This document shows, piece by piece, positions 1-64,000 of a stretch of 64,000 nucleotides of DNA. Source of the DNA: Methylomarinum vadi (lineage in GTDB: Bacteria > Pseudomonadota > Gammaproteobacteria > Methylococcales > Methylomonadaceae); assembly GCF_000733935.1 (NCBI RefSeq), contig NZ_JPON01000001.1:1-64000 (forward strand). The letters are read 5' to 3'. The translations under genes and the position numbers were made by a program. The notes below the pieces were generated by a model. That model was not told the DNA's origin. It made no database searches and worked only from the letters and a program-made list of their open reading frames with translations. Position 1 is the stretch's first letter. Every line of letters starts with the position of its first letter.

Positions 1-2
1 AT

Positions 3-374
3 TCCAGTGACTCGATCAAACACGATTTGTCCGCCCACTTTACCTTGTTGCCGTTACTCGACACCACCGGGGGGCCTTCCGTTTATTTCCGGGTACAGGG
101 CTGCGAGACGCGCGTGGGATTTATTTCGCCCCATAGCGCCAATTTTTGCGCGAGTTGCAACCGCGTGCGTTTGACCGCCGAAGGGCGGTTGTTGCTGTGT
201 CTTGGCAACGAACATTCGCTCGACTTGAAGCGGGTGGTCAGGGCCAATCCGGGCGATATGGCGGTACTGAAACACGCCATAATCGAGGCAATGACGATTA
301 AGCCGGAACGACATGAATTCAATATTAACGAACAGCCTGTTATCATGCGCCACATGAACGCCACAGGCGGTTAG
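3..374 (+). CDS. moaA: GTP 3',8-cyclase MoaA, C-terminal part (5' end outside window)
   Basis: This is the C-terminal third of MoaA, the radical-SAM enzyme that converts GTP to 3',8-cyclo-GTP in the first step of molybdenum cofactor synthesis. The motif FISPHSANFCASCNRVRLT and the following LCLG carry the three cysteines (C-x2-C and a later C) that bind the second, C-terminal 4Fe-4S cluster, which holds the GTP. The gene ends with the usual GG tail (NATGG). The reading frame is open to the left edge, so the internal TTG at 27 is not a real start. The part visible is intact. Confidence 0.93.
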   Translation, partial: SSDSIKHDLSAHFTLLPLLDTTGGPSVYFRVQGCETRVGFISPHSANFCASCNRVRLTAEGRLLLCLGNEHSLDLKRVVRANPGDMAVLKHAIIEAMTIKPERHEFNINEQPVIMRHMNATGG

Positions 375-423
375 TCTGGCGCCGGTCCGAGTGTTTTTCT
401 CTGTTTTTTCAGCAGGAGGAATG

Positions 424-778
424 ATGAGTCATAATAAAACCGACCAATTGATTGCCGAGGCGCGGCGCTATAAAGAGGAGAGGGAGAAAGGTTACCGCGA
501 ACAAGCCTTGAAGCTTTACCCCTGGGTTTGCGGCCGTTGCGCGCGCGAGTTCACCCATAAAAAATCTGAGCGAGTTGACGGTGCATCATCGCGACCATAA
601 TCATGACAATAACCCGCAGGACGGCAGCAACTGGGAGCTGTTGTGTTTGTACTGCCATGACAACGAGCACCAACGCTTCGAGGAATTCGTGCGCTATGGC
701 GGCTCTTCGAGCGACAATAAGTCGTCGAGCGGAACGTTCAATCCGTTTGCCGACCTGAAAAACATGATGAAGCAATAG
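424..778 (+). pseudogene. yajD: YajD-family HNH nuclease, frameshifted
   Basis: Two overlapping frames together give one YajD-like HNH protein of about 115 residues. The first part holds YPWVCGRCAREF (first CxxC) and the second holds TVHHRDHNHDNNP, LLCLYCHDNEH (second CxxC plus the HNH histidines) and the family's C-terminal NPFADLKNMM. The frame changes at an A6 run at 559-564; one A fewer restores a continuous protein reading HKNLSELTVHH. A strong AGGAGG at 414-419 precedes ATG 421/424. Either the gene is broken or the run is a sequencing error. The family is a predicted metal-dependent nuclease of unknown role. Confidence 0.85.
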
Positions 779-784
779 CTCGTG

Positions 785-1357
785 ATGGCAAAATGCCCCT
801 GGGCACTTGCCTCAAAATTGGAAGAACACTATCACGACCATGAATGGGGCGTGCCGGTGCATGATGACCGCTTGTTGTTCGAATTCTTGATTTTGGAAGG
901 GGCCCAGGCCGGGCTAAGCTGGCGTACCGTGCTGGCCAAGCGAGAAGCCTACCGCGACGCCTTCGACGGTTTCGATGTCGCAACCGTCGCCGCGTATGAT
1001 GAAGAACGTCTGCAACGATTATTGCAAAATCCCAATCTGATCAGAAACCGTTTGAAGCTGCAGGCCGCCATCGGCAATGCGCAAGCGTTTCTAAGGGTAC
1101 AGCAACGGTTCGGCAGTTTCGATCAATTTATCTGGCAATTCGTCGATGGCAATCCTGTGCAAAACCGGTGGCAACGCATGGAAGAGGTGCCTGCGACGAC
1201 GCCCGAATCGAAAGATATGAGCCGTGCGTTGAAGGGCTTGGGTTTCAAATTTGTCGGTCCGACGATTTGTTATGCTTTCATGCAGGCCGTCGGCATGGTC
1301 AACGACCATGTCCTTTCCTGCTATCGCCACGATCAATTAGCCCCGGAAAAATCCTGA
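785..1357 (+). CDS. tag: DNA-3-methyladenine glycosylase I
   Basis: Tag removes 3-methyladenine from alkylated DNA by cutting the N-glycosidic bond. The 190-residue product has the full family length and the typical features: N-terminal CPWA and a YHDHEWG segment, LFEFLILEGAQAGLSW, and the C-terminal NDHVLSCYRH. The Cys and His residues of these ends form the zinc snap of the family. ATG 785 is preferred to the adjoining GTG 782 because family members begin close to the CPW motif. It follows the yajD-like gene by six bases, so the two may be co-transcribed. Confidence 0.93.
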   Translation: MAKCPWALASKLEEHYHDHEWGVPVHDDRLLFEFLILEGAQAGLSWRTVLAKREAYRDAFDGFDVATVAAYDEERLQRLLQNPNLIRNRLKLQAAIGNAQAFLRVQQRFGSFDQFIWQFVDGNPVQNRWQRMEEVPATTPESKDMSRALKGLGFKFVGPTICYAFMQAVGMVNDHVLSCYRHDQLAPEKS

Positions 1358-1489
1358 TGTTCAATATTTTTCCTATCGACGCCAACCGCTATGCCACTCA
1401 TTGTCATCAGGCAATGAGTCTGGTGGACTTAGATTGCCTCGGTTATGGCTAAAGAGTTGGAACTGGTATATGTTTAATTATCCATCATA

Positions 1490-2078
1490 AGGTTTAAACC
1501 ACCGGCTTTTAGCCGGTCAGCTTTAGCTGTCGATAATTTGCCCAAGGAGGTGGCGATGGACTATAGATACGGCAGCCATACGGTTTACCAAATTGAGTAT
1601 CATTTTGTTTGGGTTACGAAGTATCGTTATAAAGTGCTGAAGGATGAAATAGCCGAAACGAGTGAGAGACTTGGTGCGGCAGGACATGCGAAGCCTTTGA
1701 GATACGGATTATCCAAAGGTGTCGTGAGCAAAGATCATGTGCACATTTTGGTGAGTGCGCCGCCGACTATGGCCCCAAGCGGAAATCATGAGGCGAATCA
1801 AAGGGACGAACTTCGAGAAGCTATCTGTTCGAAGAAGTTCCCGCACTTGAAAAAGCGATATTGGGTCGACATTTTTGGGCCCGCGGTTATTTTTGCCGCC
1901 ACAGTTGGGGCAAATGACTGATGAGATGATAAAGCAATATTTGGAGCATCACTTTGAAACCTAATCCAAACGATAATTTCCAAGATGGAGCCCGACAAGA
2001 CGCGTCGTTTAGTCGACGCGTATCCGGACTTTCAGTCCGTTATTGGAACCCACCCGCTTGAGCGGGTGGTTGTTTAGT
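1490..2078 (+). mobile_element. IS200/IS605-type insertion sequence, decayed
   Basis: A single-gene element of IS200 size. The left side has a hairpin ACCGGCT-TTT-AGCCGGT at 1501-1517. The right side has hairpins at 2001-2020, 2025-2039 and 2050-2069, the last being CCACCCGCT-TG-AGCGGGTGG followed by TTGTTTAG. Such subterminal hairpins, and the lack of terminal inverted repeats, are what single-stranded Y1 transposition needs. The outer limits are approximate because this family makes no target duplication. Confidence 0.75.
1556..1964 (+). pseudogene. IS200-like Y1 transposase TnpA, multiple frameshifts
   Basis: The start is ATG 1556 after AAGGAGGTGGCG. The first 40 codons are intact (YHFVWVTKYRYKVL), as is KGVVSKDHVHILVSAPP, which carries the HUH metal-binding pair HVH. 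In between and afterwards the frame is lost several times. Removing single duplicated bases restores family sequence, for example ERLVRQTCEAFEIRIIKG and PSEIMRRIKGRTS. The nucleophile region survives only out of frame near 1905-1950 (MTDEMIKQYLEHHFE). As read here it cannot make a working transposase. Confidence 0.8.
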
Positions 2079-2106
2079 ATTCCATTGGCCCGCTTGGTCA
2101 GTAAAC

Positions 2107-2684
2107 ATGCCAACCTCCCAGGCCAGACACAAAAGTATTGAGCAACAACTGCCTTGCTCTCATTGAATCCAGCCGCACCTTGCTTGTTGTCCACTTACCT
2201 CGTCGGAAGGGGAGGAGCGGATATCGGTTACGCCCCTTATGTCAGGGATGGACTCGCGTTTTTATCTGTATGTCAGCGACTTGGCCCGCCATACCGCGAA
2301 TATGCTGAGTACTTTGCAGGCACGCGGTTATGTTTATTCAGCCGGAGGCGGAGTGTCGTAACGTATTCGCCCGGGAACGAGTGGTTTTTAGACTGCCGTG
2401 TGCGGGAAATCGGGCGCTCGGATACCCTTTATGAGCGCCAGTTACTGGCGATGCAGCATAAATTCGGAGAAACGGTGACCTTATTGCGGTCGTTACCGGA
2501 TTTTCATTTGCTGCAATTGCAGGCGGCCAGCGGTCGATACATAGCCGGTTTTTGGTCAGGCTTATGCGATCGATACAGCAACCGGATCGTTGATTGTGAC
2601 AGCCCGCGATGGCTAAACCACCTCGGGGAAGTGATGAACCATAATCGGGCAGTTTTAATATTGCGGAAGATTAATGAGGCATAG
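2107..2684 (+). pseudogene. HugZ-like/pyridoxamine-phosphate-oxidase-fold protein, frameshifted
   Basis: The pieces of three frames reassemble into a HugZ-type split-barrel flavin or haem-binding protein. Visible pieces are LSNNCLALIESSRTLL, ADIGYAPYVRDG, FYLYVSDLARHTANML, AECRNVFARER, VREIGRSDTLYERQ, and an in-frame stretch MQHKFGETVTLLRSLPDF-HLL that is diagnostic. Each break is a one-base run-length change, for example T5 instead of T4 in the segment encoding FYLYV near 2260. The protein would handle haem iron or a flavin substrate, but as read it is broken. The assignment comes from remembered family sequence. Confidence 0.6.
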
Positions 2685-3050
2685 GCTAGGCCGTTATCTT
2701 ATATTTCCTGCCGGGATTTTCTTTGGGCACGAGGGCGGATATACGGCGTAGCGAGGATCTTGTAGATTTGCTCCTGTCATTTATGCATCGATACTTATAG
2801 CCATCAATCATGCAAGTGAGAAGCCTGGGTGCTGCGGAGCGGAATCCGGGATGGCCTGGTTTCGAAGTCCCGCATTCCGCGATGCTTCATACGGGCTTCG
2901 AGGCTTAAAGTGCCTAGATAATTAATATCGGCTAGCAAAACCCGGAATTTTATATTGTTACCGTAACGTTGATTTGTTACCTTGATCAAATTTGCCTGGC
3001 GACGATTAAACATTCAGTACAGCCATCATTCTTCAAAAAAAGGCATGCAG
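2685..3050 (+). other. Intergenic stretch with one hairpin
   Basis: No convincing gene is visible here. An imperfect inverted repeat, GCGGAATCCGGGA at 2839-2851 against TCCCGCATTCCGC at 2868-2880, could form a 12-of-13-bp stem and may be a dispersed repeat or a transcription end. Because the flanking sequence is rich in one-base indels, short coding remnants could be hidden. Confidence 0.5.
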
Positions 3051-6000
3051 CTCCGTTTAAGCGAACCCCTATCATTTTAATTTCGATTTATGCGTGCCGC
3101 TATTTCATCGGCGGTTACCTCGGTATGTTGTTGGCAACGCCTCCGAGCAATGCCAGTCCGGTTTGCCGCCGCTGCGTTGCCTGGCCGGTTTTTATTACAC
3201 GGGGGGGCAGGTTTTTCCGCGCATTTTTTAGGTGCCTTGGCTGGCTCAACTCTATTCGTTATGGATTCGGTCAAGTGCCGTTACGCGTAATCGTCTCTCT
3301 GAGCGTTGCGTGTGGTGATCGCTCTGGCATCTTGTATGCAGGGATTTATCGGCTAACGCATTGATCAAACGTTTTGTCGGCGAGCATGACCCTTTGATCG
3401 AAGACAAGAATATTCTCACTTTTTTACTACTGGGCGGACCGGTTAGCTGCATGTTATCGGCTTCTGTCGTATCACTCTTCTGTATTCCAGAAAGGTCATC
3501 GCGGCCGATGATTTCTGGGGTAAGTTGGGGGACTTGGGTGGGTCGGCGATACGATCGGCGTATTGATTTTTCACGCCTTTTATTTTGTTGATTCGCCGGT
3601 AAAACCGACAGTTTTTGGAAGCCTTCGCCAGTGCTTTCATCCTTATCCGTTGTTGGTTTTATTAATCCATGGTAGTCGCTGTTTTCAGATACAGCCAACA
3701 GCTGGAGAAGGATAGAGTTACGGCCGAGTTTCAGCGCAGGTTTCCGGTTAAAACAGCACGATCGAAAATGAAATCAGGGATCATCTCACGGTCAATCGAA
3801 CTTTGAAAGCCTTGTTCGATAGTTCGGAAAAAGTCGATTCACGAAGTATTTCATCGATTTAGCTTGCCGCTGGTCAATCGCTTGTCGAGTATTTTGGCCT
3901 TGGAATGGATAGCCGAAAATCAAGGGTGGGACGACCGTGCGCGTCGGAACGAAAACAAAAACATTATCATCACCGAAGTCGATGGAAAATAACGTCTCAG
4001 TCAAGGCTGCGCGGCGCCAAATATATTTCCCGATTGTCTATGCCGAACCCCATCGACAAAACGGAAAAGTCGTAGGGGTTCGATGTTGCCTCGAGACTGG
4101 AGTCCCATGCGTTGCTTTACCGGATCATCGATTCCGGTAAAACGCTGGCAACCCAAGGCATTCATCTGTTGCAGCTGCCGGCCGAACAATTCGGCGTCAT
4201 TTTGTATTCGCCGGTCTATGAAAAGAATGTTCCGCTGGATACGGTAGAGCAGCGAAGACAGGCATTTCAGGGGATGGTGGCGAGTGTTTTCAGCGTCGAT
4301 GGAATTGGTCAAGGAAGCGGTCCAAAATATGCCGCCGATGTCCATTTGAACTTGATCATCAGCGATGATGCTTGCTTTTGTATAAATCCCCTGAAGCCGA
4401 TGACGATGACCGGTTTGTCTTTTTCCGAACATGAACAATCGTTGGTCGATAAGGCTGGCGGGAAGACGGTGGCAAGTAAGCTATCGCCCATCGCAACCAG
4501 TTTCTTATGCCAGCCAACAGACTTGGCGACGGTGGTGGTTGTTGTTGGCAGGGTTTGGTCTTGACCCAGTCTGATTGGCATGGGGACTGATGCTGTTGAC
4601 GGGCAGGGCCGCGAGAGTCGAGGAATTAGTCAGAATCAAGACCCATGACCTGGAAAACGTCAACCGCCATCTGAACCAGGAAATAGTCAAACGGCAAAAG
4701 CTGCAGATCGAGCAGAGTAGCCGCAATAGGGTGTTGGAGCAATTGGCCCAAGGAGACAGTTTGGAAAATATTTTGCAACGGATTGCCTTGGACGCGGAAA
4801 AGCAGCAAGAAGGCATGTTGTGCTCGATTTTGTTGCTCGATGCCGATAAACATCGTTTGTGTAATGGCGCCTCGCCAAATTTACCCGCTTTTTATACGAA
4901 GGCCATCGAGGGTATTGGCATCGGCGAAGGGATTGGCTCCTGCGGTACCGCGGCGTTTAGAAAAGAGACGGTCATCGTCGAAGATATATTGAGCCACCTT
5001 TTTGGCAAGGCTTTCGTAGTTTGATGTTGCAGACGGAATTGCGAGCCTGCTGGTCCGAACCCATCATTTCCTCGAAAAATACCGTGTTGGGCACTTTCGC
5101 GATTTATTACCATAAACCCCATAGCCCGACGCGAGAGGACATCAAATTCATTAAACGAATGGCGCAATTATCGGCTATTGCCATCGAACAGAAAAATAAC
5201 GAAAGTGAATTGCGTATTGCCGCGACGACGTTTCAGTCGCAAGAGGCGATCATGGTCACCGACCATAAAGGTACTATTCTGAGGGTCAACGACGCTTTCA
5301 CTAAGATTACCGGTTACAGTGAAACGGAAGCGGTCGGGCAAAATCCCAGAATGTTGTCCTCCAATCAATATTCCGTAGGCTTTTATCGGCAGATGTTCAA
5401 GACGTTGCGTAAGGAAGGACGGTGGCAAGGGGAAATCTGGAATCGGCGCAAGAATGGCGAAATTTATCCCGAATGGTTGATGGTGACGGCGGTCGAGAAT
5501 GATCGTGACGTCGTCAGCCACTATGTCGCTATTTTTTCCGATATTACCGAAAAAAAAGCGGCGGAAAAGGAAATTCACGACCTGGCATTTTATGACCCCT
5601 TGACCGGTTTGCCCAATCGCCGCTTGTTGCTAGATAGGCTGCAACATGAAATCGTAGCCGCCAAGAGGCATCGCCATTTCGGCGCCTTGTTTTTTTCTGG
5701 ATCTCGATCATTTCAAGCGACTCAACGATTCCCTGGGGCATCAGGTCGGCGATGAGCTTTTGATTCAAGTCGCTCAACGTATTAGCACGCTGCTGCGGGA
5801 GGAAGATACCGCCTGTCGCTTGGGCGGGGATGAATTTATCGTGCTGGTGGCAGGTCAGGGGAAAAGCTTGGAACAAGCGACCGACCATGCCGCGATACTG
5901 GCGGAAAAAATTCGCGATGTTATCAATCAACCTTTTATGCTACGCGGCAGTTCCCACCATTTCACCACCAGCATCGGTGTTTCCATTTATCCCGATATCA

Positions 6001-6878
6001 CCGAACAGCCCGAAGCCGTCATTCAGCAGGCCGATACCGCCATGTACCGGGCCAAGGAAATGGGCCGTAACAGCATTAGTTTCTTTCGCCCCAGTATGCA
6101 AAAACTTGCCGACCAGCGTTTGATTCTGGAAAAAGAAATGCGCGAGGCGTTGCTCGACGGCCATTTCGCATTGTTTTATCAACCCCAGGTCGACCGCGAC
6201 GGCCGGATCGTCAGTGTGGAAGCCTTAATTCGCTGGCGAAATCCCGAAAAAGGCATGATATCGCCCGCCGATTTCATTCCAGTCGCGGAAGAAACCCAGT
6301 TGATTTTGCCGATCGGGTCATGGGTGCTCAATGAGGCCTGCCGGCAAATTAACTTTTGGGACAATGAAAACCGCTATATCGGCCATGTCGCCGTCAACGT
6401 GAGCTCGCGCCAGTTTCGTCAGCCCGATTTTGTCGAACAAGTCGAAAATATCCTGGTGGAAACTGGAATAGAGGCCAGTCGATTGATGATCGAACTGACC
6501 GAGGGCGTCGTTATCGACAATATTGAAGATACGGTCGATAAAATGCAGGCTCTGAAAAGAATGGGAGTCGGTATCTCGATCGACGACTTTGGCACGGGTT
6601 ATTCCTCCTTGTCTTATTTGAAGCAATTGCCGATAAGCCAGCTAAAAATCGACCAGAATTTCGTCAGAGACATCGTCAGTGATCCGAACGATGCCGTGAT
6701 CGTCGAAACCATCATTAACATGGCGCATAACCTGGAATTGAATGTCATTGCCGAAGGGGTGGAAAACCAAGCGCAGATGGATTATCTGCTAGCCAAGGGT
6801 TGCGTTCATTTTCAAGGCTATTTCTTCGGCCGGCCTGTCGAGGCCTCTGAACTTGAAATAAGGGAAGTCGGTAGATGA
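3050..6878 (+). pseudogene. MASE1-CHASE-GAF-PAS-GGDEF-EAL cyclic-di-GMP protein, many frameshifts
   Basis: The pieces in order are: MASE1 membrane domain (about 3100-3700; LLLGGPVSCMLSA), periplasmic CHASE domain (about 3890-4500; YFPIVYAEP, FGVILYSPVYEKN), membrane segment, coiled coil, GAF (about 4700-5190; GIGSCGTAAFRKE, LRACWSEPI), PAS (5200-5560), GGDEF (5580-6090; RLGGDEFIVLV) and EAL (6140-6870; VEALIRWRNPEKG, DDFGTGYSSL). Breaks that I can place include G4 at 4075-4078, a missing C near 4997 and T7 at 5690-5696; the MASE1 part has more. Catalytic GGDEF and EAL residues are present, so the intact protein would make and/or hydrolyse c-di-GMP. From 5760 the frame is open to the end. The upstream limit is approximate. 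Confidence 0.8.
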
Positions 6879-7255
6879 AGAAATTCCGACGTATTTTGCT
6901 GGCGGTGATGTTTTTGGCGGGGTGTGAAGCGTCCGGGCAAGGTTACCTGTCGCAACAGAAATTGCTACAAATGATTAATCGATCGGCGTCGCCCGTGGTC
7001 GTCGATGTGCGCTCGCAAAGGGAATATCAAGCCGGACATGTGCCGGGCGCGCTTCATGTCCCTTTTTGGACGGCCTTTACCACGCAACGATTGGTTAAAG
7101 TGAATAAGGAACGGCTATTGGTGCTGTATTGCGAACACGGGCCCAGGGCGGGGGTGGCCAAACTGGCTTTCAGCTTGGCCGGATATCAACATGTCGTTTA
7201 TCTGGCCGGACATATGTCGGCCTGGCGCGAGGCCGGTCTGCCAATGGAAAAATAA
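6875..7255 (+). CDS. Rhodanese-like lipoprotein
   Basis: A single rhodanese domain of about 110 residues behind a lipoprotein signal: basic start MKKFRR, hydrophobic stretch, and lipobox FLAGC with Cys17. The active-site loop is YCEHGPRAG, with the sulfur-carrying cysteine; the DVRSQREYQAGHVPGALHVPF segment is typical. The start codon overlaps the stop of the EAL gene by four bases (ATGA), so translation is probably coupled. It should sit in the periplasm anchored to a membrane, and could pass sulfane sulfur or sense cyanide or thiosulfate. The substrate is not known. Confidence 0.85.
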   Translation: MKKFRRILLAVMFLAGCEASGQGYLSQQKLLQMINRSASPVVVDVRSQREYQAGHVPGALHVPFWTAFTTQRLVKVNKERLLVLYCEHGPRAGVAKLAFSLAGYQHVVYLAGHMSAWREAGLPMEK

Positions 7256-7370
7256 AGTTTTCTACACGTAAGCGGTAAAGAAAATTTGTCCGCGATTGCC
7301 GGTCAACTCCTAGAAATTCCTCCTAGCTAGGTGGCAACTTTATAACGCTACCACAAACACGCAGCTAAGT

Positions 7371-8024
7371 TTAATTGTTAGTTATGGTTTGCTGTTTGCG
7401 GTTCGGCGCCACGCTACCGTTGAGAAACAATTCCACCGCCTGCTGTACCCAGTCCTCGATCTCGTCTTCATTGGGTATTGGAGCTAGACCGAGCTGAAGT
7501 TTATGGAAGCGTTCATTACGTAGACAACTGAGGAAATGGTCGGCCAGGCGTTGTGGATTAAGCTCGACAAAATAGCCCGTTCGTTGATGTTTGCTAAAAA
7601 ACGCCGTTAGTCTATCCAGTGTTCTTTGTGGTCCCTGTTCATAAAATTGAGACGCTAACTCCGGGAAGCGCAACGATTCGCCAGTCAGTATCGTACGGAT
7701 GCGCACCGCATCCGGTTGCGTAATGCGGCTGATAAATTGCCGCGCAAACGCCAGTAAGGCTTCTCGTGGTTCGCCAATTTCGGGTAGGCTGTCGACAAAT
7801 TGATCGCTACACCGTCTGATCACGGCACCGATCAAGCCCGCCTTGTTGCCGAAATGAGAATAAATCGTGCGCATGGAAACATGGGCTTCGCGGGCAACCG
7901 TTTCCATACTGAGATTACCGTAGCCGTGCTCCAAAAATAACTGCAAGGCGCTGTCTAGCACCCGTTCGCGGCTCTGAGATTCCTGCCCTTTTGGAGGGCG
8001 TCCGCATTTAATCATGCTGAACAT
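7371..8024 (-). CDS. TetR/AcrR-family repressor of the adjacent efflux operon
   Basis: The product is 217 residues, or 214 from the second Met. The N-terminal HTH spans about residues 18-65 (ERVLDSALQLFLEHG, METVAREAHVSMRTIYSHFGNK), and the C-terminal ligand domain has the AcrR/RutR-like TFR layout. It is divergent from the RND operon, with its start 183 bases from the preferred start of the adaptor gene. A palindrome at 8070-8085 between them is the likely operator. By analogy with AcrR and NalC-like proteins it would block the pump operon until a drug or metabolite binds. The ligand cannot be told from sequence. Confidence 0.88.
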   Translation of the reverse strand: MFSMIKCGRPPKGQESQSRERVLDSALQLFLEHGYGNLSMETVAREAHVSMRTIYSHFGNKAGLIGAVIRRCSDQFVDSLPEIGEPREALLAFARQFISRITQPDAVRIRTILTGESLRFPELASQFYEQGPQRTLDRLTAFFSKHQRTGYFVELNPQRLADHFLSCLRNERFHKLQLGLAPIPNEDEIEDWVQQAVELFLNGSVAPNRKQQTITNN

Positions 8025-8069
8025 TATTGAAATTGATTGACATAGAGAAGAATGATACCTAAATTAAAC

Positions 8070-8085
8070 GGTAATATAAATTACC
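8070..8085. promoter_or_regulatory. Candidate operator for the TetR-type repressor
   Basis: GGTAATATAAATTACC is a perfect 6-bp inverted repeat with a 4-bp spacer in AT-rich DNA between the repressor gene and the efflux operon. The size and position fit a TetR-family operator overlapping divergent promoters. It also argues that translation of the adaptor starts downstream of it (8208) and not at the ATG at 8052. Confidence 0.55.
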
Positions 8086-8207
8086 ATTTAAAAACTTGCC
8101 GCGACCGAGGCGTTCATGGGATGAAACAACATATCTATCCATTAAGGACCAAAAAACTGAAAGGTTCCATCATTCTCCCTTATTTTCAAGGTATTAACGG
8201 GGACCGA

Positions 8208-9335
8208 ATGGTGGTTCCTTTTATTTTTTGGGCATTGTTCCCGCTCGTGCTATTGACCGGTTGTGGCGGCAACGATCAGAAACCGGAGGCGCAGCAAGGT
8301 CCGCCCCCCAAGGTAAAAGTCGCTTATCCGTTGCGCCGCGAGGTCAGCGAATGGGATGAATTCACCGGCCGCATCGAGGCGGTCGATTCGGTCGAAGTCA
8401 GGGCGAGGGTCAGCGGATACCTGGAGAAAATCAATTTCGTTGCCGGTCAGAAAGTGAAAAAAGGCGACCTGTTGTTTTTGATCGACCCAAAGCCATTCCA
8501 GGCGCAATTGAATCTGACGCAAGCCGAATTGGAACGAACCCAAACGAAACGAGAATTGGCGAAAAACGACCTGGCCCGGGCCGAAGGCTTGTTGAAGGCG
8601 AAGGCGATTTCCGGCGAGGAATACGACAGCCGCAATAAAGGCTATCGCGAGGCGGTCGCCGCGGTGCGCGCAGCCGAGGCCAGCGTTTATGCGGCGCGTT
8701 TAAATCTGCAATACTGTGAAATACTGGCGCCAATAGACGGCCGGGTCGGGCGAGAACTGATCACCCAAGGCAACCTGGTCAATGGCGGCGGCGAGGCCAC
8801 CCTGTTGACCACGATCGTTTCCACCGATCCGCTCTATGTTTACGTCGATGCCGATGAACGTTCGATCTTGCGTTACAAACGCCAGCATGGACCGTCCCTG
8901 GAAGGTGTCGAGGCGCAATTGGAGGTGGCCGACGAGGAAGGGTTCCCTCATCATGGCAGAATCGATTATATCGCTCCCAGCGCCGATCCCGAAACGGGGA
9001 CCGTCAAGCTGCGTGGAGTGTTCGCCAATGCCGACGAATTACTGAGTCCTGGTTTTTTCGCCCGTATGCGCATCCGCGCCAGTGAGCCTTATAACGCCTT
9101 GTTGCTGCCGGACCGCGCGCTCGCCACCGATCAGGCGCAACGCTTCGTTTGGGTGCTGAACCAGGAGGACAAGGCCGAATACCGCAGGATTACTCCCGGC
9201 GCCCATGTCGGTAACTTGCGCGTCATCAAGGAAGGATTGACCGGTCAGGACCGGGTCGTAATCGAGGGGCTGCAAAAGATCAGGCCCGGCGTCAAGGTGA
9301 GTCCCGAACAAATCACCGTGGGCGGAGAACAATAA
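8208..9335 (+). CDS. RND efflux periplasmic adaptor lipoprotein (AcrA/MexA type)
   Basis: A membrane fusion protein that bridges the inner-membrane pump and the outer-membrane channel. Features from the preferred start are a lipoprotein signal MVVPFIFWALFPLVLLTGC with lipobox LTGC, a first barrel-sandwich half (VEVRARVSGYLEKINF), a coiled-coil hairpin (about 75-150), the second half (ILAPIDGRVGREL), a beta-barrel and a membrane-proximal domain. The frame is open to an ATG at 8052, but 8208 places the signal peptide at the N-terminus, follows GGGGA and lies downstream of the putative operator. The pump gene follows after three bases. Confidence 0.92.
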   Translation: MVVPFIFWALFPLVLLTGCGGNDQKPEAQQGPPPKVKVAYPLRREVSEWDEFTGRIEAVDSVEVRARVSGYLEKINFVAGQKVKKGDLLFLIDPKPFQAQLNLTQAELERTQTKRELAKNDLARAEGLLKAKAISGEEYDSRNKGYREAVAAVRAAEASVYAARLNLQYCEILAPIDGRVGRELITQGNLVNGGGEATLLTTIVSTDPLYVYVDADERSILRYKRQHGPSLEGVEAQLEVADEEGFPHHGRIDYIAPSADPETGTVKLRGVFANADELLSPGFFARMRIRASEPYNALLLPDRALATDQAQRFVWVLNQEDKAEYRRITPGAHVGNLRVIKEGLTGQDRVVIEGLQKIRPGVKVSPEQITVGGEQ

Positions 9336-9338
9336 GCC

Positions 9339-12300
9339 ATGGACCGATTCACGCATTTTTTCATCGACCGTCCGATCTTCGCTTCGGTTCTGTCCATTAT
9401 CATCGTCCTGGTCGGCGCTTTGGCGTTGTTCGCGCTGCCGGTTGCCCAATATCCTGAAATCGCTCCGCCCACCGTCGTTGTCAACACAACCTATCCCGGC
9501 GCCAATGCCAAGGTCGTCGCCGAAACCGTGGCGACGCCGATCGAGCAGGAGGTGAACGGCGTCGAGGACATGTTGTATATGTCGTCGCAATCGACCAACA
9601 GCGGCAACATGGCTTTGACCATCACCTTCAAGCCGGGCACCGACCTGGACAAGGCCCAGGTATTGGTGCAGAACCGCGTGGCATTGGCCGAGCCCAAATT
9701 GCCCGAAGAAGTCACCCGACAGGGTATCAGCGTCAAGAAAAGAAGCCCCGACCTCAGTCTGGTGGTCGGTCTGGTATCGCCCGACAAACGCTACGACAGC
9801 GTTTATCTGAGCAATTACGCGTTGTTGCAGATCAAGGATACGCTGGCGCGCCTGCCCGGCGTCGGCGAAATCGTCGTGTTCGGTGCGCGCGATTACAGCA
9901 TGCGCCTGTGGCTCAATCCGGATAAACTGGCGGCGCGTAATATGACCGCCGGCGATGTCGTCGAGGCTATCCGCGAGCAAAACATTCAGGTCGCGGCCGG
10001 CGTGATCGGACAGGAGCCGGCACCGCATCCGGCCGATTTCCAATATACGGTCAGTACGTTGGGACGGCTGATGGAGGCCGAGCAATTCGCCGATATCGTC
10101 ATCAAGGAGGGTGCGGGCGGAGAAATTACCCGGCTCAAGGATGTGGCCCGCATCGAACTGGGGGCCAAGGATTACAACTCCGAATTGTTTCTGAACGGCG
10201 AATCGATGATTGGTTTGGCCATCTTCCAATTGCCCGGCTCGAATGCCCTGGAAACGAAGGAGGCGGTGTTGGCGGCGATGGACAAACTGAAGACCCATTT
10301 CCCCGAAGGCCTCGATTACTTGTTGGTTTACGATACCGTCGTCTTCGTCGACCAGTCTATCGAAGCCGTCGTCAAGACTTTGTTCGAGGCGTTACTGTTG
10401 GTAGTGCTGGTCGTGGTCATCTTCTTGCAGAATTGGCGCGCGGCGGTCATTCCGTTGTTGGCGGTGCCGGTGTCGCTGATCGGCACCTTCGCGGTGATGC
10501 AAGCCTTGGGTGTTTCGTTGAACACTCTGTCGTTGTTCGGGTTGGTGCTGGCGATCGGTATCGTCGTCGACGACGCCATCGTTGTGGTCGAAAACGTCGA
10601 GCGCCATATCGGCGAAGGTATGAAGGCGCGCGAGGCCACCCGTCTGGCGATGTCCGAAGTGGTCGGACCGATCATCGCGACGACATTGGTGTTGGTCGCG
10701 GTGTTCGTGCCTACCGTGTTCATTACCGGCGTTTCCGGTGCTTTCTACAAACAATTCGCCTTGACCATCTCCGTCTCGACGCTGATCTCGAGTTTCAATT
10801 CCTTGACCTTGAGCCCGGCCTTATGCGCGTTATTGCTGGATCGGGCCCATGGTAACAAGGATATTTTCTCCCGTTTATTGGAAAGAATGTTCGGCTGGTT
10901 TTTCGACGCCTTTAACCGCTTTTTTGCCCGCTTCAGCAAAGGCTATTCCAAATTGGTCGGCCGCCTGATTCGGATGACGGCCATCGTGCTGGTGCTTTAC
11001 GTAGCCCTGAATGGTTTTAACTTGCTAGCTTTCAGTAAAGTGCCGACCGGCTTCATTCCGCAACAGGATCAAGGCTACTTGATTTTGTATGCGCAATTGC
11101 CCGATGCCGCTTCGTTGAGCCGCAGCAAGGAAGTGGTGCAGCAAGCCTCGAGCATAATCAAAAACACACCGGGCGTCGCCAATGTCGTCGCCTATGCCGG
11201 CTGGTCGCTGTTGAGCGGTTCCAATCAATCGAATGTGGCGACGATGTTCGCCCGCCTGGACAGTTTCGCCAACCGCGCCGGCCATCCCGAAATGCAGGCC
11301 GATCAGGTGATCCAGCAGTTGCAACAACGGCTGGCGCAAATCCCGGATGCCTATATCGCCGTGTTCGCGCCTCCGCCGGTGCGCGGCATGAGTTCGGTCG
11401 GCGGTTTCAAGCTGCAGATTCAAGACCGCGCCAACGTCGGTTTACAGGAATTGCAGCGCGTCAATGCTGACATGATCGCCAAGGGTAACCAACAACCCGG
11501 GCTGACCCACTTGTTCACGACGTTTCGCAACGATGTGCCGCAGCTTTATCTGGATGTCGATCGGGATATGGTCAAATCGATGGGCGTTTCCCTGAGCGAC
11601 GTCTTCGATACGTTGCAAATCTATCTGGGCTCGCTGTATGTCAACGACTTTAACCGTTTCGGCCGCACCTACCAGGTGGTTGCGCAAGCCGATGCCGAGT
11701 TTCGCATGTATCCCGAGGACATCGCCGAATTGAAGACCCGCAATGGTGCCGGCGCAATGGTGCCGCTAGGCTCATTATTGGAAGCCAGGGAAATCAAGGG
11801 GCCGGACAAAATAACCCGCTATAACATGTACCCGGCGGCGGAAATCAACGGCGCCACATTGCCCGGCACCAGTTCGGGGGACGCCATCGAAATCATGGGG
11901 CGACTGTTGGACGAGGAATTACCGCCCGGTTTCGGTTACGAGTGGACCGAACTGAGTCTGCAACAAGTATTGGCCGGCAACGTCGCCATGTTGGTATTTC
12001 CGTTGAGCGTCATTTTCGTATTCCTGGTGCTCGCGGCCCAGTATGAAAGCTGGTCGTTGCCTTTGGCCGTGATTCTGATCGTGCCGATGTGCATTCTGTC
12101 GTCGATGGTCGGCATTTGGCTCAGCGGCCTGGACAACGATATCTTTACTCAGATCGGTTTCATCGTTCTGGTGGCGCTTGCCAGCAAGAATGCGATCTTG
12201 ATCGTCGAGTTCGCCAAGCAGCGCCAGGAAAAAGGCCTCGATCGTTACGCCGCCGTTCGGGAGGCTTCGCGCATCCGCCTGCGTCCGATCCTGATGACGT

Positions 12301-12539
12301 CGTTTTCCTTCATTATGGGGGTATTGCCGTTAGTGTTGGCGCAAGGCGCCGGCGCCGAGGCTCGTCATGTGTTGGGTACCGCGGTGTTTAGCGGCATGTT
12401 GGGCGTCACGCTGTTCGGCCTGTTATTGACACCGGTGTTTTACGTTGCAGTGCAAGGACTGGTGCAGCGCTGGTTCGCCCCGGAAGGCGATATTGCAGGC
12501 CGATCTTCACAACCTTCAGCAAGCGATACCGAGTCATGA
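9339..12539 (+). CDS. RND multidrug efflux pump, inner-membrane transporter (AcrB/MexB, HAE1 family)
   Basis: The product is 1066 residues, the usual length for HAE1 pumps. It starts with MDRFTHFFIDRPIFASVLSI, the first transmembrane helix, and has 12 predicted helices with two large periplasmic loops. The proton-relay region in TM4 reads GLVLAIGIVVDDAIVVVENVERH, with the paired Asp residues; the TM10-11 region has QIGFIVLVALASKNAILIVEF with the conserved Lys. It exports hydrophobic compounds using proton entry, as a trimer with the adaptor and outer-membrane protein. Its stop overlaps the start of the channel gene (ATGA). Confidence 0.95.
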   Translation: MDRFTHFFIDRPIFASVLSIIIVLVGALALFALPVAQYPEIAPPTVVVNTTYPGANAKVVAETVATPIEQEVNGVEDMLYMSSQSTNSGNMALTITFKPGTDLDKAQVLVQNRVALAEPKLPEEVTRQGISVKKRSPDLSLVVGLVSPDKRYDSVYLSNYALLQIKDTLARLPGVGEIVVFGARDYSMRLWLNPDKLAARNMTAGDVVEAIREQNIQVAAGVIGQEPAPHPADFQYTVSTLGRLMEAEQFADIVIKEGAGGEITRLKDVARIELGAKDYNSELFLNGESMIGLAIFQLPGSNALETKEAVLAAMDKLKTHFPEGLDYLLVYDTVVFVDQSIEAVVKTLFEALLLVVLVVVIFLQNWRAAVIPLLAVPVSLIGTFAVMQALGVSLNTLSLFGLVLAIGIVVDDAIVVVENVERHIGEGMKAREATRLAMSEVVGPIIATTLVLVAVFVPTVFITGVSGAFYKQFALTISVSTLISSFNSLTLSPALCALLLDRAHGNKDIFSRLLERMFGWFFDAFNRFFARFSKGYSKLVGRLIRMTAIVLVLYVALNGFNLLAFSKVPTGFIPQQDQGYLILYAQLPDAASLSRSKEVVQQASSIIKNTPGVANVVAYAGWSLLSGSNQSNVATMFARLDSFANRAGHPEMQADQVIQQLQQRLAQIPDAYIAVFAPPPVRGMSSVGGFKLQIQDRANVGLQELQRVNADMIAKGNQQPGLTHLFTTFRNDVPQLYLDVDRDMVKSMGVSLSDVFDTLQIYLGSLYVNDFNRFGRTYQVVAQADAEFRMYPEDIAELKTRNGAGAMVPLGSLLEAREIKGPDKITRYNMYPAAEINGATLPGTSSGDAIEIMGRLLDEELPPGFGYEWTELSLQQVLAGNVAMLVFPLSVIFVFLVLAAQYESWSLPLAVILIVPMCILSSMVGIWLSGLDNDIFTQIGFIVLVALASKNAILIVEFAKQRQEKGLDRYAAVREASRIRLRPILMTSFSFIMGVLPLVLAQGAGAEARHVLGTAVFSGMLGVTLFGLLLTPVFYVAVQGLVQRWFAPEGDIAGRSSQPSASDTES

Positions 12540-14056
12540 GTGCATTTAACATTATAAGATTACGGTTTAACTTTGTCTGGGAGCGGGGCGGGTTGACGTC
12601 GATGGCGTTCTGTTCTCTTGCCTTACTGAACGCTTGCGCCGTCGGCCCCGATTACAAGAAACCGGAAACGGAATTACCGGCTAGCTTTGCCCAGTCCTCC
12701 GCCGGCGAATTTTCCGAACGAAGCATTGAACACGACTGGTGGAAATTGTTCGATGACGAGACGTTGATGGGCCTGGTCGATCGCGCCGCGCACCACAACT
12801 ATGACCTGCAGAGGGCAGAGGCGAATTTAAGGGAAGCCCGCGCGCTTTATTTGGAAGCCGGATTGGAATTGGCGCCGATAATAACGGCCAAGGGGAGTTA
12901 TAACGAGCAAAAACGCAGTAAGGGTTCCTTGAACAACCGTTCCTTCGTGCCGCGCGAATTGAAACTTTACAATGTCGGGTTCGACGCGTTTTGGGAAATC
13001 GATTTGTTCGGCCGGGTGCGGCGCAACGTCGAAGCCAGCAACGATGGCGTTGACGCGCAGGAAGCCTCGTTGCGCGATTTGGTTATCAGCCTGATCGCCG
13101 AGGTGGCGCGCAATTATTTTGAATTGCGCGGCTTGCAGGAACAGTTGGCCGTGGCCGAGCAAAACGTCGCGATACAGAGCGAAACTTTAGAGATAACCCG
13201 GGCCAGAGTCGAGAGCGGCCGCGGCACCGATCTCGATACTTCCCGTGCCTTAGCCCAGCTCGAAGCCACCAGGGCTGGCATTCCGCCGCTGCAGGGAGCG
13301 ATACAACGGGCCATCCATAGGTTGAGCGTATTGACCGGGCAGGTGCCGGGCGCTCTCAACAAGGAGCTTTCCGCGTCGGCCCCGTTACCAAGATTGCCGG
13401 CCACGATTCATATCGGCCGTCCCGGAGATTTGTTGCGCCGGCGTCCCGATATCCGTATCGCCGAGCGCACCTTGGCGGCTTCCACGGCGCAAATCGGCGT
13501 CGCGACCGCCGATTTATTTCCCCGAGTCACCTTTGTCGGCAGCATCGCCTTGGAAGCCTCGACCTTTTCCGGTTTGGGGGCGGCCGGTTCCGATACCTAT
13601 TCGGCCGGTCCAAGGATCAGTTGGGCGGCTTTGGATTTGGGCCGCGTCTACGCCCGTATCAAGGCCGCCGACGCTCATGCCGAAGCCGACCTTGCCGCTT
13701 ATCGGCAAACGGTGCTGAACGCGCTGGAGGAAACCGAAAACGCACTGGTCAATTACAATCGGGAACGGCTTAGACGAAATGCTTTGGCGGCGGCAGAGGC
13801 CGCCAGTCTCCAGGCCAGGAAACTGGCACATCTGCGCTACGATGAGGGCGTCAGCGATTTTCTGACGGTTCTGGATGCCGAAGCGCGTTTACTGCAGGAC
13901 CAAGAACGTCTGGCGCAAAGCGAAACCGCCGTGGCGACCTCGTTAGTCGCCTTGTATAAGGCGCTCGGCGGTGGTTGGGAAACGCTGGTCGACGAGCGGC
14001 AGGGACAGGATGAGACGCCGGACGGTAAGGAGAGTCGCAAAGACAATGCCGGTTGA
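12536..14056 (+). CDS. RND efflux outer-membrane channel lipoprotein (OprM/NodT family)
   Basis: Third gene of the efflux operon; it forms the trimeric outer-membrane exit duct. After a signal the lipobox region reads ALLNACAVGPDYKKPE, typical of OprM-like factors, followed by DWWKLFDDETL and two structural repeats (LRRRPDIRIAERTLAAS near the middle). The C-terminus is Asp/Lys-rich. The start overlapping the pump stop codon is accepted because of coupling, though an internal ATG at 12602 gives a shorter, more classical signal peptide. Confidence 0.93.
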   Translation: MSAFNIIRLRFNFVWERGGLTSMAFCSLALLNACAVGPDYKKPETELPASFAQSSAGEFSERSIEHDWWKLFDDETLMGLVDRAAHHNYDLQRAEANLREARALYLEAGLELAPIITAKGSYNEQKRSKGSLNNRSFVPRELKLYNVGFDAFWEIDLFGRVRRNVEASNDGVDAQEASLRDLVISLIAEVARNYFELRGLQEQLAVAEQNVAIQSETLEITRARVESGRGTDLDTSRALAQLEATRAGIPPLQGAIQRAIHRLSVLTGQVPGALNKELSASAPLPRLPATIHIGRPGDLLRRRPDIRIAERTLAASTAQIGVATADLFPRVTFVGSIALEASTFSGLGAAGSDTYSAGPRISWAALDLGRVYARIKAADAHAEADLAAYRQTVLNALEETENALVNYNRERLRRNALAAAEAASLQARKLAHLRYDEGVSDFLTVLDAEARLLQDQERLAQSETAVATSLVALYKALGGGWETLVDERQGQDETPDGKESRKDNAG

Positions 14057-14294
14057 ATCCGTAATTCCCGCAGTGAAGATGGAGCATGATGCAAGCGATT
14101 GACTTTTACGGCTTAAGTAAGTCTTATTGTTCTGACCGGTTGCTCAATCTCATATTTTCCGATTTTCAGGGCGATATCCAATTCCGTTTTTGCATGGCCT
14201 TTTAGCATTTAGTAATATAGGCGCTCGACTAGCCCGGCTCCGGGTTGTACAACTTTAAAACCTTAAATTTTCTCTCAACCGGATTTTAGAACTA

Positions 14295-14891
14295 ATGAAA
14301 AAATCAATTATCGCATTCGTTTGCGGCTTGCTGGCATGGTCTGGCGCTCACAATGTACTGGCTGCCGATATCGAAGCAGGAAAAGCGGCGTTCGAAACCT
14401 GCCGTGGTTGCCACAGCATTCCAGGCTATAGCAATGTTTATCCGACCTATTATGTGCCAAAAATCGGCGGTCAACGTGCCGAGTATGTGGTGGCGGCGTT
14501 AAAGGCGTACCGGGAACAAGCTCGTCCGCATGGCACGATGAAGGCCAATTCCTATGATTTGAGCGATAAAACGATTGAAAATATCGCCGCTTATACTGAA
14601 AAATCTGTCGGTAAACAAACGAAAGCGGTTGCCGACGGTGATCCTGCCAAGGGCAAGAAATTGGCGGCAAGCTGCACCAGCTGTCATACCAATAAGCTGA
14701 AAGATGGCGGTAATATTCCTATCCTGGCCGGCCAATACGGCAATTATTTAGTCAAGGTCATGAAGGATTACCAGACAGGTAAACGCAATAATCCGGTTAT
14801 GCAATCGATGTTGAACGGTCTGTCCGAGGAAGACTTGCATGACATTTCCGCTTATTTTGCTTACCAAACCGGACTCGGCGCGGTTGAATAA
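14295..14891 (+). CDS. Dihaem cytochrome c, cytochrome c4-like
   Basis: A Sec signal peptide (residues 1-23, ending VLAA) is followed by two class I cytochrome c domains. The haem sites are CRGCH (about residue 36) and CTSCH (about residue 131), each with a later Met in a c4-like position (GTMKANSYDLSD; NPVMQSMLNGLSEEDL). The 198-residue length fits a periplasmic c4 that passes electrons to terminal oxidases or other acceptors. It stands alone between the efflux operon and a c-di-GMP gene. Confidence 0.9.
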   Translation: MKKSIIAFVCGLLAWSGAHNVLAADIEAGKAAFETCRGCHSIPGYSNVYPTYYVPKIGGQRAEYVVAALKAYREQARPHGTMKANSYDLSDKTIENIAAYTEKSVGKQTKAVADGDPAKGKKLAASCTSCHTNKLKDGGNIPILAGQYGNYLVKVMKDYQTGKRNNPVMQSMLNGLSEEDLHDISAYFAYQTGLGAVE

Positions 14892-15328
14892 CGAAGTTTT
14901 TATACCGAACTCGCGAGTGGCCAAGAGCTAAACAGCTATCGCTAATTCACTCTTGGCCGCTTCTCGCGACAATTCCGGCGGTGGGATGCCGCCGGATTAT
15001 CCCTCAAAGCTCGCCCTTCCTCTTTTCCCCTCACTGGCAGTTAAATGTGTTTGCCAGCAAAAGCTAGGGATCTACCGGTTGATGATTTGCCGAATCGAAA
15101 CGGCCCGAAATAAATTATTTCAGACTATTTAATATCATTTTACATCGGTTGCCGTTAAATTCTTGGCTATGAATCTATAGTTCAGAAAACTACGAGCATG
15201 CATTTTCCCCTCATAAATTAGTGGCTTGAAATTTTTTTTCGAAATCGTGGAAAATTTTCCAGGCGTGGGAGAGGGGCGCGTGTTATAAATTTAAACCAAT
15301 TAGTCACTCTCACCCGGACCGAATATTA
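14892..15328 (+). other. Intergenic region with hairpins after the cytochrome gene
   Basis: No gene is visible. A long imperfect inverted repeat at 14911-14969 (GAGTGGCCAAGAG paired with CTCTTGGCCGCTTC) and a perfect 8-bp stem at 14974-14996 (TCCGGCGG/CCGCCGGA) lie just after the cytochrome gene and may end its transcript. The rest is AT-rich and should hold the promoter of the next gene. Confidence 0.55.
14974..14996 (+). terminator. Hairpin, possible terminator of the cytochrome gene
   Basis: TCCGGCGG and CCGCCGGA form a perfect 8-bp stem with a 7-base loop, followed by only a short T-containing tail (TTAT). It is weak as an intrinsic terminator, but its position 80 bases after the stop codon fits. 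Confidence 0.4.
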
Positions 15329-18280
15329 TTGGCATCGTTTCGCTTGCGTTCTCTTTTAGGTAATTTAGCGGTCGCGGGTATTTACTGGCTGCTCGCTAAA
15401 TCCGATCTGTTTTTTGCGGCTCATCATGGTCCGGTTGTGCTGTGGTGGCCTGCGGATGGCTATGCCTTGGCGGTTCTTTTGCTTAAGGGGTTATGCGTCG
15501 TTCCCGGCATTTTTGTCGGCGCATTTGCCTCGAGTGTCGACGTGTTTGGTTCGCCATTGATTGCACTTTCCATAGGGTTGGGTCAGACCCTGGAAATAGT
15601 CGTTGGTTGGTGGCTGCTGAGTCAGAAAATGCAGTTCGATGTCGCGATGATTCGCTTACGTGATTTCTTGTCGCTATTGCTCGCCGCTCCCTGGATGGCC
15701 GCAATCGGGGCCATTACGGCATCTACAAGCTTAAGGTTGGCTGGCAGTATTGATCGGCATTCCTGGATGCACGTCACCATGCATTGGTGGATGGCCGACT
15801 TGCTCGGCCTTGTGCTGGTGACGACATTCGTTCTGGTATGGATCAAACCACCGCAACAATGGCTTAATCGCAAGGGTTTGCTAGAAAGCATGCTCATTTT
15901 CGGTCTGACATTTTTTGCCGGCCAAATCATCTTCCTTGATTGGTATCGCGATATCACCGGCGATTATCCCAAGGCCTTTTTGCTGTTTTTGTTGTTGGCA
16001 ATCGCGGCGATACGTTTGGGCCGCCATGGCGTGTTGATCGTGCTGTTGATGACTTCGGTACAGGCATTATGGGGCGCAAGCCGGCAGATTGGTTATTTCG
16101 GCGCCGACCTCGCCGCTACCCATTTGATCAATTTTTCCTGGTTTATGTTGATCATGTCCGTGGTGGGCATGCTATTGGCGACGCATATCAGTGAAAAAAA
16201 CCTTGCCGTATTAGCCTTACGGGAAAGCGAAAATCAGTTTCGCACGTTGGCTAATAACGCGTCAGTCCTGGTATGGATGTCCGGGACGGACGGGTTATGT
16301 ACCTATTTCAACAAGGTTTGGCTGGATTTTACTGGACGCAGGTTAGAGCAAGAGTTAGGTAATGGGTGGACGAAAGGAGTTCATCAGGAGGATTTGCAGC
16401 ATTGCCTGGACAGCTATATGGCGGCATTTTTCGCCCGCCGGGAATTCAACTTGGAATACCGCCTGCGCCGCTACGATGGCGTTTATCGTTGGGTCATGGA
16501 TCATGGCGTGCCACGTTACGACGGTCAAGGCGTATTTGTCGGTTATATCGGATCGCTTTTCGATATTACCGAACGCAAGAAGGCGGAAACGGCGATGTAC
16601 GATAGCGAGATCCGCTTTCGCAATTTGCTAGAAAAAATTCCACTGATTTCGGTGCAAGGCTATTCCGCCGACGGCACGACCAATTATTGGAACCAGGCTT
16701 CCGAATATCTTTATGGCTATACGGCGGAGGAAGCCTTGGGTAAAAAACTGACTGATTTGATTGTTCCGCCCGAGATGCGTGGTGAGGTCGAACAAGCTAT
16801 TCGGAAAATGTTCGCGACCGGTCGGCCGATTCCGGCGTCGGAATTGACGCTGATGCGCAAAGGCGGCGGGCGGGTCGACGTTTTTTCCTCGCACGCCTAC
16901 GTTCACGTGCCCGGGCGCGAGCCGGAAATGTTTTGCATGGATATCGATCTGACGGAAAGGAAGAGAAACGAGGCGAGAATACAGAATCTGGCCTATTACG
17001 ACCCTCTTACTCAGCTGCCTAATCGTCGCTTGTTGAGCGAACGGTTGCAGCAAGCGATGAATGATAGCCATAGAACTCATCTTCATGGCGCCATCCTGTT
17101 TTTCGATCTTGATAACTTCAAAACGCTCAACGACACGCTGGGCCACGATAAAGGCGACCAATTGCTCCAGCAGGTGGCGCAACGCTTGCAGAATTGCGTC
17201 AGAAAAGTAGACACGGTTGCCCGGCTGGGCGGCGATGAATTTGTCGTTCTACTGAAAGACTTGAGCGAAAATCCAAAGGATGCGCCATTTCAGGCGGAAA
17301 TGGCCTGCCAAAAAATTCTTGCGGCGCTTAACCAGCCCTATCGACTTGCCGGTATCGAATACTTAAACACGGCGAGCATAGGCATCGCTCTTTTTGCCAA
17401 TAATCAACAGTCCGTCGAGGATATGATGAAACGGGCCGACATCGCCATGTATCAGGCGAAGCAGGCCGGGTGTAATACCTTCCGCTTTTTTGACCCCGAT
17501 ATGCAGGCGGCGGTGGAAGCGCGTATGCGGCTCGAGAATGGCTTGCGGAAAGCGTTGCCCGAAAATCAACTGAAGCTTTACTATCAAGCACAGGTAGACG
17601 ATGCGGGCAGGGTAGTCGGGGCCGAGATATTGCTACGATGGACGCATCCCGAACAGGGTGTGATCTCTCCGGCGGAATTTATTCCGTTGGCGGAAGACAC
17701 GGGGTTGATCGTGCCGATCGGTTTGTGGGTATTAGAGCACGCTTGCCAGCAATTGAAAACATGGTCTCTGGATCCGAATAAAAAAACGCTGCAATTAGCG
17801 GTTAATGTCAGCGCCCGTCAATTCCGGCAAGCGGATTTTACACAACAGCTTATCGATTTACTCGGGAAAACCGGCGTAGAGAATTCTCGGCTCAAGTTGG
17901 AACTGACCGAAAGCCTGGTGCAAGAAAATATCGAAGAAACTATCGCTAAGATGAAATTGCTTAAACAAAGCGGCGTGCAATTTTCCATGGATGATTTCGG
18001 CACCGGCTATTCGTCACTGTCCAGTTTGAAAAGGCTGCCGCTCGATCAGCTTAAGATCGACCAAAGTTTTGTTCGCAATATCACAACGGATTCCGATGAC
18101 GCCACGATCGTCCAGACCATCATTGCCATGGCCAAGCATTTGGACATGGAAGTGATTGCCGAGGGTGTCGAGACGGAACAACAAAAAGCCTTTTTAGTCA
18201 GGCATGACTGTCGGCGATTCCAAGGTTATTTGTTCGCTAAACCCCTACCGATTAAACAGTTCGAGGCATTGCTTGCATAA
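15329..18280 (+). CDS. MASE1-PAS-PAS-GGDEF-EAL cyclic-di-GMP signalling protein
   Basis: The protein has 983 residues. An eight-helix MASE1 membrane sensor domain (about 10-290) begins with PVVLWWPADGYALAVLLL. It is followed by two PAS domains (about 300-415 and 428-550), GGDEF (about 560-715, DLDNFKTLNDTLGHDKGD and RLGGDEFVVLL) and EAL (about 730-980, AEILLRW, DDFGTGYSSLSSL). The EAL signature is EIL but the catalytic Glu is kept, so both synthesis and hydrolysis of c-di-GMP look possible. The assigned start is a TTG with a weak ribosome site and could be wrong. It shares its architecture with the broken gene at 3.0-6.9 kb. Confidence 0.9.
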   Translation: MASFRLRSLLGNLAVAGIYWLLAKSDLFFAAHHGPVVLWWPADGYALAVLLLKGLCVVPGIFVGAFASSVDVFGSPLIALSIGLGQTLEIVVGWWLLSQKMQFDVAMIRLRDFLSLLLAAPWMAAIGAITASTSLRLAGSIDRHSWMHVTMHWWMADLLGLVLVTTFVLVWIKPPQQWLNRKGLLESMLIFGLTFFAGQIIFLDWYRDITGDYPKAFLLFLLLAIAAIRLGRHGVLIVLLMTSVQALWGASRQIGYFGADLAATHLINFSWFMLIMSVVGMLLATHISEKNLAVLALRESENQFRTLANNASVLVWMSGTDGLCTYFNKVWLDFTGRRLEQELGNGWTKGVHQEDLQHCLDSYMAAFFARREFNLEYRLRRYDGVYRWVMDHGVPRYDGQGVFVGYIGSLFDITERKKAETAMYDSEIRFRNLLEKIPLISVQGYSADGTTNYWNQASEYLYGYTAEEALGKKLTDLIVPPEMRGEVEQAIRKMFATGRPIPASELTLMRKGGGRVDVFSSHAYVHVPGREPEMFCMDIDLTERKRNEARIQNLAYYDPLTQLPNRRLLSERLQQAMNDSHRTHLHGAILFFDLDNFKTLNDTLGHDKGDQLLQQVAQRLQNCVRKVDTVARLGGDEFVVLLKDLSENPKDAPFQAEMACQKILAALNQPYRLAGIEYLNTASIGIALFANNQQSVEDMMKRADIAMYQAKQAGCNTFRFFDPDMQAAVEARMRLENGLRKALPENQLKLYYQAQVDDAGRVVGAEILLRWTHPEQGVISPAEFIPLAEDTGLIVPIGLWVLEHACQQLKTWSLDPNKKTLQLAVNVSARQFRQADFTQQLIDLLGKTGVENSRLKLELTESLVQENIEETIAKMKLLKQSGVQFSMDDFGTGYSSLSSLKRLPLDQLKIDQSFVRNITTDSDDATIVQTIIAMAKHLDMEVIAEGVETEQQKAFLVRHDCRRFQGYLFAKPLPIKQFEALLA

Positions 18281-18287
18281 GGCCGGT

Positions 18288-19067
18288 TTAACGCTCGAAC
18301 AACGGTATTGTCACGATATGCTGTCTGTCGCCCACCGCTAAGCCCAGGCGCAGGGCGGTTGCCGATTCCGCTTCGTCCTTGCCGGGGAAGAATAGGTAGC
18401 CATAAGCCAACTCGCCGGGTTTGACCCGTTCGTTACGCAGGGAATTGTGGAGAAGGTCCTGGCGGATTTCGTCGTCGTATTCCTGATGCCTGGCCGCGCC
18501 GCCATACAATGCGCCGGCCCCGGCTCCGACGGCCGCGCCCTTGGCGATCGTTTCCCCCAGATTTTCGCCCGTCAAAACGCCGATGGCGAAGCCGGCGACG
18601 GCGCCCGCCGCGCCCAGCATCAGGGAGGGTTTCGCCGCGCCCAGCAGCGTTTCGCCGATTTCCACTTTTTCCTCGACCCGGCGGTAAGCCTGTCGCTGGG
18701 TCAACAGCGGCCAAGCTTGTTCTTGTTTGTCGATTAGAAAAGTTTGTTGGGCTTGAATGACTACCGCCGTATCGCTTTGATTATCGATGACCAAGCGAAC
18801 GGGCAACAATCCGGCCGATCTGATATCGAAACCGAAGACGGCCTCCGCTTTGTCGGCGTCGACATAAGGCGTCGCCGCAATCAGTGCCCCAGCCACGTTG
18901 ACATGTTGCGAAAACGCGGTTGGCAGCGGCACCGGTGCGACGCGGTCGCCATACGTGGAACAGCCGGAAAGGCTGAATAAAATGCCCAGCCATAACCCGC
19001 AAAGCGTTCGTTTAATACGATCGAGTTGCTTGGCCGCGTTCGCCATCCCAGCCAATGAAAGTGTCAA
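18288..19067 (-). CDS. Lipoprotein with glycine-rich segment, unknown function
   Basis: The N-terminal hydrophobic stretch ends in a lipobox (LFSLSGC, about residue 36), so it is probably a membrane-anchored lipoprotein. A central glycine/alanine-rich segment (about 145-190, GAAGAVAGFAIGVLTGENLG) resembles a glycine-zipper membrane motif. I do not recognise a named family. The start may be the Met at residue 8, which gives a more usual signal length. It is convergent with the preceding c-di-GMP gene (seven bases apart), and its 5' end lies only 39 bases from an IS1182-type element, so its promoter may have been displaced. Confidence 0.75.
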   Translation of the reverse strand: MTLSLAGMANAAKQLDRIKRTLCGLWLGILFSLSGCSTYGDRVAPVPLPTAFSQHVNVAGALIAATPYVDADKAEAVFGFDIRSAGLLPVRLVIDNQSDTAVVIQAQQTFLIDKQEQAWPLLTQRQAYRRVEEKVEIGETLLGAAKPSLMLGAAGAVAGFAIGVLTGENLGETIAKGAAVGAGAGALYGGAARHQEYDDEIRQDLLHNSLRNERVKPGELAYGYLFFPGKDEAESATALRLGLAVGDRQHIVTIPLFER

Positions 19068-19106
19068 GCGCCTGATCGTTCCCTCTCCCCGACCCTCTCC
19101 CAGAGG

Positions 19107-20848
19107 AGGCTGTCGTAAAAGCCCCCCAACCAGCTACATACGGTAAAATAACCCTATCCAAACCTATTAGAAATAGATCAATGGCAGCCGAAGTGAACAT
19201 TAGACCCGTCAGGACATTGTATAGCGCCAAGCAATATTCGCTATTCGATGAATGCGAGGTTGAACCGTTACCTGAGTTGATCGCTCAATCGATCTCGAGC
19301 GAACCGATGGCCCGTTTTGAAGCGCCCGACCCGCGCGGCTTATCGATCAACGGTAAACCGCTCGGCGAACATCTGGAGCACGCCGGCTTAACCATCCCGT
19401 TGAAATTGCGCCCCTTCCTGCAATCGCTATCCTTCGCCGAGTTCGAAGCCCGTTATCGGCCCGGCGGGCGTCCGCCGTATGCGCCACGTGCGATGGTGGG
19501 GATTATTCTCTACGGCCTGTTACAAGGCATCAGCAGCCTGCGCGACTTGGAGCGTTTAGCTCGAGCCGATGTGGGGTGTTGGTGGCTAAGTGGCGGTATC
19601 ATGCCGGATCACTCAGTCATTGGCCGTTTCGTCCATCAGCATGCCGAATCATTGACGACCGAATTTTTCGATCAACTGGCGCGTCGTACTTTGAAAGTCA
19701 CAGGCTCAGGCACGACGACGTTGGCGGGCGACGGTACCGTGATCGAAGCCATGTCCTCCCGGTTTCAATTGATGAAGGAAGAAGCGCTCAAGCAAGCCTT
19801 GGCGCAAGCGCAGGAAGCCGCGCAAGCCAAACCCGACGATGCAGCGGCAAGCAAGCGGTTGAACCTATTGGAACAAGCCCAAGCCGAGCTAAAGTCTCGC
19901 CAGCAAAAACAAGCCGCCAAAGGCAAAGATCCGGCCAAGACCCAAGTACAAAGCAACGAGCCGGAGGCGGTATTACAGCCGCAAAAGAACTCCAAAGACT
20001 TTCGCGGCAGTTATAAACCGTCGGTATTGGCGAACGACAATCGAGTGATCGTGGCTTGCGACGTTCATCCTTCCAGCGAAACCGAGGTGGTGCCGGGCTT
20101 ACTGGATCGCGCCCAAGCCATGGGAGGCGTCGAAACAGCTCTGTTCGATGCTGGCTATTTCAGCAATGGCGTCTTGGATACTGCTGAGCAACACAACATC
20201 GAATTGCTTTGTCCGGAAGGCCAAAGTGAAGGAGACGATTGGAACAAACAATCCAACAAACAAATCCCCAAAAGCCGCTTTATTTATCAGGCCGACGACG
20301 ACACCTATCGCTGTCCGGGGCAACAACGCTTGACTCGCCGTCACACCTGCAAAGGCGGTAAAAGTGGCCGCGCTTATACCGTCTACGCCTGCGATGTCTG
20401 TTCAGACTGCCCGCTGAAATCCCAATGCACGCGTAGCGAGAGTGGTCGCACCCTCAAACGCTATGACAGCGATACCCAAAAAGAAGCCCTGCGCCTGAAA
20501 ATGGACCAGCCCGAACCTCGGCAACGCTATCGACAGCGGCAGGCCATGGTGGAGCCCGTCTTCAGTCAGCTACGCGGTCGCCAAGGTTTGAATCGCTTTC
20601 GCCGTAAAGGTTTGGCGGGTGTCAAAGTAGAGTTCGCCTTGCACGCCATGGCTTACAATCTGAGCCGCGCCTTAGTGGCAGCTCTTTTTCGTGCTTTATA
20701 TCATTGGCTTAGCCGGTTTATGAGCTCGTTTGACCGAATGGTCGACATTTGGCTGAGTTACACTACTGACTTGCCAACTTCGCCGACCGTGGAAAATACG
20801 GCCGGTTTCCAGTGGTAAATCAAAGAAATTGGGGTTTTACGACGCCCT
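19107..20848 (+). mobile_element. IS1182-type insertion sequence
   Basis: The left end AGGCTGTCGTAAAA and the right end (reverse complement AGGGCGTCGTAAAA) match at 12 of 14 positions. The same seven bases, CCAGAGG, flank both sides (19100-19106 and 20849-20855) and look like the target duplication. Joining the flanks recreates a palindromic GC-rich intergenic repeat (CCCTCTCCCAGAGGGCGAGG). It contains one full-length transposase gene and looks intact. Confidence 0.82.
19181..20818 (+). CDS. IS1182-family transposase
   Basis: A 545-residue DDE transposase. The N-terminal InsH_N-like domain covers about 60-160 (PFLQSLSFAEFEARYRPGG, PHMVG-type helix). The catalytic acids sit in LAGDGTVIEA (first Asp), ALFDAGYFSNG (second Asp) and MVEPVFSQLRGRQGL (Glu). 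Between them is a charged, Gln/Lys-rich linker (about 195-270) and a Cys-rich insert (CDVCSDCPLKSQC), both usual in IS1182 members. No break is seen, so the element could be active. Confidence 0.9.
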   Translation: MAAEVNIRPVRTLYSAKQYSLFDECEVEPLPELIAQSISSEPMARFEAPDPRGLSINGKPLGEHLEHAGLTIPLKLRPFLQSLSFAEFEARYRPGGRPPYAPRAMVGIILYGLLQGISSLRDLERLARADVGCWWLSGGIMPDHSVIGRFVHQHAESLTTEFFDQLARRTLKVTGSGTTTLAGDGTVIEAMSSRFQLMKEEALKQALAQAQEAAQAKPDDAAASKRLNLLEQAQAELKSRQQKQAAKGKDPAKTQVQSNEPEAVLQPQKNSKDFRGSYKPSVLANDNRVIVACDVHPSSETEVVPGLLDRAQAMGGVETALFDAGYFSNGVLDTAEQHNIELLCPEGQSEGDDWNKQSNKQIPKSRFIYQADDDTYRCPGQQRLTRRHTCKGGKSGRAYTVYACDVCSDCPLKSQCTRSESGRTLKRYDSDTQKEALRLKMDQPEPRQRYRQRQAMVEPVFSQLRGRQGLNRFRRKGLAGVKVEFALHAMAYNLSRALVAALFRALYHWLSRFMSSFDRMVDIWLSYTTDLPTSPTVENTAGFQW

Positions 20849-20930
20849 CCAGAGGGCGAGGGAGATTAGGGCACGCTTCGCGACTTTCATGGTAATGCAA
20901 AGTTGGACATGAATAAGTGAAGAGCATGAT

Positions 20931-21947
20931 TCAGAATTGATAGGGATAGGACGCCTCGAAGCCATGTACTTTCGCTTCCGGACTGAAGGCCGGCGGCTCC
21001 CACGCCTGAGCCTGTTGCCCGCTTAGATATTCCGCCAACCATCTGGCTTGGTGCCTGATCGGAATGATGTAGGCGTAGAGTTTGCCGTTGGGCAGCTGGG
21101 CGACATCGCCGACGGCATGTATGTTATCGTGACTGGTCTGTAAGTACTGATCGACCAGAATGCCGCGTCCGGTTTTCAAGCCGGCTTTTTCGGCCAGGTC
21201 GACTCTGGGTTTGAAGCCGCAGGAGACGATGGCCGCATCGAATTTCTGGTAATGTTCGTTGCTGCAGATCAAAGTCGCGCCGGCTTGCTTTTCGATGCTG
21301 TGGATGGCCTGGTTCAATTTGATTTCGATGCCCAATTCTTGAAGCACCGTGAAAAGGGTTTCCGAATCCTCCGCCAGCAATTGCCGTTCCATCAGTCTGT
21401 CCATGGCGTGGAATAGCGTGACACGATCCCCGCAAACGGCTAGGTCCGACGCCACTTCGCAGCCGATCAGACCGCCGCCGATAATGCCCCAGGAAGGTCG
21501 GCCTTGTTTTTCGAGAATGGCTTGACGGAAACGCCGCAACGCGATGAGGTCTTGCAGGCTGTTCAACAGAAAGAAATTTTTGCGGTAAGGCAGGAATGGG
21601 GAAGGAATAAAGGCGGCCGAACCGGTGGCGATGACCAGCTTATCGTAGTCCAGCCGTTCGATTTCATCGATGCCTTTGACGCCGACGAATTGCTCGCGCG
21701 GATTGACCGCGGTTACCTCGACGTTGCTGATCACGCAAATATTTTTCTGGCGCAACGCATCGAAGGTTTTCAGAATGATGATTTGTTCGATGTCCTGTTC
21801 GCTGAAGCCTCTCGAAAGCAGCGGCCTGGAATAGTAACCGTCGCCTTCCCGCGTCAACAGGGTGATTTTGGCGTCGCTGGACTGTTTGCGATAATGCTCG
21901 GCGAAGGTTACGCCGGCTATGCCGGAACCGATGACAATCACTTTCAT
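20931..21947 (-). CDS. FAD-dependent NAD(P)H oxidoreductase, rubredoxin reductase-like
   Basis: A 338-residue two-dinucleotide-domain flavoprotein. The FAD site is VIGSGIAGVTFAEH at the N-terminus, the NAD(P)H site GIIGGGLIGCEVASDL at about 155-170, and the second FAD contact IHAVGDVAQL near 275. Length and order fit the rubredoxin/nitric oxide reductase or nitrite-reductase-like reductases that feed electrons to a small iron-sulfur partner. No rubredoxin gene is adjacent, so the partner is unknown. It lies downstream of mutS on the same strand. Confidence 0.85.
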   Translation of the reverse strand: MKVIVIGSGIAGVTFAEHYRKQSSDAKITLLTREGDGYYSRPLLSRGFSEQDIEQIIILKTFDALRQKNICVISNVEVTAVNPREQFVGVKGIDEIERLDYDKLVIATGSAAFIPSPFLPYRKNFFLLNSLQDLIALRRFRQAILEKQGRPSWGIIGGGLIGCEVASDLAVCGDRVTLFHAMDRLMERQLLAEDSETLFTVLQELGIEIKLNQAIHSIEKQAGATLICSNEHYQKFDAAIVSCGFKPRVDLAEKAGLKTGRGILVDQYLQTSHDNIHAVGDVAQLPNGKLYAYIIPIRHQARWLAEYLSGQQAQAWEPPAFSPEAKVHGFEASYPYQF

Positions 21948-22040
21948 GGCCGCCCCCCGTCAAAATCACTGATTAATTATTAGACCATGATAGGCGAATT
22001 CAGTTTCGTTCGCCAATTGGTTCGTTAACTCATTAAAAGA

Positions 22041-22229
22041 TGTAGGGCGGATGCCGCCAGGCGATCCGCCAACCCTTCGCACCGGGGGCAAAATGGGCGT
22101 TGTACCGGTACCTATCCAGGCGCCCCCCCCAAATGGGATAGAAGAAGGATTTGATGCGCGAAACGGCGGAACCGCTTTGCGTTCCGCCTTACGGCATGTA
22201 GGGCGGATGCCGCCAGGCGATCCGCCAAC
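22041..22229. repeat. Pair of 33-bp direct repeats around a GC-rich palindrome
   Basis: The 33 bases at 22041-22073 recur exactly at 22197-22229 (both begin TGTAGGGCGGATGCC and end ATCCGCCAAC). Each copy is itself a hairpin, GGCGGAT pairing with ATCCGCC. Between them a further hairpin, GGCGGAAC with GTTCCGCC, lies near 22164-22187. They occupy the 312-base gap between mutS and the reductase and look like dispersed intergenic repeats. No gene is visible in the gap. Confidence 0.8.
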
Positions 22230-22259
22230 ATTACTCAATGTATAAAGAATTTGCTTGGC

Positions 22260-24830
22260 TCATTTTTCCACCATCTCCTTCATCCGGTACAACAAATCCA
22301 GCGCCTGGCGTGGGCTTAGGTTGTCGGGGCTGATTTCCTCGACCAGGCAGACCAGGGGGTGGCACTCCTTGGAGGAAAACAGGTCCAGTTGATTGTTGCC
22401 GGTTTCCGCTTGCTGTTGCAAATAAGCGTTGTCTTCCAATTGCTGCAGTTTGCTTTTGGCATTGGCGATGACCGATTTCGGCACGCCGGCCAGCGAGGCG
22501 ACTTGCAGGCCGTAACTCTGATTGGCCGGACCGTCCTTGACTGCATGCAGAAAAATGATCTTGTCGCCGTGCTCCATCGCATCGAGATGAATGTTGTGGA
22601 TGTTTTTTTGTTCGTCGGCCAGGGTGGTCAGTTCGAAATAATGGGTCGCGAACAGCGTGAAGGCCTTGGTCTGCTTGGCCAGATAGTCGGCGCAGGCCCA
22701 GGCCAACGACAGGCCGTCGAAGGTGCTGGTGCCGCGGCCGATCTCGTCCATCAGGATCAGGCTATTGGCGGTGGCGTTGTGCAGGATATTGGCGGTTTCC
22801 GACATCTCCACCATGAAGGTGGAACGGCCGCCGGCGAGGTCGTCCGAGGCGCCGATACGGGTAAAGATCTTGTCGATCGGGCCGCAACTGGCCGATTTGG
22901 CCGGTACGTAACAACCGATATGCATCATCAATACAATCAGAGCCGATTGCCGCATATAGGTCGATTTACCGCCCATGTTGGGGCCGGTGATGATCAGCAT
23001 GCGGCGCTGATTGGAAAATGACAAGTCGTTGGCGATGAACGGGATGTCGGAAACTTGTTCGACCACCAGATGGCGGCCGCCTTCGATGTCGATGCCGGGT
23101 TTTTCCGTCAAAGACGGTCTGGTCAGGTTCAACGTATCGGCCCGTTCGGCGAAATTGACCAGCACGTCGAGCTCGGCCAGCGCCGTCGCGCATTGTTGCA
23201 GCGCGCTCAGGGATTGGGCGATCTTGTCAAGCAAATCGTCGTACAAGGACTTTTCGAACGCCAACGATTTTTCCCGGGCGCTTAGCACCTTGTCCTCGAA
23301 GGCCTTCAATTCCGCCGTGATATAACGCTCGGCGCTTTTCAGCGTCTGCTTGCGGGAATAGTGCTCCGGCACCTTGTCCGCCTGCAGGCGGGAAACCTCG
23401 ATGTAATATCCGTGCACCCGGTTGTAATTGACTTTCAGGTTGTTGATGCCGGTCGCTTCCCGTTCCCGGGCTTCCATGTCCAACAGGAATTGGTCGGCGT
23501 TCTGGCTCAGGTTGCGCAGCTCGTCGAGCTCCTGATGGTAGCCCTCGGCCAGCACGCCGCCGTCGCGGATCAATACCGGCGGATTGTCGACGATGGCCTG
23601 TTGCAACAAGGTTAGTAATTCGGGGAATTCGCCGATTTGGCGGCGCAGCTCCTCGATATGCGCATTGTCGCTGTCGGCCAATTGTTGTTGTAGTTCCGGC
23701 AAGGCCGCCAGGGTAGTGCGCAACACTACGAGGTCACGAGGTCGTGCCGATTTCAATGCGATGCGCGAGCTGATGCGTTCGATGTCGCCGACCTGACGCA
23801 GGCAATTTTGAATTTCTTCATAGCGTTGCTGTTGCAACAACGTGTCGATGCAGGCGTAGCGGCCGTTCAGTATTTGCTGGTTGCGCAACGGCCGGTTGAT
23901 CCAGCGGCGCAGACAGCGACTGCCCATCGCCGTCGCGGTCTTGTCCAACACGCCGAACAGCGTGTAGCGCACGTCGCCGCTGGGATGGCTGTCAAGCTCC
24001 AGGTTCTTGCGGCTGGAGGCGTCCAGGGCGATGCTATCGTCGTCGTTTTCGATGGCAATGCCTTGGACATGAGGGAGGGCGCCTTGCTGGGTATCCTTGA
24101 CATATTGCAGCAGGCAGCCGGCCGTGCTGATGGCGGCAGGCAGATGCTCGCAGCCGAAGCCCTTTAAATCGTGAATGTTGAATTGCTTCAATACCAGATC
24201 GGTGGCGCTGGCTAGATCGAAATGCCACGGCGGTCTCTGGCACAAACCGCGACGTTCGTTCAGGCGCGCCGGCAGTTTAGTCTCTTCGCTGTACAGCAAT
24301 TCGGCGGGATTGAGGCGCTCGATTTCGCTGACCAGTTGTTCCTCGCTAGCGACTTGTTGCAACACGAATTTACCGCTGGTCAAATCCAGGCAGGCGATGC
24401 CGAAATGTTTGTCTAACTGGCTGATCGCCACCAGCAGATTGTCCTTGCGGTCTTCCAGCAAGGCTTCGTCGGTGACCGTGCCCGGCGTAACGATGCGCAC
24501 CACCTTGCGTTCCACCGGACCCTTGCTCTTGGCCGGATCGCCAATTTGTTCGCAGATCGCGACCGAGATGCCGTTTTTAAGCAAGCGGGCCAGGTAGCCT
24601 TCGGCGGCATGATAGGGAATGCCGGCCATCGGGATCGGCTGGCCGGCAGACTGGCCACGGCTGGTCAATGTGATATCGAGAATCTGCGCGGCCTTCTTGG
24701 CGTCGTCGAAAAACAGCTCGTAAAAATCCCCCATGCGGTAAAACAGAAGCGTATCGGGGTGTTGGGACTTGATGCGCAGATATTGCTGCATCATTGGTGT
24801 ATGTTGTTCTTTTTTTTCTAGTGAGCTCAT
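22260..24830 (-). CDS. mutS: DNA mismatch repair protein MutS
   Basis: Full-length MutS (856 residues), the mismatch-binding ATPase. The N-terminal domain has the Phe-x-Glu mismatch probe (GDFYELFF, about 33-40). The C-terminal ATPase has Walker [10 protein letters not shown] (about 615-623), Walker [13 protein letters not shown] (about 690), and the dimerising tail ([15 protein letters not shown]). Nothing is missing. Its 5' end faces the ICE integrase with about 210 bases between them, so the mutS promoter must lie in or next to the element's left end, where cinA/recA-type neighbours would be expected instead. Confidence 0.97.
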
Positions 24831-24883
24831 GCCGTTACGCTGCTTTACTTATTGATTCCCATATAATTATATTTTTTACGTCG

Positions 24884-24999
24884 TCTCTTGTGGTCTCATC
24901 GAGTCTCAAGAAATATCATCCAATCTCAGGAGAAAGTGTAACTTGAAGTGTAACTTGTGTTGGTGTAACTTTTTCTTGAAATCCAAAAGTTACACTTTT
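24884..24999. repeat. Short repeats at the element's left end, candidate integrase/excisionase sites
   Basis: AAGTGTAACTT occurs at 24934-24944 and 24946-24956, GGTGTAACTT at 24962-24971, and the inverted form within AAAAGTTACACTTTT at 24985-24999. Upstream, TCTC occurs at 24884, 24894, 24904 and 24924, with TATC at 24914, giving a 10-base phase. Repeated short sites of this kind next to a tyrosine integrase gene are typical arm-type binding sites. The assignment is inference. Confidence 0.55.
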
Positions 25000-25043
25000 A
25001 TCAGTTGAGTAAATCAAACTGAAACCAATTCAATAGGATGCCC

Positions 25044-26339
25044 ATGACAACCGTACAGATTACCAAACCTCTATCTTCCAGGACAGTGGAAGTGATGAAA
25101 CCGGGAGATAAAATTAAGGCCGATACGGGAGAGAACATCGGGTTGCGTGTGAGGTGTGGGGCCACTGGGGTGAAAACGTTTTTCTATCGCTATACCAGTC
25201 CAGTCACCTCAAAGCTCGTTCAGGTGAAAATCGGGAGCTTCCCGGAAACATCCCTGGCCGAAGCGAGGCTGAAACTTCAGGAACTAAAGCAAATCCGCCG
25301 CCAGGGGCGTTGCCCGAGAACCGAGGCAAAGGAGCAGCAAAAACAGGAAAAGGAACAGGAAAGGGCGAGGGTGGAGCCGGTTGAGAAGTTGTTTACCGTA
25401 AAGGACATGGTCGAACTCTATCTGACCCAATATATAGAAGACCGGAAATCCCCAAGCGGAAAGATCATTGCCGGTGCGCGGAAGCCGAAGGGTCAGTCAG
25501 AGACGCGCAGAACCCTCTATGGCGATGTGATTCCCAAGTTAGGGGAGATGCCAGCAAATTCTGTCACGCGGAAGGCCGTGGTGGATATGATCATGGCTAT
25601 CGTGCAACGTGGGGCAAATGTTCAAGCAGGAAATGTACTGAGAGAGCTTTCCGCCGCCTACGAGTTTGCGATTGGTCTGGGCTATTTTTCAGACGAGTTT
25701 GCAAACCCGGCAATTCTCGCCAAAGCAAGCCTCAGACAGGCCAAGGTGAAGCTCACCCATCAACGAGGAAAAAGAGTCCTCTCTGATGCCGAGTTGGCGA
25801 CATTGCTGAAATGGTTGCCTGGCTCCGATTACACCGCAACACAGAAGAATGTTCTTCGGTTTACCCTCTGGACAGGGTGTCGTACTGGGGAGGTCTGCAA
25901 TGCGGCCTGGAAGGACATCGATTTGAAGAAACGGACATTCCACATAAGGGAGAGCAAGACGGAGGTCGAGCGCTATGTGCAATTGCCCCGCCAAGCGGTG
26001 GAGTTCTTGAAAACACTTCGCCTGACCACTGGAGACTACCCGTTCCCATCCCAGAAAACGCGGCTGCCTATCCAGCAAAAGCAGCTAACCGAGCAGGCCT
26101 GGCGAATGAGAGTAAACAACAAGATGGTAGATCTTCCTGCCTGGACACCTCATGATCTGCGCAGAAGCGTCAGGACCGGCTTGTCACGCCTGCAATGCAC
26201 CAACGAAGTGGCCGAAGCGGTATTGGGGCATTCACGTAAGGGGATTGAAGGAACCTACGATTTGCACCGGTACGAGGCGGAGTGTAGGCAGTGGCTACAG
26301 AAATGGGCGGATCATCTGGACGCGCTTATTCGTGACTGA
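25044..26339 (+). CDS. P4-type tyrosine integrase of the ICE
   Basis: The protein is about 431 residues. The N-terminal arm-binding DUF4102-like domain covers 1-95 (GLRVRCGATGVKTFFYRY, VQVKIGSFPETSLAEARLK), followed by a charged linker, a core-binding domain (about 115-215) and a catalytic domain. Catalytic residues visible are Arg in WTGCRTGEV, His and Arg in TPHDLRRSVRTGL, LGH, and the nucleophile Tyr in IEGTYDLHRY. ATG 25044 is preferred to 25038 for spacing from AGGA. It would integrate and excise the element; the target is intergenic next to mutS. Confidence 0.92.
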   Translation: MTTVQITKPLSSRTVEVMKPGDKIKADTGENIGLRVRCGATGVKTFFYRYTSPVTSKLVQVKIGSFPETSLAEARLKLQELKQIRRQGRCPRTEAKEQQKQEKEQERARVEPVEKLFTVKDMVELYLTQYIEDRKSPSGKIIAGARKPKGQSETRRTLYGDVIPKLGEMPANSVTRKAVVDMIMAIVQRGANVQAGNVLRELSAAYEFAIGLGYFSDEFANPAILAKASLRQAKVKLTHQRGKRVLSDAELATLLKWLPGSDYTATQKNVLRFTLWTGCRTGEVCNAAWKDIDLKKRTFHIRESKTEVERYVQLPRQAVEFLKTLRLTTGDYPFPSQKTRLPIQQKQLTEQAWRMRVNNKMVDLPAWTPHDLRRSVRTGLSRLQCTNEVAEAVLGHSRKGIEGTYDLHRYEAECRQWLQKWADHLDALIRD

Positions 26340-26350
26340 CTGTCACTCAA

Positions 26351-26608
26351 TCAATTGGCCAGAGTCTGCCTCTTTTCTACGAGAAGTTTTACTACGGCTT
26401 GAAGTTCCTCTGTCGTTTTTCCCGAGGCAAATGCATTTAACATCGTGTCCACTTCATGGGCCAGCCATCCGACAGAACGATTACCAAGGGAAACCCCGGG
26501 AGGGAACAAGCCTTCACTGATTCGACGATATAGGGTCGCGTGACTCATCCCGGTTCGATTTAACACCGCTGGCTTTCTTTCGATTCGGATTGGGTGAGCC
26601 TCAGGCAT
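26351..26608 (-). CDS. AlpA-family HTH regulator (possible excisionase)
   Basis: An 85-residue protein with a MerR/AlpA-like winged helix (VLNRTGMSHATLYRRISEGLFPPGVSLGNRSVGWLAHEV split around the wing). Members bind near att sites and act as excisionases or integrase activators. It is convergent with the integrase, ending 11 bases past its stop. No good ribosome site precedes the ATG. Confidence 0.85.
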   Translation of the reverse strand: MPEAHPIRIERKPAVLNRTGMSHATLYRRISEGLFPPGVSLGNRSVGWLAHEVDTMLNAFASGKTTEELQAVVKLLVEKRQTLAN

Positions 26609-26954
26609 GCGCGATGAATACCCAAAGTGGGGGGTACTGTGCGATTGTTGCTTGCCTCATGAGTTCACATGTTCCACCGTGCTTTGATACGGAGTTCATA
26701 CTAACGGCGGATCGTGCGAGAAAACGCGGAGAAGCGGGCAGCCACGTGCTATTTCGGGTGATGATAATGTCCATGCCAAAACTTTAGCACGGTGCCAATT
26801 TAATGGGCAAAGAGAAAATGTTTAGCAGGCGGATAAATAAGCTAACCGAGACGAGCTGAGGAGGGGTTCTATCCGGGGTACACTGTTGTTTCCAGGCAGC
26901 GATGATTAATCAGGAAAACAAATTTTCCTTGCAGTTTTTTTCAGGAGATTGTTC
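26609..26954. other. Non-coding gap between alpA and the repressor gene
   Basis: I see no gene in these 346 bases. The region should hold the alpA promoter (minus strand). It contains TTAGCAC at 26784-26790, a word that also flanks the repressor promoter region, so it may carry a repressor site. Weak inverted repeats near 26619-26638 (TACCC/GGGTA) could belong to a leader RNA of alpA. Confidence 0.4.
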
Positions 26955-27644
26955 TTAAACCATCTCTCCCTTAAACACCACAACCCCACAGATCCGGGCA
27001 TGCTGGTTGACCTCGATGATCCGGTTTGGCCACTCCGGATTCAGCGCCTTAAGGTACTGACGGCCTTCCTCGACGATAAGTTGTTTGAAGGTGGCCTCAG
27101 CGGTGTCTTCAATCATCACGACCACATATTTTCCATGGATCGCGTCGGCATGAGGATCCACGAAGATCAAATCGCCATCATGAAACTTGGGTTCCATGCT
27201 GACGCCACGTACGCGCAGGACATAGGAATCGTTGCTGCAACTAACCGGACACGGTAGCAACTCCTGACCGTATTGCGGCTGGTAACCCTCGGCGATTTCC
27301 ATCCATTCTCCGGCCTGCACCCAGGAGATCACTGGACATAGGCTGCGTATGTCCGGGCCGAGGTGGGCATTGATCTCCGTGCCGGCAATGTCCGATTGCT
27401 CCCATTCATCCCTGTGTGGTGCGTCCATCCAGCCCTCCTGCTTGTCCATTCCGCGTTCCAGCTTTTCCGCCAGATCGTCACCGATGCCCCGCGGAGTACC
27501 TTTCTTCGTGCGCATCTGACGCCGGACCTGGCTGATATAGGAACTGTTGGTGCCGACGCGTTCGGCCAGTTTCGCAGCAGAGCCGGCTTCGGCAATCAGA
27601 AGCTCGAGATTCTTCAACCGAATTTTTTCTGGTATGCGCATCAT
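26955..27644 (-). CDS. S24/LexA-type repressor with HTH (phage CI-like)
   Basis: The protein is about 229 residues from the preferred start (Met-Met-Arg-Ile-Pro). The XRE-type HTH covers about 10-70 (AKLAERVGTNSSYISQVRR), and an S24 peptidase domain covers about 115-228. The autocleavage bond Ala-Gly is in SWVQAGEWMEI, the catalytic Ser in GVSMEPKFHDGD, and the Lys in EATFKQLI. It should keep the ICE silent and be cleaved through RecA after DNA damage, as in SXT SetR. It faces the Cro/YdaS-like gene. The frame is open further upstream, but those codons lack a ribosome site. Confidence 0.9.
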   Translation of the reverse strand: MMRIPEKIRLKNLELLIAEAGSAAKLAERVGTNSSYISQVRRQMRTKKGTPRGIGDDLAEKLERGMDKQEGWMDAPHRDEWEQSDIAGTEINAHLGPDIRSLCPVISWVQAGEWMEIAEGYQPQYGQELLPCPVSCSNDSYVLRVRGVSMEPKFHDGDLIFVDPHADAIHGKYVVVMIEDTAEATFKQLIVEEGRQYLKALNPEWPNRIIEVNQHARICGVVVFKGEMV

Positions 27645-27737
27645 GCAGGCAATATAGCAGAAATTTAGCACAAAGATAAACATTTAGTTGGCGAGTTAGC
27701 TTGCTGATAGATATGCATGGTGCTAATGTCCGGCATC
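27645..27737. promoter_or_regulatory. Divergent repressor/Cro-type control region
   Basis: This AT-rich gap separates the S24 repressor (minus) from the YdaS-like gene (plus). It holds TTAGCAC at 27665-27671 and GTGCTAAT, its inverted form, at 27720-27727. These may be half-sites or operators for the two regulators. A related word lies at 26784. Confidence 0.5.
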
Positions 27738-27992
27738 ATGAAGCTAAGGACATTTTTGAAATATGCCACCAAGCGGGAACGCGCAGAGTTGGCTACCGTT
27801 TGCAACGATTCAGTTGCTTATTTGTATCAGTTGGCTGGTAAGCACCGGCATGCGAGCCCGCAGATGGCGACGCGAATTGAGCAGATCAGCCAGCGGGTGG
27901 CGGACCGATCAGGAGGGCGGCTTGAGCCGGTGCCGCGGGAAAGCCTGGTCCGTTACCCGGAGATATTCGTCGGCCTGCAGGGATGGGAATGA
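27738..27992 (+). CDS. YdaS/Cro-like HTH protein
   Basis: An 84-residue protein from the Met before KLRTFLKYATKRERAEL. The pattern (short start helix, AELATVCNDSVAYLYQLAGKHR, ASPQMATRIEQ) is that of YdaS_antitoxin/Cro DNA-binding proteins. Its place opposite an S24 repressor fits the Cro role in a lysogeny-like switch; alternatively it may be an antitoxin. The next gene follows after three bases. Confidence 0.72.
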   Translation: MKLRTFLKYATKRERAELATVCNDSVAYLYQLAGKHRHASPQMATRIEQISQRVADRSGGRLEPVPRESLVRYPEIFVGLQGWE

Positions 27993-27995
27993 CCA

Positions 27996-29573
27996 ATGGC
28001 TGGCAAACCCACAACACCGTCTGAGAATTTGTCGATCTCACAACCGGCAGAAGCAACCACTAGCCCGGCGCCACAGATGATCGACATCTCCCGAATTCAG
28101 CCATACGAGCACAATCCGCGTCACGGCCGCAATCCCGAATATGACCGGATTAGAGACTCGATTCGCAATACCGGTCTGGACCAACCTTTGGTGGTCACGC
28201 AGCGCCCGGATGCGACTGACTTTATCGTCCATGCCGGTGGTAATACACGGCTGATCATCCTGAAGGAGTTATTCGCTGAGACCGGTGATCCACGTTTTGC
28301 CGCAGTACCTTGCCTACTCAAAGCCTGGTGCTGCGAATCTGATGTCCTGCTGGCGCATCTTCGGGAAAACGACCTGCGGGGAGGCCTTACCTTTATCGAT
28401 AAGGCGCGCGCTGTTTGCGAAGCGCAAAAATTGCTTGCCGAAGAACTCGGTCTCGATGTGATCTCTCAAAGGCGTCTGGAAACAGAACTCCGCCATGCCG
28501 GATATCGCATCACCCAGGCGCGTATTTCCCAGATGGTGTACACCGTCCATCGTCTATTGCCCGTCATCCCCATTGCACTCGAAGGCGGGCTCGGCAGGCC
28601 GCATGTCGAACGCATTCGCAGATTGGAGCGTGCCGCTCACAAGATTTGGCAGGATCGGTGTTCCGAGTCGGCAGAGGATTTCGAAGAGGTCTTCACGACA
28701 CTATGCAAACGGTACGATAGCCCCGACTGGGACACAGATGTACTCCGCAGCGCATTGGAATCTGAAATTGCCGCTGCATTGGATGTCAGCATTCATACCG
28801 TACGCGTGATGCTCGATGCCGAGATGGCCGGCAGGGAACTGGTGATTCCAGAGGCCGAAGTGGAACCGGATCCGAATGAGGAATCGTCAGAACTTGAGCG
28901 CCCTACAGACGAATCGTTCGATCCTGACCAGGATGATGGAGTTTCGCGTGTATCCAGTTCGGATCGAACATCCACTGATGAGTTACCACCGGAACTACCG
29001 GATCAGGCGAATCCCGGTAGTGCGCCGGATACTGGTCTTCTGGATGACGATGTCAAAGAGACTTCTGAGCCTGACACCGAGCTACCGTATCTAACCAACG
29101 ATACCAGTCCGAACGATCTGAAGTCTTTGCGTGGCCGAGCCTGGACGCTTGCGACACGACTGGCCCAGCGTAACGGTATGGCGGACCTCGTTGAAGCGGT
29201 GTCCGGCAAAGGCTTGGGATTCGTACTACGCGATGTTCCAGATCCAACCCTGGCGGATCAGCTCGACGAGGATAGTTTGAGTCAGCTCACCATGCTGTGG
29301 TGGCAGTTGGCGGCTTGTGCGGAGATGACCTTTGCACCGCTCGAGGCCATGCTGCCGCTCCTGCCAGACGAGTCCATCCTTCGCCGTGCACTCGAGACCG
29401 AAGATGCCGATCTGTTATTCAGCAGTATCTGGACACTGGATCCAGGTCACACCGGATATCGGCTCTGGCGGCCGCTCGATGATCGGGATTGGCGTGATTT
29501 GCTGGGCTTGATGGATACCTATCGACGCATCCGCCGTATCGCCGCGGAGACCGGTGTATCGGTCTGGGAGTAG
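27996..29573 (+). CDS. ParB-family protein of the ICE
   Basis: The protein has 525 residues. The ParB/Sulfiredoxin fold lies at about 28-120, with IQPYEHNPRHGRNPEYDRIRDS-type start, VVTQRPDATDFIVHAGGNTR and LLAHLRENDLRGGLTFIDKA. A ParB HTH follows (about 140-190). A Glu/Asp-rich linker (about 290-370) leads to a C-terminal domain special to ICE forms. No ParA partner is in the window. In related elements ParB is part of a maintenance and regulation cluster with DUF2857 and STY4528, which follow here. Confidence 0.87.
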   Translation: MAGKPTTPSENLSISQPAEATTSPAPQMIDISRIQPYEHNPRHGRNPEYDRIRDSIRNTGLDQPLVVTQRPDATDFIVHAGGNTRLIILKELFAETGDPRFAAVPCLLKAWCCESDVLLAHLRENDLRGGLTFIDKARAVCEAQKLLAEELGLDVISQRRLETELRHAGYRITQARISQMVYTVHRLLPVIPIALEGGLGRPHVERIRRLERAAHKIWQDRCSESAEDFEEVFTTLCKRYDSPDWDTDVLRSALESEIAAALDVSIHTVRVMLDAEMAGRELVIPEAEVEPDPNEESSELERPTDESFDPDQDDGVSRVSSSDRTSTDELPPELPDQANPGSAPDTGLLDDDVKETSEPDTELPYLTNDTSPNDLKSLRGRAWTLATRLAQRNGMADLVEAVSGKGLGFVLRDVPDPTLADQLDEDSLSQLTMLWWQLAACAEMTFAPLEAMLPLLPDESILRRALETEDADLLFSSIWTLDPGHTGYRLWRPLDDRDWRDLLGLMDTYRRIRRIAAETGVSVWE

Positions 29574-29578
29574 AGGCG

Positions 29579-30184
29579 ATGGAAAGCACGAAGGAATCCG
29601 ATCTGGTCACCGCTGTACTGATGTATGCCATTCGCTGCCTGGCAGAAGGGGACCACGTGGCCCTGCAAAACATGAAATTCGGTCCACGGGAGATCGAGGC
29701 TCTGCGGGAGATGAACGTCTCGGACCTGTACCGTGTTGAATCGCTTCGTGCCCACTGTCTGGATATCGCCCTGAATCGGCAGGTCTACTGGCCGATGATT
29801 GATCACCTGCAGGTGCAGCGCGAATCGGAAGAAACCCTGCAGTCGCTGATCGCAGCCGATGCGCCGCATGAGATGCTGTTGATCCTGTTCGGATTGAATG
29901 CCCGTGATTACGGTCGGCTAAGGCGTACTCTGTCTGTGAGCCCTTCGGTCGGGCGTCCCCCCGAAGCCGATGAGGAAAGCTCCCACCGACTCTGGCAGGC
30001 CTGGTCGAGCCGGGTCGATGGGGAGACAACTGGATTACTCGCGCCCAAGGATTACCTGGAACTCCACCGGGAGACCGGGGTGCCGATGCGCGCCATCTGG
30101 AACCTGACCCAGCGATGGGCCCAGTACGGAAACCTGACCGGCCAGAATGACGATGGTGCCGCTCAGGTAGGTGATGATGGATGA
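29579..30184 (+). CDS. DUF2857-family ICE protein
   Basis: The protein has 201 residues, with the motif LFGLNARDYGRLRRTLSV and a C-terminal LWQAWSSR segment as in DUF2857. It follows the ParB gene by five bases and overlaps the next gene by 14, so it is in an operon. The family belongs to the SPI-7-type regulation/replication cluster. A link to the FlhDC-like activators of ICEclc has been proposed for relatives, but I cannot show it here. Confidence 0.8.
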   Translation: MESTKESDLVTAVLMYAIRCLAEGDHVALQNMKFGPREIEALREMNVSDLYRVESLRAHCLDIALNRQVYWPMIDHLQVQRESEETLQSLIAADAPHEMLLILFGLNARDYGRLRRTLSVSPSVGRPPEADEESSHRLWQAWSSRVDGETTGLLAPKDYLELHRETGVPMRAIWNLTQRWAQYGNLTGQNDDGAAQVGDDG

Positions 30185-31457
30185 GCAGACAGGCGTCATT
30201 CGTCCGGAAACACTCGCCCTAGACAAACTGATCAAGGCCACCATCGCTCGTGTGGAGGCATCACGCGATGGCGGTGCTGCCGACACGGTCCTTTTCCTCG
30301 GAAACCGGCACCAGTCTTTTCCCACTGCGGTAATCCGCGATCCGGTACTCGAGCCAGTCGACAAACTGGTGTGGATGGTCATCATGTTGGCGGTTCAGGA
30401 GACAGGGGCTAATGCCGCTTTTCCGAGTTATGAAACCATTTCCCGCCTGGCCAATGTTTCATCGCGTTCTACGATAGCCCGTGCGATTGCCATCCTGCGT
30501 GCCTCGCGCTGGTTGACCCTCTGTGGGCGTATGCGTAAAGCGAGCGGACGGTTTCGCGGTAACGTCTATGCACTGCATGATGAGCCCCTGCCACTGGCCG
30601 ATGTGATTCACCTGGATGGCAACTACATGGCCTTTCTGAACAAGGCCGTGAGCCATGGTCATGCCCGGGTGCGTACCGTGGCCAAGGGCGTGTTGGCATC
30701 CATTGATGAGGATGTCAGGGGCGGGCGTGACGTATGCGCCCTGGAGCATCCAATTGAACGGCGGTTGCAGTCAGCGGTGAGCACAGGTAACGAAGGACTA
30801 CGCCGGTTCTTCTCGTTTACCCGCGATGCTATCCAGCAGATTCGTCAAGATTCTATGGGCAACATGCAGGCGCGGGATCACCGTGACCAAAATTCGAACT
30901 CGGTTGAGACCCGAGTTCAAAAATCGAATGCACATAAATCGAACTCAGGTTGTAGTAGTAGTAATAATAAAAAAACAACAACTACTACTTCTGGTGAAGG
31001 TGCGTCGAAATTTATGCATGCCGGTGAGCATGGTGAGCCGCTGGTATATCCGCGGCGTCTGGGCGAAAACCAGCGAGACATCGTAAACCGCTATCTTTCC
31101 AAACTCGCCCCAGCGGATCGCCAGCCGATTCTTGATGAGCTGGAGGGACGGTTCCAGGCCGAGCAAAAGGGTATGAAACCGGTCTATGACGAGATCAGCT
31201 TCCTGTTCCGTCTCTGTGAACGGATGAAATCCGGCGAGTTTGTGCCCAATCTCGGCATCAAGGTACGGGATGCCCGGCACGCGCGGGAGATTCAGCGTCA
31301 ACAGGTAGCACGCCAAGACACAGCCACGGAACCGAAGGAGACTGAGGAACAACGCCAGAAGCGCATGGCGCTGGCAAAAGTACGGATGGATGAAATGCGG
31401 AAGGCGTTGGGAATGCCAATAGATAAGGGGCCATCGTCCAAACCTAACGAGACATAA
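30171..31457 (+). CDS. STY4528-family pathogenicity-island replication-type protein
   Basis: The protein has 428 residues (427 or 426 if ATG 30174 or 30177 is used). The winged-helix part at about 60-150 (FPSYETISRLANVSSRSTIARAIAILR) resembles plasmid replication initiators and phage replication proteins. A low-complexity stretch at about 258-275, rich in Ser, Asn, Lys and Thr, is encoded by trinucleotide runs that form an inverted repeat around an A7 run (about 30952-30990). The C-terminal region is charged. The role in ICE replication or maintenance is known only by family context. Confidence 0.82.
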   Translation: MMMDEQTGVIRPETLALDKLIKATIARVEASRDGGAADTVLFLGNRHQSFPTAVIRDPVLEPVDKLVWMVIMLAVQETGANAAFPSYETISRLANVSSRSTIARAIAILRASRWLTLCGRMRKASGRFRGNVYALHDEPLPLADVIHLDGNYMAFLNKAVSHGHARVRTVAKGVLASIDEDVRGGRDVCALEHPIERRLQSAVSTGNEGLRRFFSFTRDAIQQIRQDSMGNMQARDHRDQNSNSVETRVQKSNAHKSNSGCSSSNNKKTTTTTSGEGASKFMHAGEHGEPLVYPRRLGENQRDIVNRYLSKLAPADRQPILDELEGRFQAEQKGMKPVYDEISFLFRLCERMKSGEFVPNLGIKVRDARHAREIQRQQVARQDTATEPKETEEQRQKRMALAKVRMDEMRKALGMPIDKGPSSKPNET

Positions 31458-31467
31458 AGTCTCCCCT

Positions 31468-31490
31468 AGGTGATTCCAGTGGAATCACCT
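31468..31490 (+). promoter_or_regulatory. Perfect hairpin in the leader of the PFL_4669-type gene
   Basis: AGGTGATTCC and GGAATCACCT form a 10-bp stem with loop AGT just after the STY4528 stop codon. No T-run follows, so it is more like a leader or processing structure than a terminator. It is one of several strong hairpins in the gaps between ICE genes here. Confidence 0.5.
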
Positions 31491-31622
31491 GCCGAAATTC
31501 CAACTCATTACAGAACCCTCCCATTTGTCGACGGGGTTTTCCCTTGTTCATAACGAGTGCGCATGCGTTTATACGCGCAAACTCATGCAACTCTATCGAC
31601 AGAGGGGGGAACCCGACAACCC

Positions 31623-32396
31623 ATGACCACGGAAAACCCGATCCCCAAACCGGCCGATGCCGACAAACTGGGTCCACTGCGTGGCCAGGTCTGGCTGACG
31701 CTGCAGACGAACCAGGCGCGTCGGCTCATTCGTGGTCGAAACGGCACGAAAGAACAATCGCCGATCATTGGCCTGGGGCTCTTCGCTGAGCGGCTGCGAC
31801 TGATCTGGCAGGCGTCGCGCAACGGTGATCCATACGCAGACTGGTGGCTAATCAAAGTACATGAAGCCATTGAGGAGCGGGAGGCGCTATTCCTGCGTCT
31901 CCAGCGGGATCTGGATGAGCGGTTGACACAGATGGGTTCGATAGAGGTCGCGGTCGCCGAGTCTGAACGACCCTACCGGATGCCACTACAGTTCGCGAAC
32001 CCCTATGCTTATCAGGCTGCACGCCTTCTATCGACATACGATACCCTGGTTTGTGCCGCGCTAACCGCCGGCCACATCGGTGTGCTGGACCGTGCATCAC
32101 GCGACCACGTCATAGAGTTGGGCGCACGCAAGATCCGCGGTCTGTTCATGATTCCCCAAGGTTATCGCTTTCTGCGCATCGAGCGATCCGATATCCAGAA
32201 AGACAACGACAAAAATACACAGGCTGTACAGTTCATGGGAGTGGTTCCCGATGATGTATTGAGTGGCAAACGTCGTGCACCGATGGCGCCGATTCAACGT
32301 CATTTGTCATCAGGATTCTCCAGGAATCTCGGACTGCATTCCGCACCCTCCACACCGACCACAGCTCCTTCCTCTGACGAAAACGACGACACGTGA
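31623..32396 (+). CDS. TIGR03761 (PFL_4669) family ICE protein
   Basis: The protein has 257 residues from the Met before TTENPIPKP. Family traits are the start region LGPLRGQVWLTLQTNQARRL, DPYADWWLIKVHEAIEE and IRGLFMIPQGYRF near the C-terminus. It is a cytosolic backbone protein of unknown biochemical role, always in the ParB-STY4528 cluster. The tail is Ser/Pro/Thr-rich. The frame is open to an earlier ATG at 31557, but that start lacks family similarity. Confidence 0.85.
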   Translation: MTTENPIPKPADADKLGPLRGQVWLTLQTNQARRLIRGRNGTKEQSPIIGLGLFAERLRLIWQASRNGDPYADWWLIKVHEAIEEREALFLRLQRDLDERLTQMGSIEVAVAESERPYRMPLQFANPYAYQAARLLSTYDTLVCAALTAGHIGVLDRASRDHVIELGARKIRGLFMIPQGYRFLRIERSDIQKDNDKNTQAVQFMGVVPDDVLSGKRRAPMAPIQRHLSSGFSRNLGLHSAPSTPTTAPSSDENDDT

Positions 32397-32476
32397 TGTG
32401 TCGGGTTTCCTCTGGTGTGCCAGGTACGTGTCTCCATAATCCTGAGCTTGTTTGAAGTCAGTGGGGCCGTCTTGTT

Positions 32477-32821
32477 ATGGCAAAAGCACAACCTGGAACC
32501 CGAGTCACCATACAGCTTGATCCTCGTGTGGCGCTGGAATCCGTCCTGCTGAATCGACACAGACAAGTGCCGGCTAACCGCCGGCAGGAATGGTTGCGTG
32601 GGTTGCTGGTTCAGGGATTTAGATCCGAGATCGAATCGCTACGCAGTACATCTGACGATAAGAAACGCGATTCGACCACGGCATTTACGAAGTCGATGCC
32701 CCGGTCGCCGCGAAGGACTGCCGGACTTCCTGAATCGGTGCCTGCGGTTGTGAACGCTGAGCCAATGTCGGCCACGGAGGGTGCTAAACCCTTTGCGGCG
32801 CTAGGCAAGGTGATGGGCTAG
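32477..32821 (+). CDS. Small basic protein, RHH-like N-terminus
   Basis: The protein has 114 residues. The N-terminus, TRVTIQLDPRVALESVLL and RRQEWLRGLLVQGF, has the strand-helix-helix pattern of ribbon-helix-helix DNA-binding proteins; the rest is Ser/Pro/Ala-rich and probably disordered. It lies directly upstream of the ParM-like gene, so it may be its DNA-binding adaptor (ParR-like). I do not recognise a named family. Confidence 0.65.
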   Translation: MAKAQPGTRVTIQLDPRVALESVLLNRHRQVPANRRQEWLRGLLVQGFRSEIESLRSTSDDKKRDSTTAFTKSMPRSPRRTAGLPESVPAVVNAEPMSATEGAKPFAALGKVMG

Positions 32822-32872
32822 GGCAGGCAACCAACAAACATACTCGATAACGAATCAGAGGATTAAAAATAT

Positions 32873-33895
32873 ATGGCTGACGCAAGCTCAATAAATCCCA
32901 TCCCGGTTGGCCTCGACGATGGCTATGCATTCACCAAGATCGCACTTCCGGACGGCCGGTTACTCGCGATTCCTTCACGTGCTCGCGTGGGCCAGTCCGG
33001 TGTGACCTGGATCCATGAGGCCGAACAACGAATCTCTGAGTACGAGACAGAGGATACCGTGTATTCGGTTGGAGCCCTGGACGGTGCGCCCACGCATTTT
33101 GAGGGCTACCCATGGTCTGGTCTGAACCGAGCAGTTGTTCAGCACGCCCTGCAGCAGGCCGGACTTGCTGGAAAGAGTGTGCATGCAGTGTCCGGTTTGC
33201 CTGTCAGTTCCTTCTACCGCAAGAGCGGTGAGCATCGGCAGGAAACCATCGCCAGGAAGCGCGATAGCCTCAAGCAGACAGTTCACCCACTTTCTGGTGC
33301 GCTGCCAGCAGGCATAGCGTTTCATGAGGTTATACCTGAGGCGTTGGCCGCCTGGTACGACTATGTGATTGTCGAACTGGAGGACGGCGTCACACTCGAT
33401 GCGGATCGTGTCTCCGTTCCGGTTGCCATCGTCGACATCGGTGGGCGCACGACAGACTACGTCGTGGTAAAGGACCAGGGCATATTGCATGCCTCGTCCG
33501 GCTCGCTGCAGTGCGGAATGTTGAACGTGAAACAGTGCGTGACCGATGGTATCCAGGAACGATTCGATCTGGAGACACTGAGCGAACAGCTCGTTTCCCA
33601 TGCGATCGAGAACAAGGCCGTTCGCTTGCAAGGCAAGAATCATGATGTTGCTGCGCTGGTCGAGGCCGCCAAGCGCGAGGTCGTCGAGCAAATCCATGAT
33701 GAGACCCGCCGCCAATTGGGCTTGGGCATTGAGCTGGATCGTGTGCTGTTCGTCGGCGGCGGAACCGTGGCGTTGGCAGACCACATTGCCAACTGGTTCC
33801 CGCATCAGGCGATTGCCGAGCATCCGGCGTTTGCCAACGCCCGTGGCATGCTCAAGTACCTGCGCTATGTCTGTGAGGCCTCTGATGCGGCCTGA
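32873..33895 (+). CDS. ParM/StbA-type actin-like segregation ATPase
   Basis: A 340-residue actin-fold protein. The phosphate 1 loop is VGLDDGYAFTKIAL, the phosphate 2 region VAIVDIGGRTTDYVVV, and the adenosine region VLFVGGGTVALADHI near residue 305, followed by HPAFANARGMLKYLR as in ParM/StbA. ParM filaments push replicated plasmids apart; in an ICE it may stabilise the excised circle. A possible adaptor gene is upstream. No centromere-like iterons are obvious. Confidence 0.88.
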   Translation: MADASSINPIPVGLDDGYAFTKIALPDGRLLAIPSRARVGQSGVTWIHEAEQRISEYETEDTVYSVGALDGAPTHFEGYPWSGLNRAVVQHALQQAGLAGKSVHAVSGLPVSSFYRKSGEHRQETIARKRDSLKQTVHPLSGALPAGIAFHEVIPEALAAWYDYVIVELEDGVTLDADRVSVPVAIVDIGGRTTDYVVVKDQGILHASSGSLQCGMLNVKQCVTDGIQERFDLETLSEQLVSHAIENKAVRLQGKNHDVAALVEAAKREVVEQIHDETRRQLGLGIELDRVLFVGGGTVALADHIANWFPHQAIAEHPAFANARGMLKYLRYVCEASDAA

Positions 33896-34112
33896 TTGTA
33901 TTCGTTTTACTGGTTTTATCCGTCGTCACTGCGGTTCAGTGACAGTCGAGGCACCGTCGGGCCGTGCAATCGGTGCACAGCGACAGTTTGCTGTCGTCGG
34001 TCCTTTCTCAAGGGAGTGGAACCTGATTCCATTTCATTCACCCTGCCGGGCAAGCATCCCCGTCAGGGGTGCGCTTGTTCCGGGAGTTTTTAACCTCTAA
34101 GGAGCAAGTGCT
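33896..34112 (+). promoter_or_regulatory. Structured leader of the DUF3577 gene
   Basis: No gene is seen in these 217 bases. A hairpin at about 34040-34070 pairs CCCTGCCGGG with CCCCGTCAGGGG, and another small repeat, GACAGTTTGCTGTC, is near 33980-33995. A conserved RNA motif upstream of DUF3577 genes has been described, as I recall; this leader is a candidate member. The ribosome site is AAGGAG at about 34100. Confidence 0.5.
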
Positions 34113-34517
34113 ATGTCAACCAACGAAACCAAGCAGTATTTCGATCTTCACACCACCGGCATCGGTTATCTCAATCGCGTCCGGGAGGTGACACCCAAGG
34201 AAGGAGAGCCCTTCCTGAGTATCACCATCGCTGCCCTTCGTGGCAGTGTCGACAACGCCCAGTACACGCATTTCGAGTGTCGCGTGTCCGGCAAGCAGGC
34301 GCAGGAAATCGTGCGCCAGCTCAAGCCGGCCGTCGAGGGCAATCTGAAGGTACTGATCGGCTTCACACTCAGTGATCTCTTTGCCGAGTCCTTCACCTTC
34401 AAGAACGGGGACAAGGCCGGCGAGACCGGTATCAGTCTGAAGGCACGGCTACTGCGTATTGCGTGGGCCAAGGTCGACGGGCAACCGTTCTACACCGCAC
34501 AAGAAGACGCGGCGTAA
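34113..34517 (+). CDS. DUF3577/STY4534-family ICE replication-type protein
   Basis: The protein has 134 residues and the family signature IGYLNRVREVTPKEGEPFLSIT, then ALRGSVDNAQYTHFECRVSGK and LLRIAWAKVDGQPFY. DUF3577 proteins have an OB-fold-like look similar to single-stranded DNA-binding proteins and are probably involved in element DNA processing. It has a structured leader and is followed by a strong terminator, so it forms its own transcription unit or an attenuated one. Confidence 0.87.
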   Translation: MSTNETKQYFDLHTTGIGYLNRVREVTPKEGEPFLSITIAALRGSVDNAQYTHFECRVSGKQAQEIVRQLKPAVEGNLKVLIGFTLSDLFAESFTFKNGDKAGETGISLKARLLRIAWAKVDGQPFYTAQEDAA

Positions 34518-34527
34518 CTCAACGTTT

Positions 34528-34558
34528 GGCCGGGTAACACCATGTTACCCGGCCATTT
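34528..34558 (+). terminator. Intrinsic terminator after the DUF3577 gene
   Basis: GGCCGGGTAAC and GTTACCCGGCC form a perfect 11-bp stem with a 5-base loop, followed by ATTTT. It lies 10 bases after the stop codon. The T-run is short but the stem is very stable. Confidence 0.75.
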
Positions 34559-34621
34559 TCCACCCATCGGGGGATCATTCCTCCGAGGGACTGGTCTCCC
34601 TTTTTCCTGAGGAGATCAGTC

Positions 34622-35137
34622 ATGAAGAAAACGGATGCGTCCGTAGAGGCGCTGGTAGAAGACCGTTTGTCCGGTCTGAAACCAGCAGACTTGAACGATG
34701 TGGAAAAGCAATCAGTGATCACACTGGCGATGAAGGTGTTGTCTATCAAACATCGAGCCGGCAGGGTTTTGAGTAAACCGGACGAGACGCGGGATTTCCT
34801 GCGTCTGCGCCTGGCAGACTACCGTAATGAAGTCTTCGGATGTCTGTTTCTTGATAACCGTCACCGGATCATCGCTGTACGTGAGCTGTTCCAGGGCACC
34901 ATCGATGGCGCCTCGGTTTATCCGCGGGTCGTGGTGCAGCAGGCCATGGAGGTGAATGCCGCCGCTATGGTCTTTTTCCACAATCATCCGTCGGGCGTTG
35001 CTGAGCCCAGTCATGCGGATGAGGCGATTACCCGCCGTCTGAAAGACGCACTTGCACTGGTTGATGTGCGGGTGCTTGACCACTTTGTGGTCTCGGCTGG
35101 CGAAAGCGTCTCTTTTGCAGAACGAGGACTGCTCTGA
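34622..35137 (+). CDS. radC: RadC-like JAB/MPN-domain protein
   Basis: The protein has 171 residues. The JAMM-type zinc motif is intact: Glu in NEVFGCLFLD, and HNHPSGVAEPSHADE near 117-131. It is the short form without the N-terminal HhH domain, which is the form common on mobile elements. Its function is unproven; DNA-repair and anti-restriction-like roles have been suggested. The leader contains an imperfect stem at 34567-34586 (TCGGGGG/CCTCCGA). Confidence 0.85.
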   Translation: MKKTDASVEALVEDRLSGLKPADLNDVEKQSVITLAMKVLSIKHRAGRVLSKPDETRDFLRLRLADYRNEVFGCLFLDNRHRIIAVRELFQGTIDGASVYPRVVVQQAMEVNAAAMVFFHNHPSGVAEPSHADEAITRRLKDALALVDVRVLDHFVVSAGESVSFAERGLL

Positions 35138-35158
35138 AGCCCAACACTTTTCTACAAA

Positions 35159-35193
35159 CCCTGCCGGGGAAGCATCATCTTCTCCGGCAGGGG
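35159..35193 (+). promoter_or_regulatory. Strong hairpin in the leader of the DUF6573-type gene
   Basis: CCCTGCCGGGGA pairs with TCTCCGGCAGGG (12 bp with one G-T) around loop AGCATCATC-type sequence. No T-run follows; GGAGGAGG comes directly after. It resembles the hairpin upstream of the DUF3577 gene, which starts with the same CCCTGCCGGG word. Confidence 0.55.
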
Positions 35194-35235
35194 AGGAGGT
35201 GTGACCTGGTGTCTATCCATCACAGGAGAATACCC

Positions 35236-35664
35236 ATGAGTAACATTTCCAATGAACAGTCCGCCGAAGCATTTTTCGGTGAAGTAATTTCAACCTATAC
35301 CCGTGCGCAGGCCATCGATGACGGTGTACTGATCGATGCGGGTTCCATGGCCAGTGAGGCTGGTTTCAAATGGCCTGTTGCGCTGACATCTGCAGTCTGG
35401 GCCGATTGTGTGGCCTGGACCGAGGATGACAGTGAACAGCAGGTGCACCAGGATCAGTCGGGTAGGCTTTGGGACGTCCTGTATATGGCGTCCCACGCCA
35501 TACGCACCGCCAAAGATTCGGGTGACCGGCTGCTGTTCCAGCTGTATCGGGTAGCCCGTGACGGTCACTCGACCGAAGCGGTGCTGGTCACACTGAAGCT
35601 CATTGTCGGACCAGGTGATGCCGGTGAACCGGTTATCACTATCCTGCAGCCGCATGAGGACTGA
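35236..35664 (+). CDS. DUF6573-like ICE/plasmid protein
   Basis: The protein has 142 residues. The pattern VISTYTRAQAIDDGVLIDAG and FKWPVALTSAVWADC followed by SGRLWDVLYMASHAIR is that of a small family found on plasmids and ICEs, sometimes called DUF6573. No catalytic motif is known. The start before SNISNEQ has AGGAG nine bases upstream and is preferred to the in-frame codon at 35209. Confidence 0.72.
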   Translation: MSNISNEQSAEAFFGEVISTYTRAQAIDDGVLIDAGSMASEAGFKWPVALTSAVWADCVAWTEDDSEQQVHQDQSGRLWDVLYMASHAIRTAKDSGDRLLFQLYRVARDGHSTEAVLVTLKLIVGPGDAGEPVITILQPHED

Positions 35665-35724
35665 AGCGTAGTACCCATGCTGTTCGATCAACCGATCAAG
35701 TCAACGACTTGAGTTCTTCGCCAT

Positions 35725-35755
35725 ACCCATCGGGGAGGTCATCTCCCCGGTGGGT
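35725..35755 (+). promoter_or_regulatory. Strong hairpin in the leader of the next gene
   Basis: ACCCATCGGGGAG pairs with CTCCCCGGTGGGT (13 bp including one T-G) around loop GTCAT. It is followed by GATGGTCTCCCCC and then the ribosome site AAGGAG. The words CCCATCGGGG and GGTCTCCC recur in the leader of radC (about 34562-34610). Confidence 0.55.
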
Positions 35756-35793
35756 GATGGTCTCCCCCTGTAACCAATCAGAAGGAGATCATT

Positions 35794-36450
35794 ATGAAAT
35801 ATGTTATTCAATACACCTTGCCCTATGAGCACCGTGTCATGGTCGGCATCGAGGCCGACAATTCGAACGAAGCGGTCAGGAAGGCCGAGACTCTGTTCGA
35901 CCAAGGCGACATCTGGCAGGACACCGAAAAGGTGCCGTTATTGCTCGATGACTATGAAGAGAAGGGCGATAGCTCGTTGCTGTTCACGGTCGAACAGACG
36001 TTGCGCGATGATGAACCGTGGCCAACACCGGACGCAAGTGTGGTAACGCTTCGTCGCAGGGATGCGGCCTTCCAGGCGGCGAGGTTGCTGGTCGAGGCCT
36101 ACCGGCGTGGTGAGGCCCGAGGCGGCAGCATCGACTGGAGTGATCTTGATGATGCTTATCAGGCGGCGCTTCGGGGAACCGGGTCGAGTTCGGATGGAAT
36201 CAACCCCAGTCCGGCCTGCGAAAGGCTGGTTGTCGTTATGGAAGGCGGCATCGTGCAGGCAGTGATTGCCAATCAGCCAGATACAGCACCGGATATTGCC
36301 GTCGTCGATTACGATACAGACGGCTATGAGCCCAACGAGCTGCGTCCTATTACGCAATCGGATGGTAGCCAGTCGCTTGCGCTTGTCATTGAGCATTTTG
36401 TCGAGCCGGCTGGTATCAATCTGGATGAAGTATTCCAGGAATCCGAATAG
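35794..36450 (+). CDS. ICE protein of unknown function
   Basis: The protein has 218 residues, is acidic and has no membrane segment. The start MKYVIQYTLPYEHRVMVGIEADNS-like region and the repeated ALFDQGDIWQDTE pattern suggest a small alpha-beta domain; the middle and C-terminal parts (about 95-218) look like a second domain. A good ribosome site (AAGGAG, 35781-35786) sets the start. It is the last gene before a terminator and a long non-coding region. I do not recognise the family. Confidence 0.7.
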   Translation: MKYVIQYTLPYEHRVMVGIEADNSNEAVRKAETLFDQGDIWQDTEKVPLLLDDYEEKGDSSLLFTVEQTLRDDEPWPTPDASVVTLRRRDAAFQAARLLVEAYRRGEARGGSIDWSDLDDAYQAALRGTGSSSDGINPSPACERLVVVMEGGIVQAVIANQPDTAPDIAVVDYDTDGYEPNELRPITQSDGSQSLALVIEHFVEPAGINLDEVFQESE

Positions 36451-36470
36451 TCACCCCCATCCCCACCAAC

Positions 36471-36496
36471 GCCCCGCTTTATGCGGGGCTCCTTTC
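36471..36496 (+). terminator. Intrinsic terminator
   Basis: GCCCCGC and GCGGGGC form a 7-bp stem with loop TTTAT, followed by TCCTTTCT. It closes the gene group at 33.9-36.5 kb. Confidence 0.7.
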
Positions 36497-37264
36497 TCCG
36501 CTCCATTCCATCACGTAGACCGACCCGACGGACGTACGAGTGAGTCAGCTACTGGCAGACTACGTCCAGTACCAACGCTTTATGGCTGTCCACTGAGTCC
36601 ACATGCCTTGCCCGCCACGGCAACGCGAGCCTCTAACTCGCGTGCCAAGGGCGGGGCCGCACTCAGCGGCGCCTGTGGGCCCCAGTGGGCAGGTAGAAAT
36701 GCTCCGAAGGATTGCACCAGCCTATTAGTAGCAGGCCGCGTGACAGGTGGATGCCTGGCACACGGCGTGCCTGAACCGAAGGCGCCCTCGTCACTGGCAA
36801 GCGAAGCGGGGTAGTGACGAGGGCGGCATTCCCGGAAACGGCGCGGGTTTTCGGCAGGATTATTCAGTGCAGGGCCAGTGATGAAGGCCGATACTGCCGC
36901 CCTCGATCGATTTTAACCGTGGCTACTGCGGATACAGTAGCAACAGAGCGCGCCCGAACCCTTTGATGCGCTGCGGCGAAAGCCGTGGGTTCATTCTCCA
37001 ATCCGAGCCGACCACGGGATCGGTTCTTTCTCGCAGGCACCAGCCTGACTCGTCGAGCCGAGACGCCCACCCCTGGTGGTGCCGTCGATGCTCATTCTTC
37101 ATTAACTGCGGAAGTGTTCCGCCTATCTGAAAGGAGGTGATGTGTAACCACACTTAAATCGCGCCTATGACGGCGCACGTTGGTCCACGCCAGACCATTC
37201 CCTCCGGGGAGAACCGGCGTTGCCTAGACCAGGCAGCTTTAGGTCGCAATGGGCGTAGTGTCCC
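36497..37264. other. Structured non-coding region (candidate ncRNA or oriT)
   Basis: I see no credible gene in this stretch of nearly 770 bases. It holds many stems: GGCA(A)CGCGAG with CTCGCGTGCC near 36619-36644; GGCAC/GTGCC near 36757-36772; a perfect 13-bp stem CGCCCTCGTCACT with AGTGACGAGGGCG (36783-36795 and 36813-36825); and GCTACTG/CAGTAGC at 36922-36941. The region lies between a terminator and the second tyrosine recombinase. It could be a structured RNA, an origin of transfer or a recombination site. Confidence 0.55.
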
Positions 37265-38212
37265 ATGACCGTACCGCGTGCGCGGGACCGAATGGCTATG
37301 GCCACCGGTTGGGTCAGAAACACTTACCGATATGCGAGAACACTTTTGAGAGATCTGAACTACCAACTCAAGCAGATTTGCCGTCGAAACCGGGACGGCA
37401 GTTTTACAACCCAGCGAGACCGGGAGCGGCTGCTGACGCAGATCGCCGACCAGCTCCATGATCTGGGTTACCGTCATATGAGCGCACAGTCGCTCAAGCC
37501 CAAGCACATCGAGGCTTTGGTCAAAAACTGGCAAGAAAAAGAGCTGTCGGCCGGGGCGATGAAGAACCGGCTGGCAGTCATTCGCTGGTGGGCCCAGAAG
37601 GTCAATCGTCAGAACGTCGTTGCACGATCGAACGACCACTATGGTGTTCCTAACCGGCAGTTTGTGACCAACGAATCCAAGGCCCGTAGTGTGGGGGCGG
37701 AAGAACTTGGCAAGATTCGAGATGCCCGAGTTCGGATGAGCCTGGAACTACAGCAGGCCTTTGGCTTGCGCCGAGAAGAAGCGATCAAGTTCATACCGGA
37801 CTACGCAGATCGCCGCGACCATATCGTCCTCAAGGAAAGCTGGACCAAGGGCGGCAAGGCGCGAACCATCCCGATACGGACTGAGGCCCAACGTACCGTT
37901 CTCGATCGTGCGCGACAGCTGGCCGGTAAAGGTTCTTTGATTCCCAGCGCAAAGAACTATCGACAGCAATTGCGATTGTACGAAGCCGAGACCGCCAGGG
38001 CAGGCTTATCCAGGATGCATGGTCTTCGCCATGCCTATGCCCAGAACCGTTATGAGGAACTGACCGGATGGTGTTCACCCGCGGCGGGCGGTCCTGCAGT
38101 CAAAACGCTCACGCCGGAACAAAAACGGATTGACCAGCAAGCCCGCCTGACGATCAGTCTCGAGCTTGGGCACGAGAGACCACAGATTGTGGCTGTGTAT
38201 TGCGGGACGTGA
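37265..38212 (+). CDS. Second tyrosine recombinase (phage integrase N-terminal type)
   Basis: A 315-residue tyrosine recombinase unlike the element integrase. The SAM-like N-terminal domain covers about 30-125. The catalytic set is visible: Arg in FGLRREEAIKF, Lys in WTKGGKARTIPI, His-Leu-x-His-like HGLRHAYAQNR, and LGHERPQIVAVYCGT with His and the Tyr nucleophile. Such genes are common in ICEs and plasmids next to unknown sites; this one follows a structured non-coding region. The start may be the Met at 37292 or 37298. Confidence 0.85.
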   Translation: MTVPRARDRMAMATGWVRNTYRYARTLLRDLNYQLKQICRRNRDGSFTTQRDRERLLTQIADQLHDLGYRHMSAQSLKPKHIEALVKNWQEKELSAGAMKNRLAVIRWWAQKVNRQNVVARSNDHYGVPNRQFVTNESKARSVGAEELGKIRDARVRMSLELQQAFGLRREEAIKFIPDYADRRDHIVLKESWTKGGKARTIPIRTEAQRTVLDRARQLAGKGSLIPSAKNYRQQLRLYEAETARAGLSRMHGLRHAYAQNRYEELTGWCSPAAGGPAVKTLTPEQKRIDQQARLTISLELGHERPQIVAVYCGT

Positions 38213-38324
38213 ATACAGCCACGAAAACACTGCGCCGGTGAGAATGGATTATCCATTTTCAGTACCCGAGCGCACCTTCATGATGCCGGCCAGGTTGTAT
38301 CAAACCACTGAGGCTGAATCCATT

Positions 38325-38825
38325 ATGAAACGATCACTCTTTAATCCTGCGAACCCTGGTGCAGTGACGGCGATATGCATCGCCGGTCTGTGTACTGTCA
38401 CCAGTGCGAACCTTCATGCAAGCGATATCCAGACAGGCCGGTATTCAATGGTTTCCGCGGCTCCGACCCAGGCGCAGTCGGAACTGTTGGAAGCGACCGT
38501 TACCGTTCAGTTGCCGGATCGGATCCAGACCATCGGAGAGACGGTGCGATATCTTCTGCAGCGCAGTGGTTACCGGCTGGCTGCTACTGAATTCACCGCA
38601 CCAGAAACGCTTGCGTTGTTTGCGTTACCGTTGCCGGCTGTCCATCGCCATCTTGGGCCGATTACATTGCGCGAGGCGCTGGAGACGCTCGCGGGTCCGG
38701 CCTTCCATTTAGTCCAGGATCCTGTTCACCGACTGATCACATTCGAGCAGTGTGCAGTGAAGCAGGTTGCTGCCCACGGGACCATGAACATGGCTAATGT
38801 GGAGGTAGCGCAGGATGACGACTGA
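38325..38825 (+). CDS. PilL N-terminal domain protein (ICE type IV pilus/secretion)
   Basis: The protein has 166 residues with a signal peptide (TAICIAGLCTVTSANLHA). The PilL_N domain follows: RYSMVSAAPTQAQSELL, IQTIGETVRYLLQRSGYRL, FALPLPAVHRHLGPITLREALE, LAGPAFHLVQDPVHRLITF. It resembles the secretin N-domain and is periplasmic. In PFGI-1 elements it opens the pil cluster, but no pilN, O, P, Q and later genes follow here, so it serves the secretion system alone or is a relic. Its end overlaps the next gene by 11 bases. Confidence 0.85.
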   Translation: MKRSLFNPANPGAVTAICIAGLCTVTSANLHASDIQTGRYSMVSAAPTQAQSELLEATVTVQLPDRIQTIGETVRYLLQRSGYRLAATEFTAPETLALFALPLPAVHRHLGPITLREALETLAGPAFHLVQDPVHRLITFEQCAVKQVAAHGTMNMANVEVAQDDD

Positions 38826-39573
38826 GCAGCAAGCGGAGCAGATCAATCCGTCAGAAAAGGAGAGCAAGCAGGATAAGGCAGAGAGGCAGCCAAGAGCCCG
38901 GCGGCTGGCTTACAAGTCCGTACTGACAGCCGTTGTGGTCGGGATCGTTGTCATCAGTGCGCTGTCGCTTTCCAAGATCCAGCGGCAAGACAGACCGTTG
39001 GATGAACTCCAGATACAGGACTCCAGTACCCCAACCCGGGCGGTGATCAAAACACCGGAACTGGAGGTAGGTGCGGACGAGGACAAAGTCGAGCAGATCG
39101 AACAGAGGCTGACATCATTGTCTGGTCGGATCGACCGCGGTTTCGAAGTGCAAGTGGCCCTGAGTGCGGATGTGAAGAAAAGCCTGGCTTCAGTGGCTGA
39201 AGGTGTTCGCGCGATCAAAGTGGCCGTTGCCGATCTTGCGGAAAGTAACCATGCCCTTCGCCAACGTATTGACGATTCCATTGCACGGCTGAATACCCTT
39301 ATCAAGGAGACTCAGAAGCGCAAGGTCGCCCAGCAAAAACCGGCGGCCAGACCGAAACCTTCACCCGCCAAAACTCCACCGTTTCACGTCGATGCCATCG
39401 ACGTTTGGGATGACATGACCTACGTGGCCATCTCCCAGGCAGGCCGCGTTGCATTCTTGAAGTCCGGAGAGCAGCAATCAGGCTGGACGGTGGCTGGCAT
39501 CGACCGCCTCAAGGGCAGGGTCGAATTCAAGGGGCCGCATGGCCAGAACCATTCCATTTCATTGCAGAGGTAG
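38815..39573 (+). CDS. ICE inner-membrane protein with coiled coil
   Basis: The protein has 252 residues: a charged cytosolic N-terminus, one membrane helix (about 34-52, SVLTAVVVGIVVISALSL), a periplasmic coiled-coil stretch (about 95-165) and a small C-terminal domain starting FHVDAIDVWDDMTYVAI. It is a type II membrane protein. The layout resembles pilus or secretion assembly proteins such as PilO/PilP or TraP-like ones, but I cannot name it. It lies in the transfer operon between PilL_N and TIGR03759. Confidence 0.72.
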   Translation: MTTEQQAEQINPSEKESKQDKAERQPRARRLAYKSVLTAVVVGIVVISALSLSKIQRQDRPLDELQIQDSSTPTRAVIKTPELEVGADEDKVEQIEQRLTSLSGRIDRGFEVQVALSADVKKSLASVAEGVRAIKVAVADLAESNHALRQRIDDSIARLNTLIKETQKRKVAQQKPAARPKPSPAKTPPFHVDAIDVWDDMTYVAISQAGRVAFLKSGEQQSGWTVAGIDRLKGRVEFKGPHGQNHSISLQR

Positions 39574-39578
39574 AGCCG

Positions 39579-39848
39579 ATGGAAATCGTATTAGCCGTGT
39601 TATTGCTCTTCGGCAGTTTTGCGCTGGGATCAGCGACAGCAGAGAAAAATGATGGTGCTGAACCATCCAGCAATAGTGCATCTCGTATCCAAACTACGGC
39701 AGATTCAGTTCCCGCTACACAGGAGATGCGCGGGTGTTTGTCTGACAAGTCCGGAATGTACCGGGATCTGACGGTGCCCTATATCGTCCAGAGAGACCAG
39801 GCAGCACCAAAGGCCGACACGTGTGAAGGGGAATGTACCGATGAGTAG
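39579..39848 (+). CDS. Small secreted or membrane protein of the ICE
   Basis: The protein has 89 residues with an N-terminal hydrophobic segment (EIVLAVLLLFGSFALGSATA), followed by a hydrophilic region with three cysteines (RGCLSDKSG, DTCEGECTDE). The start is five bases after the preceding stop, and its end overlaps the next gene by eight bases, which supports an operon. The function is unknown. Confidence 0.65.
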   Translation: MEIVLAVLLLFGSFALGSATAEKNDGAEPSSNSASRIQTTADSVPATQEMRGCLSDKSGMYRDLTVPYIVQRDQAAPKADTCEGECTDE

Positions 39849-40413
39849 ACGATGGAGATCTATGGTTTTTCTGGGCGCTCTTATCGCGTCGACTACCGCG
39901 ATGGCTGTCGAATTATCACATACCCAGATAGAAGATACCCGGCAGGATAGTTCGCAAAAAGGCACGAATGTCTTATCAGCCACGGATTTTGCGCATGCCC
40001 GTCTGTGGGGTTTGTCGGAGACGGAGTGGCGCCGTTACAAACAGTTGATGCAGGGCATTCGCGGGAGCATCAGCCCGGCGACGATATCGCCCATCGAAGT
40101 ACTCGGTATTCATGCGCGTGATGATGCGGAGCGGCAGCGATATGCCGAGGTGTGGGCGCACGCCATGTATGAAGACGCAGGCCGTATCCTTGCGTTCCAG
40201 CGCGCCTACGATGCAGCAACCAAGCGCCTGTATCCAAATATGTCGCTGATTGACATCAGCCGGTTGCCGGGTAAGACCGAGGTGAAAAATCCCTTTCAGT
40301 CCACAGACCGCCTGTTGTTCTTTACTCGCCCGGATTGTCCGGCCTGCGATCTGGTGCTGAATAAGCTGTTGGACGAAGCCGCTAACGCGGAGAAAAGCGG
40401 CAGTAGCCGGTAA
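39841..40413 (+). pseudogene. TIGR03759 (PFL_4693) family ICE protein, 5' part (split by IS91-type insertion)
   Basis: The N-terminal 190 residues carry a signal peptide (MVFLGALIASTTAMA), the diagnostic FAHARLWGLSETEWRRYKQLMQGIRG, and a thioredoxin-like CPAC motif (FFTRPDCPACDLVLNKLL). The family acts in the periplasm of the G-type secretion system. A TAA arises immediately at the insertion junction after Arg (40408-40410). The 3' part resumes at 42796, in the same frame relative to the insert (2385 bases, divisible by three). Confidence 0.88.
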
Positions 40414-40484
40414 TTTATAAAATGTAATCTCACGCCCTCTTTTAAGAGGGATTATTCCATGACGAATCATGAGGTTACGCGACA

Positions 40485-41392
40485 ATGACAACATCATTCG
40501 AATCCCATTTCAAGCAAAACTATCAAAGCCATCTGAAACACCTCAAACTTAAAGGGTTGCAGCCCAAGACGATCGAGGCCTATGCCCGTGCGATTCGACG
40601 TATCGGCCAGTATTTCAACGAAGACATCAATGCGTTGACCGAACAGCAACTGACCGATTATTTCACCGATTTGCTGGAGTCGCATTCTTGGAGTGCGGTC
40701 AAGTTGGACCTGTACGGTCTCAAGTTTTATTACACCCATGTACTGCGCAAGCCTTGGGTCGCGCCGCAGTTGGTCAAGCCGCCGAAGGCGCAACGTTTGC
40801 CGGATATCGTCACTGTCGACGAGGCGCGGTGTATCTTCCAGTCCACGCGTATTCTCAGTTACCGGGTGTTCTTTTTCACGCTCTACAGTCTAGGTTTGCG
40901 CCTCGGCGAGGGATTGCGTCTTGAGGTTGGGGATATCGATGCCGGTCGCCAACGCGTGCATATCCGAGATGCCAAGGGCAATAAGGATAGACTGGTGCCG
41001 TTGCCGGCTGCCACCCTGGATTTGCTACGCCGCTTCTGGCAAGTTCACCGGCATCCGGTCATGTTGTTTCCCAATCGCCATGGCGGTTTGAAGGGCGCGC
41101 AGCGCGCGCAGAGCCCTTTGGATCGCGGTGGCGTGCAAAAGGCTCTGCGCCAAGTCGCGCAAGACTGCGGTTTAAAAAAAAGATTACCCCGCACTGTCTG
41201 CGGCATAGCTATGCCACACATTTGATTGAAGCGGGCGTCGATCTACTGGAAGTGCAGAAAATCCTCGGTCACCACAGTATCCTCACCACTGCCCGCTATA
41301 CTCACCTGACCGACGGCACGAATCAAAATACCGGCCAGTTGATTAATGCCTTAATGAATGGCTTCGACATCGACTGGGGGGCGGTCAAATGA
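40485..41392 (+). pseudogene. IS91-associated tyrosine recombinase (XerC/D-like), frameshifted
   Basis: The N-terminal 230 residues are SAM-like domain plus the start of the catalytic domain (SLGLRLGEGLRLEVGDID with the first Arg, [18 protein letters not shown] with the Lys). The frame breaks at an A8 run (41174-41181). One A more gives [20 protein letters not shown], then [12 protein letters not shown] and ARYTHL, i.e. the HxxR, H and Tyr nucleophile. The restored gene ends at TGA 41390-41392, overlapping the transposase ATG at 41389. Either a sequencing error, a mutation or programmed slippage. Confidence 0.82.
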
Positions 41393-42486
41393 TCTTGCTT
41401 TCCGCCATCATCCAAACCTTCGAAGCCGAGTTTCTGGTCGCTTACCAGGGTCGCTTGTCACCCAGTCAGCGTCAGGCGCTGGCCGCGATGAAACACTGCC
41501 GCACGTCGCAAGGCCCTGTGATGTTGGCGCAATGCGATGATTGCGATCGGCAACGCTTGGTGCCGCATTCCTGCGGCCATCGCAGCTGCCCGCATTGCCA
41601 GTCGCACGAATCGCAACAATGGCTGGAAAGGCAGTTGCAGAAGCAGGTGCCGGCCGAATATTTTTTGCTGACGTTTACTTTGCCCAAAGAACTCAGGCCG
41701 TTGGCCTGGCAACAGCAACGTACGTTGTATGATCTGCTGATCCGCTGTAGTTGGGATACCGTCAACACCTTCACCCGCAACGATCAACAGCTTCAGGGCA
41801 ATGCCGGTGCTATTGCTGTGTTGCATACCCATTCCCGCCGATTGGATTACCATCCGCATGTACACTTGGTGATGCCGGCGGCCGCCATCGATCCTGATAA
41901 ACGACTGTGGCGCACCAAACAGGGTAAAAAGGGCCGGAAAGGCTATTTGTTCAATCACAAGGCAGTGGCCAAAGTGTTTCGGGCCAAATTGCTTGAAGCG
42001 ATCTCGCAGGCCGGTTTGACATTGCCTGACTACTATCCGCAACAATGGGTCGTTGACGTCAAGTCGGTCGGACGCGGCGATAAAGCCTTGGTTTATCTGG
42101 GACGTTATCTCTATAAGGGCGTTATCCAGGAAAAGGACATTATTGCCTGCCGAGATGGCCAAGTAACCTTCCGTTACCAGGACAGCAAAACCAAAAAGTG
42201 GCAGACTCGAACACTACCCGGCGTGAAGTTTCTGTGGCTGATGCTCCGCCATGTTCTGCCCAAAGGCTTTAGGCGGACTCGCAACTTCGGCTTTTTGCAC
42301 CCCAACAGCAAACGGCTGATTCGTCTGCTGCAAGTCTTGCTCGGCGTCAATCCCAATCGTGCTATCGCTTGGCTCAGGCCCCGCCCGAAACTCCAATGCC
42401 CATGTTGTGGTGGAACCCTGCAGATTATCAAAACGCGCATTCTCGGTTCTTCGGCTGTCATGGCATTGAATTCGACCAAAGCGTAG
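41389..42486 (+). CDS. IS91-family transposase
   Basis: The protein has 365 residues. The N-terminal zinc-binding part reads [22 protein letters not shown]. The HUH endonuclease motif is [15 protein letters not shown], and the tyrosines lie in [11 protein letters not shown]. The C-terminus has a further zinc ribbon (LQCPCCGG). It cuts and rejoins single-stranded DNA for rolling-circle transposition. Intact, so the element may be active or mobilise its neighbours. Confidence 0.92.
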
Positions 42487-42795
42487 AGGCAAAACCGGTT
42501 ATGTAAGCGGCATTTCTCACTGACCCAAACCGATCATCGGGCATTTTAGCACCGAGGCTTTCGTTCGGTCTGAATTCAGGGCAAAATGCCGCTAAAATCC
42601 GAAATTCCGGGTGTGATGATCAGCATCACGCCCATTTCAGCCCGTTTATCGACGTCAACGCTTGAAATGGGCCAACACATCCCCCAATCCTTCGAAAAGC
42701 TATTTTCTTATATAACGCTCCCTCCGAATACCGGGCTTGTCCAACAAACGGTTCAGATTGTGGCTCGCTCCGCGATTACAATCTAACCTTATTCG

Positions 42796-43044
42796 TTAAA
42801 GCGGATCGACGAAGTCAACGGTGTCGATATCTATCTCACCCATGTGGACAAGGGAGATGATCGCACCGTCAGGGAGTGGGCATCCAATCACCAGATCGAT
42901 CCCGACTGGGTACGCAGCCGGCGGATTACCCTCAATCATGATGGCGGTGCCCTCGACAAACTGACCCAAGGGCAAGGTGAAGTGCCGTCCATTTTGCGCC
43001 GTCGAGGCGAGGACGTTTCAAGACTACCGGTTTCGGAGCTCTAG
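42796..43044 (+). pseudogene. TIGR03759 family ICE protein, 3' part
   Basis: Reading resumes with LKRIDEVNGVDIYLTHVDKG and continues with VREWASNHQIDPDWVRSRR and ITLNHDGG, all typical of the C-terminal half of TIGR03759 proteins. The stop is 43042-43044, three bases before the transglycosylase start. Joined to 39841-40410 it would give a protein of about 270 residues. It has no start of its own with a good ribosome site. Confidence 0.85.
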
Positions 43045-43047
43045 CCC

Positions 43048-43596
43048 ATGGTGGCGTTGATGCGAGTTTTTGGCTGGCCGATGGTATTTGCCGTCCTGAC
43101 GCTTCCTTCCATGGGGAGGGCGAATGAATCCGTGCCAACGGGTTATCGCATGATTGCGGCAGAGCATGGAATACCCCAGAGCGTTTTGTTTGCTGTGGCA
43201 CTCACTGAAAGCGGTAAGCAGACGGGACAGACGGGTACCCTCCGGCCCTGGCCATGGACATTGAACGTGGCCGGACGGGGTTACTTCTTCGATTCCCGAC
43301 AAGCGGCCTGGCAGGCATTGATGGCGTATCTGGAGGAGGGGAAGCGTTCCATCGATATTGGCCTGATGCAGGTCAACTGGCGTTATCACCAGGATCGGCT
43401 CGGGACCCCGTGGCAGGCACTCGATCCGTATCACAACATACGCGTGGGCGCCGGGATTCTGCAGGATTGTTACGCCACGCGGCAGGACTGGTGGGGTAGC
43501 GTTGGCTGTTATCACTCGCCGAAGGATTCCCATCGTGCAGATCGGTACCGTCGCCGTGTTGTCTCCCACTGGCAGCGCATCGTACAGGAAGGATAA
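43048..43596 (+). CDS. ICE lytic transglycosylase (SLT fold)
   Basis: The protein has 182 residues with a signal peptide (about 1-25). The catalytic Glu is in VALTESGKQTG, and IDIGLMQVNWRYHQ and NIRVGAGILQDCY are the classic SLT motifs. It opens peptidoglycan for the secretion channel. It starts three bases after the interrupted TIGR03759 gene, which leaves its translation exposed to loss of coupling from the IS91-type insertion. Confidence 0.9.
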   Translation: MVALMRVFGWPMVFAVLTLPSMGRANESVPTGYRMIAAEHGIPQSVLFAVALTESGKQTGQTGTLRPWPWTLNVAGRGYFFDSRQAAWQALMAYLEEGKRSIDIGLMQVNWRYHQDRLGTPWQALDPYHNIRVGAGILQDCYATRQDWWGSVGCYHSPKDSHRADRYRRRVVSHWQRIVQEG

Positions 43597-43600
43597 ATCA

Positions 43601-44131
43601 ATGGGTCGATTCAATCTTTATTGCCGCAAGGTCTTGGTCATGAGTTGCTTGCTCGTACCCGCCATGGCTCAGGCTGATCTGACCGTGATCCACGACACTG
43701 GCAATACACAACCCATCGCGCCTTTTCTGGAGGTTTTTCAAACTCAAGATGGTTTACCACAGCAAAGTCAGGTTCCAACAAGACCCCAGCTCGGCGCTGC
43801 TGACCCTAAAGCCTGGTTGCCGATTCAATCACCCGGCCTGACACCGGGGCCGGTGCAGGCCCGTGCGCATGACCGGCCGTTCACGCGGCCATTTTTCTTG
43901 ATCGGGTCAGACAGCCACTCCCGACAGTGGCTGCAGACACACCGCGATCGGCTCAAGGAGATCGGTGCGGTTGGGATGCTGGTGCAGGCCGAGACGATGG
44001 ATGATTTGCGAACGATTGCCAGATTGGCTGACGGCCTATCGATCCTACCAGCCTCGGGCAGCGACATCGCGAAGGCACTGAGCGTTTCGCATTATCCGGT
44101 ACTGATCTCGGCGTACGGCATCGAGCAGTGA
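43601..44131 (+). CDS. TIGR03765 (PFL_4695) family ICE protein
   Basis: The protein has 176 residues with a signal peptide ending near AMAQADL. Family traits are LTVIHDTGNTQPIAPFL, RPFFLIGSDSHSRQWL and a C-terminal LPASGSDIAKALSVSHYPVLIS. It is a periplasmic part of the transfer system, of unknown detail. The stop overlaps the GTG start of traD. Confidence 0.88.
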   Translation: MGRFNLYCRKVLVMSCLLVPAMAQADLTVIHDTGNTQPIAPFLEVFQTQDGLPQQSQVPTRPQLGAADPKAWLPIQSPGLTPGPVQARAHDRPFTRPFFLIGSDSHSRQWLQTHRDRLKEIGAVGMLVQAETMDDLRTIARLADGLSILPASGSDIAKALSVSHYPVLISAYGIEQ

Positions 44132-46227
44132 GCGCGCATCCCATCGAGGCCCTGCTGCGGCCCCCGGTCGAGCTGTGGTCGACATTGGTGGCCTTTGCGA
44201 CGGCAGGGATAGCCATTCTGGCTCCCTGGGCGCTGATGATGCCGCCGGGTGTTGCCTATGGCGCCGGCGCCGTACTCGGACTGATCGGTTTGATCCGGGG
44301 TCGACAAGCCTGGCGGGTGCTGCGTTACCAGCGCAACATGCGCCGGCTGCCCATCTATAAGGTGCGATCCCGCAAGATCCCCCTCAGCCGCCGCAAGCTC
44401 TTTTTAGGACGGGGCTTTCGCTGGACCCAGAAACACACTCAGCGATTGCGCGATACCATCCGGCCAGAGGTCCAGCGTTACGTCCAGCCGGGTAGACTGT
44501 ATCAATGGGCGCGCCGCAAGGAGGTAGCCTGGGAATCGGTCCCTATCTTAAGTTTGTTGGCGCGGCTGTTTCGGGTCCGGGCCTGGTGGAACCCGCTGTC
44601 GCCGCTGCCGGCCGTCGGTGGCAAACCGGCCCTACACGCTGTCGAGCCTGACGAGCAGGATGTGTGGATGGACATCGGCGAGCGGGTGGGGCATACCCTG
44701 GTGTTGGGGACCACTCGCGTCGGTAAGACCCGGCTCGCCGAGATCCTTATCACCCAGGACATCCGCCGCGGTGACGTGGTGATCGTCTTCGATCCCAAGG
44801 GGGATGCGGGTTTGTTGCGGCGTGTGTATGCCGAGGCCAAACGGGCCGGACGGACCAAAGATTTCTATATGTTCCATCTGGGATTTCCCCAGGTTTCGGC
44901 TCGCTACAATGCCATCGGCAACTTCTCGCGCATCACCGAGGTTGCTACCCGCATCGCCAACCAGTTGCCCAGTGAAGGAAATTCGGCGGCATTTAAGGAG
45001 TTCGCCTGGCGATTCGTTAACATCATTGCCCGTGCACTGGTGGCGCTAAACCGCCGTCCGGACTATCAGCAGGTCCGACGCTACATCAACGATATTGAAC
45101 CTCTGTTCACGGAGTATGCCGAGGCGCATCTGGAGACACACGGCGCGGAAGACTGGAAGGAACAGGTCGAGGAACTGTCGAGCAAGATCTCGGAACGAAA
45201 CCTGCCGGCAGCTCTAAGGGGGCGCAGTAAAGAAGCTATTGCGCTGATGCGACATCTGCAGACCCAGGACCTCTACGATCCAGTCCTCGATGGGCTGGTG
45301 TCTGCCTTCAAGTACGACAAGACCTACTTCGACAAGATCGTCAGCTCCGTCGGTCCGCTGATGGAGAAGCTGACCACGGGCAATATCGCCGAACTGATCT
45401 CGCCGGATTATCTGGATAAGAACGATACGCGTCCGATCTTCGAATGGATGGAAGTCATCCGACGCAAGGGGATCGTCTATGTCGGGCTGGACGCCCTGAC
45501 TGATACCACAGTGGCCAGTGCGGTGGGCAATTCCATGTTCGCTGATCTGGTGTCGGTCGCCGGACACATTTACAAGCATGGCGTGGACGGAGAATCCATC
45601 GATACGCCACCGACAATTTCCATGCACGCCGATGAGTTCAACGAACTGATCGGTGACGAGTTCGTCCCATTACTGAACAAGGCCGGTGGCGCCGGCTTTC
45701 AGGTCACGGCCTACACCCAGACCTGGTCGGATGTCGAAGCGCGCATCGGCAATCGTGCAAAAGCAGGGCAGGTAGCCGGTAACTTCAACACGATGATTAT
45801 GTTAAGGGTGAAAGAGCTGGCTACAGCCGAGATGCTCACCGACCAGCTACCCAAGGTTGAGGTGTTCACCCTGATGAGTGTCTCGGGTGTCAATGATTCC
45901 TCGGAGCCGGGTTCCGGGATCGATTTCAGCTCCCGCAACGAGGATCGAATTAGTGTTTCAGAAGTCCCGTTGCTGACGCCGGCCGAGTTGATAACCCTAC
46001 CCAAGGGACAGGCCTTTGCCCTCCTGGAAGGTGGCCAACTCTGGAAGATTCGCATGCCGTTGCCCGCAACGGACTCGGATATGCCTGAAACGCTCACCGA
46101 GATAACCAATGAGATGGAGCGCACCTACATCACCAACGATCACTGGTACCGCGTGCAGGAACCGTGGTGGGGAGCCGCGCCGGACGTCAGCGAGTCCGAG
46201 GTAGAACCGGAGGCCTCCGATGGCTGA
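44128..46227 (+). CDS. traD: Conjugative coupling ATPase TraD (SXT/TOL subfamily)
   Basis: The protein has 699 residues. Two N-terminal membrane helices (about 15-60) are followed by the hexameric ATPase: Walker A LGTTRVGKTRLAE (about 192-204), Walker B-like PTISMHADEFNEL (about 493-505) and FQVTAYTQTWSDVEAR. It links the relaxosome to the secretion channel. The start is GTG 44128, overlapping the previous stop by four bases. All motifs are intact even though other parts of the machine are lost. Confidence 0.95.
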   Translation: MSAHPIEALLRPPVELWSTLVAFATAGIAILAPWALMMPPGVAYGAGAVLGLIGLIRGRQAWRVLRYQRNMRRLPIYKVRSRKIPLSRRKLFLGRGFRWTQKHTQRLRDTIRPEVQRYVQPGRLYQWARRKEVAWESVPILSLLARLFRVRAWWNPLSPLPAVGGKPALHAVEPDEQDVWMDIGERVGHTLVLGTTRVGKTRLAEILITQDIRRGDVVIVFDPKGDAGLLRRVYAEAKRAGRTKDFYMFHLGFPQVSARYNAIGNFSRITEVATRIANQLPSEGNSAAFKEFAWRFVNIIARALVALNRRPDYQQVRRYINDIEPLFTEYAEAHLETHGAEDWKEQVEELSSKISERNLPAALRGRSKEAIALMRHLQTQDLYDPVLDGLVSAFKYDKTYFDKIVSSVGPLMEKLTTGNIAELISPDYLDKNDTRPIFEWMEVIRRKGIVYVGLDALTDTTVASAVGNSMFADLVSVAGHIYKHGVDGESIDTPPTISMHADEFNELIGDEFVPLLNKAGGAGFQVTAYTQTWSDVEARIGNRAKAGQVAGNFNTMIMLRVKELATAEMLTDQLPKVEVFTLMSVSGVNDSSEPGSGIDFSSRNEDRISVSEVPLLTPAELITLPKGQAFALLEGGQLWKIRMPLPATDSDMPETLTEITNEMERTYITNDHWYRVQEPWWGAAPDVSESEVEPEASDG

Positions 46228-46954
46228 GGCCGTAGCAGATCCTCGTCGCCGTGTGGTTCAGCAAGGACTGTTTTCGAAGACCTTATCGGCAGTCGCGAAG
46301 GTCATCCTGTGGTTATTGTTTTCGCTGTTGTTCTCGATCATCGTGGAGTGGGCAGGCATGGTGCTTTGGTGGCCGGATGAAGGGGTCGATCACAGCCGTA
46401 CCATGCTGGTCACGGAGATCAGCTATCTCGACAATGATTTTCGTCGCAGCGTTGTGACCTCCGATCCGGCACGATTCGCCAAACGGTTCGCCGATAATTC
46501 CTACCACTACCTTTTCGAGGTGACGCGGTTTGTGGATTTCATCCAATGGGTGTCACTGCCTCCGCGGAAGTATGAGCAGGGCGTCAGGGCGACGCTGCAT
46601 AAGGTTTATAAACCCCTGGTAGAGTACGTCCTGGCCATGATGCAGGTGACCCAGGTGTTCTCAGTGCGCCTTGCCATTTTGACCCTGGCGATGCCGATAT
46701 TTTTACTGTTTAGCCTGGTCGCGCTCGTCGATGGATTGGTACAACGTGATCTGCGTCGATGGGGTGGAGGTCGAGAGAGTTCCTTTGTCTATCACTATGC
46801 GAAGAAGGCGGCACTACCTTTGGTTGTCCTGACCTGGGTGACCTATCTCGCCTTGCCGTTCAGTCTGCATCCGACCCTCGTCATCTTGCCGTTTGCAACC
46901 TTGTTCGCGCTGACGGTGGCGGTCACAGCGAGTACCTTCAAGAAATATCTGTGA
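46220..46954 (+). CDS. TIGR03747 (PFL_4697) family ICE membrane protein
   Basis: The protein has 244 residues with helices at about 20-45, 140-160, 195-215 and 220-240. Family marks are LLFSLLFSIIVEWAGMVLWWPDEG, RDLRRWGGGRESSFVYHYAKK. It overlaps traD by eight bases and is its usual partner in these elements. After it, the backbone is interrupted by a mer operon on the other strand. Confidence 0.9.
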   Translation: MAEAVADPRRRVVQQGLFSKTLSAVAKVILWLLFSLLFSIIVEWAGMVLWWPDEGVDHSRTMLVTEISYLDNDFRRSVVTSDPARFAKRFADNSYHYLFEVTRFVDFIQWVSLPPRKYEQGVRATLHKVYKPLVEYVLAMMQVTQVFSVRLAILTLAMPIFLLFSLVALVDGLVQRDLRRWGGGRESSFVYHYAKKAALPLVVLTWVTYLALPFSLHPTLVILPFATLFALTVAVTASTFKKYL

Positions 46955-47034
46955 GGGATGAGAGTGGTGTTTAGGGTGAACTGTCAGAGGGTCGTATTTG
47001 ATCGAATATCATTCTTAAGCATGGATACGTTGTA

Positions 47035-47466
47035 TCACCGACGGTCTCTAGTCAGTGTGGCAATGATGGCGCAGCGCTCTTGACCCGATACGTTTTTCTT
47101 GCAGGCTTTTATCAACTTGTTCAATTCATGTTGCATGGCGCTCAGGTCGTCTATGCGTTGTTGAATAATGTCCTGTTTGTGTTCTGCGATGGTACGCGCT
47201 TCGTTGCAATCCCGGTCATTCAGGGATAGAAGGTCGGTGATCTCATCAAGGGAAAAGCCAAGTTCCTGGGCGCGTTTGATGAATCGAATACGCTCTACCG
47301 TTGAGGTTGGGTAACGACGATAACCCTGTGCCGGTTTCACCGGCTCAGAGATCAGTTCGATGCGTTGATAGTAGCGGATGGTTTCGACATTGACGCCAGC
47401 AGCCTTCGCGAGCTGGCCGATGGTCAGTCCCGAGTCAGTCTGGGCGGTTGCTCTGTTTACGCTCAA
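47035..47466 (-). CDS. merR: Mercuric resistance regulator MerR
   Basis: The protein has 143 residues. The winged HTH is TIGQLAKAAGVNVETIRYYQR, followed by the coupling helix. The three Hg(II)-binding cysteines are present: NDRDCNEA, ACKKN and GQERC. It represses and, with mercury, activates the mer promoter by untwisting its 19-bp spacer. It lies downstream of merA on the same strand, 96 bases away, not divergent from merT as in Tn501. Confidence 0.95.
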   Translation of the reverse strand: MSVNRATAQTDSGLTIGQLAKAAGVNVETIRYYQRIELISEPVKPAQGYRRYPTSTVERIRFIKRAQELGFSLDEITDLLSLNDRDCNEARTIAEHKQDIIQQRIDDLSAMQHELNKLIKACKKNVSGQERCAIIATLTRDRR

Positions 47467-47562
47467 GATGTCATTCTCTCATTAGGATCGTCGCGTTTAG
47501 AAAACAGGGTGATGTCTTCATCCTATTCTGGATTGAGGATTTTGTGAATCCACGAAGACGCA

Positions 47563-49200
<1,638 letters not shown>

Positions 49201-49224
49201 CTACGATCCGTTGGTGGAACCTGG

Positions 49225-49548
49225 TTACTGTTGCTTTAGGGAGGAGGGATAACCCGCCTCGAAGGTGGCATTAGTGAGCGTGTCGATGTCGGTCTTGGCC
49301 GGCTCGAAAGTGACTTTTGCCCAACCCACGCCGTCACCTTCGTACTTGGCTTCGGCCTTGACCACGCCCGGCACCTTCTCCAGGGCCTTACGCACGGTGA
49401 TCGGGCACATGTTGCAGGTCATGTTCTCCACGTCGAGGGTGATGGTCTTCGTCTGCGCCTGTTCGGCGGCTGAAGCCGTGGCGGTGGACAGCGCCAGGGT
49501 GAAACCGGAAAGGCCTAGCAACGCAGTGAGTAAGAGGGTTCGAATCAT
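49225..49548 (-). CDS. merP: Periplasmic mercury-binding protein MerP
   Basis: The protein has 107 residues with a signal peptide (about 1-28, ending ASAAEQ). The metal site is ENMTCNMCPITVRKAL of an HMA fold. It captures Hg(II) in the periplasm and hands it to MerT. The length is slightly above the usual 91, owing to a longer leader region. Confidence 0.94.
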   Translation of the reverse strand: MIRTLLLTALLGLSGFTLALSTATASAAEQAQTKTITLDVENMTCNMCPITVRKALEKVPGVVKAEAKYEGDGVGWAKVTFEPAKTDIDTLTNATFEAGYPSSLKQQ

Positions 49549-49582
49549 GGATGCGTCTCCTAATAAATAAGTGGAAAATCAA

Positions 49583-49939
49583 TCAGCCCAACAAGGCCGG
49601 TCCGTACCAGGGGAAGGCGACGAGCGCGGCCAGGATCACCGTCACCACCCAGAAAATAATGCGCTGGTTGCGACGTGTGATCGGGTTGGCGCAAGGCTTA
49701 CCGGCCTCGCAAGCCTCGGGCACGAGATATAGTTTTCGGAATGCCAACCCCAGGAAAAGCAGTGTCACGCCGATGAATATGGGCCGGTACGGTTCCAGCG
49801 CGCTGAGGTTGCCGATCCAGGCGCCGCCGATACCGAGCAACAGCAGGACGAAAGGGCCGACACAGCACAGAGACGCTGCAATGGCCGCCAACGCCGCTAG
49901 GATCAGGGAGCGGTTCTTGCTCAACGTGTGTTCCGCCAT
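49583..49939 (-). CDS. merT: Mercuric ion transporter MerT
   Basis: The protein has 118 residues from the Met before AEHTLSKN (an upstream Met at 49954 adds five). The first membrane helix holds the cysteine pair SLCCVGP; the loop has EACEAGKPC, the second pair; three helices in all. It imports Hg(II) for reduction. The mer promoter lies directly upstream. Confidence 0.94.
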   Translation of the reverse strand: MAEHTLSKNRSLILAALAAIAASLCCVGPFVLLLLGIGGAWIGNLSALEPYRPIFIGVTLLFLGLAFRKLYLVPEACEAGKPCANPITRRNQRIIFWVVTVILAALVAFPWYGPALLG

Positions 49940-49974
49940 GGGATTACCCCTCAATTATTTAACCTTGACCAAAA

Positions 49975-50005
49975 GTATAAACACCGTACCTAAGTACGGA
50001 GTCAA
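49975..50005 (-). promoter_or_regulatory. mer promoter/operator
   Basis: On the minus strand: -35 TTGACT (50000-50005), 19-bp spacer, -10 TTATAC (49975-49980). The spacer holds the MerR operator CCGTAC-TTAG-GTACGG (49984-49999), a perfect dyad. The long 19-bp spacing is the hallmark of MerR-activated promoters. It drives merTPA and, by read-through, merR. Confidence 0.9.
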
Positions 50006-50106
50006 GGGCTGATTTTGCTTGCATTCGAAGCCCGGGGCTCAACGGTTCACACAGGAGTAATGACACAGAAAACCCCGCCGCCTACGGAATTGATTTTCTA
50101 TATCTA

Positions 50107-50156
50107 GTCCTCCCCGGATCCCCCACCATGCGCGTCATGCGCAACACGGGGAGGAC
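50107..50156 (+). promoter_or_regulatory. Hairpin covering the ribosome site of the RAQPRD gene
   Basis: GTCCTCCCCG (50107-50116) pairs perfectly with CGGGGAGGAC (50147-50156) over a 30-base loop that holds a small stem (TGCGC/GCGCA). GGGGAGGA in the right arm is the ribosome site for ATG 50161. Closed, the stem would block translation. Confidence 0.65.
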
Positions 50157-50160
50157 ATCC

Positions 50161-50463
50161 ATGCAAATTACCAAACTGCTGGTCTCAGGACTGTTGGCGG
50201 CTGTATTGCCGGTTCAGTTCGCCATTGCTGACGCAGATGGCGAACGGGCAGCACTTGCCCGGATCATCCACGAACTTCAGGCCATCGACCCGCTGATCAC
50301 GGAAGCGGCTTCTCAAGCCAATCCTGATGCCCGCGTTCGTTTTCAGTATGAGTGGCTGCGCCAGGATCTTGATCGGATTCGACTCGGGATCCAGGAACAC
50401 ATCGATGCACCACGTTCGGAACCCCGGACTTTCCCGCCGCTGCGTGGCGATTACCGTCGATGA
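50161..50463 (+). CDS. RAQPRD family (TIGR01690) ICE protein
   Basis: The protein has 100 residues with a signal peptide (about 1-22, VLPVQFAIA). The family core is the helix pair ERAALARIIHELQAIDPLI and FQYEWLRQDLDRIRLGI, and the proline-rich PRTFPPLRGDYRR tail. It is periplasmic, of unknown exact role. It starts the second part of the transfer operon. Confidence 0.88.
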   Translation: MQITKLLVSGLLAAVLPVQFAIADADGERAALARIIHELQAIDPLITEAASQANPDARVRFQYEWLRQDLDRIRLGIQEHIDAPRSEPRTFPPLRGDYRR

Positions 50464-50472
50464 TATCGGGTC

Positions 50473-50703
50473 ATGACGGCAGCACAGAACACGGCATTTC
50501 AAGCAGGCTCCGGTTTTACACCGGCCACGTTGCTGACCGGCATTGCATCGGTCGTGCTGGTGCTGGCCTTCGTCTGGGTTATTTGGGTCTCGCTGGGCAC
50601 CTTCCGTGCCTGGCAGAACGGGCAGGTCGTTTTGTTCGATGTGGTCTGGTCGGCACTGCGCGCCAGCATCGTGCTCATGGTGTTGGGTTTTTATCTGCGG
50701 TAG
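50473..50703 (+). CDS. TIGR03758 (PFL_4701, DUF3262) family ICE membrane protein
   Basis: The protein has 76 residues with two membrane helices (about 18-40 and 55-74), motif WVSLGTFRAWQNGQVVLFDVVWS. It is a small inner-membrane protein of the secretion apparatus, probably pilin-like or TraA/TrbC-like in role. It follows the RAQPRD gene by nine bases. Confidence 0.88.
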   Translation: MTAAQNTAFQAGSGFTPATLLTGIASVVLVLAFVWVIWVSLGTFRAWQNGQVVLFDVVWSALRASIVLMVLGFYLR

Positions 50704-50730
50704 CGGCCATTGGCCATTGCCGCAGGGGTT

Positions 50731-50750
50731 CGGGGAGTTCCCCGTATTTT
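50731..50750 (+). terminator. Attenuator-like hairpin before the TIGR03745 gene
   Basis: CGGGG and CCCCG form a stem with a 4-base loop, followed by TATTTTT. A second stem, AACAGGGG/CCCCGTT, follows at about 50752-50770 and ends shortly before the ribosome site. The pair may act as an attenuator or an RNA-processing site to adjust levels of this pilin-like protein. Confidence 0.5.
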
Positions 50751-50787
50751 TAACAGGGGGCAACCCCGTTACCTCGGAGAGAAAGTA

Positions 50788-51003
50788 ATGATGAAGAAAG
50801 CAGTAAAAAAGGTGGTAACCGCAGCTGGGTTGCTCGCAGTTACGGCAGGCCAGCCAGTATTGGCAGCGTTGCCGACCCCGGTGGCACCCAGTACCGCACC
50901 CGCAGCCGGTGACTGGATTGGGCTCATTTCGGGTTACATCAAGGATGGTGGTCTGGTCCTGGGTCTAGCGATCGCTGTGCTGGGCTTCCTGTGGATTGCC
51001 TAT
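50788..51003 (+). pseudogene. TIGR03745 (PFL_4702) family ICE protein, truncated
   Basis: The first 72 residues remain: signal peptide (VVTAAGLLAVTAGQPVLA), then DWIGLISGYIKDGGLVLGLAIAVLGFLWIAY. The reading then runs into the left end of an IS1380-type element, giving a short foreign tail up to TAG/TGA near 51048. Full-length members have about 120 residues with a second helix. It is probably the transfer pilus subunit-like protein. Confidence 0.82.
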
Positions 51004-52585
51004 CCCGAATATTTCATGATAGAGGCGGGCAAGTTTGTTGATATTTGATAAAATTCAGTTACTTAGATTGAATTTAACCAACAACTTGCCCATGACAAAT
51101 TGTACTCCAGCTCAAATAGAATTTCCTCCCTTAAAACGCCGTAAAATAGACGCCCAATTCAGTGGTGGAGCGATCACCAGTGATGGCGGTGTGCTGTTGT
51201 TACGAGCGGTTGACCAGCAGTTAGGGTTAACCGAACGGATAGCGGCGCAGATTCCTGACGCCAGAGCCCCTGACCGCGTGCAACACTCTGTGATCAACCT
51301 GCTCCGTCAACGGGTTTATGGCTTGGCGTGTGGGTATGAGGATTTGAATGATCATGACACGCTCAGAAATGATATCGCCTTTCAGACGGCGGTGGAAAAG
51401 GATCAGACATTGGGCAGCCGATCCACCTTGTGCCGGTTTGAGCAGCAGGCGGATCGCGCCTTGATGTGGCGAGTTCATGAGGAGTTGCTGGCACAGTTTA
51501 TCGCTTCGTATGAGACACCGCCGAAATCGTTGATCCTGGATTTCGACGCCACCGACGATCCGGTTCATGGCGAACAGGACGGACGTTTTTTTCATGGCTA
51601 CTATCGGCACTATTGTTTCCTGCCGTTGTATGTCTTTTGCGGCCATCACTGCTTGGTCAGTTATCTACGTCCCAGCAATATTGATGGCGCCAAGCACAGC
51701 TGGGCGATTCTGGCTTTGCTGGTTCGGCGCTTGCGTCAGGCTTGGCCGGACGTTGACATCACGTTTCGCGGCGATGGCGGTTTTTGTCGCCATAAGATGC
51801 TGAGTTGGTGCGAGCGGCATCGCGTTCACTATATTGTCGGGTTGGCCAAAAATAAACGCTTAACGCGCTTAAGCCAACCCTGGATTGAACAAGCCCGGCA
51901 ACAGTTCCAAAGCGAACAGCAGAAACAGCGTCTCTTTACCGATTTCCACTATAAAGCCGGCACCTGGAAACGCCGACGCCGTGTCATTCTTAAGGCCGAA
52001 CACATGAGCCAAGGGAGTAATCCCCGCTATGTCGTAACCAATCTGGGCGGCGATGTACAAACACTCTATGAAACCGTTTACTGTGCGCGAGGCGACATGG
52101 AAAACCGGATTAAAGAGCAACAATTGGATCTGTTTGCCGACCGCACCAGTTGCAGCCTGTGGTGGCCGAATCAGTTTCGTTTGCTGTTATCCACCTTGGC
52201 CTATACCCTGATCCAGGCGATTCGCCGAATCGCCCTCAACAACACCGAACTAGCAACAGCCACTTGCGCCACCATTCGCCTGAAATTGTTTAAAATCGGT
52301 GCCGTCATCATTCGTAACACCCGTCGTATTCGACTGCTGTTCAGCAGTCAGTATCCGTTTCAATCCTTGTTTAAATCCGTTTGTCAGCGCCTGTGCCCTG
52401 ATTAGTACAAACAAAGTGCTGTGCCCGGCACGCTGATAAACAATGGGGTAAGGGGAAGTTGCGCCTGAAAAACGGAAATCAATGCTTAATTCCCTTTTTG
52501 ACCGCTCAATTTCTCCTTACGATCGCATGTTTTAAAACAAACGAGGGTTTCGATAGGGTTTCAAGGGACTGATGAAATATCCGGG
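51004..52585 (+). mobile_element. IS1380-type insertion sequence at a deletion junction
   Basis: Terminal repeats are CCCGAATATTTCAT (51004-51017) and ATGAAATATCCGGG (52572-52585), matching at 13 of 14 positions as inverted repeats. The length is 1582 bp, with one transposase gene. The flanks are TAT on the left and CTAG on the right with no clear 4-bp duplication. The genes on the two sides are different truncated backbone genes, so the element marks a deletion. Confidence 0.85.
51092..52405 (+). CDS. IS1380-family transposase
   Basis: The protein has 437 residues from the Met before TNCTPAQIEF. Family marks are the N-terminal SGGAITSDGGVLLLRAVD, LDFDATDDPVHGEQDG with catalytic Asp, FRGDGGFCRHKML with the second Asp, and CARGDMENRIKEQQLDLFADRTSC with the Glu. 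No break, so probably functional. Confidence 0.92.
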   Translation: MTNCTPAQIEFPPLKRRKIDAQFSGGAITSDGGVLLLRAVDQQLGLTERIAAQIPDARAPDRVQHSVINLLRQRVYGLACGYEDLNDHDTLRNDIAFQTAVEKDQTLGSRSTLCRFEQQADRALMWRVHEELLAQFIASYETPPKSLILDFDATDDPVHGEQDGRFFHGYYRHYCFLPLYVFCGHHCLVSYLRPSNIDGAKHSWAILALLVRRLRQAWPDVDITFRGDGGFCRHKMLSWCERHRVHYIVGLAKNKRLTRLSQPWIEQARQQFQSEQQKQRLFTDFHYKAGTWKRRRRVILKAEHMSQGSNPRYVVTNLGGDVQTLYETVYCARGDMENRIKEQQLDLFADRTSCSLWWPNQFRLLLSTLAYTLIQAIRRIALNNTELATATCATIRLKLFKIGAVIIRNTRRIRLLFSSQYPFQSLFKSVCQRLCPD

Positions 52586-52840
52586 CTAGACCTCTCTATT
52601 GACATGCCAGCCGATCCTGCGCAGTCGAAGCGGATCGCGCTGGATCGCATCCAGCACATGGATGATCAGTCAAAAACAAAAATGCAAATGGCGGCGCAAG
52701 GGTTGGCGAAGGCGATGCAGTATGGCGTGGATCGCTATCCAGCTATTGTGTTCGATGGCCAGGCAGTCGTATACGGCGTAACCGATGTGCAGAGCGCACT
52801 TGCGCATTACCGCGTATGGCGGCGGGAAGGTAAGCGATGA
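52586..52840 (+). pseudogene. TIGR03757 (PFL_4709) family ICE protein, 5'-truncated
   Basis: The open frame continues from the IS end through LDLSIDMPADPAQSKRIAL to the stop, with YPAIVFDGQAVVYGVTDVQ typical of the thioredoxin-like C-terminus of TIGR03757. The N-terminal part, with signal peptide and first strand, is gone. The internal ATG at 52604 is not the true start. The end overlaps the next gene (ATGA). Confidence 0.82.
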
Positions 52841-53856
52841 TCCGCCAGAGCTTTCTATCGTTCTGCCTTGTTATTGCGCTATGGATGCCGGTCACCGGGT
52901 TCTCCGGTACGACGACCACACCACAGATCGTGGCCCAGACGACAACGGCGGCATTTTCCTGCATGCGCTGGATGCCTATTGGGATGTGTTTCTGGTTGCG
53001 CTGTTCCTGGACCGGCTGCAGCGTACGCACCTCGATCAAGGTGGGGCATTACAACCCGGACCTGGTGGTCAGTACCTACAACGAGCTGGGCGGGAATCCG
53101 TGGACCGAGATCCGCGCGACCCTGGGTTTGGCACAGAAGACGGCGGCTACGGGTCTGTTGGGCGCCTTGCTGCCGGTGCCGATCGACAGCGCTGGCAACC
53201 GAACAGAAGGAACCTCGGAGCGTGACCACAAGAATCTGGTCTACCGGGAAACTGACGCCATTGGCCATCCGCTGAGTTCGCTGACGGGTATCGTTGCTGG
53301 TACCGGTTTGTTGTGTCCGTCGGAGACCACTTCTTTCTTTCCCTATTTCCAGTCCGGCCTCGATGCCTTGTCGTGGCGGCAAGAGATCCCGGAGATTTTC
53401 TATCCCGCCAGCCTGATTCCCGGTCTGCGCGAGGTGGGTACCTGGCCCCTCCAGACCTGGGGTGGTGTCTATCCGCGTACCGGCTGGACGACACAGGCCG
53501 AAGAACCCAAGGCCGCTGCTCTCAATGCCCAGCGAGCCGGTGACATCGTCACGCGTACGTGGCAACCGCACGTCTATGTGCCGGTGACCAGCTCATCGGG
53601 TTCCATGAAGGTTTGGTCGCCGGGTCCGTTGATGGAGAAGGACCGCAGCACCGGCACCTGGCAGATGTTATTGCCGCTAGCTGAGTCGAGCTGCAACGTC
53701 TTTGGCACCAATGATCTTGCCAGCCTGGCCGGCTGGGGTGGTGGCCGCGTCGATAGCGAGGGCGACTATGTCTGGAATCTATGGCGGCCCTACAAGTGCT
53801 GTGAGCGCCGGGGCCAATGGTTTCTGTTTGATATTGACTGGATTGCTTACCCCTGA
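52837..53856 (+). CDS. TIGR03756 (PFL_4710) family ICE protein, TraU-like
   Basis: The protein has 339 residues with a signal peptide (about 1-22). Family traits include the Cys-rich start SCMRWMPIGMCFWLRCSWTGC, KVGHYNPDLVVSTYNELGGNPW and the end YKCCERRGQWFLFDIDWIAYP. It is related to F-type TraU, a periplasmic disulfide-rich protein needed for DNA transfer. It overlaps both neighbours. Confidence 0.9.
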   Translation: MIRQSFLSFCLVIALWMPVTGFSGTTTTPQIVAQTTTAAFSCMRWMPIGMCFWLRCSWTGCSVRTSIKVGHYNPDLVVSTYNELGGNPWTEIRATLGLAQKTAATGLLGALLPVPIDSAGNRTEGTSERDHKNLVYRETDAIGHPLSSLTGIVAGTGLLCPSETTSFFPYFQSGLDALSWRQEIPEIFYPASLIPGLREVGTWPLQTWGGVYPRTGWTTQAEEPKAAALNAQRAGDIVTRTWQPHVYVPVTSSSGSMKVWSPGPLMEKDRSTGTWQMLLPLAESSCNVFGTNDLASLAGWGGGRVDSEGDYVWNLWRPYKCCERRGQWFLFDIDWIAYP

Positions 53857-55217
53857 TGAAAACGAACGCTAAACACCCATTCCCTCATCGACACGCGATC
53901 AGCTGGCTGCTGATTGGACTCCTCAGTTTGAATAGCGCGCATGCCATTACCAAGGGGCCGACGGAAGACAGCTTCTGGTATTACGAAATCGGTGGGGCAG
54001 AGCCGGTATCGGCGCCTGCCAACCCTTCTGTCGTATCCGTTACCCTGGGCGGCTCGGCGCAATTGGGACTCGGCTACAGCTGCGGCAAATTCGACCCCGT
54101 GGCCGCGGTGACTAATACGCTGAACGACATCGGCGCCGGCATCGACAACATGATGAACGCGATGACGGCCGCGGCCAGTGCCGCGATTGCCGCACTCCCC
54201 GCGCTGATTCTGCAGCGCGCCAATCCAGGCCTCTACGACATGTTCCAGAACGCCCTGCTGCAGGCAGAGGAAACCATGCAACTGGCGACCAAGTCCTGCG
54301 AGCAGATGGAGGCCGAGATCGCCCAGGGCAAGAACCCCTATGCCGATCTCATCACGCTGTCCAAAGGCAATGACTGGAAGCTCCAGATGGGCGTAGGCGG
54401 TAATGATGCGGTAACCGCCAAGGATGCAGTCGAGACCTCTAACGGAGACAATGGCGTGCCCTGGATCGGTGGGCAGGCCGGAGGCTCCGGACAGCCGGTG
54501 CTGGAATTTACCGGCGACATCGTCAAGGCCGGGTACAACATCAATATGAATCGTCCGATCACGACGGCAGGCCCGGTGCCTCCTGCATCGGCCACCCGCC
54601 TGACGGAGATCTGGACTACACCAACCGAGGCGCGGAACTGGGTCGTCGATGTGGTCGGCGAAAACATCGTCACGACCTGTGATACCTGCCGTAAAGACAG
54701 TATTCCCGGTACCGGGCTGCTGCCAAAGCTCAATCAGGAGGCGACTACCGTAACGACGGAAATCCAGAACCTGGTCAGTGGCGCAACGCCCCCGACTCTG
54801 GCCAACCTGGACAATATTACTGCCCCGGGTGTGGCCATTACACGGCAGGTCATCGAGGCGATTCGGGAGATGCCGGCCTCCGAGCAGAGCCTCATCATGG
54901 GCCGGCTGGTATCAGAGATCAGCACGGCCCGCACGGTGGAGAAGGCGCTGTACGCCCGCCGTTTGCTGCTTTCCGGCCGCCAGGTGCCCGAGGTCTATGC
55001 CACCGAGGTGGCCCGCGAGCACGCGGACAAATCCATCACCGAGCTGGACAAGGAGATCGAGAACCTCTTGTTCGAGACCCGGGTGCGCAAGGAGGTGGTT
55101 TCCGACACGATTGCGACCTTGCTGCAACGCGCCGCGGCCCGTCGGCAGTCGTCCCTGAAAACGCCAGAAGTACCGACCATCGACCCACGTCCGCTGAGCA
55201 ATGGCCGTGTCCAATAA
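53856..55217 (+). CDS. TIGR03755 (PFL_4711) family ICE protein, TraH-like
   Basis: The protein has 453 residues with a signal peptide (about 1-30). YYEIGGAEPVSAPAN and GLGYSCGKFDPVAAVTNTLN near the start and CEQMEAEIAQGKNPYADLI mark the family; the C-terminal half is helical. It relates to F-type TraH in pilus assembly. It overlaps its neighbours by one base at the start and 17 at the end. Confidence 0.9.
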   Translation: MKTNAKHPFPHRHAISWLLIGLLSLNSAHAITKGPTEDSFWYYEIGGAEPVSAPANPSVVSVTLGGSAQLGLGYSCGKFDPVAAVTNTLNDIGAGIDNMMNAMTAAASAAIAALPALILQRANPGLYDMFQNALLQAEETMQLATKSCEQMEAEIAQGKNPYADLITLSKGNDWKLQMGVGGNDAVTAKDAVETSNGDNGVPWIGGQAGGSGQPVLEFTGDIVKAGYNINMNRPITTAGPVPPASATRLTEIWTTPTEARNWVVDVVGENIVTTCDTCRKDSIPGTGLLPKLNQEATTVTTEIQNLVSGATPPTLANLDNITAPGVAITRQVIEAIREMPASEQSLIMGRLVSEISTARTVEKALYARRLLLSGRQVPEVYATEVAREHADKSITELDKEIENLLFETRVRKEVVSDTIATLLQRAAARRQSSLKTPEVPTIDPRPLSNGRVQ

Positions 55218-55584
55218 CGGAATTGCCATGCGCCGCCGCTGGTTCTTTTTGTTGACCCTGCTGGCGTTCGGTCTGGCGCTGGGGGCAGGTGGCATCCTCT
55301 GGCATTCAGTCCAGACAACCTCCGTAGTTACAGTGCAGATACGGATCGATGCCTTGAAGCCGCTCCTGACTGGCATCCGGGTCGCGCTGATTGCCCTGTT
55401 GGCGATGGGCTGGCCATGGATCGTGAACACCCTTGAACGTTGGGGACGTCTGGATGAGACACAGGCCACGAACATGCTCGCAGTACGCTGGCGTATCGTG
55501 ACCTGGCTCGTCGTGATCGAACTGGTGTTGGGGCAGAACCTGCTCGGTCAGGTGCTGGCCGTATTGCAGGGGAGCAGGGCATGA
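55201..55584 (+). CDS. Small ICE membrane protein upstream of traG
   Basis: The protein has 127 residues (118 if read from the Met before RRRWFFL) with three predicted helices (about 13-33, 55-75, 95-115). It overlaps the TIGR03755 gene by 17 bases and traG by four. A protein of this kind is common at this place in the operon. Its role is not known. Confidence 0.75.
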   Translation: MAVSNNGIAMRRRWFFLLTLLAFGLALGAGGILWHSVQTTSVVTVQIRIDALKPLLTGIRVALIALLAMGWPWIVNTLERWGRLDETQATNMLAVRWRIVTWLVVIELVLGQNLLGQVLAVLQGSRA

Positions 55585-57146
55585 CCGTCGACAGCTATCT
55601 CGAACTCTTTACGACACTGTTCGGCTGGACCTTCTACGGCATTTTGTGGGATGTGCTGGTCGGCACCGGTATCGTGTTCCTGCCGTTCCTTGGCATCCTG
55701 ATCGACAACTGGCGGGAACCGGCGCAAGGTGGTGAGTTTGGTACTGTTACCGGATTGTCGCTGCGGCGCATGGAGTTGGAGCTCTTTATCGCGCTATTGG
55801 TGGTTGTTTTATCAGGCCAACCGGCCACCTTGACGCCACTGAACGCCGCTTCACTCAACTACACGCCACCACCAACGCTGATCGATCCCACACCGCCCAC
55901 GGCGACTGTAGTCGCACCCCAGAGCACCTACGGTTCTACCGGCTTCACCGGATCGCCGGCCACGGTGAATATTCCGGTGTGGTGGTATGCTGTACTCTCG
56001 ATGGCCTCGGGATTCAATCACGCGGTGGTCGAAGGCCTTCCAAGTGCTGCAGATATGCGTACCTACGAACAACAAGCGCGGCTCGCGACTATTGCCGACC
56101 CGCGCCTCCGCCAGGAAGTGAGCGATTTCTTCAGCCAGTGCTACATTCCGGCCCGATCGATGTACCAGTCAGAACGACCGGCCACCGCCGCGGTGAATGC
56201 CCTGCTGACAACGTATGGCCCCGAAGATCCGGACTGGATGGGATCGCAAGTCTATCGTAATACGCCGGGCTACTATGACACCCTGCGTGCCACCACGCAG
56301 GTCAGCGGCTGGGCCTACAATGCTACACGCGATACCGAATATGATCCCGCCGCTCCGCCAACCTGGGGCAGGCCTTACTGCAAGCAGTGGTGGGAGGACG
56401 CATCAAATGGCCTGCGTGATAAGTTGATTAACGAGGCCGATGCCACATCGGCCGGTCTTTCAGGCCTCGTGGTTGCCATCGCACCGGCCCTGGCCAGCGA
56501 ACAGCAGAATGATGCCGTGGCCAAGACCGTTCTGGCGAATGCGCCACCAACGTGGTCGAACAACGACCTCGTGGCCCACAATTCCGGTAGTACCGGGTTA
56601 CTTAGTACGGTAGAGAATGTCGCCAAGGGTGGCCTGGCATCGGGTGGCGTGGTGGCTGCATCGGCGTTGTTCTCGGTCACCATGACCGCAGTCCTTCAGG
56701 CGCTCCCGATGGTGCAGGCCGTGCTCCTGCTTGGCATCTATGCCTTACTGCCCATGATCGTGGTACTGTCGCGATATTCCATCTCCATGATGGTCATCGG
56801 CGCCATGGCAATCTTCACCGTCAAGTTCTGGAGCGTGCTCTGGTACCTGGCGCTGTGGGTGGATCAGAACCTCATTCTGTCCATGTACCCGGATGTGAAT
56901 GTCTTCCTGCAGATGTTCGCAAACCCCGGCGAGCACGATATCAAACGCATGCTGCTCAATATGATCACGACAAGCCTTTATCTGGGGCTTCCGCTGGTAT
57001 GGAGTGGGATGATGGCATGGGCAGGCGTACATGTAGGACGATCGATTGAAGCGGCTACCAGCCCACTTCGCAGTCCTGCCCAGGATGCGGGTCGCCAAGG
57101 GGGCTCAATCGGCAAAACACTGCTGTCGAAAGGAACTCGCCGCTAA
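55581..57146 (+). CDS. traG: Conjugal transfer protein TraG, N-terminal-type
   Basis: The protein has 521 residues. The N-terminus LFTTLFGWTFYGILWDVLVGTGIVFLPF-like segment gives the first helices, and a run of helices lies in the C-terminal third (about 350-490, LQALPMVQAVLLLGIYALLPMIVVLS). Between them is a periplasmic domain with Cys in FSQCYIPARSMYQSE and YCKQWWED. F-TraG's N-terminal part acts in pilus assembly and mating-pair stabilisation; the long C-terminal periplasmic tail of F-TraG is absent, as usual for this ICE family. Confidence 0.9.
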   Translation: MTVDSYLELFTTLFGWTFYGILWDVLVGTGIVFLPFLGILIDNWREPAQGGEFGTVTGLSLRRMELELFIALLVVVLSGQPATLTPLNAASLNYTPPPTLIDPTPPTATVVAPQSTYGSTGFTGSPATVNIPVWWYAVLSMASGFNHAVVEGLPSAADMRTYEQQARLATIADPRLRQEVSDFFSQCYIPARSMYQSERPATAAVNALLTTYGPEDPDWMGSQVYRNTPGYYDTLRATTQVSGWAYNATRDTEYDPAAPPTWGRPYCKQWWEDASNGLRDKLINEADATSAGLSGLVVAIAPALASEQQNDAVAKTVLANAPPTWSNNDLVAHNSGSTGLLSTVENVAKGGLASGGVVAASALFSVTMTAVLQALPMVQAVLLLGIYALLPMIVVLSRYSISMMVIGAMAIFTVKFWSVLWYLALWVDQNLILSMYPDVNVFLQMFANPGEHDIKRMLLNMITTSLYLGLPLVWSGMMAWAGVHVGRSIEAATSPLRSPAQDAGRQGGSIGKTLLSKGTRR

Positions 57147-57376
57147 TCGCGCTCGTACCAACCTGCGGGATCGCTTCCGTCGTCAAACTTTCCAGTACGG
57201 TGGTTCATAGCGCCACCACGAAACGAGTTGTTAAGCTCGTCGTCTGCTGGTTTTGTTTGAGCACTGCTGGCAAGAAGCCTTACTGCTTCTGAAAGAAATA
57301 CCATTGCGAAACGAATGGCTGCGAGTAGGGCCTTAACCAGATGTTTGAAAAACTTTTTCATCTTGCTTATCTGCAT
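57143..57376 (-). CDS. Small protein convergent with traG
   Basis: The protein has 77 residues: basic N-terminus, one hydrophobic helix (about 10-35), then RGGAMNHRTGKFDDGSDPAGWYERD at the C-terminus (given here only as a marker). Its stop overlaps the traG stop by four bases. Small opposite-strand proteins with a similar TGKxDDGxDPxGWYE ending occur in related elements, as far as I recall. Function unknown. Confidence 0.6.
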   Translation of the reverse strand: MQISKMKKFFKHLVKALLAAIRFAMVFLSEAVRLLASSAQTKPADDELNNSFRGGAMNHRTGKFDDGSDPAGWYERD

Positions 57377-57400
57377 AGACTGCCTGATTACAATTTCGCG

Positions 57401-58342
57401 CTATCTAAACCGCTCAATAAACAGGCTCCAGTAATACTCCGCAGCTCCACTATGTGTCAGTTCTTTGTCCCCGTCTTTTCTGAAATGGGCCATTCCCATC
57501 GGCGCAAGGAACAGGGTGTAACCGTTATCGTTTACCGACATGGATTCATTGTAACTGTTGCCATGCCCTATGCCACTGTATGAGAACAGGAGGCCGTCCA
57601 TCATGGAGGATCCGTTGCCCTGCCAAATTCCACATCGACTCCGTTCTTCGCCGTTCATATAGGCAACCGCTTCAAAATGGTTGGCATCGATGCGCTTGAA
57701 GCTGGTCTCCACTCCGGGATTCCTCGCTTCCAACTCTTTGAGAGAATTCTCGAAATACCCAGCAATATACTCGAAGCCTTCATCCAGAAACCGGTGTCGA
57801 TCTCTGTCTGAAAATTGCTTCTTGATACCTAAGTTGCTGGATCGGTCAGGGTGGTCGCCTACAACAGATGTTACATCGTGTTTTCCTGCCGCTAAAGCTG
57901 CTGGCTGGAGATGTTCCGTAGCTGTCCGGACTGCGCGCGCGACTTCAAGGAATCCCCGATCCAGGCTCGCATGCTCGATCACTGGTTTACCGTCTGTAGG
58001 GGTAGCGTTGAGTTTTCCGAGTGGGGTCTTCTGCCAGTCACACGGGCGGAGGATGACAGGGATGACTCTGGCTGAGCCTTCAGCATGACGTTCCAGCGCC
58101 CGTTTCATTTCAATATCGTAGCAGTAGTCAGAATGCAGGAAATCTGAACTCACGAGCAGCAGCACGATGTCCGCTGCCTCCAGTTGATTGCTGATCTCTC
58201 GGTCGAATTCGTCACCTGGACCGATCCGGCGGTCTTGCCAGATATCAATCACACCATCCCGTCGAAGAGCTGCGAGGTGTTTTTCCAGCTCTTTCCACAG
58301 ATCTTCATCTTGATGTGAGTATGAAAGAAAAAGTCTAATCAT
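57401..58342 (-). CDS. TIR-domain protein with unknown C-terminal domain
   Basis: The protein has 313 residues. The TIR-type domain (1-140) reads MIRLFLSYSHQDEDLWKEL, DIWQDRRIGPGDEF, ADIVLLLVSSDFLHSDYC, with a candidate catalytic Glu in CYDIEMKRAL. The linker (about 140-170) leads to a C-terminal domain (about 170-313), DRDRHRFLDEGFEYIAGYF and GAAEYYWSLFIERFR. Bacterial TIR domains often cleave NAD, sometimes as phage-defence effectors; the second domain may sense or position it. No partner gene of a known TIR system (Thoeris ThsA, Argonaute) is adjacent. Confidence 0.8.
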   Translation of the reverse strand: MIRLFLSYSHQDEDLWKELEKHLAALRRDGVIDIWQDRRIGPGDEFDREISNQLEAADIVLLLVSSDFLHSDYCYDIEMKRALERHAEGSARVIPVILRPCDWQKTPLGKLNATPTDGKPVIEHASLDRGFLEVARAVRTATEHLQPAALAAGKHDVTSVVGDHPDRSSNLGIKKQFSDRDRHRFLDEGFEYIAGYFENSLKELEARNPGVETSFKRIDANHFEAVAYMNGEERSRCGIWQGNGSSMMDGLLFSYSGIGHGNSYNESMSVNDNGYTLFLAPMGMAHFRKDGDKELTHSGAAEYYWSLFIERFR

Positions 58343-58625
58343 TTCAATTCACGACCGCCCGTCAGTGTGGCCACAACACTGCTCTGAATTCCACGACACA
58401 GCATTCGATTCACAAAGAGCCATTAGAGATGATCCTCGCTTACTAGCATATAGGGGTACTTGCAATGCGGTGGAAATGCTCTTTTTCTAGCATAAATGGA
58501 TTGAATATATTAGTCTATAAACGGTTTTATTCTATTCTATTGGACAATGCGCTGAGAAGTTTCCTTGAAAGGCGGACCTGCCGAAATCGCTTTCCGGAAA
58601 TCGATTGAAGCCAGAGGACAAACGA

Positions 58626-58823
58626 ATGACCAACGACCGTTGGCTGTCTGTCGACGAGATTGCAACCTATCTCGGCGTCAAACGGGACACGATCTACAAG
58701 TGGATTGAACACCAGGGCATGCCGGCCAACAAGGTCGGGCGGCTGTGGAAATTCAAACTCGACGAGGTGGATCATTGGGTTCGAGGCGCAAGTCATCGCG
58801 GCCAAGGGACGGGGAATGATTAA
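58626..58823 (+). CDS. Excisionase-family HTH protein
   Basis: The protein has 65 residues: RWLSVDEIATYLGVKRDTIYKW and GRLWKFKLDEVDHWV are the helix-turn-helix and wing of the HTH_17/Xis-like family. Such proteins regulate neighbouring accessory genes or excision. It lies in an AT-rich area between the TIR gene and the signalling operon, so it may mark the join of two modules. Confidence 0.8.
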   Translation: MTNDRWLSVDEIATYLGVKRDTIYKWIEHQGMPANKVGRLWKFKLDEVDHWVRGASHRGQGTGND

Positions 58824-58968
58824 CCCAGCCTCATGCATTGAAAGCACGGCCTCGATGGCCATCAACTGGCAATGCGCGAAACGAAGGTAACTGTTGCTAA
58901 AGAGGCAAACCCCATGTGGATTGTTTAAATAAAGGCACGTCCGACAACTTTGGATGGTTTTGAGGCGA

Positions 58969-59616
58969 ATGGGTAACAAAACAAAGATCGAAGATATCCT
59001 CGAGCGCCTGCGTCGAGTACAGCAAGAACTAGAAGATGAGCTCGAGCGCTTGCTCGTGGAGAAGCGTGGCGAATTTCAGTACACCATCCGCCGTGGCAAG
59101 GTGGTTTTCGAGAGAAGTGTTCGACGACTCCAGCGTAGTCAACGCATTGGTTTGTGGCGCTATCTGCGCGACGCGCCACTGGCCTACGTACTGTCGGCTC
59201 CCGTGATCTACGGCATGATCGTTCCCCTGGCTCTCCTGGACCTGACCATCACCTTCTATCAGCAGGTTTGCTTCCGCATCTACAGAATCCCTTTGGTACG
59301 CAGGTCGGACTACATCGTGATCGACCGCCATAATCTGGCGTATCTGAACGTCATCGAAAAGCTCAACTGCGTGTACTGTGGGTATGGCAACGGATTGATC
59401 GCTTATGCGCGGGAAATCACGGCACGGACCGAACAATTCTGGTGTCCGATCAAGCACGCACGGCGCACACTCGATGTGCATCATCGGGCGGAACGCTTTT
59501 TCGACTATGGTGACGTTTCCTCTTATCAGCAAGGCCTGATGGCGCTGCGTCGTGATTGGTCAGATACGATGGATCAAAAGGCGCCTGATCAAATTGCGAG
59601 AGAGGAGTGGCCATGA
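58969..59616 (+). CDS. Membrane protein with coiled coil and cysteines, unknown function
   Basis: The protein has 215 residues from the Met before GNKTKIEDIL. An N-terminal coiled coil (about 5-40) is followed by a basic region, one or two hydrophobic helices (about 65-100, YVLSAPVIYGMIVPLALLDL), then a cytosolic part with NCVYCGYGNGLIAYAREI and FWCPIKHARR. The three cysteines plus His might bind metal. It is 46 bases upstream of the sensor kinase and is probably co-transcribed. I do not recognise the family. Confidence 0.72.
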   Translation: MGNKTKIEDILERLRRVQQELEDELERLLVEKRGEFQYTIRRGKVVFERSVRRLQRSQRIGLWRYLRDAPLAYVLSAPVIYGMIVPLALLDLTITFYQQVCFRIYRIPLVRRSDYIVIDRHNLAYLNVIEKLNCVYCGYGNGLIAYAREITARTEQFWCPIKHARRTLDVHHRAERFFDYGDVSSYQQGLMALRRDWSDTMDQKAPDQIAREEWP

Positions 59617-59662
59617 AGACATTGCTTCGACCAGAACGCAACGATCAGGGAGAGCAAAGTCG

Positions 59663-61024
59663 ATGATCCGGTCGAACTTTGCTAGCACCCGTCTGCTTGT
59701 TCTCCCTTATGCAGCTCTGCTTGTTCTCTATTTCGTCGTGATCGGCGGTGGCTCGGCCTGGCTCTGGCACCAGGTTCGTGCAGCTGAGTCCCAGTTGTTG
59801 ATTGACGATATGATGGCCGAGCTCGAACCGTTGGCGCAGCGGCTGCGTTCGGGCGATGCGCTCAGTGCCATGCGTGACAACGAAGCTTGGCTGGTCGCCG
59901 AGGTCGATAAACTCTTCGCCAACCTGTCGGCGCTGCGTAACATGTCGTTAAGGGGAAGGCAGTCCGGTTACCAGATGTTGCGCAATGGGTTGGGTGCAGT
60001 CTCTTCACATTCAGTATCGCCATTGCCCCCGGATGCCCGGCGCGCGAGCGACTACCGTGATGCGACTATCCGACTGCATGATGAAGATGGCGCGTTGTTT
60101 CTGATTAGATTCGATTTGGCCGAGCCGACCAGCTCCCCGATCCAGCTGGATTTCGCTTTCGATCGCGCCCGGCTGCTGGCCAGGGTGGACGAGAGCATGC
60201 GCACCATCAAACAATCGATCCTTTTCTTCGGGGCAGCGGGCGCGTTTAGCATTCTCGTCGCCTTAGGGATAACGGCGATCGCCATGCGCACAACCCGCAG
60301 GCTGGAGAGCCATTTTCAGGGAATTTATCAACGCGCCTCGCTGACCGAGACCGCGGCGCAACTGGTTCATGACTTGCGCAACCCGCTCGCGGCCCTGCGC
60401 GCCAATGTCCAGGCCTTGCTGGTTTCGCCGGGGGAAACGCCACAAATCGTCAGGGAACTGGACCAGGGCATCGTCAACCTGAACGACAAACTGAGCGCTT
60501 TTCTCGATCTGACCCGGCAGCGCGACGAGGCGATTGTGCCGGTCGATGTCGCCGAACTTGTCGGTGATGCTGTGCGCCTGGCCGAACCGGCGTTGTCTAA
60601 GCAGGGGCTGAGCGTGGAAACCGACATCTCGCCCGACCTCCCCCGGCCGGTATGGCAGAAGAGCGCACTGCGCGATGCCCTGCTCAACCTGATTCTCAAC
60701 GCCACACAAAGTGGCCAGACCCAGGGAAGTATCCGCATTGCCGCGCGGGCCAAACAGGGCGACCTGGAAATCGCCGTAGAGGACCGGGGCAGGGGGATTT
60801 CCAAGGAGCAGATGCCGCGCCTGTTCGATGCCTTTTATACCACCCGCAAAAACGGTAACGGTCTGGGGCTGGCCATCGTGCAGCGCATAGTTGCCCATCA
60901 TCAAGGGCGCGTTCACGCCGAGAATCGCCCGGACGGCGGCGCGAGAATCGTGCTCACCCTGCCATTGCAACGCAAGGAGACTCCCCATTGGTGGAATCGA
61001 CTGAACAGACGCTCCCCAGCCTGA
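59663..61024 (+). CDS. Sensor histidine kinase
   Basis: The protein has 453 residues. Two membrane helices (about 10-33 and 187-212) enclose a periplasmic sensor loop. The H-box is AAQLVHDLRNPLAALRANV (His about 236), and the ATPase has NLILNATQSG (N-box), VEDRGRGIS (G1) and GNGLGLAIVQRI (G2). It would phosphorylate the regulator encoded next, which overlaps it by 37 bases. The signal is unknown. Confidence 0.9.
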   Translation: MIRSNFASTRLLVLPYAALLVLYFVVIGGGSAWLWHQVRAAESQLLIDDMMAELEPLAQRLRSGDALSAMRDNEAWLVAEVDKLFANLSALRNMSLRGRQSGYQMLRNGLGAVSSHSVSPLPPDARRASDYRDATIRLHDEDGALFLIRFDLAEPTSSPIQLDFAFDRARLLARVDESMRTIKQSILFFGAAGAFSILVALGITAIAMRTTRRLESHFQGIYQRASLTETAAQLVHDLRNPLAALRANVQALLVSPGETPQIVRELDQGIVNLNDKLSAFLDLTRQRDEAIVPVDVAELVGDAVRLAEPALSKQGLSVETDISPDLPRPVWQKSALRDALLNLILNATQSGQTQGSIRIAARAKQGDLEIAVEDRGRGISKEQMPRLFDAFYTTRKNGNGLGLAIVQRIVAHHQGRVHAENRPDGGARIVLTLPLQRKETPHWWNRLNRRSPA

Positions 61025-62364
61025 GCGGCATCTCGCTGCTGGTGCTGGACGACGATCCGGGCATTGTGCGCAGCCTGACACGGGTGCTGGGCGGATTGGG
61101 CGCCGAGATTACCGGTGTCGGCAGCCTGCGCGAGGCGCGACTGTCTCTGGAAACCCAGTCACCGGACGCGGTGCTCGCGGACCTGCAGCTCAAGGATGGC
61201 GCCGGGCTCGAACTGCTTCCCGAGTACCTGGGTAGCAATCCCGACGGCGCTTTGTACATGATCACGGGGCACGGCAGCATCGACAATGCCGTCGAGGCGC
61301 TGCGCCAGGGCGCACGACACTATTTCGAGAAGCCGGTCGATCCAATTGCCCTTGCGCGGCATCTGATCGATGACCTTGCAGTTCACCGATCGAATCATGA
61401 CCTCGCCAAACGACTGGCTCCGTATCTCACTGTACGAGATCCCGTGATGATCGAGGCGCTGAGTGATCTGCCCCGGTTCGCGGAAAGCAGCGAACCGGTG
61501 CTCGTCCAGGGGGAAACCGGAACGGGCAAGGAACTGGTCGCGCGGGCATTGCACGGCCTTGGGCCCCGCGCCCAGGGGCCTTTCGTCGCCGTCAACTGCG
61601 GCGCCATTCCGGAAACCATGCTCGAGGCCGAGTTGTTCGGTCACGAGAAGGGCGCCTTCACCGGCGCAACGCGCCTACATCGTGGTCGCTTCGAGCAGGC
61701 CCATGGTGGCACCCTGTTTCTCGACGAGATCGGCGAGATGCCGCCGGCCGCCCAGGTCAGCCTGCTGCGCGTGCTGGAAGAGGGCATGGTGCACCGCGTG
61801 GGCAGTGAGCGCGGTATGCCGGTCGATGTCCGCGTGGTGGCGGCTACCCACCGTCCCCTGGAGGACCGTGTCGAGTCGGGCCTGTTCCGCCAGGATCTGC
61901 TGTTTCGGCTCAATGTGCTGATCATCGAGCTGCCACCGTTGCGGGAGCGCGCCGGTGATATTGAGTTGCTCGCCCGACACTTCCTTGCCAAGAGCCTGGC
62001 CGACATGGCCAAGTCGGGCGCAGCCCCGGCTTTGACTCCCGAGGCGCTGTCCCTGCTGACCAACCACCGCTGGCCGGGCAATGTGCGCGAACTGCGCAAC
62101 CTGATGGCACGCCTGGCGGTGCGCCTGCCCGAGGGCGTGCGCGAGGTTGGCGCTAATCTGCTGACGCCGATGTTGCCGGCCAGGGCGGCGGGCGTCGCGG
62201 GCGTGGGCGAGGGGGTGTTGATCCCGAAGGGGACGACCCTGGCCGATGCCGAATGGTTGCTGATTGATGCCGCCCTCAAAGAGGCCGATTACAACCGCAC
62301 CAAGGCGGCCAAGCTGCTCGGGATCGGCGAGCGGACGCTGCGTCGCAAGCTCAACGAGTCGTGA
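60988..62364 (+). CDS. Sigma-54-dependent response regulator (NtrC family)
   Basis: The protein has 458 residues from TTG 60988, or one fewer from GTG 60991. The receiver (about 8-120) has LVLDDDPG and the phospho-acceptor Asp in [10 protein letters not shown], with Lys in YFEKPVD. The AAA+ domain has Walker A GETGTGKE (about 174) and the sigma-54 contact GAFTGA. The C-terminal Fis-type HTH is [20 protein letters not shown]. It activates sigma-54 promoters when phosphorylated; the ribosome site AAGGAG precedes the start. Confidence 0.92.
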
Positions 62365-62381
62365 GATAAACTGGCATCGAC

Positions 62382-63824
62382 ATGCCGGCCTCGCTGTCTG
62401 CGACTGAGATCATCTGGTTGTTGTCCTGGCTGGCCGCCCTGTTCACGGTGCCCAGCGTCCTGTTGCAGCGGGCCGGTAGGCCCATTGCGGCACTGAGCTG
62501 GCTGCTCGCTCTGTTTGCGCTGCCAGGATTGGCTGTCGGTGCGTGGTGGTTGTTCGGGCGCGTTCATCTGCGCCGCAAGAAACGCCAGCGACGCCGTGCG
62601 TCGCAGGAAAGCACCGCATCGCTGCTGGTGGCGCAGCAACGTCTGTCGGTGCCAGCGAAACCTTTGGCTCCTGCGCCGGGCCCCGTGAGCCGTGCGGTCA
62701 CGCTACCACCAGCATTAAACGATGCGGTATTCCCGCCATCGCAGGGGAATCGGGTGTCGTTACTGCAAGACACGCCAGCGGTGCATCATGCCTGGCGAGG
62801 CCTGGTGGAAGACGCCCGCCACCATCTGCACCTGCTGTTTTATCTGTGGCGGGACGATCAGACCGGCCGAGACCTGCTCAATCGTCTGGTGGCAAAAGCT
62901 CGATCCGGGGTGGAAGTCCGGGTGCTCTACGACGCAGTGGGTTCGTGGCGCCTCCCTCGGTACTTTTTCGAACCCTTGACAGCCGCGGGCGGTAAAGCTG
63001 TCGCATTCCTGCCATTCAAGCTGTTTTCCAGTACCCCAACGCTGAATTTCCGCAACCATCGAAAACTGCTCATAGCAGATGGGGTGCGTGCCTACACCGG
63101 CGGCGTCAACGTCGGTGACGAGTACCTTGACTGGCAGGACATCGGTGTCTTCATCGAAGGTGCGGGCGTCAACCAATTACAGGAAGTCTTCGTTGACGAT
63201 TGGTTTTTCGCGGCGAAAGAAGAACTGGCGGCACCCGACTATTTTTGCGACCCCGGGACGGTTGTCACTGGAGGAGGGGGCGCTTTATGCGAAATCGTTG
63301 CCAGCGGTCCGGACCAGGCATTCAACGCGACCCGGGAAATGCTGTTCCTCGCCATCACCCAGTGCCGGAAACGTCTGTGGATCTCGACCCCCTATTTCGT
63401 GCCGGACGGTGCGCTGCTGTTGGCTCTGCGTACCGCCGTGTATCGAGGCGTCGATGTACGACTTTTTGTTCCGCGTGAAAGTGATGTGCCCTTGGTACAG
63501 GGCGCGTCCCGCGTGTTCTATTTCGAATTGTTGGAGGCGGGTATCAAGGTATTCGAGTTCGCCGGCATGTTGCACGCCAAGGCGGTTCTGCTGGACGATG
63601 AAGACGTGCTGATCGGCAGCGCCAACCTGGACACGCGCAGTTTTCGGCTGAACTTCGAGCTGAACACATTCGTCACAGATCCTGTATTAGCCGGGGGCCT
63701 GGCCGGCTTGTTCGAGCGGCTTCGCGCGCGTTCCCGACCGGTCGCCCCAAGTGAGCTCCTACATGCCGCGCCGCTGAGCCGTCTCAAGGATGCAATCGTC
63801 CATCTCCTGGCGCCGCTCCTGTGA
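62382..63824 (+). CDS. Phospholipase D-family protein, cardiolipin synthase-like
   Basis: The protein has 480 residues. Two N-terminal membrane helices (about 8-28 and 38-58) are followed by a basic linker and two PLD domains with HKD motifs: NFRNHRKLLIADG (about 226-238) and MLHAKAVLLDDEDVLIGSAN (about 395-414). This is the bacterial Cls layout, which joins two phosphatidylglycerols into cardiolipin. It starts 17 bases after the response regulator, so membrane-lipid remodelling may be the output of this two-component system. Confidence 0.88.
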   Translation: MPASLSATEIIWLLSWLAALFTVPSVLLQRAGRPIAALSWLLALFALPGLAVGAWWLFGRVHLRRKKRQRRRASQESTASLLVAQQRLSVPAKPLAPAPGPVSRAVTLPPALNDAVFPPSQGNRVSLLQDTPAVHHAWRGLVEDARHHLHLLFYLWRDDQTGRDLLNRLVAKARSGVEVRVLYDAVGSWRLPRYFFEPLTAAGGKAVAFLPFKLFSSTPTLNFRNHRKLLIADGVRAYTGGVNVGDEYLDWQDIGVFIEGAGVNQLQEVFVDDWFFAAKEELAAPDYFCDPGTVVTGGGGALCEIVASGPDQAFNATREMLFLAITQCRKRLWISTPYFVPDGALLLALRTAVYRGVDVRLFVPRESDVPLVQGASRVFYFELLEAGIKVFEFAGMLHAKAVLLDDEDVLIGSANLDTRSFRLNFELNTFVTDPVLAGGLAGLFERLRARSRPVAPSELLHAAPLSRLKDAIVHLLAPLL

Positions 63825-64000
63825 GGATGCTGTTGCGCTGCACTGTTTGCGGCTTGCCCCGGCCCGCTACCAGCGCTCGACTGTCTTCTTGCCACCGATG
63901 TTCCTGAGAGGGCGATACTTTCAGGCGCCCCGCGTCGCCGTATCCCGAGCACCCGGGCACCCGGCCACATTGGCCGCTTGTGGGTTTCCAGGCCGGCCAC
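63825..64000. other. Window end, no gene seen
   Basis: These 176 bases hold no convincing gene start and no repeat that I can match to the element's left end. Confidence 0.5.

What the first reader, a model, noticed from the sequence alone, without database searches (positions are those of the whole stretch)
36497..37264. A 770-base structured non-coding region before the second recombinase
The region lies between a terminator and a tyrosine recombinase gene, holds no good gene, and has several long perfect stems including a 13-bp one at 36783-36825. It is a strong candidate for a large non-coding RNA, an oriT or a recombination target of the adjacent recombinase, and could be an undescribed element.
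Basis: partly seen in the sequence, partly recalled or inferred. Interest (0 to 1): 0.72.

Follow-up and report, generated by a model that had tools for sequence, protein, structure and literature searches.

The report
RNA-and-recombinase DNA-transfer module
A folded stretch of about 760 letters in front of a recombinase gene belongs to a widespread, apparently undescribed family that travels with that recombinase in mobile DNA and probably helps to start DNA transfer between bacteria.

Summary
The conserved unit is 36584-37345 (not 36497-37264). It precedes, on the same strand, a PF12834/PF12835 tyrosine recombinase (likely start TTG 37346). Of 80 recombinase relatives found without using the region, 79 match it upstream. 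Covariation is strong: in the 3' core 23 of 32 pairs change on both sides. No Rfam family matches. Best reading: a mobilization module, an oriT-like folded region and RNA plus a tyrosine-recombinase-type relaxase, working like the sgm-sRNA/MpsA module of SGI1. Of 36 TraD coupling-protein places, 12 have this recombinase within 15 kb, 9 a MOBH relaxase, none both, 15 neither. Some plasmids pair the recombinase with a coupling protein. Eight of 28 copies lack an intact adjacent recombinase; five of these lie behind an integrase and/or HTH_36 gene, as in satellite elements. Transcript, nicking and RNA dependence are untested, and tests of RNA against folded DNA are mixed.

The parts
36584..37345 (+). 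conserved structured region (RNA and/or folded DNA), 762 nt
36611..36655 (+). 5' stem-loop with imperfect arms 36611-36629 / 36637-36655
   Evidence: conserved
36783..36825 (+). central hairpin with perfect 13-bp arms, inner GTCACT...AGTGAC; candidate recombinase-binding (oriT-like) inverted repeat
37130..37141 (+). AAAGGAGGTGAT, complementary to the 3' end of 16S rRNA (recalled); in most but not all relatives; role unknown
37218..37328 (+). 3' core domain, covariance model R1, 101 bits
37222..37245 (+). hairpin GCCT/AGGC whose loop GACC (37227-37230) pairs with GGTC (37242-37245): pseudoknot
   Evidence: 80.4% of its cells paired; 2 of 4 pairs with two-sided changes
37266..37316 (+). closing helix TGACC 37266-37270 / GGTCA 37312-37316 around two hairpins
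   Evidence: 84.3% of cells paired; 4 of 5 pairs with two-sided changes
37318..37328 (+). terminal motif AAACACTTACC just before the recombinase
37346..38212 (+). tyrosine recombinase, PF12834 + PF12835, 288 aa from TTG; R142, K168, H225, R228, H276, Y285 invariant in 17 sequences
   Evidence: which residues are catalytic is recalled
44128..46227 (+). coupling protein TraD (TIGR03754) of the element
25038..26339 (+). separate integrase of the element (PF00589)

Best explanation
The region is the cis and RNA half of a mobilization module. A transcript starting near 36584 folds into a large RNA that ends at the start of a tyrosine-recombinase gene. The recombinase acts as an atypical relaxase in place of a classical one: it probably binds the GTCACT/AGTGAC inverted repeat (the oriT-like part) and nicks DNA with its tyrosine. 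The RNA is needed to assemble that complex or to hand it to the coupling protein, as the sgm-sRNA is thought to do for SGI1. SHOWN by computation: conservation, covariation, association with the recombinase, linkage to the coupling protein, absence of the two classical relaxase families searched in most carriers, and copies in elements without an intact adjacent recombinase. INFERRED: transcription, relaxase activity, nicking place, need for the RNA as RNA.
For: 79 of 80 recombinase loci carry the region. Covariation. TraD places: 12 with the recombinase within 15 kb, 9 with MOBH TraI, 0 with both, 15 with neither; 8 of the 12 have the R1 core beside the recombinase (compare), the other 4 are distant recombinases. 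Nine of ten carrier genomes lack PF07514 and ten of ten lack PF03432. Ten large ORFs of the G334 element: no relaxase. Recombinase with a coupling-protein gene on plasmids (virD4 nearby). Eight copies without an intact adjacent recombinase, five of them behind an integrase and/or HTH_36 gene. Precedent: SGI1 (PMC9299015, PMC6414798).
Against: No transcript, nicking or transfer data. Strand tests are mixed: central hairpin neutral, single-sequence energies do not favour the sense strand. 15 of 36 TraD places have neither partner within 15 kb, and in PFGI-1-class elements TraI can lie further away (26.8 kb in G223). G000 itself has two PF07514 proteins, 500 kb away. Relaxase families other than PF07514 and PF03432 were not searched in whole genomes. 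The window's own element seems to lack VirB4/TraC. Two other carrier plasmids also hold a MOBQ relaxase and one a MobA/MobL protein.
Confidence: 0.6

Rival explanations
1. The fold matters as single-stranded or extruded DNA, not as RNA: a folded oriT or an attC-like recombination site that the recombinase recognises.
For: Central hairpin has no G-U excess (8 to 6); strict helix choice in the 3' part gives 30 G-U to 28 A-C; sense strand is not more stable (9 of 30); the inner GTCACT/AGTGAC is conserved as sequence; best fold match is an integron integrase.
Against: G-U exceeds A-C in pairs common to both strands' folds (64:26, 111:70, 142:99), most in the 5' part (23:2); covarying structure over about 760 nt is large for a DNA site.
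Confidence: 0.17
2. A structured leader that controls translation or transcription of the recombinase.
For: Constant position before the gene; AAAGGAGGTGAT inside it and no ribosome site seen right before the start (by eye).
Against: Eight of 28 copies have no intact recombinase beside them; the size and the pseudoknotted 3' core are unusual for a leader.
Confidence: 0.12
3. Site-specific recombination function (dimer resolution or excision) with a large target site, unrelated to conjugative nicking.
For: Intact tyrosine-recombinase residues and fold; many carriers are small plasmids.
Against: Mutual exclusion with MOBH TraI beside TraD; the element has its own integrase; a DNA target alone would not need covarying structure over about 760 nt.
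Confidence: 0.07
4. An RNA-guided recombinase in the manner of IS110 bridge RNAs.
For: Region upstream of and in line with a recombinase; copies without the recombinase exist.
Against: No sign that region plus recombinase moves as its own unit: in 12 places it lies 2.5-10.7 kb from TraD, and elements have separate integrases. Target-matching loops were not looked for.
Confidence: 0.04

Closest known systems
SGI1 mobilization module: oriT, sgm-sRNA, MpsA, MpsB (PMC9299015, PMC6414798)
   Same: Large RNA (650-700 nt primary transcript) running towards the start of a tyrosine-recombinase-like relaxase gene; inverted-repeat-rich oriT; works with a conjugative element's coupling protein (papers; direction inferred from the text).
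   Different: MpsA and MpsB are two proteins, here one protein carries both domains (tandem pairs exist in distant relatives). SGI1 borrows the transfer system of IncC plasmids; here the module sits in the conjugative element itself. Sequence homology to SGI1 could not be tested.
MobK (pIGRK) and TcpM (pCW3) recombinase-like relaxases (PMC8152469)
   Same: Tyrosine-recombinase chemistry used for oriT nicking; oriT upstream of the gene (MobK).
   Different: The paper says both lack the core-binding domain; here PF12834 is present. No RNA is mentioned in the parts read.
MOBH relaxase TraI (PF07514) of PFGI-1/SXT-type elements
   Same: Beside the same coupling protein family TIGR03754 in related elements.
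   Different: Absent from nine of ten carrier genomes and not near TraD where the module is.
IS110 bridge RNA; integron attC sites (recalled)
   Same: A recombinase with a folded nucleic-acid partner.
   Different: IS110 uses another recombinase type and attC sites are short cassette-borne hairpins (recalled).

Membership tests
Any Rfam 15 RNA family | covariance-model match at gathering score | tested here: not met
   whole window, 0 matches; E <= 5: one chance-level match, E 4.2
SGI1-type mobilization module | tyrosine-recombinase-family protein with intact active-site residues next to the RNA/oriT | tested here: met
SGI1-type mobilization module | structured region of about 700 nt directly upstream, same strand | tested here: met
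SGI1-type mobilization module | the RNA is transcribed and needed in trans for transfer | not testable with these tools
   no RNA or mating data
SGI1-type mobilization module | separate MpsB-like second protein | tested here: not met
   single PF12834+PF12835 protein in the window; a second PF12834-type ORF precedes the recombinase in L019, L022, L023
SGI1-type mobilization module | sequence homology to MpsA / sgm-sRNA / oriT of SGI1 | not tested
   SGI1 record not held
oriT | inverted repeats beside the relaxase gene, also carried by mobilizable satellites without the relaxase | tested here: met
   (five of eight copies without the recombinase)
oriT | strand-specific nick | not testable with these tools
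   none
MOBH / MOBP-type relaxase in the element | PF07514 or PF03432 protein in the element | tested here: not met
   the weak TrwC match (below its cut-off) is in an IS91-type transposase

The most novel reading that the evidence does not exclude
A ribonucleoprotein relaxosome: a tyrosine recombinase that needs its own large structured RNA to nick, load or hand over DNA, serving as the resident transfer-initiation system of a branch of PFGI-1-class conjugative elements and of many small alpha- and gammaproteobacterial plasmids now typed 'non-mobilizable', and parasitised by satellite elements that carry only the RNA/oriT.
Probability: 0.35. Interest if true: 0.92.

Novelty: new variant of a known kind. 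Interest (0 to 1): 0.76.

Why it matters
It would turn one odd case (the sgm-sRNA of SGI1) into a broad class: a large structured family absent from Rfam and tied to a relaxase-like recombinase. Of 209 plasmid records with a relative of this recombinase, 132 are typed non-mobilizable, so plasmid mobility may be under-called. It makes the question 'why would conjugative mobilization need an RNA?' testable in cultured marine bacteria.

Tried and rejected
Known RNA families: none. A hidden coding gene: ORFs are short, and indels and two-sided changes do not fit coding. Chance structure: rejected by covariation and by column shuffles. DNA search in phages and E. coli genomes (762-nt region) and in plasmids (36300-37500): no match. 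A G-U/A-C count over all covarying columns was uninformative because background pairs dominate (end). Alignment A2 was replaced by an L-INS-i alignment and then by the shorter A3. Rows: the 3' alignment had 79 sequences, 52 after removing near-identical ones; L102, L103, L105 and L129 were then left out by eye (48 used), and also L091 and L099 from A3 (46). In one search, seven of ten weak R1 matches (E 0.0003 to 0.33) lie upstream of the plasmid recombinase on its strand, three elsewhere; they count only for position. Protein search of solved structures gave only a designed protein. No control was run for the terminal motif.

Full report
What is there. Window 36584-37345 is a stretch without a convincing gene. 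It lies between a terminator-like hairpin at 36471-36489 and a tyrosine recombinase with domains PF12834 and PF12835. The element around it is a PFGI-1-class integrative conjugative element: integrase at 25038, AcaB-type regulator, ParM-like gene, STY4534, RadC, PilL2, TraD, TIGR03747/03755/03756 and TraG_N.

Boundaries. Six relatives (L003, L004, L005, L007, L008, L009) align from window base 36579-36585 to the recombinase start, with unrelated sequence before that; L006 and L011 match only the later part by blastn. Homology of the protein to relatives other than the near-identical L003 begins at about residue 25-28 of the ATG-37265 reading in most, so the likely start is TTG 37346. In genome G350, whose element is 92-95% identical in the matching stretches, the 84 bases before the region correspond to about 860 that do not match.

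Association. 79 of these 80 loci match a profile of the region, upstream of the recombinase, at E <= 0.01; the eightieth, L114, has the 3' core at E 2.4e-8. In a more distant set, the 740 nt upstream have z of about -3 or lower in 11 of 18 loci, against 1 of 18 for the recombinase gene. Of the seven exceptions, three (L019, L022, L023) have a second PF12834-type ORF in front, and the stretch before that pair has z -4.0 to -6.3 and a GTCACT hairpin; a fourth, L018, has neither. Five of seven plasmids reach z -3 or lower.

Covariation. On 46 sequences of the 3' core (A3) a stated structure was counted: 87.1% of cells pair (48.5% at best when slid), 23 of 32 pairs have two-sided changes, covariation score 0.339 (0.165 +/- 0.008 in shuffles, 0 of 500 as high; at most 0.110 when slid). 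The structure was drawn on these sequences, which leans towards it. A script of mine with a tree-based null, like R-scape's, finds 7 of 51 structure pairs significant, and the eight strongest of all 26,106 column pairs are those seven plus one pair of the closing helix. That helix occurs as GACC/GGTC, GGTC/GACC, AGCC/GGCT, GATC/GATC, GACT/AGTC and GAGC/GCTC, with 15.7% of its cells unpaired. Over the full length (27 sequences) 11 of 163 pairs are significant, two of them in the central stem, but 4 of the 10 strongest pairs there are not in the structure. Column shuffling drops the consensus energy from -100.8 to -24.5 (3' domain) and from -467 to -240 (full length, 10 sequences).

Deep landmarks. 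A GTCACT..AGTGAC hairpin lies within 1000 nt upstream in 53 of 72 loci that have at least 800 nt there, and in 0 of 213 downstream control windows. Among 30 distant homologs it is present in 10 (7 of 15 plasmids, 3 of 15 chromosomal), with stems of 10-14 bp, including Rhizobiaceae and Xanthobacter plasmids and Vibrio pSIO1; the upstream stretch was short in two of the misses. The terminal motif A(A/C)NACTNA(C/T)C precedes the recombinase in 11 of 15 plasmids and 0 of 15 distant chromosomal loci, and a similar one in 74 of 80 loci.

RNA or DNA. Pairs common to both strands' consensus folds show more G-U than A-C: 64 to 26, 111 to 70 and 142 to 99 in three alignments, strongest in the 5' part (23 to 2) and absent in the central hairpin (8 to 6). 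A stricter, strand-neutral choice of helices gave 30 to 28 in the 3' part and 133 to 80 over the full length. Single-sequence energies favour the sense strand in only 9 of 30 (recombinase genes: 8 of 20). I read this as an RNA with an embedded DNA-level site; it is not proof of RNA.

Function. Coupling protein TIGR03754 occurs at 36 places over cut-off in 369 genomes: 12 with this recombinase within 15 kb, 9 with MOBH TraI, 0 with both, 15 with neither. Eight of the 12 carry the R1 core beside the recombinase (compare); the other four are distant recombinases (G041, G182, G231, G329). Nine of ten carrier genomes have no PF07514 protein; G000 has two, 500 kb away. None of the ten has PF03432. 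Ten large ORFs of the G334 element include no relaxase. Other relaxase families were not searched in whole genomes. On pSIO1 (4.9 kb) the recombinase is annotated with a coupling-protein gene and two small ORFs only. Pleionea, Psychrobacter and Sinorhizobium plasmids also have a coupling-protein gene close by, and a Neorhizobium plasmid has virD4 and a MOBQ relaxase.

Copies without the recombinase. Model R1 finds 28 cores in 13 of 369 genomes. Set, twenty have the recombinase within 400 nt and eight do not. L163 keeps a 26-residue remnant; L165 and L166 look, by eye, like degenerate recombinase starts. Three copies in G247 and one in G091 are compact: model positions of about 366-640 are nearly missing. 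Five of the eight lie behind a phage integrase (L163, L168, L170) and/or an HTH_36 gene (L164, L168, L169) on the same strand, directly or with a short ORF between; L168 has Fic and HsdM genes after it. Only selected ORFs were scanned. This is the layout expected of satellites that borrow a transfer system, and it argues against a mere leader; decayed modules are the plain alternative for L163, L165 and L166.

Protein. The predicted model (mean pLDDT 87.7, pTM 0.61) matches tyrosine recombinases of known structure, best an integron integrase and XerH, with low overall TM-scores of 0.3-0.4.

Known systems. The nearest is SGI1, where a 650-700 nt RNA reaching towards the start of the recombinase-like relaxase gene mpsA is essential in trans (PMC9299015: abstract, section 2.6 and discussion read; PMC6414798: abstract, oriT results and first part of the discussion read). 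MobK and TcpM are further recombinase-like relaxases (PMC8152469: abstract, section 2.1 and discussion read). SGI1 relatives were seen in PMC8409611 (passages and one section) and PMC9035990 (passages). I found no paper on an RNA with PF12834/PF12835 recombinases in searches of an open-access library that lacks most subscription papers; only the top of each listing was seen. One paper suggests that such an integrase may mobilize a resistance gene (PMC9769806, passages).

Verdict. A real, widespread structured element with no Rfam entry; a mobilization module is the best-supported reading (0.6).

Noticed in passing
window 46954-52836: Between TIGR03747 and TIGR03756 lie a mercury reductase gene and an IS1380 transposase; the TraC/VirB4 protein of the related G334 element finds no match in the window, so this copy is probably not self-transmissible.
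   Followed up: partly
window 40485-42486: A Xer/integron-integrase-like recombinase followed by an IS91-type transposase interrupts the element; this part is missing from the G350 relative.
   Followed up: no
L004, L005, L007, L008, L009, L059, L060, upstream of the region: A TTACA(C/G)TGTAA dyad some 65-100 nt before the 5' end in seven loci, absent from the window's copy; possible operator (by eye).
   Followed up: no
L005 3628-3822; L105 1097-1317; L083 1293-1510: Extra partial copies of the region: 5' pieces upstream of the full copy, a doubled 3' core, and an inverted 5' piece.
   Followed up: no
window 33925: A second, shorter GTCACT..AGTGAC hairpin between the ParM-like and STY4534 genes.
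   Followed up: no
L019, L022, L023: Tandem PF12834-type ORF plus recombinase in elements of other genomes, reminiscent of the MpsA/MpsB pair.
   Followed up: partly
window 57401-58342: A protein with weak, below-cut-off matches to TIR-type models (FxsC, Thoeris) near the right part of the element; perhaps a defence gene.
   Followed up: no
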